Notes under the pieces: generated by a model
Databases searched by the model: none
What the model was told of the DNA's origin: nothing
The model's input: only the letters and a program-made list of their open reading frames with translations
Position numbers and translations under genes: made by a program
Part shown: piece by piece, positions 1 to 40,578 of the stretch
Position numbering within the stretch: position 1 is the first letter of the stretch
Layout: each line of letters starts with the position of its first letter
Assembly (NCBI GenBank): GCA_038729425.1
Contig: JAVYSB010000003.1
Coordinates: 6,859 to 47,436, forward strand
DNA: 40,578 nt
DNA from: Thermoplasmataceae archaeon
GTDB taxonomy: Archaea; Thermoplasmatota; Thermoplasmata; Thermoplasmatales; Thermoplasmataceae
Direction of reading: 5' to 3'

Positions 1-105
1 TTCAATTCATTTTCGTTCTTTCACCCACGGTTGGCATATATCAACAATAATCTCTTACTTTTCACTGAAGAACTGCTTTAATAAACCCTGGGTCACAAAT
101 GAAAG

Positions 106-115
106 GATATTTATT
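106..115 (+). promoter_or_regulatory. TATA-like box of the Memo gene
   Basis: The AT-rich element GATATTTATT is centred about 26 nt before the ATG at 136. That is the TATA-to-start distance expected of archaeal transcription, so the mRNA probably starts at or next to the start codon (leaderless). There is no GGTGA-type ribosome binding site before the ATG, which agrees. Bases 1-105 contain no gene that I can support. Confidence 0.5.
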
Positions 116-135
116 CCTTTTCGCCTTAGTTATTT

Positions 136-945
136 ATGAGATATCCAGCAGTTTCTGGGATGTTCTATCCGGCGGACAAATCTGACCTAGAATCCATCAT
201 AGACATGTCGCTGTCGAAAGCTGAAATTCCAGAATTATCCATAAGGAGATTGATAGGGGTCGTTGTTCCTCATGCTGGATACGAGTACTCCGGAACAACG
301 GCAGCGTATTCGTACAATATCCTGAAGAAATATGCTCCTGGCCGAGACTTCGTGATACTTGGCCCAAATCACAGGGGAACTGGTTCAAGCATAAGCACGA
401 CCAGAGATGATTGGAGGACCCCGTTGGGTGATGCCCGGGTCAATGTTGACATAATGAATGAGATCCTGTCTGAAGCAAAAATTGTGGATAATGATCCAAG
501 ATCCCATCAGGCTGAGCATTCCATCGAGGTCCAGATACCATTCTTGCAGCGGATCTTCGGCAATGACTTCTCCTTCGTTCCCTTATCCCTCTGGTACCAA
601 GAGGAGGACGTGACGGAGATCCTGGGTAATGTTCTATCTAGGCATTCCGATGAGTTCAGCATAATTGCGAGTTCTGATCTTAACCATTACCAGAAAAAGG
701 AAATAACCGATCACAAGGATCTTGAACTGATTGCAAGGATAGAGGAGCTCGACATAAAGGGATTTTATAAGACGTTAAGGGATCTTGACGTCAGTGCCTG
801 TGGATACGGTGCGATCGCAACTCTGATGCGTGTTACAGTGACACTCGGTGGAAAGATCAAGCTCATTCACCATACCACTTCAGGGGAAGTCACTGGCTAC
901 GGTGAACCGGTTGTGGGCTATGCCTCTCTGGTGTCCTATCTATGA
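136..945 (+). CDS. Memo-like protein (AmmeMemoRadiSam system protein B)
   Basis: This 269-residue protein belongs to the MEMO1 family, which has the fold of class III extradiol dioxygenases; human MEMO1 binds metal and its reaction is unclear. Visible family signatures are VVPHAGYEYSG near residue 43, LGPNHRG near 76, HSIEVQIPFLQ near 127 and SSDLNHYQ near 180; their histidines correspond to the putative metal pocket. The length is typical. The stop codon overlaps the ATG of the radical SAM gene (ATGATG at 942-947), so the two are translationally coupled. The pair is part of the widespread AmmeMemoRadiSam association, whose third member, AMMECR1, is not in this window. The family is certain; the function is not established by sequence. 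Confidence 0.93.
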   Translation: MRYPAVSGMFYPADKSDLESIIDMSLSKAEIPELSIRRLIGVVVPHAGYEYSGTTAAYSYNILKKYAPGRDFVILGPNHRGTGSSISTTRDDWRTPLGDARVNVDIMNEILSEAKIVDNDPRSHQAEHSIEVQIPFLQRIFGNDFSFVPLSLWYQEEDVTEILGNVLSRHSDEFSIIASSDLNHYQKKEITDHKDLELIARIEELDIKGFYKTLRDLDVSACGYGAIATLMRVTVTLGGKIKLIHHTTSGEVTGYGEPVVGYASLVSYL

Positions 946-1964
946 TGGAAGCTTCGCTTTATGAAACGATCAGTGATAACAGGGTAAAGTGCACAGCCTG
1001 CTGGAGATACTGCATCCTAAAGCCAGGACAGACCGGATTCTGCGGGGTCAGGTTGAACAGAGAAGGAAAGCTGTATCTCTCTGTTTATGGCATAGTATCT
1101 GCAATGCATGTCGATCCCATAGAGAAGAAGCCGGTCCTGCACATGTACCCAAATTCCAAGATTCTTTCTATTTCCACGACAGGTTGCAATTACGCCTGCG
1201 CATACTGCCAGAACTGGGATATCAGCCAGAGAAGGAAGGCAGAGGGCGAGGCGATTTCTCCTGAGGACATTGTCGACAAAGCAATCCGGCATGGCTGCGC
1301 CGGGATTGCTTACACCTACAATGAACCTACCATTTTCATGGAATTTGCTCATGACGTAGGAGTTCTTGCAAAGAAAAGAGGATTGATTAATATTTTTGTT
1401 ACAAACGGTTTCGAAACTGATGAGGCAGTCTCAATGGCAGAAGACTTCCTGACAGCAGCCACGGTTGATTTCAAGGGAAATGCGGGGGCAGCATTCTACA
1501 GGAAATTCATATCCGTGCCAAGCGCCGATCCCATATATCACACTCTTGAACGGATGAAGAAATCCGGCATTCATTTGGAGATCACGGATCTCGTTGTCAC
1601 GGAAGTGGGTGATAATACAGATGACCTCAGGAACATGCTCAACCACATACTTGATGCCGTGGGAAATAAGGTTCCGATAGGATTTCTGAGATTCCACCCA
1701 GATTTCAAACTCATGGATCTGCCGCCAACACCTATTGAGACCATGGAACTTCACCACGACATCGCGATGGAAATGGGATTCAAATATGTGTACATAGGCA
1801 ATGCTCCAGGTCACCGTTACGAAAATACGTACTGCCCCGGATGCGGTGCGCTGATAATGGAAAGGCACGGCTTCAGGACCACGAAAGTCATGGTTAAAAG
1901 TAATGGAAAATGCAGTTTCTGTGGCTATGACACCGGAATAATAACGGGTAATTGGGGAAAATAG
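942..1964 (+). CDS. AmmeMemoRadiSam system radical SAM enzyme
   Basis: This 340-residue radical SAM protein is related to pyruvate formate-lyase activating enzymes. The cluster-binding motif is CNYACAYC (CxxxCxxC) near residues 81-88. It has an extra N-terminal Cys group (CTACWRYC, then FCGVR) and a C-terminal zinc-ribbon-like group (YCPGCGA and CSFCGYD), both typical of the subfamily always found with Memo and AMMECR1. It should bind a 4Fe-4S cluster and cleave S-adenosylmethionine; the substrate is unknown. Its start overlaps the stop of the Memo gene. The ATG at 942 or at 945 could be used. Confidence 0.93.
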   Translation: MMEASLYETISDNRVKCTACWRYCILKPGQTGFCGVRLNREGKLYLSVYGIVSAMHVDPIEKKPVLHMYPNSKILSISTTGCNYACAYCQNWDISQRRKAEGEAISPEDIVDKAIRHGCAGIAYTYNEPTIFMEFAHDVGVLAKKRGLINIFVTNGFETDEAVSMAEDFLTAATVDFKGNAGAAFYRKFISVPSADPIYHTLERMKKSGIHLEITDLVVTEVGDNTDDLRNMLNHILDAVGNKVPIGFLRFHPDFKLMDLPPTPIETMELHHDIAMEMGFKYVYIGNAPGHRYENTYCPGCGALIMERHGFRTTKVMVKSNGKCSFCGYDTGIITGNWGK

Positions 1965-1991
1965 CCCAACCCTAAGACTCTTTGGCAACTT

Positions 1992-2000
1992 CTTTATAGA
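1992..2000 (+). promoter_or_regulatory. TATA-like box before the alcohol dehydrogenase operon
   Basis: CTTTATAGA is centred about 23 nt upstream of the ATG at 2019 and about 98 nt upstream of the dehydrogenase ATG. If this is the operon promoter, the transcript begins at the small ORF starting at 2019, not at the dehydrogenase. Confidence 0.4.
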
Positions 2001-2018
2001 TTCTCGGGTTGTATTCTC

Positions 2019-2093
2019 ATGGCTTTTTCAGATGATAGAGATACTCGTGGTTGTGCAGGAGAAAATGATTGGAAAAGGGGGCGTGAATTTTAA
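2019..2093 (+). CDS. possible 24-codon leader ORF ahead of the alcohol dehydrogenase
   Basis: ATG at 2019 opens a 24-residue hydrophilic ORF (begins MAFSDDRD, ends KRGREF) whose TAA at 2091-2093 directly abuts the ATG of the dehydrogenase at 2094. A TATA-like box lies about 23 nt before its ATG, so it could be translated from a leaderless mRNA and hand ribosomes on to the dehydrogenase by stop-start coupling. No homologue is recognised, and so short an ORF could arise by chance. Confidence 0.3.
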   Translation: MAFSDDRDTRGCAGENDWKRGREF

Positions 2094-3227
2094 ATGTGGT
2101 TTTTCAGGAGCCCACAGGTCGTGTTCGGGGAGGATGCCCTTTCATTCCTTTCAAATCTACCTTTGAGAAGAGCTGCCATCGTCACCGACAGGTTTCTTGC
2201 AAAAACTCCCCTACCGGGCATGGTCAGGGATGCCCTCCCGGAAGGTTCTGAAGCCATTGTCATAGGCGATGTTTCAGAGGAGCCTGACATGAACCAGATG
2301 CTCTCTGGAATGGAAGAGTTGAAAAAGTTTTCCCCGGACTGGATAATCGGCCTTGGCGGCGGGTCATCTATGGATACTGCCAAGATCATGTTTGCCTTGT
2401 ACGAGCGTCCCGATCTGTCTGTATATGATGTAACTCCGCTTGTTCCTCTCTACCTGCGGAAGAAGTGCAGGCTGGTGGCCATCCCGACTACAAGCGGGAC
2501 AGGATCTGAATGTACCTGGGCCGCGGTCATCTCCGAAAAGAACGAGATGAGAAAGAATGAACTGGCGTCTCCGGAAATATTGCCTGACTATGCTATTCTT
2601 GATCCGAGAATGGTTTTGAACCTCCCACGCGAACAGACCAGGAACACTGCGGTTGACGCAATCACCCACGCAATAGAATCCTACGTCAGCCAGTGGAAGA
2701 ATCCATATTCAGACGCACTTGCGGAAAAAGCTCTTTCACTTATCATTGGCAACCTTGGAAAGGTTTTGGAGAACCCCTCAGACCTGGAATCGAGGAGCAA
2801 CCTACACATAGGTGCCTCCATGGCAGGACTATCTTTCTCGAATTCCCAAATCGGCCTGGCTCATGCGCTTGGGCATTCACTCGGTGCGCATTTCAAAATT
2901 GCACATGGAAAGGCGGTTGGGTTGTTCCTTCCCATTGTGATTGGTTACAATAACAGATCAAGTGGAAATAGGTATGACGTGCTGAATTCACTTTTCCCTG
3001 GTTCCATCAGAAAGGGAAATCTACAGGAATCAGTGGTGGCCCTTTTCAAAAACATAGGACAGCCTGTTAGCATAGGGGAAACCATGATCACTAGGGAAGA
3101 TTACCTGAAATCACTTGATTCACTTGTCTCTCTTGCTTCTGAATCTACTGGTGTGACCATGAACCCAGAAGATTCCAATTCCGAAGATATCAGGAAAATG
3201 TTTCTTGCTGCACTCGGAGGTGCGTGA
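2094..3227 (+). CDS. iron-containing (group III) alcohol dehydrogenase
   Basis: This 377-residue protein is of normal length for the Fe-ADH family, which interconverts alcohols and aldehydes or ketones with NAD(P). The nucleotide-binding GGGSSMDTAK is near residue 87 and TTSGTGSECT near 131. The metal-binding region is VDAITHAIESYVSQ near 187, followed by GLAHALGHSLGAHFKIAHG near 256, which supplies the conserved Asp and His ligands. The ATG of the next gene, an aldehyde dehydrogenase, immediately follows its TGA, which suggests a two-step oxidation of an alcohol to an acid. The substrate cannot be read from the sequence. Confidence 0.92.
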   Translation: MWFFRSPQVVFGEDALSFLSNLPLRRAAIVTDRFLAKTPLPGMVRDALPEGSEAIVIGDVSEEPDMNQMLSGMEELKKFSPDWIIGLGGGSSMDTAKIMFALYERPDLSVYDVTPLVPLYLRKKCRLVAIPTTSGTGSECTWAAVISEKNEMRKNELASPEILPDYAILDPRMVLNLPREQTRNTAVDAITHAIESYVSQWKNPYSDALAEKALSLIIGNLGKVLENPSDLESRSNLHIGASMAGLSFSNSQIGLAHALGHSLGAHFKIAHGKAVGLFLPIVIGYNNRSSGNRYDVLNSLFPGSIRKGNLQESVVALFKNIGQPVSIGETMITREDYLKSLDSLVSLASESTGVTMNPEDSNSEDIRKMFLAALGGA

Positions 3228-4718
3228 ATGGTGGAGAAATACGGGAACTTTATAAACGGAAGTTTTGATTTTGATGGAGAACAGCTGGATCTCAGGAGCC
3301 CGACTGACGGATCAGTCATAGCTCGCATTACCATTGCTGGAAGAGAAAAAACTGAGGAGGCAATAGACGCTGCGTATGACGCATTTTATAGGAAGTGGGT
3401 CCATACGTCCATAAAGGAACGCCGTGTGCTCCTTGAAAGGCTTGCAGACAGGATAATGGAAAGGTCTGGAGAATATTCCACACTTGAATCTTTAAACACA
3501 GGGAAAACCCTCAGGCAGAGCACCCTGATGGATATACCCCTTGGGATTGAGCATATAAGGTATTTCGCCAACAATGACGATTTCAATCAGAGCCGGAGAA
3601 TAAAACATCCGGAATACCCGGATACTGAGGGGGAAGTTCAGTATGCACCCATGGGCGTGGTTGGTGCCATTGCACCATGGAATGTTCCCTTTCTGATGGC
3701 TGTATGGAAACTTGCACCGGCCCTCCTCGCAGGCAATACGGTTGTATTGAAACCGTCGCACTTTACTCCCTTAACCGCGCTGCAGATGGCTGCGGACATA
3801 AGAGAAGCGGGTTTCCCACCTGGAGTCGTGAATGTAGTTACCGGACAAGGGTCCTCGGTGGGAGAAGCAATGACCCAGAGCAGAAAAGTCAACATGATCA
3901 GCTTCACGGGATCAACGATCACAGGAAGGAAGATAATGCGAGATTCCTCCGAAAATATAAAGAAAGTAACACTGGAACTAGGTGGAAAATCCCCAAACAT
4001 CGTGATGGATGATTGTGATCTTGACCACGCTGTGAAGGGTGTAATGTTTGGCATATTCCTGAATTCTGGCCAGCTGTGCGAGTCAGGCAGCAGACTGCTT
4101 GTCAGCTCGAAGATCAGGGAAAAATTCCTCCAGAGGATGAGATCGTATCTGGAAGGTATGAAGGCAGGGAATCCAATGGATATGGAAACGGATGTGAGTG
4201 CAATCACTACCGAAAAGCAGAAAAAAAAGATCACAAGCCTTGTGGAAAAAGGTGCCGCGGATGGTTCAAAGATCTTTTACAGGAAGAACATGACATCTGC
4301 ACCTGAAAGCGGATTCTATTATCCGCCAACCATTCTCACTGAAGTCCCCCCTGAATCTGAAGTGGCGCGGGAGGAAATATTTGGACCTGTACTTTCCGTG
4401 ACTGAATTCGACTCGGACGACGAGGCAATAGAAATCGCAAATTCCTCCAGATACGGTTTAGCTGCCGGGGTATGGAGCCAGAACATATCGCGCGCGAGGA
4501 AAATTGGGAGCAGACTTGAATCCGGCACGGTATGGGTCAACGAGTATCATCTGCTCTCTGCAGCAGCTCCCAGGGGAGGGTTCAAGGATAGCGGAATTGG
4601 CAGGGAGCTGGGCATGGAAGGTATCCTGGAATATACCCAGACGAGGCATCTGTTCATAAGCAAGGGAAAAACGGATCAGGATGATGTGGCCTATGGTTTG
4701 CTGCTTGGATCGCAATAG
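3228..4718 (+). CDS. NAD(P)-dependent aldehyde dehydrogenase
   Basis: This 496-residue protein is a full-length member of the ALDH superfamily. PMGVVGAIAPWNVPF near residue 140 and VLKPSHFTP near 173 form part of the cofactor site. FTGSTITGRKI near 225 is the Rossmann turn. LELGGKSPN near 248 carries the general-base Glu, and NSGQLCESGSR near 279 carries the catalytic Cys. EEIFGPVL near 380 is also conserved. It follows the alcohol dehydrogenase with no gap and probably oxidises the aldehyde made by it. The family is certain; the substrate is unknown. The 274 bases after it hold no gene I can support apart from the promoter of nurA. Confidence 0.94.
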   Translation: MVEKYGNFINGSFDFDGEQLDLRSPTDGSVIARITIAGREKTEEAIDAAYDAFYRKWVHTSIKERRVLLERLADRIMERSGEYSTLESLNTGKTLRQSTLMDIPLGIEHIRYFANNDDFNQSRRIKHPEYPDTEGEVQYAPMGVVGAIAPWNVPFLMAVWKLAPALLAGNTVVLKPSHFTPLTALQMAADIREAGFPPGVVNVVTGQGSSVGEAMTQSRKVNMISFTGSTITGRKIMRDSSENIKKVTLELGGKSPNIVMDDCDLDHAVKGVMFGIFLNSGQLCESGSRLLVSSKIREKFLQRMRSYLEGMKAGNPMDMETDVSAITTEKQKKKITSLVEKGAADGSKIFYRKNMTSAPESGFYYPPTILTEVPPESEVAREEIFGPVLSVTEFDSDDEAIEIANSSRYGLAAGVWSQNISRARKIGSRLESGTVWVNEYHLLSAAAPRGGFKDSGIGRELGMEGILEYTQTRHLFISKGKTDQDDVAYGLLLGSQ

Positions 4719-4962
4719 TGCCACATGCAAAATATGGATGGTTTCCAGGTGTAAACTTCCGTTGTTGCGAAGTGCTAATGCCCATTGAGTTGACAATAAA
4801 GAGTATGTCTACCGGGGCCTTTGCCATGCAGATCATTCAATGATGTTTACTGTTAGGAGGTTCGGGAATTTAGCTCTGCCACAGCGGGAAAATCCTTTTT
4901 ACCATCGTACGACACACGCATGATCCTTTTCCTGATCTCCTGCAAACTCCAGTAAAGCTAAG

Positions 4963-4970
4963 TTTTTATT
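4963..4970 (+). promoter_or_regulatory. TATA-like box of the nurA-herA-mre11-rad50 operon
   Basis: TTTTTATT is centred about 27 nt upstream of the nurA ATG at 4993. No ribosome binding site precedes that ATG, whereas the three downstream genes each have a GGTGA-type site, so nurA is probably the leaderless first gene and the operon is transcribed from here. Confidence 0.5.
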
Positions 4971-4992
4971 TGCCTGTTGGAATAGAGTCAAC

Positions 4993-6021
4993 ATGAATGA
5001 TACGTTTTCCGAGTTTGTGGATTACCTAACGGAAAACATGCAGTACATCAAGGATTCGTTGGTAATGGACAGGGGATCGGAATCTTACAAGCACTATGAG
5101 AAGGTCTTCCTCGAGAATTTCCACGAGTATCGGGCTGTTGGTGACTTCAGGGGATCTGTGTCTGCAACAGACAGCACTGAGTTCGTGAGAGAACTGTATT
5201 CGGGAAAGAAGATCGTACTTATCAGAGCGTACACTAGGATGGGCAATGATGTTACAAGCAAATTCCTTGCGGAGGTTCTCTCAGTGGGCCGTGATGACCT
5301 GAGCCTGTTCATAGGTCTTCTCATGGAACACTATGAGCATCTTTCCACGATGGAATCCCTGAAGACCTGCAAACAGGACTTTGCACTGATCGACGGTTCA
5401 CTTGTGGGACGTCTTATCCACGATCGGGGAAAACTCAGTGCCTCTGGCTATGAGAACTTTACTGAACTTTATTTTTCAACCCTTGAGGAACTTTTTCATA
5501 TTTCTGCTGAAGTAGAAGTGCCGCTAGTTTTTGTTTCAAAGAGTTCTGATTCCAGAGTATTTACACGATACCTCCAGACACTGATTGGGGATTCTGGAAG
5601 ATTTGGGGATGAGACTGACCACCTTCTTGTAAGATCCATAGCCCAGAGCCACGGATATACTACTCCAATAATGATGCCCATGAAGATAGGCGCCACGGGA
5701 CGCAGGATAAACGTGGTGTCTTTTCACGCCGTGCCTGATACCATCGATCTTCCTCTTAAGGTCGACATATTTAATGGCAAGAAACAAGAAGAAATCATCG
5801 AATCTCCTATACCGGTTGAGGTGAACCGGGAAATACTGAGTATGATTTTTTGGGGTTACGGGGGTATCAAGGCTCACAATATCTGGCTTGCGGATGTAGA
5901 CAGGCTTGTGAAATTCAAGACACCTGAGATTGAGAATCTCTACATGAAAACATTTGAAAAGATGACAGGTATACATTTCTATGAAACGAGGGGTGAACGA
6001 CGTGCAAGAATCCGCATCTAA
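4993..6021 (+). CDS. nurA: DNA double-strand break repair nuclease NurA
   Basis: NurA is the 5'-3' single/double-strand DNA nuclease that works inside the HerA hexamer to resect DNA ends. This copy has 342 residues, as usual. Probable catalytic motifs are the ATDST segment around Asp60, ALIDGSLVGR around Asp134, and the C-terminal WLADVDRLVKF segment, whose acidic residues bind Mn. The first motif reads TDS instead of the more usual DGS. Overall similarity is modest, as is normal for NurA, but the position directly ahead of herA, mre11 and rad50 makes the call firm. Its 3' end overlaps herA. Confidence 0.9.
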   Translation: MNDTFSEFVDYLTENMQYIKDSLVMDRGSESYKHYEKVFLENFHEYRAVGDFRGSVSATDSTEFVRELYSGKKIVLIRAYTRMGNDVTSKFLAEVLSVGRDDLSLFIGLLMEHYEHLSTMESLKTCKQDFALIDGSLVGRLIHDRGKLSASGYENFTELYFSTLEELFHISAEVEVPLVFVSKSSDSRVFTRYLQTLIGDSGRFGDETDHLLVRSIAQSHGYTTPIMMPMKIGATGRRINVVSFHAVPDTIDLPLKVDIFNGKKQEEIIESPIPVEVNREILSMIFWGYGGIKAHNIWLADVDRLVKFKTPEIENLYMKTFEKMTGIHFYETRGERRARIRI

Positions 6022-7534
6022 CATTGGTTACACTGTTGGGGAGAATACCTCTGATCGTTTTCAATTCGTGATCAGCGTCGATACTCCTGTGAAGAAATGG
6101 GACTATGTTACTATAATGTATGGTGGTTCGAAAATCCTTGGACGGATAGAGAGAATTGTGTCGCGAAGTGAACTTCTGAATGACAGCATGGATTTCTCCA
6201 GCATACAGAAGTATGTTGAATCCAATATAATGGATCAGGTCTGCATATGCCAGGCACGCACGCTGGGATTATTCGATGGGGGGAAGCTAAAACAGTCAAG
6301 GGAACTGCTCCGCCCAGGGCTAAAGGTGTATTCAGCTGAATCATCTCTGCTTCAGAAAGCATTTGGCTATCCCGGTGACGATGCCATAGAAATAGGCTAC
6401 CTGGGTGACAGGCAGGACGTTAAGATTTCGGTCAGCGCGAATGGGCTGAGAAGGCATCTTGCCATTGTTGCACAGACAGGCGCCGGAAAGAGTCACACGG
6501 CAGGCGTGATAATGGAAGAACTGCTGAGGAAAGGCGCTTCAATTATTGTGCTTGATTCTCACGCGGATTACGTATTCATGAAATCTGGAGGAACGGCAAA
6601 TCCGTATTCACGGTTCATCAGGACCTTCCGGACGCCACTGAGCACCGGAAGGTATGATCTGGCAGGCAAGGGGATAGTGGAAGAATTCACACTCCGCTTC
6701 CAGGACCTTACGATTGAAGACGTCACAGGAATAATGAACATAAGGGAAAACTGGACAAACCTTGCAAACATCGTTGAGAATGCGATGAAGTCCATGACCG
6801 GAAAGGGAGATTTCGCCGATTTTCTCAACGCACTTGAGAATCTACCAGCAGGTGACAGGAGAAAGATAGATGGCAGGATAAAGTTCCTGAAAAAAATCAG
6901 AGGCATATTTTCGGACGCCACGACGGGAAGGTCAGATTACCTTGCTCCGGGCCAGATGAGCATTCTTGACCTTTCCGGAATGGATCAGTTCATGGCGAAT
7001 TATTTCTCTTACAGAGTTGTCAACGAAATCTATGAGAGCAAGCTTTCCTCCGCGTACAGGTATCCTGTATTCATTTTTGTCGAAGAGGCTCATAATTTTG
7101 TCCCTCCGGGATCTGTGACCCAGATTTCACAGATCATCAAGAAGATCGCTTCCGAGGGGAGAAAATTTGGCATATTCCTGGTTGTCATCACCCAGAGACC
7201 GGGGAAGATAGACCAGGATGTCCTCAGCCAGTGCAACTCCGAGATCATCCTGAGGATCACGAACCCACTGGACCAGAAAGCCATTATTGAAAGTGGAGAA
7301 AGTGTGGGAGAATCAGTGATGTCTGATCTTCCCTCACTGGATATCGGTGAGGGGATCCTGCTTGGGGAATTTGTCCGGATGCCGGTAATTGTGAAGATAA
7401 GGGAGAGAGAGACAATTGAGGGGGGAGGAGATGTTGACATCGTTACCCTTCTTAAGGAAAGCCTTCAGGAAAGAAAGAAAAAAAATAGCGCCGATAGCGT
7501 GAGAGGGGATATATCCAGCGTAATGGGTGATTGA
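6002..7534 (+). CDS. herA: DNA translocase/helicase HerA
   Basis: HerA is a hexameric FtsK-like ATPase that pumps DNA through NurA during end resection. The N-terminal HAS barrel occupies roughly the first 110 residues. Walker A (AQTGAGKS) is encoded near 6475, and the Walker B-like VFIFVEEAHNF near 7070. VITQRPGKID near 7188 contains the sensor and arginine-finger region. A longer frame opens at ATG 5981, but GTG 6002 is preferred because GGGGTGA lies about 6 nt upstream, giving a 20-nt overlap with nurA and a protein of 510 residues. GTG 5993 is the other option. Its stop is one base before the ATG of mre11. Confidence 0.93.
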   Translation: MQESASNIGYTVGENTSDRFQFVISVDTPVKKWDYVTIMYGGSKILGRIERIVSRSELLNDSMDFSSIQKYVESNIMDQVCICQARTLGLFDGGKLKQSRELLRPGLKVYSAESSLLQKAFGYPGDDAIEIGYLGDRQDVKISVSANGLRRHLAIVAQTGAGKSHTAGVIMEELLRKGASIIVLDSHADYVFMKSGGTANPYSRFIRTFRTPLSTGRYDLAGKGIVEEFTLRFQDLTIEDVTGIMNIRENWTNLANIVENAMKSMTGKGDFADFLNALENLPAGDRRKIDGRIKFLKKIRGIFSDATTGRSDYLAPGQMSILDLSGMDQFMANYFSYRVVNEIYESKLSSAYRYPVFIFVEEAHNFVPPGSVTQISQIIKKIASEGRKFGIFLVVITQRPGKIDQDVLSQCNSEIILRITNPLDQKAIIESGESVGESVMSDLPSLDIGEGILLGEFVRMPVIVKIRERETIEGGGDVDIVTLLKESLQERKKKNSADSVRGDISSVMGD

Positions 7535-7535
7535 G

Positions 7536-8681
7536 ATGATAAAATTCATGCATATTTCTGACACACATCTTGGGGCCAGGCAATATATGATGGAAACCAG
7601 GGAGGAGGATTTTTACGATTCATTCAAAGAAGCAATAGATATAGGATTCAGGGAAGATGTTGATTTTTTTGTGCATTCCGGTGACCTTTTCCATTATGCC
7701 GACCCGAGCAATAGGGCGCTTACAGAATTCAAGAATGCCGCTCTCAGGATCAGGGAGGGTGGAAAGAAAATGTACGTGATTCTGGGGGACCATGACAGAC
7801 CGAAGCGCGTAGATTTCCCTGCCGCGAACATATTTGACCACCTCAACATCATCCTTCTGGGAAAAGATGGCTGCGAAAGTACGGCATATACCAAAAATGG
7901 CGAGGAGGTAACGATATGCGGAATTTCAAATATGAAGGGTTTCAGGAAACCGAGGCTACCGGATGAATACAGGAAAGCTGAAGCTGTCGCGAAAGGGGCT
8001 CAATCCTCCATCCTGATCTCTCACCAGGCAATCGAAGGTTACCTTCCGCCAGACGAATGTGAAATCCTCAGGAAGGAACTCCCGGTGAACTTCAGTTATA
8101 TGGCTTTCGGGCATATCCACGATTCTGACCTCCAGAACATAGGCAACAGTACCCTTGCGTACGCCGGATCCACCGAGATGACAAGCACTAGGGAGATTAG
8201 ATCATATGCAAAGAACGGGAAAGCTGTCAACATCGTTGCACTTGAAAATGGAAAAGCAACTGTGAAGAGGATTATCCTGAGCAAAGTGAGACCACAGTTT
8301 GTGGTTGACGCGAGACCTGAAAATTACCTCAAGCTTGTTGAGGATGGTATATCGAAGGCACAAAGTTCAGGCCACTTGAAAACTCCAGTGGTCACAGTGA
8401 GCATATCAGGGAAGATCGATAAGGCAGGTGTCATGGAGAAGTTGAACTCAATGAAAGAGGCAGCCATTTTCAGGAAACCAGAATTCATAAGCGAGGAACA
8501 TGCGTCTAAGGAGAGACCTGATGAAAACAGCATGCGAAGCTACTTCGAGACGTATTTCGCCGAGAAGAAGGACATGGCTGAACTGGCCATGAAACTCTAT
8601 GAGACGCTTCTCAGGGAAGATGATAACATAACGTATACCACAGTCTTGAACCAGCTTGGCGTAGAAGAAGGTGACCTGTAA
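7536..8681 (+). CDS. mre11: DNA repair exonuclease Mre11
   Basis: Mre11 is the Mn-dependent nuclease of the Mre11-Rad50 complex, which detects and trims broken DNA ends. This 381-residue protein shows the phosphoesterase motifs in order: SDTHLG (Asp9, His11), HSGDLFHY, LGDHDRP near 84-89, SHQAIEGY and FGHIHDSD. The third motif has Asp85 where the family normally has Asn in GNHD; the following His is kept. The longer GTG frame at 7527 is possible, but ATG 7536 sits 4 nt after GGTGAT (7526-7531) and gives the standard MIKFMHISD beginning. It lies between herA and rad50 in the operon. Confidence 0.94.
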   Translation: MIKFMHISDTHLGARQYMMETREEDFYDSFKEAIDIGFREDVDFFVHSGDLFHYADPSNRALTEFKNAALRIREGGKKMYVILGDHDRPKRVDFPAANIFDHLNIILLGKDGCESTAYTKNGEEVTICGISNMKGFRKPRLPDEYRKAEAVAKGAQSSILISHQAIEGYLPPDECEILRKELPVNFSYMAFGHIHDSDLQNIGNSTLAYAGSTEMTSTREIRSYAKNGKAVNIVALENGKATVKRIILSKVRPQFVVDARPENYLKLVEDGISKAQSSGHLKTPVVTVSISGKIDKAGVMEKLNSMKEAAIFRKPEFISEEHASKERPDENSMRSYFETYFAEKKDMAELAMKLYETLLREDDNITYTTVLNQLGVEEGDL

Positions 8682-8682
8682 C

Positions 8683-11370
8683 TTGATACTAAAATCAGTG
8701 GCGCTATCAAATTTTGTTTCCCACGAAGACAGCAGCATCGATTTTGCGACAGGAGTGAATATGATCGTTGGGCAGAACGGGGCTGGAAAATCCAGCATAG
8801 TGGATGCGATCAAGTTCGCGCTTTTCAACGAGCGCAGATCAGGAAGCGTGCAGGATTTGATTAAGGTGGGAAAGACAGAGGCATCCGTAACTCTGAACTT
8901 CAACATGGGAGGCCTGAGTTATGAACTCTTCCGGTCAATTGCAATCAAGAAAGGAGCAAAAGAAGCTTGGTTGAAAGCTGACGGGTCCATGATAGCGGAA
9001 ACATCTGAAGGTGTTTCGTCGCAGATTTCAAAAGTACTCGGGATGTCCAGAGAAGTCTTCCTTAATTCCGTTTTTGTGAAGCAGGGCGATATCGACTCCC
9101 TTATTTCGGATGAGCCCAGGAAGAGAAAGGATTTCCTTGCGAAAGTCATAAACATAGAAAGGCTTGCCAAACACGCCGCCAAGATAGGGGAATACATACA
9201 CAGAATGGAGATGGAAGTCTCCAGACTGAAGTACAGTGAGGATAGGTATTCGGAGATCATGACCACGATCAACCAGATTCATGCTGATCTTGAGGAACTT
9301 TCGACCCGATCCCGATTAATCAATGAGGAGATCACCTCTGTCTCAGTCAAATTGCAGGAAAAGACAGAGGAAAGAGATGATTTTTACAGATCTTACCAGG
9401 ACTACCTGTCCAAGATGAGCCAGATGAAAACCATGAAATCCGATATAAACAGTGCAATAGAAAGAATAAATGAGACAAAAAGACTGATGGAATCTCTGGC
9501 AGATACAGAAAAGAGGATGAGAGAAATAGAGAATGATCCGCTGTATCGCAATGGGGAAAAAATATCACGATACCTTCTACTTGCAAAAGATCTCCGTTCT
9601 GCTAAGGATAGGCTTGCCTACGTGACCGATGGAATGGAAAGATACGAAAACCTGGATACTAAACTCAGGACGCTTCAGGCAGACTTTGATGAATACAACG
9701 AGCTGGAAAAGAAAGCCGCGATTATGGAAGATCAGCTTGCAGAAGGGAAGCCTATACAGAAAGAGTATGAAAAAGCATTGCAGATACTGGAGATACAGAG
9801 AGGACGCAAAGAGAAACTTGAGATTGAAACAATGGATCTGGAGAAATACAGCGACCTTTTTCCTCAGGGAGTGCCCATTAACGCTGACTCAATCAGCGCT
9901 GTTCAAGGTAAATTGAATGCTGACAGGCTGGAAGCTTCTGGCAAGATAGAGTCAATAAAGTCTGAGGTCATCTCATTGAATAAGACCCTGAATGACATCA
10001 GACAGAACTTACAAACACTGGAGGGGAAGAGCGTGTGCCCCCTTTGCGGTTCAGAACTGACCGAGGATCATATTTCCACCATGCTCGAGGAGTACCGCTT
10101 AAGGGAACAGGCGATTCTAAATGAGATATCTGAAGCCTCAGCGAAGAAAACTGCCCAGACGGAAATTGTATCTGATCTCACCGCCAAGATCGACCGGATC
10201 CAGAGCGCTGATCTAAGAAATCTCATCACCGCCGTGTCCAACCTGAGTTCATCACGAAAGGAATATGAGGAAGCGAAGAGGAGCGTGGCGGAAAATTCTG
10301 CCACCTATGAAAGGTTGAAATCAGTCGAGGTTGATGCCAAGAATATCAAGGAAAGGATGGGGGCACTCAACAGGAATCACAGTGAATATTCTGTCACGGT
10401 TGCCACACGAGACTCCATCAAGATTAATGATCTCAGGAACCAGCGTTCGACAATAGCTAGAGAGATCTCTGACATAGATTTGCGCATGCGAAAAATAGAG
10501 ATGGAAATTGGCTTTGTTCCGGGCATTGACAGCGTCGAATCTCTTGAAAGAATAAGGAGAGAATATGCCGACATTTCGAGGAAGATTAATCAATTGAACT
10601 CGCTTAAGGCGGCGGAAAGCGAGATATCGCAGAGGATAGGGGAAATGGAAAGGATGCTGTCGGATCTTTCGAAAGAGGCTGATATGGAATCCAGTTCAGA
10701 GATAGCCTACAGGAAGGCTGAAGAAGCTTACCAGTCCCTGAGAAACGAGTTGCTGGACAGACAGATGGCATTGGCAGAAATTACCGGAAAAGAGAAGCAG
10801 ATGAGCGAAAGCTTGAAAATTCTGGAGACCGAAAAGGACGCACAGGAAAAATACAGGAGGAGATTTATTCAGTATAGGAATGCTATCTCGAAACTTGAAG
10901 ATATCAGGAGGGCCTTTGACAGAGACGGCGTTCAGAAGATTATAAGAAAACGATTCTCCTCTTATATCTCTGACAAGACAGTCTCCCTGATTTCATCTTT
11001 CAACCTCAATATTGATGATGTTGTCGTGGGCGAAGATCTGGACATACAAGTGTCACAGAACGGTGCAATGGTCGCAATGGAGTCTCTCAGCGGGGGAGAA
11101 AGGACTGCCTTGGCTATAGCAGTCCGGCTCGCCATATCAAGCTACCTCGAGAACAAGATAAGCACAATAATAATGGACGAGCCTACGACGTTTCTAGACG
11201 AGGACAGAAGGGCTGACCTCAGAGATATCATACAATACTCCCTTAAGGATGAGGGGATCGTTCCCCAGCTTGTGCTCATAACACACCACAAGGAACTCTA
11301 TTCTGTGGCGGACGCGATGTATGAGATAAGGAAGGAAAACGGAAAAAGCGAAGTGACGAGAATAGGCTGA
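8683..11370 (+). CDS. rad50: DNA double-strand break repair ATPase Rad50
   Basis: Rad50 is the SMC-like partner of Mre11 that tethers DNA ends. With the start used here it has 895 residues. Walker A GQNGAGKS is at about 30-37. Long heptad-rich coiled coils flank the zinc hook CPLC at 452-455. The ABC signature LSGGE is at about 802-806, Walker B IIMDEP with Asp832-Glu833 follows, and ITHHK holds the switch His. A GTG at 8671 opens the frame, but TTG 8683 is preferred: GGTGA (8670-8674) is 8 nt upstream and the protein then begins MILKSVALSNFVSHEDS, the usual Rad50 start. All key residues are intact. Confidence 0.94.
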   Translation: MILKSVALSNFVSHEDSSIDFATGVNMIVGQNGAGKSSIVDAIKFALFNERRSGSVQDLIKVGKTEASVTLNFNMGGLSYELFRSIAIKKGAKEAWLKADGSMIAETSEGVSSQISKVLGMSREVFLNSVFVKQGDIDSLISDEPRKRKDFLAKVINIERLAKHAAKIGEYIHRMEMEVSRLKYSEDRYSEIMTTINQIHADLEELSTRSRLINEEITSVSVKLQEKTEERDDFYRSYQDYLSKMSQMKTMKSDINSAIERINETKRLMESLADTEKRMREIENDPLYRNGEKISRYLLLAKDLRSAKDRLAYVTDGMERYENLDTKLRTLQADFDEYNELEKKAAIMEDQLAEGKPIQKEYEKALQILEIQRGRKEKLEIETMDLEKYSDLFPQGVPINADSISAVQGKLNADRLEASGKIESIKSEVISLNKTLNDIRQNLQTLEGKSVCPLCGSELTEDHISTMLEEYRLREQAILNEISEASAKKTAQTEIVSDLTAKIDRIQSADLRNLITAVSNLSSSRKEYEEAKRSVAENSATYERLKSVEVDAKNIKERMGALNRNHSEYSVTVATRDSIKINDLRNQRSTIAREISDIDLRMRKIEMEIGFVPGIDSVESLERIRREYADISRKINQLNSLKAAESEISQRIGEMERMLSDLSKEADMESSSEIAYRKAEEAYQSLRNELLDRQMALAEITGKEKQMSESLKILETEKDAQEKYRRRFIQYRNAISKLEDIRRAFDRDGVQKIIRKRFSSYISDKTVSLISSFNLNIDDVVVGEDLDIQVSQNGAMVAMESLSGGERTALAIAVRLAISSYLENKISTIIMDEPTTFLDEDRRADLRDIIQYSLKDEGIVPQLVLITHHKELYSVADAMYEIRKENGKSEVTRIG

Positions 11371-11419
11371 TTCTCAAAACAAACGTATTATAGAATGTAC
11401 ATGATAGGGTTTTTAATTC

Positions 11420-12082
11420 ATGCCTAAAATAAGTGCAGTTATACCTACGATGAACGAAGAACACACCATAGGAGATGTCATAGATGGCCTGAAAACACTT
11501 GGAGATCTTGAAATCATTGTAGTGGACACAGACTCTAGAGATAGAACAAGGGAAATTTCTGCATCAAAGGGGGCAAAAGTAATAGAACAACCGCTTCGAG
11601 GGTATGGCATTGCCTACAAGACGGGCCTGAAAGAGGCCAGTGGAGACATTGTAATCTGCCTTGATGGTGATGGAACTTATCCAACCGAAATGGTGGACAC
11701 CCTAATTGATGTGCTGAACAAAGATGATGTGGATTTTATCTCCTGCGACAGGATGACACTGAGAAATGACGACAACTACACGCGACTCCATTTTTTGGGC
11801 AACAGTATCCTGAACCTTACCATACGCATCTTTTTCAGGCATTCAATGAAGGATTCACAGAGTGGAATGTGGGTTTTCCGTTCCGGAATATACAGAAAAA
11901 TGGGACATTTAAGCGATGGGATGTCTTTCTCCCAGGAAATTAAGATAGAAGCCATGAGAAAGGGAAAATTCATAGAAATACCTATAAGATACGGAGTGAG
12001 GATTACAAAACCGAAACTCAAAACCTGGGGGGACGGTTTCTCCAATCTGTTCAATATTTTCATAAAAATGATTAGGAAATGA
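11420..12082 (+). CDS. family 2 glycosyltransferase (dolichyl-phosphate sugar synthase type)
   Basis: This 220-residue GT-A enzyme has no transmembrane segment. AVIPTMNEEHTI near residue 5 and VVDTDSRDRT near 34 form the nucleotide-sugar site. CLDGDGTYP near 79 holds the DxD-like metal motif, and SGMWVFRSG lies near 148. Such proteins transfer a sugar from a nucleotide donor to dolichyl phosphate for glycoprotein or glycolipid synthesis on the inner face of the membrane; the exact sugar is not readable. A TATA-like stretch near 11387-11395 is about 27 nt ahead of the ATG, so it probably has its own leaderless promoter and is not part of the repair operon. Confidence 0.88.
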   Translation: MPKISAVIPTMNEEHTIGDVIDGLKTLGDLEIIVVDTDSRDRTREISASKGAKVIEQPLRGYGIAYKTGLKEASGDIVICLDGDGTYPTEMVDTLIDVLNKDDVDFISCDRMTLRNDDNYTRLHFLGNSILNLTIRIFFRHSMKDSQSGMWVFRSGIYRKMGHLSDGMSFSQEIKIEAMRKGKFIEIPIRYGVRITKPKLKTWGDGFSNLFNIFIKMIRK

Positions 12083-12251
12083 GAGCATTTCCTTTCTAAA
12101 ATATAAGTTACATAAGAGTCATCTATTTCCCAAGTGGTGTCAAATGATCTCCACAGTTTCGTTTAATTTGCCGTCAGGATATTTTCCTGCATAGAAGAGC
12201 CAAAGAATTTGAAAAAATATTTAAGTCAGGTGAGGCTTATTCACTGATCAG

Positions 12252-12626
12252 ATGGCACTTTTCAAGGCAAAAAAAACGAAACTGAAGTCATCCAAGGATA
12301 GCGACGGTTCTAGGAGGTTTATAGATCTTGACGATATGAAACTCCAGGATGATTTTACTGGGTCCGATATGGTGATACGTATCGTAGAAATCAATCGCTA
12401 TGACGATGTCTCCAGACTGTCAGAGCTAACCTATACAGGTTCAATATTGATCATAGACTACAACCCGATTGCAGGGGATGAACTCGTAAGAAGGAAGGTG
12501 CTGGATGATATCAAGTATCTTGGTCATGATACCGGCGGAGATGTGGCTGGTTTCGGAAAAAACATGGTCATCCTGACGCCCAGGGGAGTCTCTGTGGACA
12601 GAAATGTTATAAGAGGGATTATTTAA
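12252..12626 (+). CDS. sepF: cell division protein SepF (archaeal type)
   Basis: This 124-residue protein matches archaeal SepF, the membrane anchor that links FtsZ filaments to the cell membrane. The N-terminus (MALFKAKKTKLK) is short and basic, and the core domain follows from about residue 40, with RIVEINRYDDV, ILIIDYNPI near 76 and the final VILTPRGVSVDRNVIRGII stretch. AGGTGAG at about 12229-12235 lies upstream of the ATG and the AT-rich AAATATTTAA at about 12216 could be the promoter. It ends 4 bases inside the convergent transporter gene. Confidence 0.85.
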   Translation: MALFKAKKTKLKSSKDSDGSRRFIDLDDMKLQDDFTGSDMVIRIVEINRYDDVSRLSELTYTGSILIIDYNPIAGDELVRRKVLDDIKYLGHDTGGDVAGFGKNMVILTPRGVSVDRNVIRGII

Positions 12627-14023
12627 GGCAGGGGATTTTGCGCACTGGCTCCCTGTAATGCGGGCACCTTGATCTTCAGGATAATGGAGAGCCCTGCAGT
12701 GACGACCGCGGCGGCTATCAGAAAATCTGCAGAATAGCCAAAATAGAGGGCTAAAAATCCAGATACTCCCGCTCCAAGAATCTGCCCAACGCCGTTGAGT
12801 GAGTTGTACATACCTATGACCCCTCCCCGAACAGTCCTTTCACACATCTTGGATATTGAAGTCACCTCTGAAATGCTTATAAGACTCCACAATCCTCCGA
12901 GCACACCGTAAAAAGCGAGCATTATTACAAGCAGGAGGAGATTCCATGTTATCACGAATGGTATCAGAGCCGCTACTGTGAATATGGCTATTCGGGATAA
13001 AACAGATGTCGAGATCGTCTTGGTCGGCCCGATCCTGTTTACCATCATTCCCGCGGGGCGGAAGGCTATGGTTGAAAATAGGCTGTTCAAAAGGTACATT
13101 ATGAAGATTTCCAGGTTACCTGCTCCAAACCTGTCGATAAGAAAAACTGGAAACGGAACAAAGAATATCTGGAATCCAAACATAAGCAGCGTGGTGGAAA
13201 AAAGATATTTTTTTAATGACCCTGAAAGCTTGTGCTTTTTCTTGCCATTACCCTCCTTGAGAACGTGAATAATAAAAGAAGGCAGGTATCTCGTTCTTTC
13301 GATTACCCGGACAGTGAAAAGCTGATTCACCCTGTTTCTCCTGATCTTCCTGATCGGTTCAGGAAGAAGGTACAGGGAACTCAGTGCTGCGATGAGGTAA
13401 ACCACGGCCGAGACAAGATAGATGTCCGGAAGGGATGATCCCGTCATTGCTGTGTCTCCAAGTACTAGGATCGAGCCAAAAATAAGGCCCAGCACTGTTC
13501 CGATCGAGGCTATCATGTTGAAGCTGGACATAATGGGCGGCCACTTGATCTCGGCAGTATTCTCCAGAATGATCATTGTTGATACCGGCACGCTAGCCAT
13601 GGCTACGATCTGGAATACCATAAGTACCGCAATGTACTCCCAGACCCCGCTAATTATGGTAATAAATAAAAGTGTAACAAACGATCCGAAAAAACCAGTA
13701 AACACAAAAATCTTTCTTCTTCCAACCTTATCGGAAAGGTTCCCCCAGTAAATAAGGGCAGGAACCGAGGCCAGTGAAGAGAGCGCAGAGGCTATACCAA
13801 CATAGGATACGTTATAGCCAAGATATATGACAACAAAAAGCGGTATTAACGGAGTATTTATTCCGCCTGCAACGTTTGACAGCAGATAACTGACAAACCA
13901 ACCCCGCCTGAGTTCTCCATTCTTGGTTATAAGGCTACTGTGGGTATCGCCCGCATCCCCTTTATCGGGTTCGGCCTCACTCCCTGTTGCCTCGATCGTT
14001 ATTAACCACTTCTTGTTTCGCGG
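12623..14023 (-). CDS. major facilitator superfamily transporter, start codon unclear
   Basis: This is a 12-helix-type permease. The first canonical start in frame is GTG at 13705 (360 residues), but that would remove the first two helices and motif A. The frame stays open to a stop at 14024-14026 and encodes a convincing N-terminus: a hydrophilic tail, ELRRGWFVSYLL near 13910, a second helix, and the classic loop GNLSDKVGRRK near 13712-13744. No ATG, GTG or TTG occurs in frame in that extension, so either a rare start codon is used or a base is missing near the 5' end. A GTG at 14009 in another frame, 14 codons into the region, would fit with one indel. The substrate is unknown. It lies downstream of the phosphoesterase on the same strand. 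Confidence 0.75.
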   Translation of the reverse strand, partial: PRNKKWLITIEATGSEAEPDKGDAGDTHSSLITKNGELRRGWFVSYLLSNVAGGINTPLIPLFVVIYLGYNVSYVGIASALSSLASVPALIYWGNLSDKVGRRKIFVFTGFFGSFVTLLFITIISGVWEYIAVLMVFQIVAMASVPVSTMIILENTAEIKWPPIMSSFNMIASIGTVLGLIFGSILVLGDTAMTGSSLPDIYLVSAVVYLIAALSSLYLLPEPIRKIRRNRVNQLFTVRVIERTRYLPSFIIHVLKEGNGKKKHKLSGSLKKYLFSTTLLMFGFQIFFVPFPVFLIDRFGAGNLEIFIMYLLNSLFSTIAFRPAGMMVNRIGPTKTISTSVLSRIAIFTVAALIPFVITWNLLLLVIMLAFYGVLGGLWSLISISEVTSISKMCERTVRGGVIGMYNSLNGVGQILGAGVSGFLALYFGYSADFLIAAAVVTAGLSIILKIKVPALQGASAQNPLP

Positions 14024-14071
14024 TTATTGCGAAAAGCGATTTTAATCTATTGAGCCACTTTAGGGCTTAGC

Positions 14072-14758
14072 TTAGATATAGAATTTGCGGAGTTTATTCA
14101 TCATGATTTCATTTCCGACAATCTCTTCCAGCATTTTCAATGTTTTTTCGTGATCATAACTGAATCTTTTGAAAGTGACTTCCATGGTATCTGTGTCCAT
14201 TGTCGCGTAATGAGGCTTCCAGTTCCCGTCCCTTGGTTGGCCTACACTTCCGGGGTTGAGTATTCTGTTCTTGTAGTACATGGGATAATGTGTATGTCCG
14301 ACCATGATCATTGAATATTCAACAAGATTCTTGTCCTTACTCACCATTTCTGCCTCGCTCCCATACATATATCCATTCAGGCTGTTATACGGGGAGGCAT
14401 GTGTCATGTAGACCTTGATATTATCAATATCTGTAATGATCTTTTCCGGCAATTGCTTCATCTTTTCCAGGTCCTGTTTTGAAAGCAATGTACGGGATAT
14501 TTCCTTTCTTGTATATTCACTCAAGTCATGCATATCAAGTGAGCAGTGACAGTCCTCGTCATATGCAACGGCCCTGTCATGGTTTCCCATGACTATATAA
14601 TCAGCATTTTCATTGATAAAATCGAATACTTCAACCGGCTGAGGTCCGTAGTCCACGGAATCACCGAGAAATATCATCTTGTCAAACTTCTCGGCTGATA
14701 CTGCCGTCTTGAGAGATTCCAGGTTAGAATGTGCGTCGGAGATTATTAGCAGCCTCAT
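14072..14758 (-). CDS. YfcE/MJ0936-type metallophosphoesterase
   Basis: This 228-residue calcineurin-like phosphoesterase resembles small archaeal phosphodiesterases of the MJ0936/YfcE group. Metal motifs in order are IISDAHSN (residues 4-11), FLGDSVDYGP near 30, VMGNHDRAV near 56, MTHASPYN near 117 and VGHTHYPMYY near 152. LNPGSVGQPRDG near 168 is the typical C-terminal signature. It is predicted to be a soluble cytoplasmic hydrolase of phosphodiester or phosphomonoester bonds with two bound metals. The natural substrate is unknown. The transporter gene follows on the same strand after about 50 bases. Confidence 0.9.
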   Translation of the reverse strand: MRLLIISDAHSNLESLKTAVSAEKFDKMIFLGDSVDYGPQPVEVFDFINENADYIVMGNHDRAVAYDEDCHCSLDMHDLSEYTRKEISRTLLSKQDLEKMKQLPEKIITDIDNIKVYMTHASPYNSLNGYMYGSEAEMVSKDKNLVEYSMIMVGHTHYPMYYKNRILNPGSVGQPRDGNWKPHYATMDTDTMEVTFKRFSYDHEKTLKMLEEIVGNEIMMNKLRKFYI

Positions 14759-14838
14759 GGATAGAGATCATCAAAATCTATTTAAGCAAGTGGTGCCGAA
14801 TTTGGAATGGTAAAAATTTTATATGAAAATTTAATCAT

Positions 14839-15207
14839 ATGAAGAAAAATTTGTTTGAGAAAAAAAGCTCCCATGTTGGAGATCTGCTAATTTATAAAAT
14901 GCTCTCCGACAATTTGAGGTTGCAGATTGTCAAGATACTTTCCTCGGGAGAACAGTGTGTCGGTGACCTTGTCCGCAAAACATGCCATTCTCAGTCCCTA
15001 ATTTCTCACAAGCTGAAGGATTTACGAGAAACAGGTCTTGTCACTAGCCATTATTCTGGTAAGAGGATAATATATAACCTGTCTGATGATTCCCTGAAAA
15101 AACTGCTAAAACAAGGGGAGAATACGGGAAATTTGATCTCGGAGAGATGCGAATGTGTGGAGTGTACGTACAAATCCGATGAATTTCACAGTAAAGACCC
15201 GGTGTGA
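14839..15207 (+). CDS. arsR: ArsR-family metalloregulator
   Basis: This 122-residue winged-helix protein has the ArsR fold: LSDNLRLQIVKIL near 24-36, the recognition region CHSQSLISHKLKDLRETGLV near 50-69 and a wing with SGKRIIYNLS. Cysteines that could sense As(III) are Cys in EQCVGDL near 41 and KTCHS near 50, plus a C-terminal CECVEC group near 103-108. Its stop overlaps the start of the arsenite permease, so it probably represses its own operon and is released by arsenite. The AT-rich TTTATATGAAAATTT just before the ATG is the likely promoter and operator area. Confidence 0.9.
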   Translation: MKKNLFEKKSSHVGDLLIYKMLSDNLRLQIVKILSSGEQCVGDLVRKTCHSQSLISHKLKDLRETGLVTSHYSGKRIIYNLSDDSLKKLLKQGENTGNLISERCECVECTYKSDEFHSKDPV

Positions 15208-16487
15208 TGATGCAGATCCTTTTTCTGGCATCTCTTGCAATCTTCATATTCACCCTCTTCTTTGTCATAAAAAGGCCAAGGAACATTGGCATAGGATACT
15301 CCGCACTCATTGGAGCTGCATTGTCCGTTCTCCTCGGAATAACCTCTCTTCATGATGTCGTTGTTGTCTGGAATATCGTGTGGAATGCCACTTTCACCTT
15401 TGTAGCAATTATAATTGCGTCACTGGTTTTCGACGATGCTGGTTTTTTTGAGTACCTTGCGCTCAGGATCGCCAAGTTCTCCGGAGGAAATGCCAGGATG
15501 CTCTTCATACTAATTATTCTCCTTGGTGCCGGGATTTCTGCTGTATTTGCAAACGATGGCACTGCTCTGGTTTTGACCCCCATAGTGGTGGCTATTGTCT
15601 ACAGGTCCGGTTTTGACTCCAAGCACGTTCTGCCTTTCGTTATGGCGACCGGTTTCATAGCAGACACAGCCAGCATCCCGTTCACGATAAGCAATCTTGT
15701 TAATATCATATCCGCCAGCTATTTCTCCATACCGTTCCTTATTTTCGCCCTGAAGATGATTCTTCCCGATGTTGTGTCCATCCTCGCGACGGTGGTATTT
15801 GTATGGCTTTACTATCGGAAAGCCGTGCCGTCCAGATTCGCCGTGGAAAGCCTCGCAAAACCAGAATCGGCGATAAAGGATCCTTTGGTTTTCAAGCTCG
15901 CGATTCCTGTGATTGTTACCCTGGTGGCTCTCTATTCCATAGGCGGTATCTTCAATGTTCCCATTGCGTTTATTGCCCTGCCTGGAGTAACAGCACTTTT
16001 TCTGGTAGCCAAGTTCCATGGGAAGATAGATACTACAAAGATATTGCTGGAAGCCCCGTGGCAGATAGTGCTTTTTTCTCTCGGCATGTACATAGTTGTA
16101 TTTGGCCTTGGTGCTCAGGGATTAACTCAGTATATGTCTTCCTTGATACTGTTCATTTCGAAATTAGGCAATCCGGCATCTATTGTCTTCTCCGGAGTTA
16201 TATTTGGGCTTACAGCCGCCATAATGAACAACCTTCCCTCTGTCATGTTAGGTAATCTTGCTATCGCAGGCATTCACGGCCCATTGACCCTAGTCTATGC
16301 GAATGTCATAGGCAATGATATCGGGCCAAAGTTCACGCCAATAGGGTCACTGGCAACACTGTTATGGCTTTACACACTCGAGAGAAAAAGAGGGGTAAGA
16401 ATAACTCCCCGTGAATACATGAAAGCGGGTTTCATCATCGCGATGCCGGTTCTTGTTATAACTCTCCTGGCGCTGGCGTATATTTAA
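15204..16487 (+). CDS. arsB: ArsB-type arsenite efflux permease
   Basis: This 427-residue integral membrane protein has about 11-12 hydrophobic segments and belongs to the ArsB/NhaD ion transporter superfamily. AVFANDGTALVLTPIVVAI near residue 112, ADTASIPFTISNLVN near 153, and the second-half repeat AAIMNNLPSVMLGNLAI near 338 with GNDIGPKFTPIGS near 371 are characteristic. ArsB expels arsenite and antimonite with the proton gradient. GTG 15204, ATG 15207 or ATG 15210 could start it; GGTG at 15201-15204 favours ATG 15210. The overlap with arsR makes a two-gene arsenic operon. Between it and 16697 there are 209 bases with nothing I can support. Confidence 0.9.
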   Translation: MMMQILFLASLAIFIFTLFFVIKRPRNIGIGYSALIGAALSVLLGITSLHDVVVVWNIVWNATFTFVAIIIASLVFDDAGFFEYLALRIAKFSGGNARMLFILIILLGAGISAVFANDGTALVLTPIVVAIVYRSGFDSKHVLPFVMATGFIADTASIPFTISNLVNIISASYFSIPFLIFALKMILPDVVSILATVVFVWLYYRKAVPSRFAVESLAKPESAIKDPLVFKLAIPVIVTLVALYSIGGIFNVPIAFIALPGVTALFLVAKFHGKIDTTKILLEAPWQIVLFSLGMYIVVFGLGAQGLTQYMSSLILFISKLGNPASIVFSGVIFGLTAAIMNNLPSVMLGNLAIAGIHGPLTLVYANVIGNDIGPKFTPIGSLATLLWLYTLERKRGVRITPREYMKAGFIIAMPVLVITLLALAYI

Positions 16488-16696
16488 TGCTCTTTATTTA
16501 CAACTAAATGACGGAAAAAGGATTTGTCCTTCTGAAGGGCAAGCTAGAGTGTATTGAGACAGGGATGCTAAATATTAGGAATCCACATCAGATAGCCTAG
16601 TTTTTGCATTATGGTAGAATCCTTGCACAAACATTGCTATGCGACTCCCTGCGATCTGGGAAAAACAATTTATTAGGTCTTAAAACATAGCGCGCC

Positions 16697-17446
16697 ATGA
16701 CCAGGTTATGCCCGACATGTGGGTCAGTGGTAGATGATCAATCCACCGTATGCCCTGTTTGTGGGCTAGATATCAAACCCGTAGCAAACGGGAGCGATAT
16801 TTCCGGAATATTATACATAAGGATATTTGCCATAATCAGCCTGATCGTAGGAATTGTTGGCATAGTAGAAACATATACCAGCCTTGGGATCAGCGATATC
16901 TTTACCGTCTTCCAGACCCAGGGAAGTAATGCCGCAAGTCAGCTTATACATTCACCCGACTTCTTATATTACTTGATCATCTCAGGGGTCTCTCTCGTAG
17001 TCTCTATTCTTGAGTATTATGTGCTGTACCTTGGTTATGCTCGGCTTTCTCGCCTGTCGGAAATGTTCAGAACTCCAAAAACAGGTTCTATCTTCCTTGT
17101 ATTTGGACTTATCTTGGTCATTGTTTCCCTGCTGGCCATATTACCTATGATTCCAAACATATTTACGGATTTGAATAACCTGACCTTTACTGGCTCTGAA
17201 CTTACTGGGCTTATAATCGCTGCGATTGTTCTTCTTATCGGTGCGATTATGCTACTTGTTGGGGTGGTACTTGCGGTGATACTTGGTATGCACAGGATCT
17301 CGCACCAGTTCAACGCAGGCCTGTTTGACGCTGCTATGGTACTTTATATCCTTTCATTCCTCTTCTCACCACTGTCAACTGTTGCCGCCATACTTGCACT
17401 TCTAGGATGCAATGAAATAATTGAAAGAAGCCATACAAGCGCTTGA
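16697..17446 (+). CDS. zinc-ribbon membrane protein of unknown function
   Basis: The 249-residue protein begins with a double-CxxC zinc ribbon (CPTCGSVVDDQSTVCPVCG, residues 5-23), followed by about five hydrophobic helices near 42-60, 90-112, 133-155, 172-200 and 218-238. The ribbon would face the cytoplasm. No specific family is recognised. A TATA-like AATTTATTAG near 16667 is about 26 nt before the ATG, so it is likely a leaderless single gene. The pirin gene is convergent with it. Confidence 0.7.
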   Translation: MTRLCPTCGSVVDDQSTVCPVCGLDIKPVANGSDISGILYIRIFAIISLIVGIVGIVETYTSLGISDIFTVFQTQGSNAASQLIHSPDFLYYLIISGVSLVVSILEYYVLYLGYARLSRLSEMFRTPKTGSIFLVFGLILVIVSLLAILPMIPNIFTDLNNLTFTGSELTGLIIAAIVLLIGAIMLLVGVVLAVILGMHRISHQFNAGLFDAAMVLYILSFLFSPLSTVAAILALLGCNEIIERSHTSA

Positions 17447-17482
17447 AGTATTGAATGTGGAGTTTAGCCTTCCGCAAGGCTC

Positions 17483-18406
17483 TCACTGAAACACCGGGTT
17501 CCTGTCCCGTATGAATGTGCCTCTTCTGAGGTCAGACAGGGCTTCATCTATTTCCTCCCTTGTATTCATTACCATGGGGCCATACCAGTATATTGGATCA
17601 TTTAGCGGTTTTCCCGACAGTAAAATGAATCTTCCAGTCTTATCGCCAGAGGATACCAGCACTGAATTTCCTACCTGATCGAACACTGCTGCAGACCCTG
17701 GAGATAAGTTCTCTCTTTCTTTACCAACTGCAACTCCACCAGCAACATTGTAAACTATCGACGTGTATCCGGGTTTTACACTGAAGTTAAATTCCGTTTC
17801 TCTTTCCATTCTCACATCCAGGTAGGTTGGATCTATCTGAGTTCGGCCTTTTAGCGAGCCTGATGTGCCCATGTAATCTCCCGCCACGATTTTTACCTTA
17901 GAACCGTTTCCGTCTTCTACTACCGGAGTCGTCTTTCCCCTAATGTCATTATACATTGGCGTAGACATTTTTGACTTAGCAGGCATATTTATCCATAGCT
18001 GAAAGCCTACAGACGCTGTCGGCATTCCTGTTGTCTTCAGCAGCTCTCTTGGGTCTTTCTCATCAAGGGGCTTTGGCATTTCCTGGTGAAAGATGCCACT
18101 TGCGGCTGACATCCACTGAATATCGGATGGATAAATGGTTCCCTTGTTCCCTTCGCTGTCCTGATGTTCAACCTTTCCCTCCAGAATATATGTAACTGTT
18201 TCTATACCACGATGAGGATGCCATGGAAATCCTGCCATATACTCTTCCGGTTTGTTTGATCCAAAATGATCCAACAATAGAAATGGATCTGTCAACGTTG
18301 CCGAAACATGTCCCCCAAATATCCTCTTCAGCCTAACGCCCGCACCATCAGTAGTTTCCGATCCTAAGTATACCTGTTTTACCCTCTTTATCTTTGAATC
18401 TGTCAC
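17483..18406 (-). CDS. pirin-family protein
   Basis: This 307-residue bicupin matches full-length pirins, iron-binding proteins; some bacterial members act as quercetin 2,3-dioxygenases. The N-terminal cupin has the metal ligands in FPWHPHRGIET near residue 61 and in FHQEMP near 105 (His, His, His, Glu all present). The C-terminal cupin contains PGYTSIVYNVAGG. It begins RVKQVYLGSETTDGAGVRLKR-like, as usual. It is soluble and most likely cytoplasmic. A region rich in TACT/AGTA palindromes lies upstream and separates it from the divergent pyrophosphatase gene. The biological role in archaea is not established. Confidence 0.92.
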   Translation of the reverse strand: MTDSKIKRVKQVYLGSETTDGAGVRLKRIFGGHVSATLTDPFLLLDHFGSNKPEEYMAGFPWHPHRGIETVTYILEGKVEHQDSEGNKGTIYPSDIQWMSAASGIFHQEMPKPLDEKDPRELLKTTGMPTASVGFQLWINMPAKSKMSTPMYNDIRGKTTPVVEDGNGSKVKIVAGDYMGTSGSLKGRTQIDPTYLDVRMERETEFNFSVKPGYTSIVYNVAGGVAVGKERENLSPGSAAVFDQVGNSVLVSSGDKTGRFILLSGKPLNDPIYWYGPMVMNTREEIDEALSDLRRGTFIRDRNPVFQ

Positions 18407-18438
18407 ATTTATCGCCTATGTACCACTTAACTGCCTTA

Positions 18439-18563
18439 GTACTCTTTAAGTAGTATTTTCATACTTAGTATCACAAACAGATTAAAATATCTTTTTATTA
18501 ATAGCGATTTTCAAGTGCGTTCCTGCGCATACATTGCGTTTGAGAAGGAGTAGTAAGTACTCC
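18439..18563. promoter_or_regulatory. cluster of AGTACT/ATACT palindromes between pirin and Dph6-like genes
   Basis: The 236-base divergent intergenic region holds repeated TACT/AGTA inverted repeats: AGTACT (18439-18444), ATACT-T-AGTAT (18461-18471) and GGAGTA-GTAAG-TACTCC (18547-18563), all perfect. Such a cluster may bind a dimeric regulator controlling pirin or the divergent gene. TTTATATAGTA near 18588-18598 could be the plus-strand promoter. The region is AT-rich, so part of this may be chance. Confidence 0.35.
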
Positions 18564-18642
18564 ATATCACTTAATATTTCTATCGGTTTATATAGTATTT
18601 GGAACTTAAAAAAATTTATTACGTCTGAGTCATCGTCTTCTT

Positions 18643-19335
18643 ATGGTAGGCCGCCCTGATGCGCTCAAGCCAAAAGCAGCAGTTTCCTGGAGCACAGGAA
18701 AAGATTCCGCATACGCACTTCTCAGGACACTGGCTGAGGGAAAGTATGACGTTATAGCCCTCCTCACAACAGTTACCACGACGTACAACAGGGTAAGCAT
18801 GCATGGCGTACGCCAAGATCTTCTGCTAGAACAGGCACGCAGGATAGGTTTGCCGGTGGTTGAAGCCAAGATACCGTCCAAGAGTGACAATGCTACGTAT
18901 GAGGCAAGCATGGCAAATGCAACACAAGAACTGAGAGGTATGGGAGTTACACACATTATCTTCGGTGACATATTCCTGCAAGATGTCAGAGATTACCGTG
19001 AATCTAAAATGAGAGGGACCGGAATCGAGCCCGTATTTCCGCTCTGGGGAAATAATACTAAATCACTGGCAGAGGAGATCATTTCCTCCGGAATAAAAGC
19101 CAGGATAGTGAGTCTTGACCCTACCAAACTTGATAGAAAGTTTGGCGGATCAGAATTTGACATGGATTTTTTGCGAACTATACCTAAAGAAGTGGATCCC
19201 TGTGGAGAAAAGGGAGAATTCCATACCCTTGTATATGATGCTCCATTTTTCAGACTTCCGATACCGGTAACAAATGGGGACTCCGTGGACAGGGAAGGTT
19301 TCTATTTTACCGATGTAACCGTTGTGGCCAGATAG
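18643..19335 (+). CDS. Dph6-type ATP pyrophosphatase (diphthine--ammonia ligase family)
   Basis: This 230-residue protein has the PP-loop SWSTGKDSAYALL near residues 15-27, the nucleotide-binding signature of N-type ATP pyrophosphatases. HGVRQDLLLEQARRIGLP near 54, THIIFGDIFLQDVRDYRE near 106, PLWGNNT near 134 and GEKGEFHTLVYDAPFF near 197 are typical of the MJ0570/Dph6 family, which amidates diphthine on elongation factor 2. The length matches the short archaeal form. A role in diphthamide synthesis is the best guess by family; some members are uncharacterised. Confidence 0.85.
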   Translation: MVGRPDALKPKAAVSWSTGKDSAYALLRTLAEGKYDVIALLTTVTTTYNRVSMHGVRQDLLLEQARRIGLPVVEAKIPSKSDNATYEASMANATQELRGMGVTHIIFGDIFLQDVRDYRESKMRGTGIEPVFPLWGNNTKSLAEEIISSGIKARIVSLDPTKLDRKFGGSEFDMDFLRTIPKEVDPCGEKGEFHTLVYDAPFFRLPIPVTNGDSVDREGFYFTDVTVVAR

Positions 19336-19478
19336 CCCCATAGGTACGCAATTTCAAGCATGGACAGGAGTGCTTCAGGCAGTGCTGGCAAAGAACGATG
19401 CCAGGAGAAGGAGATATCGAGACTAACACAATAATTGGTGATGAGATAAGCCTATACCTTTATATTCATTACACACCA

Positions 19479-20966
19479 ATGGATGCTGGCATTAGCAGTG
19501 ATACATCTGCCAGTCCAAGCCGAACGCTCAAGCTGCTTGGCGTCAACGCCGATACTGGCCTCTCACAACATGAAGCTGAGTCCAGATTAAAACTGTATGG
19601 TCAGAATTCACTCCCGGCGTCTGAAAAAGAGGGTATTTTCCGTATTTTCCTTAAACAGGTGAGGGACCCATTTATCCTCATATTGATAATAATTGGGTTG
19701 ATTTACCTGCTTATTGGGACTCCAGTTGAGTCTATTTCTGTAATAATCATAGTATTCATCGTACTGTCGATAGAGATATATAACGTTTACAAAGCAAGAA
19801 TTTCCCTACTTGCCTTAAGATCACTGGTGTCTCCAAAAGCTTGGGTACTTCGGGGTGGTTCCGCTGTGGAGATTCCTGTCACCCGTATAGTACCTGGAGA
19901 TGTTGTGCTCATTCATGCGGGTGAGAGGATACCTGCAGACGGGATCATATTAGAATGCTTTGGCCTTGATGTAGACGAATCCTCCCTCACAGGAGAGTCT
20001 GTACCTGTCAGCAAACTGGCATTTACGGGACATGAGAATGTATCAGGTGATTCCAGTTCATACATGATCATCTCTGGAACACTTGTGGTTCAGGGAAGTG
20101 GTAAATTCGCCATAGTGTCGACTGGTGCGAGGACTGAACTGGGAAAAGTCTCAGCGTCTGTAAAGAATGAGGTTGAGCCAAAAACGCAACTGGAAATTTC
20201 CCTTGGCACCGCATCCAAATTTCTCTTGGGAATTGCTCTCTTCTTCAGTGTCCTGGTGCCTCTCATAGGCATTCTCCATGGGAATCCACTTAATCAAATG
20301 ATTCTGACTGGATTGTCAATGGCTTTCGCAACTGTTCCTGAAGAATTACCAATATTGATTACCATTACACTGGCCATAGGTGCATATGCTCTTTCGAAGA
20401 AACGGGCAATTGTGAAAGGCTTGAAGGCAGCTCAGACACTAGGCACTGTCACGATCATTGCTACAGACAAGACCGGTACACTGACCGAGAACCAGATGAG
20501 CGTGGGGCATATAATGCAAGGTGAGGAACTGTATGATGCGAATCATGCTGTCGGTGATAATTTACTGATCGCTGCCTTACTCGCCACAGGATCACTAACA
20601 ACTGATAGCAAGATATCTGGTATCTACAGAGAACCCATGGAGATAGCCATATCTAATTATACAAGACATCATGGGATTAATCTGGAAAACGTTCGCAATG
20701 AATTTGTTCCAGTGAATGAATTTGCTTTTGATGCTTCAAGGAGGCTTGCGTCCTACATTTATAAAACTCCATTGGGCACGCGATCTTCACCAGTGGCGCT
20801 CCTGAAGCAGTACTTGAAAGATGCACAAAATACTCTACAAATGGTGGTGAAGCTGAAATGGATATGTCTGAAGGGTACAGGGATTTTGTCCTTGAGTCCG
20901 CCAGACAAATGGCAAAGTTGGGAGAAAGAACCATTGCTGTATCTTATTCCAGATCTTACTCCATAA
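19479..20966 (+). CDS. P-type cation-transporting ATPase, N-terminal part (frameshifted gene)
   Basis: This encodes the first half of a P2-type ATPase. The A domain has LTGESVPVS, the fourth membrane segment has VPEELPILI, and the phosphorylation site is DKTGTLTEN. The first helices are near residues 62-100. After FDASRRLASYIYKTPLG the reading changes to meaningless sequence up to a stop at 20966; one extra G in the GGG at 20774-20776 would continue the protein into the next frame. A longer frame opens at 19398, but ATG 19479 gives a normal family N-terminus, and CTTTATATT lies near 19458-19466. P2-type pumps move Ca2+, Mn2+ or other cations out of the cytoplasm; the ion here is not determined. 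Confidence 0.85.
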   Translation: MDAGISSDTSASPSRTLKLLGVNADTGLSQHEAESRLKLYGQNSLPASEKEGIFRIFLKQVRDPFILILIIIGLIYLLIGTPVESISVIIIVFIVLSIEIYNVYKARISLLALRSLVSPKAWVLRGGSAVEIPVTRIVPGDVVLIHAGERIPADGIILECFGLDVDESSLTGESVPVSKLAFTGHENVSGDSSSYMIISGTLVVQGSGKFAIVSTGARTELGKVSASVKNEVEPKTQLEISLGTASKFLLGIALFFSVLVPLIGILHGNPLNQMILTGLSMAFATVPEELPILITITLAIGAYALSKKRAIVKGLKAAQTLGTVTIIATDKTGTLTENQMSVGHIMQGEELYDANHAVGDNLLIAALLATGSLTTDSKISGIYREPMEIAISNYTRHHGINLENVRNEFVPVNEFAFDASRRLASYIYKTPLGTRSSPVALLKQYLKDAQNTLQMVVKLKWICLKGTGILSLSPPDKWQSWEKEPLLYLIPDLTP

Positions 20967-22126
20967 CCAATGACAGAAATAAAGCTGAGAATTGTCTGGT
21001 ATTCATTGGTTTGTTCAGTTTTATCGACCCTCCAAGAAAAGGGGTGAAAGAAGCGATAAAAATGTGTCAGAGCTCCGGAATTCGAGTTATAATGTTGACG
21101 GGGGACCATCCTGATACTGCAGCGGCCATTGGAAGAATGGTTGGGATTAATGAAACCGGTGATATACTGACTGGCGAGATGATAAGATCAATGAATGATG
21201 CTGAACTGGTAAAAAGTGTTCAGAACCATCTAATTTTTTCCAGAATAACGCATGGAGAAAAATTGAGAATTGTCAGGACACTTCAGAGTCTTGGAGAAAT
21301 TATTGCTGTAACGGGTGATGGGGTAAATGATACCCCAGCGCTCAAGGCGGCCGAAATAGGGATAGCCATGGGGATCAGGGGGACTGATGCAGCAAAAGAG
21401 GCTGCGGACATGATCATTGAAGATGATGATTTCCAGACTATTGCTGATGCCGTGTTTGAGGGAAGAAGGATGCAATACACCTTGAGGAAAGGCATCAGAT
21501 ATTACATAACAGTCAAGCTTTCGCTAATTTCTATTCTCCTTGTCCCTATCATACTCATAATACCTTTTCCGTTCCTTCCCATTCAGATTATAATTATGGA
21601 ACTTTTCATGGACGTAGGGGCACTGTGGGGATTCCTCTACGAGAAGGAAGAAGCTGGAGTTGTGCAGAAACGTCCGCCCGGAAAGAGATCGAGCTTTATT
21701 ACGATGGAAATGTTGCGTTCAATCGTGACTGGGACAATCGGGATTTTTGCCGCTGTTTCTTTCGTATACCTGTACCTGTTTTATGTTAATCATAACTTGT
21801 CGCAAGCGCAAATGGGAGCATTCGTAACGTGGTCACTTTCACAGTTGGTCTTGGCCCAGAACCTGAGGACCGAGTTTCAGCCCGTGATTAAAAAGGGTTT
21901 CTTTTCCAATCCAATTATACTTGCATGGGGCATTATAATAGCGGGCATTCTTCTAACCGTAGATATTTATGCGCCACTTCACTCGATTGTAGACACCTCA
22001 TCACTCGGGATAGCTGAGTGGTTGTTGATAATAGCCGCAGCAATAATGTCAAGTTCTTGGATGGAAATTATAAAATTTTTCAGAAAAGATCACAAAGTAG
22101 GACACGCTGGCGAGGCTGATTCCTGA
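20858..22126 (+). CDS. P-type cation-transporting ATPase, C-terminal part (frameshifted gene)
   Basis: This encodes the remainder of the same pump. Homology-like sequence in this frame begins at 20777 (HAIFTSGAPEAVLERCTK, the nucleotide-binding domain), well before the first ATG at 20858. The hinge motif TGDGVNDTPALK with its Mg-binding Asp pair and four to six C-terminal helices are intact; VMLTGDHP-like IMLTGDHPDT lies upstream. Joined by one inserted base at 20774-20776 the two parts give about 882 residues, the usual length. No other damage is seen, so a sequencing error in a G run or a very recent mutation is more likely than an old pseudogene. Confidence 0.85.
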   Translation: MDMSEGYRDFVLESARQMAKLGERTIAVSYSRSYSITNDRNKAENCLVFIGLFSFIDPPRKGVKEAIKMCQSSGIRVIMLTGDHPDTAAAIGRMVGINETGDILTGEMIRSMNDAELVKSVQNHLIFSRITHGEKLRIVRTLQSLGEIIAVTGDGVNDTPALKAAEIGIAMGIRGTDAAKEAADMIIEDDDFQTIADAVFEGRRMQYTLRKGIRYYITVKLSLISILLVPIILIIPFPFLPIQIIIMELFMDVGALWGFLYEKEEAGVVQKRPPGKRSSFITMEMLRSIVTGTIGIFAAVSFVYLYLFYVNHNLSQAQMGAFVTWSLSQLVLAQNLRTEFQPVIKKGFFSNPIILAWGIIIAGILLTVDIYAPLHSIVDTSSLGIAEWLLIIAAAIMSSSWMEIIKFFRKDHKVGHAGEADS

Positions 22127-22328
22127 AGAATATCTGGCTGTAGCTGCAAAAATAGATTAATCGCGACGTGCCTAGGTTTGTCGAAATGGCACATTTTCAA
22201 AATTATGCACCTAATGAATCGATCAGATCGGAAGTCGTCAAATGGATCCTTTGAGTGTGAAATTTAAGCCCAAACAGGTAGACTTGTCACTAGTTAGTGT
22301 CGAAGAAACGGTGACCAAGAAATTAATA

Positions 22329-22413
22329 TGCAGGGGATGGGATTTGAACCCACGTATCCCTACGGAACCAGACCCTCAATCTGGCGCCTTTGACCAATCT
22401 CGACAACCCCTGC
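22329..22413 (-). tRNA. tRNA-Leu (anticodon GAG)
   Basis: On the minus strand an 85-nt class II cloverleaf can be drawn. The acceptor stem GCAGGGG pairs perfectly with CCCCTGC, followed by discriminator A at 22329. The anticodon arm is CCAGA-TTGAGGG-TCTGG, giving anticodon GAG for Leu codons CUC and CUU. The long variable arm and the T arm GTGGGTTCAAATCCCAT-type loop are normal. No CCA end is encoded. No intron is seen. Confidence 0.95.
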
Positions 22414-22434
22414 AGGTTTCCCTTTATTCTCTCT

Positions 22435-22442
22435 GTTTATAT
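22435..22442 (-). promoter_or_regulatory. TATA box of tRNA-Leu
   Basis: Read on the minus strand, ATATAAAC is centred about 25 nt upstream of the mature 5' end of the tRNA, so transcription would start close to the tRNA itself with little or no 5' leader. Confidence 0.5.
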
Positions 22443-22553
22443 CTATATTTCTCAAAAATCTGTGGGTTCTGATAAATGGCAGACGTTTCAAGGCCTTCGC
22501 CGCACAGGAAGAGACCTTAGTGTTGAACCGATCGCGTTTACGCGCTGAGAAAG

Positions 22554-22564
22554 CATATTATATT
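22554..22564 (+). promoter_or_regulatory. TATA box of glycerol kinase
   Basis: CATATTATATT is centred about 26 nt upstream of the TTG at 22585. This supports a leaderless mRNA beginning at the TTG and so supports that unusual start codon. Confidence 0.5.
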
Positions 22565-22584
22565 GAGACGGTATTTTTTTCCTG

Positions 22585-24057
22585 TTGAACAAGAGATTCA
22601 TCCTAACTATAGATGAAGGCACTTCCAAGTGCAAGACTGCCCTATGGGACAGCGAGGGAAAAATGTTCGGGTTCACTGCGAGGGAGATACCCTCTACTTA
22701 TCCCCGGCCTGGCGAAATGGAACAGGACCCAATGACTATCATTGATGCGGTAAAGATTTGCACGAGAGAGACCCTGGCTAAATCCGGACATGGAATTGAA
22801 GAAGTTGAGGGGATAGGTATAACCAACCAGAGAGAAACCACTGTAATGTGGGACAGGCGCACAGGCGCGCCGATCTACAATGCTATTGTGTGGCAAGATA
22901 GAAGGGGGGAAATTGCTATCAGGAAACTTGATAAGGAAGAGAGTACGTTTATAAAGAATGTTTCCGGACTCATTCCAGATCCTTATTTCTCGGTATCTAA
23001 GATAAAATGGATTCTAGATAATAGGTTGAAATCACGCAATATAGAGAATGTTGCTTTCGGGACTGTCGACTCATGGTTAATCTGGAACCTGAGCAGCAAT
23101 CATGTTCACATAAGTGATTCATCAAATGCCTCAAGAACAATGATTTACGATATCAGACACAATGAATGGTCCCAGGAACTGCTGAATTTATTTCACGTTC
23201 CGGAATCCATACTGCCGAATATTGTTGATTCCGCTTCGCCCGAACTCGCCACCATAAGTGAATTTGGCACTGAGATCCCCCTCAGGTCAATTGCGGGGGA
23301 CCAGCAGGCTTCACTTTTCGGTCACGGAGCGTTTAACCCTGGAGAAGTAAAGTGTACCTATGGCACGGGATCCTTTGTCCTGATGAATTCTGGACATAAG
23401 ATTGATATGAAGCAGAATCTTCTTACAAGCGTTGGATGGAAATTCGAAGGTGACTCGTCAGAATTCTGCGTCGAAGGAAGCGTATTCAATACAGGATCTG
23501 TCGTTCAATGGATACGTGACGGCCTGAAACTCATTGGAACAATCGGGGAGTCTGAAGATGCCGCAAGGATGGCTCCACGGGATCATGGCCTCATATTTGT
23601 ACCTGCGCTTGCAGGACTGGGCGCTCCATTTTGGCATCCATCAGCCAAGGGGACGATATTTGGAATAACGGCAAAAACTACGCCCAGAGATATCATAAGA
23701 TCTGCGCTTGAGTCCATTGCCTTCAGGATAAGAGACATTTATGAAGAGATGACTCTAGACAAGGGTAGGACAATTGACGGACTGAGAGTTGACGGTGGGC
23801 CTACGATGAATAATTTCTTGATGCAGTTTCAGGCTGATATTCTGGGACTAAAAATATACAGATCGGAAAATAGCGAGATTACGTCAGCAGGAGTTGCTTT
23901 CATGGCAGGCATAGTAAGTGACTGGTGGTCCAGAAAGGAAGTAAATGAACTTAAAAAATATGAAAAGCCGTTCGTACCGGAAATAACGAGTGAGTATGCG
24001 GACAAGCTCTACTCAACTTGGAGAAAATCTATTAAGAGCGTAATAAACCACTATTGA
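22585..24057 (+). CDS. glpK: glycerol kinase
   Basis: This 490-residue FGGY-family kinase phosphorylates glycerol to glycerol 3-phosphate with ATP. Typical segments are TIDEGTSKCKTALWD near residue 8 (ATP site; the family usually has DQGT), GITNQRETTVMWD near 75, AIVWQDRR near 98, the glycerol-binding IAGDQQASLFG near 235, TYGTGSFVLMN near 260 and PALAGLGAPFW near 345. GLRVDGGPTMNNFLMQFQADIL near 403 is the C-terminal signature. The length is normal. The start is TTG; a TATA box sits at the leaderless distance. It stands alone between the tRNA gene and an orphan gene, with no facilitator or glycerol phosphate dehydrogenase beside it. Confidence 0.95.
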   Translation: MNKRFILTIDEGTSKCKTALWDSEGKMFGFTAREIPSTYPRPGEMEQDPMTIIDAVKICTRETLAKSGHGIEEVEGIGITNQRETTVMWDRRTGAPIYNAIVWQDRRGEIAIRKLDKEESTFIKNVSGLIPDPYFSVSKIKWILDNRLKSRNIENVAFGTVDSWLIWNLSSNHVHISDSSNASRTMIYDIRHNEWSQELLNLFHVPESILPNIVDSASPELATISEFGTEIPLRSIAGDQQASLFGHGAFNPGEVKCTYGTGSFVLMNSGHKIDMKQNLLTSVGWKFEGDSSEFCVEGSVFNTGSVVQWIRDGLKLIGTIGESEDAARMAPRDHGLIFVPALAGLGAPFWHPSAKGTIFGITAKTTPRDIIRSALESIAFRIRDIYEEMTLDKGRTIDGLRVDGGPTMNNFLMQFQADILGLKIYRSENSEITSAGVAFMAGIVSDWWSRKEVNELKKYEKPFVPEITSEYADKLYSTWRKSIKSVINHY

Positions 24058-24218
24058 ATATTGATCAATGAGCCGGGGGCTGCTTCTTTTGATTTATCAG
24101 GCATTGACTGATCCCCTCGGGTGGGCAGTGATCTTCACTGAAATCGCATTATCTCATTATTTTATGGAACAGTAATTGATATTATTAAAAATTAAATACC
24201 GACAGATCATTAGCAGAA

Positions 24219-24695
24219 ATGGAAAAAACAAAATCTTTTCCAACGTTTGGATGTGCTATATCGAATACTAATGAGGATTATGACTCTGAGGTTGAGAATT
24301 ATTTTCTCAATGCCTCCACGCTATCTGCAGAGCTCAGTTCACTAAGGTTCTCTGACAGGACATGGAAAACAAACTACGAAGAAATGATCCGTTATATCTC
24401 CTCTCTTTCTGACTCCATAATCAATAAGAAGAATCCCCCCTCTCATGATTTTCTTATAAAGCTCTCTATGGGTGATGAAACTGAAGACAGCGTTGCAGAA
24501 AGGCTTCTTCGATCAAGTAATCCGGTCGTTGGAGACCTGGTAAAAGCGAGCGTAACAGCTCGCAAGATGATGTCCTGGTATGTGAGATTGTCAAAGGTAC
24601 CCAGATTTGCCGAAGGTTTTTCGGTTGGTAGGTTTGGGGGCCTTTCGTTCCTGAGACTTGCCTTAACCTATCGGAGCGTTACCCTTTCCAAATAA
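24219..24695 (+). CDS. hypothetical protein
   Basis: I do not recognise this 158-residue protein. It is hydrophilic, with no signal peptide or membrane segment and one cysteine near residue 12. Acidic and Ser-rich sequence (NTNEDYDSEVENYF) lies near the N-terminus; the middle looks helical (NYEEMIRYISSLSDSI), and the C-terminal third is basic with GFSVGRFGGLSFLRLAL. ATTATTAAAAATTAAAT about 25-30 nt before the ATG could be its promoter. Codon use does not stand out from its neighbours. It may be lineage-specific. Confidence 0.55.
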   Translation: MEKTKSFPTFGCAISNTNEDYDSEVENYFLNASTLSAELSSLRFSDRTWKTNYEEMIRYISSLSDSIINKKNPPSHDFLIKLSMGDETEDSVAERLLRSSNPVVGDLVKASVTARKMMSWYVRLSKVPRFAEGFSVGRFGGLSFLRLALTYRSVTLSK

Positions 24696-25345
24696 TTTTA
24701 TGCCAGGAAATTAAGAAGGGCTCTCACCAATAATTCCTGATTTTCGTACTTATTTGGGCAGTGCGTGGGAAAATTTCATGGAGGGCGACCGCGCCTCGTA
24801 CCGTGAAAATCCAATATTTTCTAATTGTGAACAAGAGTAAATAATTCAAGAAATTTTTAAGTATGTTCTGGTGTTATACGGCATTATATACATAGTTATA
24901 TGGCATTGATAGGTACGCGGAACGTATCGAAAGTTTCACTGTGGTTGTTAAATGGGAAAATATTATGGGGTGGTGAGGACGAGTGTAAAAACAGAAATTA
25001 CACTCAGGTCGTACTCATATAGAAATAGCCCGTGGATGACATGGTTGTTATAACTGATCGCTTCGGTACCTAAGTGCCCTGTAGTGAAGCCGCTTCGACC
25101 ATGAGTTCTTTACATTCTGGTTGTGTTTCAAACTTATATCTAACATATTGCCTTGACGAGAAAATTAAATCGGAGTTGTGAAGGTTAGCAAACTTTGACT
25201 ATAAGTGCTATAGTTTTCCCATTCAGAAATACAACATTTAATGTACCTTGGTTTATGAAGTTTAATAGCTTAGTTTGCACACCTAATTTAAAATTCAGCC
25301 TTATATATGTAAGATATTATGAACCGATTAAACAAAATGATGCAC
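24696..25345. other. 650-base region without a recognisable protein gene, rich in hairpins
   Basis: No ORF here looks like a real gene on either strand. The left part has a nested stem-loop: TTTCA (24774-24778) with TGAAA (24804-24808), enclosing GAGG (24781-24784) with CCTC (24794-24797). The centre, 24911-25110, is described separately as a candidate RNA. The right part, 25140-25345, is very AT-rich with no clear structure. Confidence 0.4.
24911..25110 (+). ncRNA. candidate structured non-coding RNA
   Basis: A TATA-like ATTATATA (24883-24890) would place a transcription start near 24911. From exactly there the sequence folds locally: GGTACG-cggaa-CGTATC (24912-24928, one G-T pair); GAGTGTAA-9 nt-TTACACTC (24981-25005, eight perfect pairs, extended by GAC/GTC across a 2-nt bulge); and GCTTC (25060-25064) with GAAGC (25086-25090) enclosing GGTAC-CTAA-GTGCC. 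No protein frame spans it. It lacks the conserved blocks of RNase P or SRP RNA that I would recognise. Exact ends and strand are inferred. Confidence 0.35.
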
Positions 25346-25462
25346 CTAAAATCCCTGACAGCAGTCCAGAAAAATTGTGTGCCCACAAATGGGGCACGCC
25401 GAATTATGCCTGTACGCGTAGCAGGATTCACACTGACATTCAATGTAGCAGTCTTCACACAT
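25346..25462 (-). CDS. 38-residue cysteine-rich putative zinc-binding mini-protein
   Basis: On the minus strand, 16 bases after the ribonucleotide reductase stop, ATG at 25462 opens a 38-residue ORF ending with TAG at 25346-25348. Nine of the 38 residues are Cys (positions 2, 5, 9, 11, 14, 23, 26, 34, 35), with two His. The spacing gives MCEDC, CQCESC and a textbook zinc-knuckle CPICGH near 23-28, then DCCQGF at the end. Such Cys pairing is hard to obtain by chance. A GTG at 25489 could extend it by nine residues into the reductase gene. It is probably co-transcribed with the reductase. No specific family is recognised; metal binding or a thiol redox role is inferred. Confidence 0.65.
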   Translation of the reverse strand: MCEDCYIECQCESCYAYRHNSACPICGHTIFLDCCQGF

Positions 25463-25478
25463 ACTAACAATGAAAATG

Positions 25479-27836
25479 TTATTTATCACATTTTCCAGTT
25501 GGGCACGCAGGATCGAATGTGGAGTCCAGCTTGAGATATTTCACCGGCAGCTTAGCTATGAGCTCAAGGGCTTTCTCTTCCTCAGTCTCCTTCTTCTCGA
25601 CCTTCTTTTCAGGTTTCTTCTCCACTTTCCCCGGCTGTTCTTTCCTTGTGGCCGTTCCTGTATACAACACCTGCTGGGTCTTGCTCTGATCTCTGTAAAC
25701 GGTTATTCCCTTGCAGTGAAGGTCTTTGGCCATCCTGTAAGCCTTGCCTATGTCCTCTGGTGAGGCGTCTGCAGGCAGATTAATGGTCTTTGACACCCCA
25801 GAGTCACAATATCTCTGGAATGTGGCCTGCATCAAAACATGCCACTCCGGTTCTATTTCATGTGCCGTAACGAAAAGCCTCTTGATCTCAGGATCTATGT
25901 CCATGCCATGCAGATTACCGCTCTTAGCAACTTCCCTCATTAGGTCTTCTGAGTAGAGATTTTTTGCGCGGAGCATTTCCTCGAATAGGGGATTGACTTC
26001 GATAAGTTCCTGACCGTTGAGTACATGCCTGACGAAAGCGATGGCAAAAAGGGGTTCAATCGACGATGAGCATCCAGCGATTATTGATATGGTGCCCGTA
26101 GGAGCAATTGTAGTAGTTGTGGAGTTCCTCATCCTGACCCCCTCCCGCTCGTACCTTGATCCGTACCATCCCGGGAAAACGCCACGTTCATCAGCAAGAA
26201 TTTTTGATTCCTCGTGAGACTCATCCTGTAAGAAAGCCATGACTCTTTCTCCCATTACGAGGGCATCCCCACTGTTGTATGATATGCCCAGTTTTATGAG
26301 CATGTCAGCAAACCCCATCACGCCTAGACCTATTTTTCTCGTCTTTCTGGTCATGTTCTTTATCTGCACGACCGGAAACTTATTGGCATCCACAACATTA
26401 TCAAGGAATCTTGTTGACAGTCGTATTACATTTTTCAGCCTCTCATAATCAATATCGCCATCTTTGACAAATTTAGCCAGGTTTATGGATCCAAGATTGC
26501 AGGATTCGTATGGCATAAGTGGCTGTTCACCACATGGGTTTGTGGCCTCAATCTCGGCTATGTGGTCCACTGGATTCTTTCTGTTGATCTCGTCCAGAAA
26601 GATCAGACCAGGATCCGCAGTTTTCCAAGCCTGGTTGATGATGCTATCCCACATGGTCGTTGCCTTAATCCTTCCAGTAATTTTCCCATCTCTAGGATTC
26701 CTCAGCTCAACGTATCCGTCAGAATCAAGCTTCTCGAAGAATTCATCAGTCATTCCCACTGAAATATTGAAATTACTCAGGATAGTATTCTCGGCATCTT
26801 TCTTGAGTATGAATTCCATGATATCTGGGTGATCGTACCTGAGTATGCCCATGTTTGCCCCTCTTCTCTTTCCGCCCTGCTTTATTACGTCAGTTGTTGT
26901 ATCAAAAATTCTCATGAATGATACTGGGCCAGAGGCGACTCCTTTCGTGGATCCAACTATGTCATCTTTAGACCTGAGCCTTGAGAACGAGAAGCCTGTT
27001 CCTCCGCCGGACTTGTGTATTTCTGCGGTATATTTGAGGGCGTTAAATATACCATCCACACTGTCCTCTACAGGGAGGACAAAACACGCTGAGAGCTGTC
27101 CCAGTCGGGCTCCAGCATTCATCATTGTGGGTGAATTGGGAACGTACTCTAGGTTGAGCATCATTTCCTCATATTCACTGATGTTCTCCTCAAACTTCGT
27201 CGGTTTTGTATACAGAAAGTCCATGAATTCCTCAAATTTGCCCTTGATCTGGTCCTCCTTAGTCAATTCGTCAAAACCACGCTTGAGAACTTCTACCTGT
27301 GTCTTTGAAAGAGGTGAGCATTTTCTCCCACTCTCAGGCAGTTTCCCGGTAATCTGATAGGTTCTATATTCATAAAGTGCGTCTATTACACCAACATGGG
27401 TGGCTACCCGCCTGAACATCTGTCTTGGGGTCTCGATGATCTTTCCCTCTTCATCCTTAAGGAGGTATCTCGCCTCCAACACCTTTATGGCATTCAGAGA
27501 TAGCTTGAGATCGTCTTTAACTCCAATAGAAGCTTTCTCTTCCCTGATGATCCTTCTCCTTTCCCTGTAGAGAATGTACGCCTTGGCAACATCAACGAAC
27601 GACTGGTCACCATTTCTGAAGGTCATAAGGGCAGTTTCGACCTTGTCTTGGATCTGCTCTACTGTGGGTTTCTTTGACAACTTGGATACTTCCCTTACTG
27701 CTATCTTTGCTACCTCTTCGGCATCCTTCATCGTGCCTATCTTAACCGAGAGCATCGCCTTGTATACGGCCCTGATAATCTTCCCCTCGTCGAAGATGGC
27801 CTCGGTCCCGTCGCGTTTTATAATAGTTTTGATCAT
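25479..27836 (-). CDS. nrdJ: adenosylcobalamin-dependent (class II) ribonucleotide reductase
   Basis: This 785-residue enzyme makes deoxyribonucleotides from ribonucleotides using a B12-generated thiyl radical. An ATP-cone ([20 protein letters not shown]) occupies about the first 90 residues and should sense ATP/dATP. Active-site segments are [21 protein letters not shown] near 232, [21 protein letters not shown] near 438 with the radical Cys and Glu, and [18 protein letters not shown] near 582. A Lys/Glu-rich linker near 735-760 precedes the C-terminal tail [11 protein letters not shown], whose two Cys should shuttle electrons to the active site. AGGTGA (27841-27846) is 4 nt before the ATG. 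A Cys-rich mini-gene follows. Confidence 0.95.
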
Positions 27837-28193
27837 TGGTTCACCTGGAAGATACTAAAACAATTTCTTCCTTCAACATAAACATCTCAACAGTATATTT
27901 CAGTTTTTTCTTTCTTATCACTACTTTGTTTCAAATTGGTGACATAATTGATCAAATCAATGATCAATATCATGAAACATATCCTTTACTATGTTGCTAA
28001 TCTTTTTGTTTTCCATTGTTCAACACAAAAACTTACAGAGAAAATATCTAGTAAATATCATGAGTTTATAAGCCTATTTAAGCATGTAACAGGTTTGAAT
28101 AATCTTATCGAGCCGAATTGTGGTGTCACTTGCAGCCAAATATTATTACCCACACTTAGGGCAAGTTCATTAATTCCTGACTGATTCTCCTCC
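27837..28193. promoter_or_regulatory. divergent intergenic region with reductase promoter and inverted repeat
   Basis: This 357-base AT-rich region has no gene I trust. On the minus strand it carries the reductase ribosome binding site (27841-27846) and a TATA-like AAATATACTG (27891-27900). A perfect 8-bp inverted repeat, ATTGATCA-6 nt-TGATCAAT, spans 27947-27968 about 50 nt upstream of that box and may bind a regulator. On the plus strand CATTAATTCC near 28169 could be the promoter of the formiminotransferase gene. Confidence 0.4.
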
Positions 28194-29093
28194 ATGAGAA
28201 CTGTGGAGTGTGTCCCAAACTTCAGTGAGGGGCGAGACCGGAACGTTGTCGATCAGATTGTATCCGAGATCACAAAAATAGATTCAGTTAAACTTCTTGA
28301 TGTGGAACTTGACCCAAACCACAACCGATCTGTTGTATCCTATGTGGTTTCATACGATAGGGCTGTGGAGTCTGCCTTTGCTGGAATAAAAAAGGCAGCA
28401 GAGCTCATAGACATGACAGGACATAAGGGAGAGCATCCAAGATTCGGGGCTTCAGACGTTATCCCGTTTATACCTATCAGTGAGACTACAATAGAAGATT
28501 GCGTGAAACTCGCTCATGAACTCGGAAAAGCTGTTGGGGAGAGGTTATCCATTCCAGTTTTCCTGTACGGTTCCGCAGCAAAATTGGAAAGGAGGAAAAA
28601 CCTGGAAGACATAAGGAATAAGAGTTTCCAGTATGAACAGTTGTCTTCTGTAATCGGCGATGATGATTGGAAGCCGGACTTTGGACCTGCAAAGGTGGGA
28701 AGGGCAGGAGCTTCCATAATAGGCGCAAGGGACTTCCTTGTGGCGTTCAACGTCAACCTGAACACAAAGGACATTAACACTGGCAAGAAAATAGCAAAGG
28801 CCCTGAGAGCGAAGGATGGGGGCCTCGCATTCGTGAAGGCACTTGCTTTCTACCTTGAGGATAAGCAGATGGTACAGATATCCATGAATCTAACCAGTTT
28901 CAGAAAAACCCCCATTTACCGTGCCTTTGAGATGGTAAAGCTCGAGGCCAAAAGATACGGAATAGGGATAGTGGAGTCGGAGATCGTCGGGCTTGTGCCT
29001 CTCGACGCACTTGTACAATCTACTGAATTCTACATGCAACTTAACGGTTTCAAAACGGAACAGATCTTTGAGAAAAAATTGTGGAGTGAGTGA
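28194..29093 (+). CDS. ftcD: glutamate formiminotransferase
   Basis: This 299-residue protein is the formiminotransferase domain alone. It moves the formimino group of N-formimino-glutamate, the end product of histidine breakdown, to tetrahydrofolate. The start VECVPNFSEGRD, the segment DLDPNHNRSVVSYV-like VELDPNHNRSV near 40, GEHPRFGASDVIPFIP near 83 (catalytic His) and FLYGSAA near 124 are conserved. FDPAKVGRAGASIIGARDFLVAFNVNL-like sequence lies near 165. The next gene encodes the matching cyclodeaminase, whereas in animals both are one polypeptide. No hut genes are in the window. Confidence 0.93.
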   Translation: MRTVECVPNFSEGRDRNVVDQIVSEITKIDSVKLLDVELDPNHNRSVVSYVVSYDRAVESAFAGIKKAAELIDMTGHKGEHPRFGASDVIPFIPISETTIEDCVKLAHELGKAVGERLSIPVFLYGSAAKLERRKNLEDIRNKSFQYEQLSSVIGDDDWKPDFGPAKVGRAGASIIGARDFLVAFNVNLNTKDINTGKKIAKALRAKDGGLAFVKALAFYLEDKQMVQISMNLTSFRKTPIYRAFEMVKLEAKRYGIGIVESEIVGLVPLDALVQSTEFYMQLNGFKTEQIFEKKLWSE

Positions 29094-29095
29094 AA

Positions 29096-29713
29096 ATGGA
29101 AGAACTTGATAGCTTTATGAAGAGACTCGCCAGCGGGTCACCTGCTCCGGGAGGCGGGGCAGCAAGCGCTCTTGTGTCGACTGTGGGTTCTGCCCTGGCA
29201 TCAATGGTCGCATCACTGACCATTGGAAAAAAGGGTTACGAAGCCGAACAGCAAAAGATGGTGGAGGTTCAGAAAAATGCTACGGAAATTTCTGAAAAGC
29301 TGAGGAAACTCATGAAGGACGATGAAGATGCTTTCAATCTCATAGTCGCAGCATGGTCACTGCCCAAAAGCACAGATTCTGAGAAAACGAAGAGGAAGGT
29401 GGAGATTGAGAAAGCGAGCCTTGTCGCAATATCAGTTCCCATAAATATAGCAAGAGAGTCACTCAAGGTGTTGGAGTTCGCAGCCTACCTGTCTGAAAAG
29501 GGGAATAAGAACGCGATTACTGACAGTGCATGCTCCTCGGAATTCGCACTGGCTGCAATAAAGGGCGCGCTCTTCAATGCAAGAATCAACCTGAAATCCA
29601 TTTCAGACGCAGAGAAGAAAACCCAGCTGGAAATGAACATACGGCTAATAATGGATACTGCAAATGACCTTCACAGAACAGCGGAAAAGAACGTGAGCAA
29701 GGCAATGTCCTGA
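29096..29713 (+). CDS. fchA: formiminotetrahydrofolate cyclodeaminase
   Basis: This roughly 205-residue helical enzyme releases ammonia from 5-formimino-tetrahydrofolate and forms 5,10-methenyl-tetrahydrofolate, feeding the one-carbon pool. The signature SGSPAPGGGAASALVSTVGSAL near residues 13-34 and MVASLTIGKKGYE near 36 are family hallmarks; DDEDAFNLIVAAWSLPK lies near 75. A GTG at 29090 overlaps the previous stop, but ATG 29096 is preferred because GGAGTGA (29083-29089) is 6 nt upstream. It forms an operon with the formiminotransferase. Confidence 0.92.
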   Translation: MEELDSFMKRLASGSPAPGGGAASALVSTVGSALASMVASLTIGKKGYEAEQQKMVEVQKNATEISEKLRKLMKDDEDAFNLIVAAWSLPKSTDSEKTKRKVEIEKASLVAISVPINIARESLKVLEFAAYLSEKGNKNAITDSACSSEFALAAIKGALFNARINLKSISDAEKKTQLEMNIRLIMDTANDLHRTAEKNVSKAMS

Positions 29714-29757
29714 GGGCAATTACAACAATGTTTTTAGCCACATAACAATGACGCATC

Positions 29758-30987
29758 ATGGACGATGAACTCCATGTTCAACCGACCATGGACGATTTTA
29801 TTGCTGCGCAGGATGAATTAAAGGGGAAAATAAACAGGACTCCTCTCTATCATTCCACGTGGTTTAGCAAAACTTACAATTCTGACATCTTTTTCAAGAT
29901 GGAGAATTTCCAGAAGACGGGTTCTTTCAAGGCAAGAGGCGCAATATTCAGAGTATCCAAACTTTCGGCAGAGGAAAGAAAACGCGGCGTCATAACTGCA
30001 AGCGCAGGGAATCATGCCCAAGGGGTTGCATATGCAGCTTTGATAAATGATATAGGTGCTAAGATCGTTATGCCTGAACATACTGTACCGGCTAAAGTCA
30101 ACGCGGTTATGGACTACAAGGCACAAGTGGTGCTTTCCGGTATCGATTACAATGAGGCGAAACTTCGCGCAGAGCAAATCAGAGCTGTCGAGAACAGAAC
30201 ATTCATAGACGCGTTCAATGACAGGTGGATTATATCAGGGCAGGGTACCATAGGACTGGAAATTCTTGAGGACCAGCCTGAAATCGATATGATTATTGTG
30301 CCCATAGGCGGTGGCGGGCTGATTTCCGGAATAGCTATGGCCGCGAAGATGCGAAAACCTGACATAAAGATCGTTGGCGTACAGTCTGAACAGGCAGATT
30401 CCATGAGACTTTCAGTGGCAGCGGGAAAGATTGTGCCATATACAAGCACGAACACCATAGCCGACGGTATATCTGTTAAATTCCCCGGGGAACTTAACCT
30501 CAGAATAGTGCAGAAGTACGTTGACGATATTGTTACTGTTAACGATGAGAGTATAGCCATGGCCCTTTACAAGCTTCTTGAACGGAGCAAAGTCCTTGTT
30601 GAACCCTCTGGAGCAGCAGCCCTGGCGGCTATTATGGAGGGAAAGGTCAATGTCACAGGAAAAAAAGTCGCGGTCATAGTCTCCGGCGGCAACGCGAATC
30701 TCCTTCTACTGTCAAAGATAATCTACAAGGCTATGGAGCTGGAGAGCCGCCTAATCAGAATTGATTTCCAGATTCCCGACAGGCCGGGAACGCTCATGAG
30801 AATTGCAACCGCAGTATCATCCGTTGGAGGGAATATATACCATGCCCAGGTTGACAACATGGAGAAAACCACACCAGTAGGCTTCCAGAGCATAAGATTT
30901 ACAGTCAATGTCAGAGGCAGAGCACACGCGGACGAACTTGTGGAAAAGCTTAAATCACTGGGTTATCAGTTCGAGGTCGAAAAATAA
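29758..30987 (+). CDS. ilvA: threonine ammonia-lyase (threonine deaminase) with ACT domain
   Basis: This 409-residue PLP enzyme converts threonine to 2-oxobutanoate and ammonia. NFQKTGSFKARGA near residues 50-62 holds the PLP Lys; SAGNHAQGVAYAA near 81 is the substrate loop; PIGGGGLISGIA near 182 binds the PLP phosphate, and EPSGAAALAA near 282 is conserved. An ACT domain (RIDFQIPDRPGTLMRIATAVSS) occupies about 335-409 and may give feedback control. The size matches the short biosynthetic/catabolic type. It follows the formimino genes by 44 bases; together they release ammonia from amino acids. An acylphosphatase gene converges on its 3' end. Confidence 0.93.
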   Translation: MDDELHVQPTMDDFIAAQDELKGKINRTPLYHSTWFSKTYNSDIFFKMENFQKTGSFKARGAIFRVSKLSAEERKRGVITASAGNHAQGVAYAALINDIGAKIVMPEHTVPAKVNAVMDYKAQVVLSGIDYNEAKLRAEQIRAVENRTFIDAFNDRWIISGQGTIGLEILEDQPEIDMIIVPIGGGGLISGIAMAAKMRKPDIKIVGVQSEQADSMRLSVAAGKIVPYTSTNTIADGISVKFPGELNLRIVQKYVDDIVTVNDESIAMALYKLLERSKVLVEPSGAAALAAIMEGKVNVTGKKVAVIVSGGNANLLLLSKIIYKAMELESRLIRIDFQIPDRPGTLMRIATAVSSVGGNIYHAQVDNMEKTTPVGFQSIRFTVNVRGRAHADELVEKLKSLGYQFEVEK

Positions 30988-30988
30988 G

Positions 30989-31264
30989 CTAGCGAATTCT
31001 GAAATCCCCGTAATCCACGTATGTTCCAATGGTAGTTTTCACGTCAGTAACAACCGCATGGGGAAGATGCATACAGTCCTCGATCGCATCCTTTACGGCT
31101 GGCTCAGGACCGCTGAAACAGGCAGTCACACTGCCGTTGTCCTCGTTCCTCACCCATCCAGTGATGCCCCTGGAGACCGCCACAGCCTGTACGTTCTTTC
31201 TGAAAGATACTCCCTGCACTATTCCGGAGAAAGATACGGTTGCAGTTAAATTAGCCTCTTTCAT
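30989..31264 (-). CDS. acyP: acylphosphatase
   Basis: This 91-residue protein matches the small acylphosphatase fold, which hydrolyses carboxyl-phosphate bonds as in acetyl phosphate or 1,3-bisphosphoglycerate. The active site loop is GIVQGVSFRKNVQ near residues 14-26 with the catalytic Arg (the family normally reads VQGVGFR), and GITGWVRNEDNGSV near 34 carries the catalytic Asn. Its ATG lies 4 bases after the stop of the Drg-like GTPase gene, so the two are one operon. Confidence 0.93.
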   Translation of the reverse strand: MKEANLTATVSFSGIVQGVSFRKNVQAVAVSRGITGWVRNEDNGSVTACFSGPEPAVKDAIEDCMHLPHAVVTDVKTTIGTYVDYGDFRIR

Positions 31265-31268
31265 GGTA

Positions 31269-32372
31269 TCAGTTCCTGCTTACCACGGTTACTATATCCT
31301 GGTCCCTGAGATCGTAGTCAAGCCCAGCCCTGATTTCTCCCATCTTCCTGTTCGGGCCGGTCATGATGGCATACCTGAATGAGGACAACATTTCCCTACT
31401 GATTCTTCTGCAGACATCTCTGACCTTTGATCCCTTTGTGAGAACGAGAGGCCTTTCAAAATCTATCTTGCCAGCCTTATCCTTTAGATATACCCTTACA
31501 AACTGAAGTGACTCAAAAATGGTATCCTTCAGTTTCTCGACACCTATGCCCTTAGACGCTGATATCTCCACCACAGTTTTCCAGTTACTTTTCAGCGTTT
31601 CTATCCTGGATTCATCATGTGGGATGTCGATCTTGTTGACCGCTACGACTGAGGGAATGTAAACCACATTTCCCTTAAGGAAATCTATCAGGTCATCTGC
31701 GGTTATCTTTTCCCTTATGTACAGTTCTGCGTTGGTGATCTTGAATTCCTTGAGTATATCACGGATAGACCCCTCTTCAAGGGATGTGCCCCTTGGTTTA
31801 TATACCTTAAGACCTCCGCTGCTGGTACGTTTTAACGATACGTTCTTCCTCTTTCTGTCAATGACTATGCCTGCCCTGTAGAGTTCATTCTTGATCTTCT
31901 CCAGGCCAAGCGTCTGGACATCGGCCACCAAAAGTATGAGATCTGCGCTTCTCACCGTACTGAGAATTTCTCTCCCCCTTCCCGATCCCGATGCTGCATT
32001 TTCAATTATGCCCGGAAGATCAAGTATCTGTATCTTTGCACCGTTTATTTCAAGGATGCCAGGTATTACTTTCAGGGTCGTGAAGGCAAAACTCCCAACC
32101 TCACTTTCGCTGCCTGTGAGTCTGTTAAGGATGCTACTTTTCCCAACGTTGGGGAAACCGACTAACGCCACTGTTGCATCTCCGCTCTTTGGAATTGAAA
32201 AGCCCGTGCCGCCATGACCCTTGTGTGAATCTGCCTCAATCTGCAGTTTTGATATCTTTGCCTTCAGGAGACCAATGTGCCTTTCTGTGGCTTTGTTATA
32301 CTGAGTCTTCTTGATCTCTTCCTCAATCTCGTGTATCCTGTCCTCTATGGTGGCCATCTGCTGCCCGACCAT
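31269..32372 (-). CDS. Drg/Obg-family GTP-binding protein with TGS domain
   Basis: This 367-residue GTPase belongs to the developmentally regulated GTP-binding (DRG) group of translation-associated GTPases. A helical N-terminus with ATIEDRIHEIEEEI is followed by G1 GFPNVGKSS near residue 72, G2 around FAFTT, G3 DLPGIIENAASGSGRGRE near 118, G4 VNKID near 243 and G5 SASKG near 270. The C-terminal TGS domain (about 290-367) includes VLTKGSKVRDVCRRI. It probably binds ribosomes. ATG 32357 could also be the start. The acylphosphatase gene is directly downstream. Confidence 0.93.
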   Translation of the reverse strand: MVGQQMATIEDRIHEIEEEIKKTQYNKATERHIGLLKAKISKLQIEADSHKGHGGTGFSIPKSGDATVALVGFPNVGKSSILNRLTGSESEVGSFAFTTLKVIPGILEINGAKIQILDLPGIIENAASGSGRGREILSTVRSADLILLVADVQTLGLEKIKNELYRAGIVIDRKRKNVSLKRTSSGGLKVYKPRGTSLEEGSIRDILKEFKITNAELYIREKITADDLIDFLKGNVVYIPSVVAVNKIDIPHDESRIETLKSNWKTVVEISASKGIGVEKLKDTIFESLQFVRVYLKDKAGKIDFERPLVLTKGSKVRDVCRRISREMLSSFRYAIMTGPNRKMGEIRAGLDYDLRDQDIVTVVSRN

Positions 32373-32470
32373 ATCAAGGCATTACTTTAATTTGACTAAA
32401 CGAAAACAATGGGTTCGAAGCGCTCAGGCTGAGCCTGAAAAAACATTTATTGACCCATATCATGTGGGAT

Positions 32471-32986
32471 ATGATGGGGCTTGGCGACTCGCTAGGATTC
32501 AAGGGATCGATTGCGACACAGTTATTGAGAGATCAGCATGCTGAAACCGTCAGGCTTGCCGAGGGCTTCATCGGCAATGAGGTTAAAGTTACGGACTTTC
32601 TCGGTCATGTCGATTATTCCATTATGGTTCATTTTCCACTTGAAGATAATTTCCTAATACCTGTCTTCAGACCTTTCCTGAAAAAATACCTTGACTTTGA
32701 GGAGCCAATACGTGTGATAACCGGGGAACATATGATCATACGAAAGGAACGACAGGACCTGATCGGCAGGGGGGCGAACGAGTATGACGAAGCTTTAGAA
32801 CTTACAGCCGATCAAATCGCTGGGAAAAGCCTGCTTATTGCAAAGACACTGTTGCAGCATGTCTTCAAGGAAGAGAACGGTTTGTTCCAGCTCGTGGACT
32901 CTTACCTTCCGGACCATGAGAAGCAGGACCTTTCGAAAAAGTTGAAGGAGCAGCTGCCTTTACTGGAAGCGGGGCTAAAGAGATAG
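32471..32986 (+). CDS. hemerythrin-like HHE domain protein
   Basis: This protein of about 171 residues is a four-helix bundle with repeated metal-ligand motifs: DQHAETV near residue 21, HFPLEDNFLIPVF near 54, EHMIIRKERQ near 87 and HVFKEENGLF near 137. These fit the His/Glu pattern that binds a di-iron centre in hemerythrin-like proteins, which sense or store O2 or NO. The frame opens at TTG 32450; ATG 32471 is favoured because ACATTTAT (32443-32450) is about 25 nt upstream, the leaderless spacing. ATG 32462 and 32474 are alternatives. It converges on a second hemerythrin-like gene with only 3 bases between stops. Confidence 0.8.
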   Translation: MMGLGDSLGFKGSIATQLLRDQHAETVRLAEGFIGNEVKVTDFLGHVDYSIMVHFPLEDNFLIPVFRPFLKKYLDFEEPIRVITGEHMIIRKERQDLIGRGANEYDEALELTADQIAGKSLLIAKTLLQHVFKEENGLFQLVDSYLPDHEKQDLSKKLKEQLPLLEAGLKR

Positions 32987-32989
32987 GAG

Positions 32990-33514
32990 TCAACTTATTC
33001 TAAAAATATACCGAAACATTTCCTCATTGAGCCCGGTCACCTTCAGGTATTCTTCTGTGCTAAAAGTACTGATTATAGACAGCGCCTCCCTCATTGTGGA
33101 GTTCAGATCTTCCTTGCCAATATCGATCCAGCGTGGGAAAAGTTCGTTATCCTCGCTTAGATTGTGATCAACAAGGGTTCTGTAAAAGAGCGGCAACCTC
33201 ATTTCCGCAAGTTCTATGTTCCCTGAATTCGCCCACTTTGTTATGTTGTTGCCAAGTGTTGCCAGGAGCTTGTGGTCTGCCTTTATTCTTCTCACACGTC
33301 CGGAAAAATCAGCAGAATCAGCGAATGGGAAGGTTTCGAGCACAGGGAAACAAACCTTTTCCTCTATCTCTATGTGACACCTTTCAAGATAGTCCAAGAA
33401 ATTTGAAAATTTTTCCTGATCATATGGAGATTCCAACATCCACTTTGCCTTCCTAATGGCCGTATGTTCTATCATCAGCACTTCAGCGAGGTCTGCCACA
33501 GTACCACTGATCAA
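32990..33514 (-). CDS. second hemerythrin-like HHE domain protein
   Basis: This 174-residue protein has a clear hemerythrin-type iron site: EHTAIRKAKWML near residue 16, CHIEIEEKVCFPVLE near 46, DHKLLATL near 80 and DHNLSEDNELFPRW near 114. The HxxxE...H...HxxxxE pattern is complete. The frame begins with TTG 33514; GTG 33499 and ATG 33475 are possible later starts, the last placing Met just before the first iron-binding His. It lies 17 bases after the methyltransferase gene on the same strand. It differs strongly from the convergent neighbour, so the pair is not a recent duplication. Confidence 0.85.
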   Translation of the reverse strand: MISGTVADLAEVLMIEHTAIRKAKWMLESPYDQEKFSNFLDYLERCHIEIEEKVCFPVLETFPFADSADFSGRVRRIKADHKLLATLGNNITKWANSGNIELAEMRLPLFYRTLVDHNLSEDNELFPRWIDIGKEDLNSTMREALSIISTFSTEEYLKVTGLNEEMFRYIFRIS

Positions 33515-33531
33515 GTAATTCTTTAGAGATG

Positions 33532-34107
33532 TTAATCTTGTGCTTTTAATAATCCCCGAAATAGAAAAATAGTTTCAAAAAAGAATGCCTTGGAAGCCAC
33601 TTCCTCAAACACATAACCCTTGTATGCAGACCACAGTGACTGATAGTCCGTAAGCGAAGATACAACGAGATAAATCTCGCCATTTGTACTGAGGTGATTC
33701 TTCGCTTCATCCAGAAACGGACTTATCACCTTAAAGCCATCCTCGCCGCCATTCCACTGTGTACCCTCTTCAACATCATCGCTAGTTGGTAAGTACGGCG
33801 GGTTAAAGATAATTGTGTCAAATTGCCCCGATATATTTGAGAACAGATCAGATTCAGAAAAATCTACGAGGACTGAGTTTTCTTTAGCGTTTTTCCTTGC
33901 ACATTCCACTGCAGTGCCGTTTATATCACATGCAGTCACTTTGCATCCAGTTTTCGCAAAGTATACTGATATTATTCCAGTACCGCAACCGATCTCGAGC
34001 AATTCCCTTCCTGGCAGCACATTGTCCAGAATCAGGAAGGTGTCCTCTGCTGGTTCGTAGACACCTGCGCATGGTTCAATTACTGTACCCTTGTATTGTA
34101 TTCTCAT
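33532..34107 (-). CDS. HemK/PrmC-like N5-glutamine methyltransferase
   Basis: This 191-residue SAM-dependent methyltransferase matches the short archaeal/eukaryotic HemK2 (Mtq2) type, which methylates the Gln of the GGQ motif of release factor aRF1. VYEPAEDTFLILD near residue 15, LEIGCGTGIISVYFA near 37 (SAM site) and the catalytic FNPPYLPT near 104 are conserved. Another ATG at 34167 would add 20 residues unlike the family; ATG 34107 gives the normal MRIQYKGTVIEP beginning. The hemerythrin-like gene follows on the same strand. Confidence 0.87.
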   Translation of the reverse strand: MRIQYKGTVIEPCAGVYEPAEDTFLILDNVLPGRELLEIGCGTGIISVYFAKTGCKVTACDINGTAVECARKNAKENSVLVDFSESDLFSNISGQFDTIIFNPPYLPTSDDVEEGTQWNGGEDGFKVISPFLDEAKNHLSTNGEIYLVVSSLTDYQSLWSAYKGYVFEEVASKAFFFETIFLFRGLLKAQD

Positions 34108-34341
34108 TGCACTGAAGCAGCTTCGTGATTGAGAAACGCTATTTAGGCTTAACACAACCCCCTGCATGGATCTAAGATCTCAGCTTCCCTTCTTATAGCC
34201 GATCTATCGGCCGTGATTTCACGCTACCAAAGTTAGCTTAATTTTACTCCCCACAGATATGACAGATCCAGAGAAACCGGAATAATGATCTTGAAGCCGC
34301 CAGATCCCAGTACCCTTAAGCAATTGGGTGGGTAGATTAAT

Positions 34342-34719
34342 TCAAAACTTACCCGGCCCTTTAATTTCGATAAACTTCCCGTTCACCGTGTGCCATTTCT
34401 CACCAAGGTCAAGCATGTTGGCTATGAGATTCTTCAGTTCCCTCCCCTTGTCCGTGAGAGAGTATGTAACGGAAGGTGGTGTAGTGTTCTCCACATCACG
34501 GTGTACGATTCCTTTTTTCTCAAGCAGTGCCAGTGATCTGGAGAGGCTTGTGGTGCTGATGCCGCTTATACTCTTCCTGATCTCGTTGTATCTCAGCCCA
34601 CCGAAGTGATCTAGACGACTAATAATCTTAGGTACCCATGTGTACCCCAAAATTTGCATAACACCTGCAACTGTGTTATCATCTTTCTCGAACCTTGATG
34701 TTACTGAAACTTCGAACAT
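34342..34719 (-). CDS. HxlR-family winged-helix regulator
   Basis: This regulator of about 125 residues has the HxlR fold: VMQILGYTWVPKIISRLDHFGGLRYNEIRKSI is the family's N-terminal helix and first HTH helix, ISTTSLSRSLALLEKKGIV is the recognition helix and VTYSLTDKGREL the wing. A TTG at 34731 could start it four codons earlier, but ATG 34719 is preferred. A perfect palindrome directly upstream covers the predicted transcription start, so it probably represses itself, and may control the divergent HtrA gene. The effector is unknown. Confidence 0.88.
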   Translation of the reverse strand: MFEVSVTSRFEKDDNTVAGVMQILGYTWVPKIISRLDHFGGLRYNEIRKSISGISTTSLSRSLALLEKKGIVHRDVENTTPPSVTYSLTDKGRELKNLIANMLDLGEKWHTVNGKFIEIKGPGKF

Positions 34720-34720
34720 G

Positions 34721-34739
34721 ACCGTTACCAAGTAACGGT
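34721..34739. promoter_or_regulatory. palindromic operator of the HxlR regulator
   Basis: ACCGTTAC-CAA-GTAACGGT is a perfect 8-bp inverted repeat, with another GTTAC half-site at 34743-34747. The minus-strand TATA-like TTAATATACC (34753-34762) predicts a transcription start near 34732, inside the palindrome. A bound dimer would block the HxlR promoter and possibly affect the divergent protease promoter. Confidence 0.7.
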
Positions 34740-34810
34740 ATAGTTACTTTCTGGTATATTAACTTAAACCGCATTCGCAGATATTGGCACTTTGCCGGGA
34801 GTAAAATGTT

Positions 34811-35779
34811 ATGGAAACTGCAGGCGATATCGAGCAGAAAATCATGAGCGTGGTGAGGAGGGTACGTGGTGGGGTTGTTACCATAAACAACAGGCACTTC
34901 CAGATGGACAAGAAGGGAGAGGTGATACCAGTTCAGGGAGCAGCTACCGGAATAGTTGTAAGCTCCAGCGGATACATAGTGAGCAACCATCACGTAATCC
35001 ACGGTCATCAGGAACTTGAGATCACAACGGCTGATGGTTCGGTATATGAAGGAAGAGTTATTGGCAGCGATCCGGCGACGGATGTGGCCGTTATCAAGAT
35101 AGATGCTCATGGCCTTGAAGAAGCTGTCCTGGGAGACTCAGAAAATCTTGATCCTGGAAGATTTGTAGTTGCCATTGGAAATGCCCTTGGCCTGCCAGGG
35201 GACCCGACAGTCTCCGTAGGCGTGGTCAGCGCGATTGGCAGACCTATGCCATGGGCCGATTTTATCTTTGAGGGACTGATCCAGACTGACGCTGCCATAA
35301 ATCCTGGAAACAGTGGAGGGCCGCTGGTTGATCTGAATGGAGAGGTTGTAGGTATGAACACTGCTATTGTTGCCTATGCACAGGGTGTGGGATTCGCAAT
35401 ACCTTCTGCAACCATCAGGAGGGTGATGCACCAGCTCCTTGAGAATGGCAGGGTTATAAGACCATGGCTTGGAATATCCGGGGTTACCTTGCATGACGGA
35501 ATACATAGACCACAGATGCTTAAGAATACAAAGGGGGTTGCCATTGCGCGCGTCTCCAGATACAGCCCTGCTCATTATGCAGGCCTAAGACCATGGGATG
35601 TCATCACGTCTGTGAATGACAAAAGAATTGATTCCATGAAATCCCTGCTTGAGCAGCTTTCGTCCACAAAGATCGGAAGTAACCTTACCTTAGGAATATT
35701 AAGAAGCGGCACGGCGAAGGATGTATCCATAGAACTTCAGGAGATGCCTGAATATTACCTTGAATCTCAACTGAACTGA
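34811..35779 (+). CDS. HtrA/DegP-like serine protease with PDZ domain
   Basis: This 322-residue trypsin-fold protease has all three catalytic residues: His in VSNHHVIHG near 59, Asp in ATDVAVIKID near 89 and Ser in NPGNSGGPLVDL near 168. TDAAINPGNSGGP and GVGFAIPSATIRRV are HtrA hallmarks. A PDZ domain with GVAIARVSRYSPAHYAGLRPWDVI covers about 225-315 and would bind unfolded C-termini. Unlike most HtrA proteins no signal peptide or membrane anchor is visible (it begins METAGDIEQKIMS), which suggests a cytoplasmic quality-control role. The HxlR regulator gene is divergent and shares the intergenic region. Confidence 0.92.
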   Translation: METAGDIEQKIMSVVRRVRGGVVTINNRHFQMDKKGEVIPVQGAATGIVVSSSGYIVSNHHVIHGHQELEITTADGSVYEGRVIGSDPATDVAVIKIDAHGLEEAVLGDSENLDPGRFVVAIGNALGLPGDPTVSVGVVSAIGRPMPWADFIFEGLIQTDAAINPGNSGGPLVDLNGEVVGMNTAIVAYAQGVGFAIPSATIRRVMHQLLENGRVIRPWLGISGVTLHDGIHRPQMLKNTKGVAIARVSRYSPAHYAGLRPWDVITSVNDKRIDSMKSLLEQLSSTKIGSNLTLGILRSGTAKDVSIELQEMPEYYLESQLN

Positions 35780-35821
35780 TTTCAGAATCATCTTACAGTG
35801 AATTTAAGTATTCGATGTCGA

Positions 35822-35839
35822 TTATCCAATATCGGATAA
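35822..35839. promoter_or_regulatory. inverted-repeat operator of the PadR regulator
   Basis: TTATCC-AATATC-GGATAA is a perfect 6-bp inverted repeat. A TATA-like AATTTAAG (35801-35808) predicts a transcription start near 35829, inside the repeat, and GGTGAT (35847-35852) is the ribosome binding site of the padR gene at 35858. The layout is that of autorepression. Confidence 0.6.
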
Positions 35840-35857
35840 ACGATAAGGTGATGAATA

Positions 35858-36307
35858 ATGTTTGGTCGTGATGATATACATCGCAGGATGGGTGGAATGT
35901 ATAGAATGCGGGGTGGGCTCAGGTATTTCGTTATGTATCTCCTCAAGGAGAAGCCAATGAACGGGGCTGAAATAATGAATGCCATGGAGTCCAATAGCAT
36001 GGGGTTCTGGAGACCATCTCCAGGTTCTGTGTATCCACTGCTTGAAAACCTTGCCTCCGAGAAGCTGATAAAGAAGAGGGATGATGGAAGGTACGAGCTC
36101 ACCGTAGAAGGAAAAGAAAGCACTGATTTCGGGGGATTCTTTGGAATAAACAGACCTAGGACCATTGATGAAATGATTTCAGAAATGAACAGCTATATTT
36201 CATACATGGAAGACCTGAAAACGTCAGATCCTGACCGAATGAATTCTTACTCAAATAACCTAAAGTTGCTATCCGAAAAGTTGAAAAAGGTTTCCGAACC
36301 CATTTAA
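35858..36307 (+). CDS. PadR-family transcriptional regulator
   Basis: This 149-residue protein has a PadR winged helix: LRYFVMYLLKEKPMNGAEIMNAME near residues 22-45 and PSPGSVYPLLENLASEKLIKKRDDGRYELTVEGKE near 55-89. A C-terminal helix (ISEMNSYISYMEDL and onward) should form the dimer. The N-terminus is Met- and Arg-rich. GGTGAT lies 5 nt before the ATG, and the inverted repeat just upstream is its probable operator. The target beyond itself is not clear; no transporter gene is directly downstream. Confidence 0.88.
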   Translation: MFGRDDIHRRMGGMYRMRGGLRYFVMYLLKEKPMNGAEIMNAMESNSMGFWRPSPGSVYPLLENLASEKLIKKRDDGRYELTVEGKESTDFGGFFGINRPRTIDEMISEMNSYISYMEDLKTSDPDRMNSYSNNLKLLSEKLKKVSEPI

Positions 36308-36610
36308 ATCACTAAATCTCAGGTTCAATTAACACTGGAAGTATGTACGGCTTCATCGCAAGAGGCCTAAATACCTCGGTCTAACCGCAATAAAAAGTAT
36401 TTCTTTAACTCCTTGTGGAGTAAGTAAATAAAGTAAATTCGACGCAGGGGAATGCATATTTTCACCATTGACACCGAACTTGCTAAGGATGATTACATTT
36501 TGAGATATAGGAGAAATATTTTCCCTTGTATTACGGGATCTCCTGAGAAAAGTGGTCGAGAGAATTTACCCCAATAAATCTAAAGAAGTCCAATTTTTAA
36601 AATTATTGGT
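36308..36610. other. 303-base intergenic region with one short doubtful ORF
   Basis: The only coding candidate is a 41-codon ORF on the plus strand, 36452-36577 (starts MHIFTIDTELAKDDY). GGGG lies just ahead of its ATG and its composition is hydrophilic and charged, but I recognise no family and chance is likely. Otherwise I see AT-rich sequence with no strong repeat. The region separates the end of padR from the end of the convergent TetR gene. Confidence 0.3.
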
Positions 36611-37165
36611 TTACATGATGGAACTCAAGATTCCATCGGCAAGCGTTCTTACGTAACTTTCAGGGCTCATTTCGTTATCCTTCCACCATACCACATAGCA
36701 AAGTAGAGACCCAAAAAAAGCTTTCCTGATCGGCGACGGAATTGTTGCCCCAGCCAGCTCTTCAAGTCGAGAGAACATTTTGTTCATTTCCTGGAAACAC
36801 ATGTTTCTTAGTGCCAGTTCAATTGGTTTAAGTCTGTCCTTGTTCGCGATGGTCATCAGAAGCAGATTTCTAAGTTCTGGACTTTCATACTTTTTTAGAA
36901 AAGATATTCCAAAATCGTTGAGGAGTTCCTGAGCATTATTGTGGCTTCTCTCATTTACGCTGGTGATTTCCTCTACTGGCACTGACCTCAGAGCGGCTTT
37001 TTCTATTAGATTATCTTTTTTCTTGAAATAGAAGAAAACAATGCCCTTGCTGACCCTGGCTTTCTTAGCAATCTCGTCTATAGTTGCGAGATCATAACCC
37101 ATCTTGGAGAAGACTTTGATTGAAGCGTTCAGGATCTTTTCTTCTTTGTCGTTCTTTGTATACAT
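36611..37165 (-). CDS. TetR-family transcriptional regulator
   Basis: This 184-residue protein begins with a TetR DNA-binding domain: KILNASIKVFSKMGYDLATIDEIAKKARVSKGIVFFYFKKKDNLIEKAA (residues 10-58). The rest is a helical ligand-binding and dimerisation domain with two to three Cys. The divergent MFS transporter gene shares an intergenic region with three inverted repeats, so this regulator probably represses the transporter and itself until a toxic compound binds. A TATA-like ATATATATTTTA sits about 23 nt upstream on the minus strand. Confidence 0.9.
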   Translation of the reverse strand: MYTKNDKEEKILNASIKVFSKMGYDLATIDEIAKKARVSKGIVFFYFKKKDNLIEKAALRSVPVEEITSVNERSHNNAQELLNDFGISFLKKYESPELRNLLLMTIANKDRLKPIELALRNMCFQEMNKMFSRLEELAGATIPSPIRKAFFGSLLCYVVWWKDNEMSPESYVRTLADGILSSIM

Positions 37166-37201
37166 AATAAAAGTAATGTTTAAAATATATATATACTAAT
37201 C

Positions 37202-37265
37202 GGTCAGTCGGTATGACCTGACTAGTCAGTCAAAATGTTTAAATATATATTGACTATTTAGTCAA
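37202..37265. promoter_or_regulatory. TetR operator array and MFS promoter
   Basis: Three inverted repeats share a TGACT/AGTCA core: GGTCA-7 nt-TGACC (37202-37218), CTGACTAGTCAG (37218-37229, perfect 12-mer) and TTGACTA-TT-TAGTCAA (37250-37265, perfect 16-mer). The MFS TATA box TTTAAATATATAT (37238-37250) lies between the second and third. The third abuts the start codon at 37268 and would cover the leaderless transcription start. Confidence 0.7.
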
Positions 37266-37267
37266 TC

Positions 37268-38509
37268 ATGGCAAACACGCAGAATAGAAGTTTAAGAAAG
37301 GTTGGATTAGATTTTGGCCTAATAAGCGGGGCCGAGTGGCTGATTATCATAGCTGCATTTATGGGCAGGTTTCTGCTCCAGTTCTATCAGACCTCAATAG
37401 GTTCCTTGGGACTGGCATTCAGCATGAGTTCGTTTGAGGTGGGTATAGGATTTGCGCTTTTCACCCTGGCATTCGCAGGGGCAGCATTTCTTATGAGGAA
37501 GTTCAGGCCAAGTCAGTTGAAGACGGTTGAGATAATCTCCCTGGCACTCCTTGGAATAACGATGCCACTGTATATATTTGCATCTGGCTTTGCAGAGGTG
37601 TACACATTAATGATCATTGATGGTTTCATAACCGGTCTGGTAATGGACTCATTCATGACAATGGCAGGAATGGCATCCATGGACCAGTCCAAGAGGCAGG
37701 TTGAACAGGCATCATTCTCCTTCTGGGTCGCGCTTGCGCTCATCATTGCTCCGTTCGTGACTGGATACCTCCTGGATCTTGGTATAAAGGAGATCTTCCT
37801 GATATTTGCTGTAATGGCCTTTGTGGCAATACCTTTTGTCGTCTTACTTAGAGGGAAATACTCACTTCAATATATGGAGGCAAAAGGGCACAAGGGAAGT
37901 GTGAGCATAACATCACTGTTCAAGAACAGACAGTACAACTGGGCAGTCATAGCCGCTTTCGCCTACACGATACCGTTCTATATAATCTTCTCGTATGGTG
38001 TTATCTATGGCGGAGTCCTTGGTCTTTCAGCAACCACGGTGTTCTACCTCTTAGCCATAATGTTCGTCGGTGACGTCGTGACAAGGTTCATTATAAGACT
38101 TAAATCACCAATACAGAACAGGAGACCATACATGGTCTTCGCTGTTACTATTGCGCTTGTCGCGGCAATATTCCTCGCACTGAGTTCTGTGTCAGTAGTA
38201 TTCTTTGTACTTGCATTCCTTATTGCAGCAATACCCGATGGAATTGCCTGGACTCTTGGAATACAGATAGCAAACACCACATTCAAGTCGGAAGAGATTG
38301 GAACATCGACGTCATTCTTCAGCTCGACCATGATGATCATGTCTGCTCTGATGCCACTCGTTGGGTACATGGCATCCGTAAAGTATTTAGGTTTTACCTC
38401 AACGCTTTGGATATTTGCAGGAATCACCGCAATATTCTTCATATGGGAACTTCTGCTCAGACCCGCAAAAACTGTGAATGATCAGGAAGATAAGACCGTT
38501 AAGTCGTAA
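37268..38509 (+). CDS. major facilitator superfamily transporter
   Basis: This 413-residue protein has about 12 hydrophobic segments, starting near residue 23. No loop strongly matching motif A is seen, and the substrate is not predictable; MRKFRPSQLKTVE occupies the expected loop position near 77. The divergent TetR gene and the operator array argue for an efflux pump induced by its substrate. The short DsrE-like gene begins 9 bases after its stop and the ACR3 carrier follows, so all three may form one operon. Confidence 0.85.
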   Translation: MANTQNRSLRKVGLDFGLISGAEWLIIIAAFMGRFLLQFYQTSIGSLGLAFSMSSFEVGIGFALFTLAFAGAAFLMRKFRPSQLKTVEIISLALLGITMPLYIFASGFAEVYTLMIIDGFITGLVMDSFMTMAGMASMDQSKRQVEQASFSFWVALALIIAPFVTGYLLDLGIKEIFLIFAVMAFVAIPFVVLLRGKYSLQYMEAKGHKGSVSITSLFKNRQYNWAVIAAFAYTIPFYIIFSYGVIYGGVLGLSATTVFYLLAIMFVGDVVTRFIIRLKSPIQNRRPYMVFAVTIALVAAIFLALSSVSVVFFVLAFLIAAIPDGIAWTLGIQIANTTFKSEEIGTSTSFFSSTMMIMSALMPLVGYMASVKYLGFTSTLWIFAGITAIFFIWELLLRPAKTVNDQEDKTVKS

Positions 38510-38518
38510 GGTGTACCT

Positions 38519-38836
38519 ATGGTAAAAATAATGCTGATAATAATGAGCGAGGACGAAGAGAGAATAAGGATGCCCTTGAATTTCTCGAAAAACCAGTCGC
38601 AGGCTGGAAACGAAATAAGGATAGTGTTCTGGGGACCAAGCGAAAAGACACTCGCTACCAATGATCAACTGCGAAAGGAATACAATTCGTTAGGAACTGT
38701 GAAACCCAAGGCTTACGTAAACACCTCAAAGAAGTACAATCTGGAAACAAAGCTTTCGAGAGACATAGAATTGATTCCAGTAGGAGGGTATATAGCAAAA
38801 AGCATAGAAGAGGGCTATGTGACAATCACCTTCTAG
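38519..38836 (+). CDS. DsrE-like protein
   Basis: This 105-residue protein resembles the small archaeal DsrE/DsrF-like family of sulfur-relay or related proteins. MVKIMLIIMSEDEERIRMPLNF at the start, NEIRIVFWGPSEKTLATND near 31-49 and GGYIAKSIEEGYVTITF at the end follow the family pattern. It has no Cys, so the sulfur-carrying residue of true DsrE/TusD is missing. GGTGT lies before the ATG. It stops with TAG at 38834-38836, and the ACR3 gene continues in the same frame just after that codon. Confidence 0.75.
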   Translation: MVKIMLIIMSEDEERIRMPLNFSKNQSQAGNEIRIVFWGPSEKTLATNDQLRKEYNSLGTVKPKAYVNTSKKYNLETKLSRDIELIPVGGYIAKSIEEGYVTITF

Positions 38837-38854
38837 AACAAGGCGGTAGTTAAC

Positions 38855-39877
38855 CTGGAATCTAATAATATTTTAAAAAAACTTGGGGCCAAGACCCTAC
38901 TTTTTCCAATTTTTGTAATAGTTGCCATCGCTGTTGGCATAGGTTTGGGATCCGACTTCAGATCGAGCAGTTCAGTTGCAGCCACTTACGGCATTCCAGT
39001 GGGCCTTTTCTTCATGATATACCCCGCCATGGCCAAAGTTCAGCTGAATGAGATGGGAAGGAGCATAAGAAACATCAGAACCTTAGGTTTTACCGCAATT
39101 CTGAACTACGCAATCACTCCATTCCTTGTCGCAGGAATAGCGTACTTTTTCATTTATGTAGTTTACGTGCATTTAGGCATCCTAGGTGCTGGTGTCGCGT
39201 CTCAGATGCTGGTCGGCATCATTCTTCTCGGAATTGCCCCGTGTATCGGGATGGTCATGGTCTGGACAGACATGGCACATGGTAACCTGCCTCTCGGAGT
39301 ATCTCTAGTAGCCTGGAACTCGATAATTCAGATATTAACGACTCCATTTCTAATATATCTTCTGGCTAGAACTTCTGTTACAGTAAGTCCATCCCTCATT
39401 ATTGAGAGTGTTTTATTATACCTTGGTCTTCCTATGTTAGCGGGCGTCATTACCAGGTGGATTTTCCAGAAAAAGCAATATTATAACCGCTTGCTGAGGT
39501 CTCTAGGGTCTGTGCAGACTATCGCTCTCTTGTTCACGATCGTGGTTATATTCTGGGGGGAGGGATTTGGAATAATAAAAACGCCTTCACTGGTCTGGAT
39601 GGTGGGTATTGTGATGCTAATTTTTTACTTCGTGCTCTTTCATGTGGGGTATCTCACTTCGAAGAAGATCGGTTACAATTATCCAGATTCCACTGCCATC
39701 GGATTCTCGGTTTCCGCCAGGAATTTTGAAGTAAGCATTGCAATAGCTCTTTCTGCTTTTGCAGTGTATCCCTATGTTGCTATAACTACTGCAATTGGCC
39801 CTCTGCTTGAAATACCTCTAATGCTCATGCTGGTATGGATGCAGATGCGAAGAGAGAGCAGAAAATTAGCCCATTAA
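38855..39877 (+). CDS. ACR3-type arsenite efflux carrier, start codon non-canonical
   Basis: This is a ten-helix carrier of the ACR3/bile acid symporter superfamily. LLFPIFVIVAIAVGIGLG forms helix 1, MIYPAMAKVQ follows helix 2, GIAPCIGMVMVWTDMAHGN near the middle carries the conserved Cys that binds As(III), and SARNFEVSIAIALSAF lies near the end. The first canonical start in frame, TTG 38945, would remove helix 1. From the stop at 38834-38836 to 38944 there is no ATG, GTG or TTG. CTG 38855 is chosen because GGCGGT (38842-38847) lies 7 nt before it, giving about 340 residues. Arsenite export is inferred from family; antimonite is possible. Confidence 0.78.
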   Translation: MESNNILKKLGAKTLLFPIFVIVAIAVGIGLGSDFRSSSSVAATYGIPVGLFFMIYPAMAKVQLNEMGRSIRNIRTLGFTAILNYAITPFLVAGIAYFFIYVVYVHLGILGAGVASQMLVGIILLGIAPCIGMVMVWTDMAHGNLPLGVSLVAWNSIIQILTTPFLIYLLARTSVTVSPSLIIESVLLYLGLPMLAGVITRWIFQKKQYYNRLLRSLGSVQTIALLFTIVVIFWGEGFGIIKTPSLVWMVGIVMLIFYFVLFHVGYLTSKKIGYNYPDSTAIGFSVSARNFEVSIAIALSAFAVYPYVAITTAIGPLLEIPLMLMLVWMQMRRESRKLAH

Positions 39878-40050
39878 ATGCAACGACCAAGGTATGAGAG
39901 TAATTAGAAGGAACAAGAGACCTCATTTGGGAAACCCTAAAACATCCACGGAAGATCATGATGATAGGTAATTATAAAAATGGACTAGCCGCTATATGAT
40001 TAAAGTTTAAGGGGAATACTGGTGGAAATATTGCAATATAACAGGACAAT

Positions 40051-40578
40051 ATGCGGTCGCCGCAATGTGCTAGATCCAGAGAAGCTGTTTCCCTATATTC
40101 CCAATTGAAAAAAGTTGTGTCCGGATTTATAGGAATAACAGTAGGATTGCCTATTTTTGGTGTTCCGCCAGTTATATCTGCGATAGTGTTTGTTGATTTG
40201 TTGTTCCCATCCAGCTATTTCTGAGACATTATAGATGGGAGAGACTCTCACTCTTGATAGCAGCCTTCAACCTAATATTCATGCCGCTTTTTCTTTATAT
40301 TCCTTGTCCCAACTGGTAGCTGTTCTCCCAAAGTTTCCCGAACTGGAGGATTACTGGTGGAGTCGGATTCCTTTTCGTATATATTCTGATGGCAAATCTG
40401 GGAACAGCCATACTCCTTGGATGCCTTTCTTCATGCTATCCTCTGTTGTCGACAAAGGTTTGACCAAGAGCAACATCAAGTGACGCCAGATTGATGCGTT
40501 CATTGGATCGGTCATAATGGTTTACGGTCGCAGTTACTAAAATCCTTCAGATTTTTGCCTCCAAGGTTGGTGCTTTTC
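40051..40578 (+). pseudogene. decayed Nramp-type divalent metal transporter (continues past window edge)
   Basis: Pieces of one membrane protein occur in successive frames. 40106-40224 encodes VSGFIGITVGLPIFGVPP and ends at TGA 40222. 40227-40319 (another frame) encodes RWERLSLLIAAFNLIFMP. 40320-40420 (third frame) encodes GGVGFLFVYILMANLGTAI. 40415 onwards (the frame of 40235) encodes PWMPFFMLSSVVDKGLTKSN, then a TGA at 40481, then RQIDAFIGSVIM. Read in order these follow the central part of Nramp (MntH) transporters, with ANxGxxI, PWMxF, VDKGLT and xRIDxxIGSV-like motifs. At least three frameshifts and one nonsense codon make it non-functional. Bases 39878-40050 hold nothing else I can support. 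Confidence 0.72.

Follow-up and report, generated by a model that had tools for sequence, protein, structure and literature searches.

Bacterial metallothioneins (SmtA/BmtA) combine nine Cys and His in a very small protein, and nine Cys are likewise found in the cyanobacterial SmtA. Among archaea, 43 micro-proteins with two C(P)XCG motifs have been described in Haloferax, where 12 of 16 deletions have resulted in phenotypes, with the caution that a predicted zinc site may turn out to be empty (PMC10716476). Class II ribonucleotide reductases are a further point of reference, as they can possess a Cys-rich domain (CRD) of 150-220 aa, whose six Cys (CxxC-x9-CxxCxxC-x5-C) comprise four zinc ligands and two redox-active residues, and which is encoded by a separate gene, NrdJb, in the split NrdJa+b systems (PMC5704485).

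The window analysed here, a stretch of 40,578 nucleotides from a Thermoplasmataceae archaeon, contains a 38-codon gene with nine Cys directly behind the class II reductase gene nrdJ (Table 1). A first-pass annotation had considered its product either a metal-binding or redox partner of the reductase or a detached zinc-ribbon tail. The observation itself is confirmed, and the interpretation is half right: we regard the product as probably a micro-protein that stands alone and binds metal, most likely zinc, and that is specific to one archaeal family. It represents a new, strongly conserved and narrowly distributed Cys-rich family, whose carriers include the well-studied acidophiles Ferroplasma and Acidiplasma and which is apparently absent from the Pfam, NCBIfam and PHROGs catalogues.

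Table 1. Features of the locus, in positions of the window.
Feature	Position	Strand	Description
Nine-Cys mini-protein gene	25346..25462	(-)	ATG at 25462, stop ends at 25346; 38 codons
nrdJ, vitamin-B12-dependent class II ribonucleotide reductase	25479..27836	(-)	785 aa, intein-free; NCBIfam NF005010, Pfam
Sequence between mini-gene and nrdJ, possible promoter element	25463..25490	(-)	A+T-rich GATAAATAA spans the nrdJ stop, ~25 nt before the ATG
Central zinc-ribbon-like core	25379..25432	(-)	codons 11-28: C11xxC14-x8-C23-P-x-C26-G-H28
N-terminal MCxDC pair, proposed half of a second metal site	25445..25462	(-)	codons 1-6; C2 34/34, D4 32/34, C5 34/34
C-terminal D-C-C-Q-G-F motif, vicinal Cys	25349..25366	(-)	codons 33-38

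The reading frame and its conservation

Translation of the frame yields MCEDCYIECQCESCYAYRHNSACPICGHTIFLDCCQGF, 38 residues in length, which confirms the open reading frame of the first-pass annotation and now specifies its strand. The ATG is located 16 nt past the nrdJ stop on the same strand, and every one of the nine Cys (positions 2, 5, 9, 11, 14, 23, 26, 34 and 35) has been found exactly where it had been placed. The sequence CPICGH is present as described, although the name given to it, zinc knuckle, is imprecise and CPxCG zinc-ribbon knuckle is the proper one. An upstream GTG start at 25489, which would overlap nrdJ, has been rejected, as relatives of the same genus favour the ATG. Plus-strand frames over the mini-gene have been discarded as well: the plus strand of 25346-25462 is unrelated, and an overlapping frame at 25319-25534 is broken in a same-genus relative. 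Rfam has given no match to an RNA element across 24700-25700. Elsewhere in the window a tRNA-Leu (GAG) gene has been identified at 22328-22414 on the minus strand, and the short ORFs listed there are artefacts.

Strong homologues have been found within the same archaeal family in a search of 61 related genomes. A profile (A1) built from 16 of these homologues and run against the family genomes has recovered clear matches (E ≤2.2e-16) in 37 of 77 genomes, distributed over 9 genera; a weak partial match in the assembly G032 brings the raw tally to 38. Among 390 genomes of the phylum, the profile search has found none outside the family. A scan of the genomes of 84,980 species has returned 25 loci, all of Thermoplasmata/Thermoplasmatota, with Ferroplasma acidarmanus, Acidiplasma aeolicum and Cuniculiplasma sp. 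among the carriers. With regard to a viral origin, IMG/VR has yielded no homologues.

The homologues comprise 38-55 residues and show no stop codons at orthologous positions. All nine Cys are invariant in the 34 distinct coding sequences, with codons alternating freely between TGT and TGC, and twelve non-Cys columns, the start Met counted, are conserved to at least 90%, including D4, R18, H19, P24, G27, H28, L32, D33, Q36, G37 and F38. The ratio pN/pS, which is far below 1, has been determined to be 0.13-0.22 within the window's genus (Fisher p 1e-5 to 4e-9, indicative since the pairs are related) and mostly 0.03-0.28 in other close pairs, with a pooled value of 0.32. The mini-gene is a genuine coding gene under strong purifying selection. 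That it might be a spurious ORF with Cys arising by chance, as its shortness and the missing family-library match could suggest, is refuted by this conservation across the homologues, by their uninterrupted frames and by the synonymous switching of Cys codons, and is given practically no credence. As had been expected for a gene of this size, it is easily missed; it has no significant match in Pfam, NCBIfam or PHROGs.

In a NrdJ tree, used as a stand-in for the species tree, all carriers of the mini-gene fall into one clade, which also includes the non-carrier genera g6, g7 and g14. This pattern fits one presumed origin inside the family, followed by at least three losses (g6, g7 and g14), with the absence being solid in g6 (five genomes, 98-99% complete) and based on genomes of 81-87% completeness in g7.

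Relation to nrdJ and transcription

The neighbouring NrdJ matches the NCBIfam model NF005010 over its full length with 1354.9 bits (cut-off 1125) as well as the Pfam models PF02867, PF00317 and PF03477, and its C-terminus carries CPTGKC, as had been read correctly before. If the mini-protein acted as redox partner of this enzyme, its vicinal CC would hand electrons to the C-terminal Cys pair of NrdJ, like a detached Cys-rich domain, for which the separate gene of the NrdJa+b systems is the precedent. The short distance to nrdJ in the window, which is about the same in two congeners, and a loose same-strand linkage in genus g13, where the two genes are usually 1.6-27 kb apart, speak in favour of such a role. 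However, direct adjacency is kept among the relatives only in these three genomes (G000, G001 and G003), which represent one of the 9 carrier genera. In g12, Ferroplasma and g9 the genes are separated by 87 kb to more than 1 Mb, and outside the window's genus and g13 the mini-gene is generally located far from nrdJ or on a different contig. Its neighbours elsewhere are genes for amino-acid permeases, a tRNA synthetase of the W/Y type, a tetrapyrrole methylase or the OFeT_1 iron permease, and this change of neighbours among lineages counts toward a stand-alone protein.

The co-occurrence of the two genes also argues against a partnership, as nrdJ is present in 71 of 77 family genomes and in 19 of 19 genera compared with the 37 genomes of the mini-gene, and the CPxGKC-type Cys pair at the NrdJ C-terminus is alike in genomes with and without it. 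The TSCPD model (PF12637), which we take to be a profile of the CRD region of class II reductases, is not among the Pfam matches of the mini-protein and is absent from 76 of 77 family genomes. The Cys spacing likewise differs from that of the CRD, and the suggestion of a detached reductase zinc-ribbon tail is not supported. With adjacency, distance, co-occurrence, NrdJ C-termini and the TSCPD search all against it, a reductase partnership has been rejected as the main reading and is considered improbable; of the corresponding earlier proposal, the conserved mini-protein of metal-binding type has stood, and the partnership has not. The nrdJ neighbourhood is most likely coincidental outside the window's genus and possibly also within it. 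Adjacency in a single genome is thus weak evidence, as the link to the reductase vanishes once relatives are compared.

Several further observations concern nrdJ and its surroundings. The sole TSCPD match in the family, a 132-aa open frame (L109, G032:C37:12760-13005) with 23.2 bits against a cut-off of 22.8, derives from a fragmented assembly and is either contamination or a stray gene. In several family genomes, among them L032 (G001, same genus as the window), L096 (Ferroplasma) and L105 (G035), NrdJ contains an intein-like insert of 366-367 aa at the common site IEATNP|C...HN|CGEQP, which the window copy does not carry. In two of three loci of g18 (Acidiplasma-type; L040 and L052), a tetrapyrrole (cobalamin-type) methylase gene is located directly upstream of the mini-gene, for which an echo of B12 metabolism is possible but unproven.

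As for transcription, most lineages have a TATA-like hexamer whose first base lies 29-25 nt ahead of the ATG, and 27 of 50 motif starts fall into these five positions, in a motif set that has been picked by eye from related upstream sequences. Such a box at -29 to -25 corresponds to the layout of leaderless archaeal transcripts and points to a transcript of its own in most genera, where the mini-gene is probably monocistronic and leaderless. In the window's genus the TATA-like box is weak, and the A+T-rich stretch extends into the end of nrdJ, so that co-transcription with nrdJ and an own promoter appear equally possible there.

Candidate metal sites and function

The Cys of the homologues follow the pattern CxxC-x3/4-CxCxxC-x8-CxxC-x7-CC, which corresponds to a Cys content of 24% and, together with His28, to ten potential ligands within 38 residues. 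The density of predicted metal sites is consequently extreme. In the zinc-binding micro-protein that we favour, C11, C14, C23 and C26 would make up a zinc-ribbon site of the Nop10 type, and C2/C5 are proposed to pair with C34/C35 in a second metal site with C9 and H28 close by. His28 is kept or, in two divergent members, replaced by Cys, which is the kind of exchange expected of a metal ligand. At the C-terminus, C34, C35 and G37 occur in 34 of 34 distinct sequences, D33 and Q36 in 33, and F38 in 32. A small rigid surface, which YRHNxACP and GHTIFLDCCQGF would then form, could bind or regulate another macromolecule, by analogy with other archaeal zinc-finger micro-proteins that are thought to act in this way. 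However, no binding partner has emerged from the analysis, and the acidic net charge argues against simple nucleic-acid binding.

Some lineages depart from this common form. A divergent subtype (L016 and L017 in G019 and G011) carries the Cys in place of His28, and thus ten Cys, and has an altered C-terminal half; genus g17 contains both subtypes, which may reflect gene replacement or transfer. In the Ferroplasma and Acidiplasma copies (L033, L034, L035, L037, L040, L051 and L052), a short additional C-terminal tail, FIxHxY..., extends past CCQGF; the copy of Ferroplasma acidarmanus Fer1 (NC_021592.1, L033:8001-8153) comprises 50 aa.

Against the zinc reading, it has to be considered that every Nop10 and RING match falls short of either significance or a curated cut-off. 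A profile search of the PDB has returned weak local matches only (Nop10 zinc ribbon, S27ae and HVO_2753, E ~0.01-0.03), the AlphaFold2 model is of low confidence (pLDDT 61.8, pTM 0.32), and Foldseek has found nothing significant with this model. Weak matches to Prok-RING_4 (PF14447) in 4 of 16 members, with a best E of 0.003, and weak RING matches of the predicted model in Foldseek could hint at a RING- or treble-clef-like finger, which would be the adaptor of an archaeal complex for protein tagging or transcription. We consider this far from likely, as every match remains under the curated cut-off (15.3 bits versus 27 for the window protein) or under significance, the model is poor, and the Cys spacing is without the RING CxxC ending.

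The ten ligands exceed the need of two mononuclear zinc sites, which leaves room for a cluster or for a redox pair. The ligand-rich sequence might belong to a family-specific multinuclear thiolate-cluster protein, either an archaeal metallothionein or a minimal dithiol redox shuttle, which would operate through the vicinal CC and in the g1 lineage also serve the class II reductase; we hold this to be rather unlikely. To our knowledge, neither function has been established in an archaeal protein of this small size. As a metallothionein-like buffer, nine thiolates and one or two His would cluster several Zn, Cu or Cd and thereby protect acid-mine hosts. Such a role is suggested by the CxxC, CxC and CC motifs with the conserved His, by its carriers, which are Ferroplasma, Acidiplasma and Cuniculiplasma-type genomes, and by several g13 genomes (L043, L050) in which the gene of the OFeT_1 ferrous iron permease is divergent to the mini-gene at a distance of ~0.1 kb. 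However, the twelve conserved non-Cys columns are unusual in a sponge and more than a mere thiol sponge would require, metallothionein models of Pfam and NCBIfam give no match at E up to 1, and neighbouring metal genes are inconsistent among lineages, so that a buffer, too, seems a doubtful assignment. The phylogenetic profile of the mini-gene does not coincide with those of sulfocyanin-type SoxE, the OFeT_1 iron permease or the HMA metal-binding domain, which also speaks against a buffer, and no partner or pathway is thereby indicated. A literature search for a small Cys-rich protein or metallothionein described in Ferroplasma has found nothing relevant among the titles listed.

Comparison with known systems

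With the CRD/NrdJb of class II reductases, the mini-protein shares the character of a small terminal Cys cluster and, in one genus, a location near nrdJ. It differs in its size of 38 aa and in its nine, differently spaced Cys, which do not form the six-Cys array, and it is encoded next to nrdJ in 1 of 9 carrier genera, whereas the CRD is encoded with or fused to the reductase gene. Compared with SmtA/BmtA, the order of the Cys differs, many non-Cys residues are conserved, and the family models are not matched.

The resemblance to the Nop10 zinc ribbon lies in an identical central CxxCxxY-x5-CPxCG spacing, which is suggestive only: profile positions 11-29 alone align (E 0.014-0.03, with best E values of 0.012-0.02) instead of the whole length, the C-terminal region of Nop10 is missing, and additional Cys are present at the N- and C-terminus.

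Lastly, the haloarchaeal C(P)XCG micro-proteins (HVO_2753, HVO_0758 and Brz) carry four or eight Cys in CxxC pairs, whereas the mini-protein possesses nine together with a conserved His, a CxC and a terminal CC. Of the two C(P)XCG motifs of that class, it contains one clear CPxCG (C23-G27), its remaining pairs being CxxC without G, and the match to the class is only weak and local (6ydh, E 0.022). Yet both are archaeal single-domain proteins with CPxCG knuckles, often unannotated and shorter than 70 aa (PMC10716476, PMC6562870, PMC2253796), and with 38-55 residues all homologues of the mini-protein lie within the limit of <~70 of these micro-proteins.
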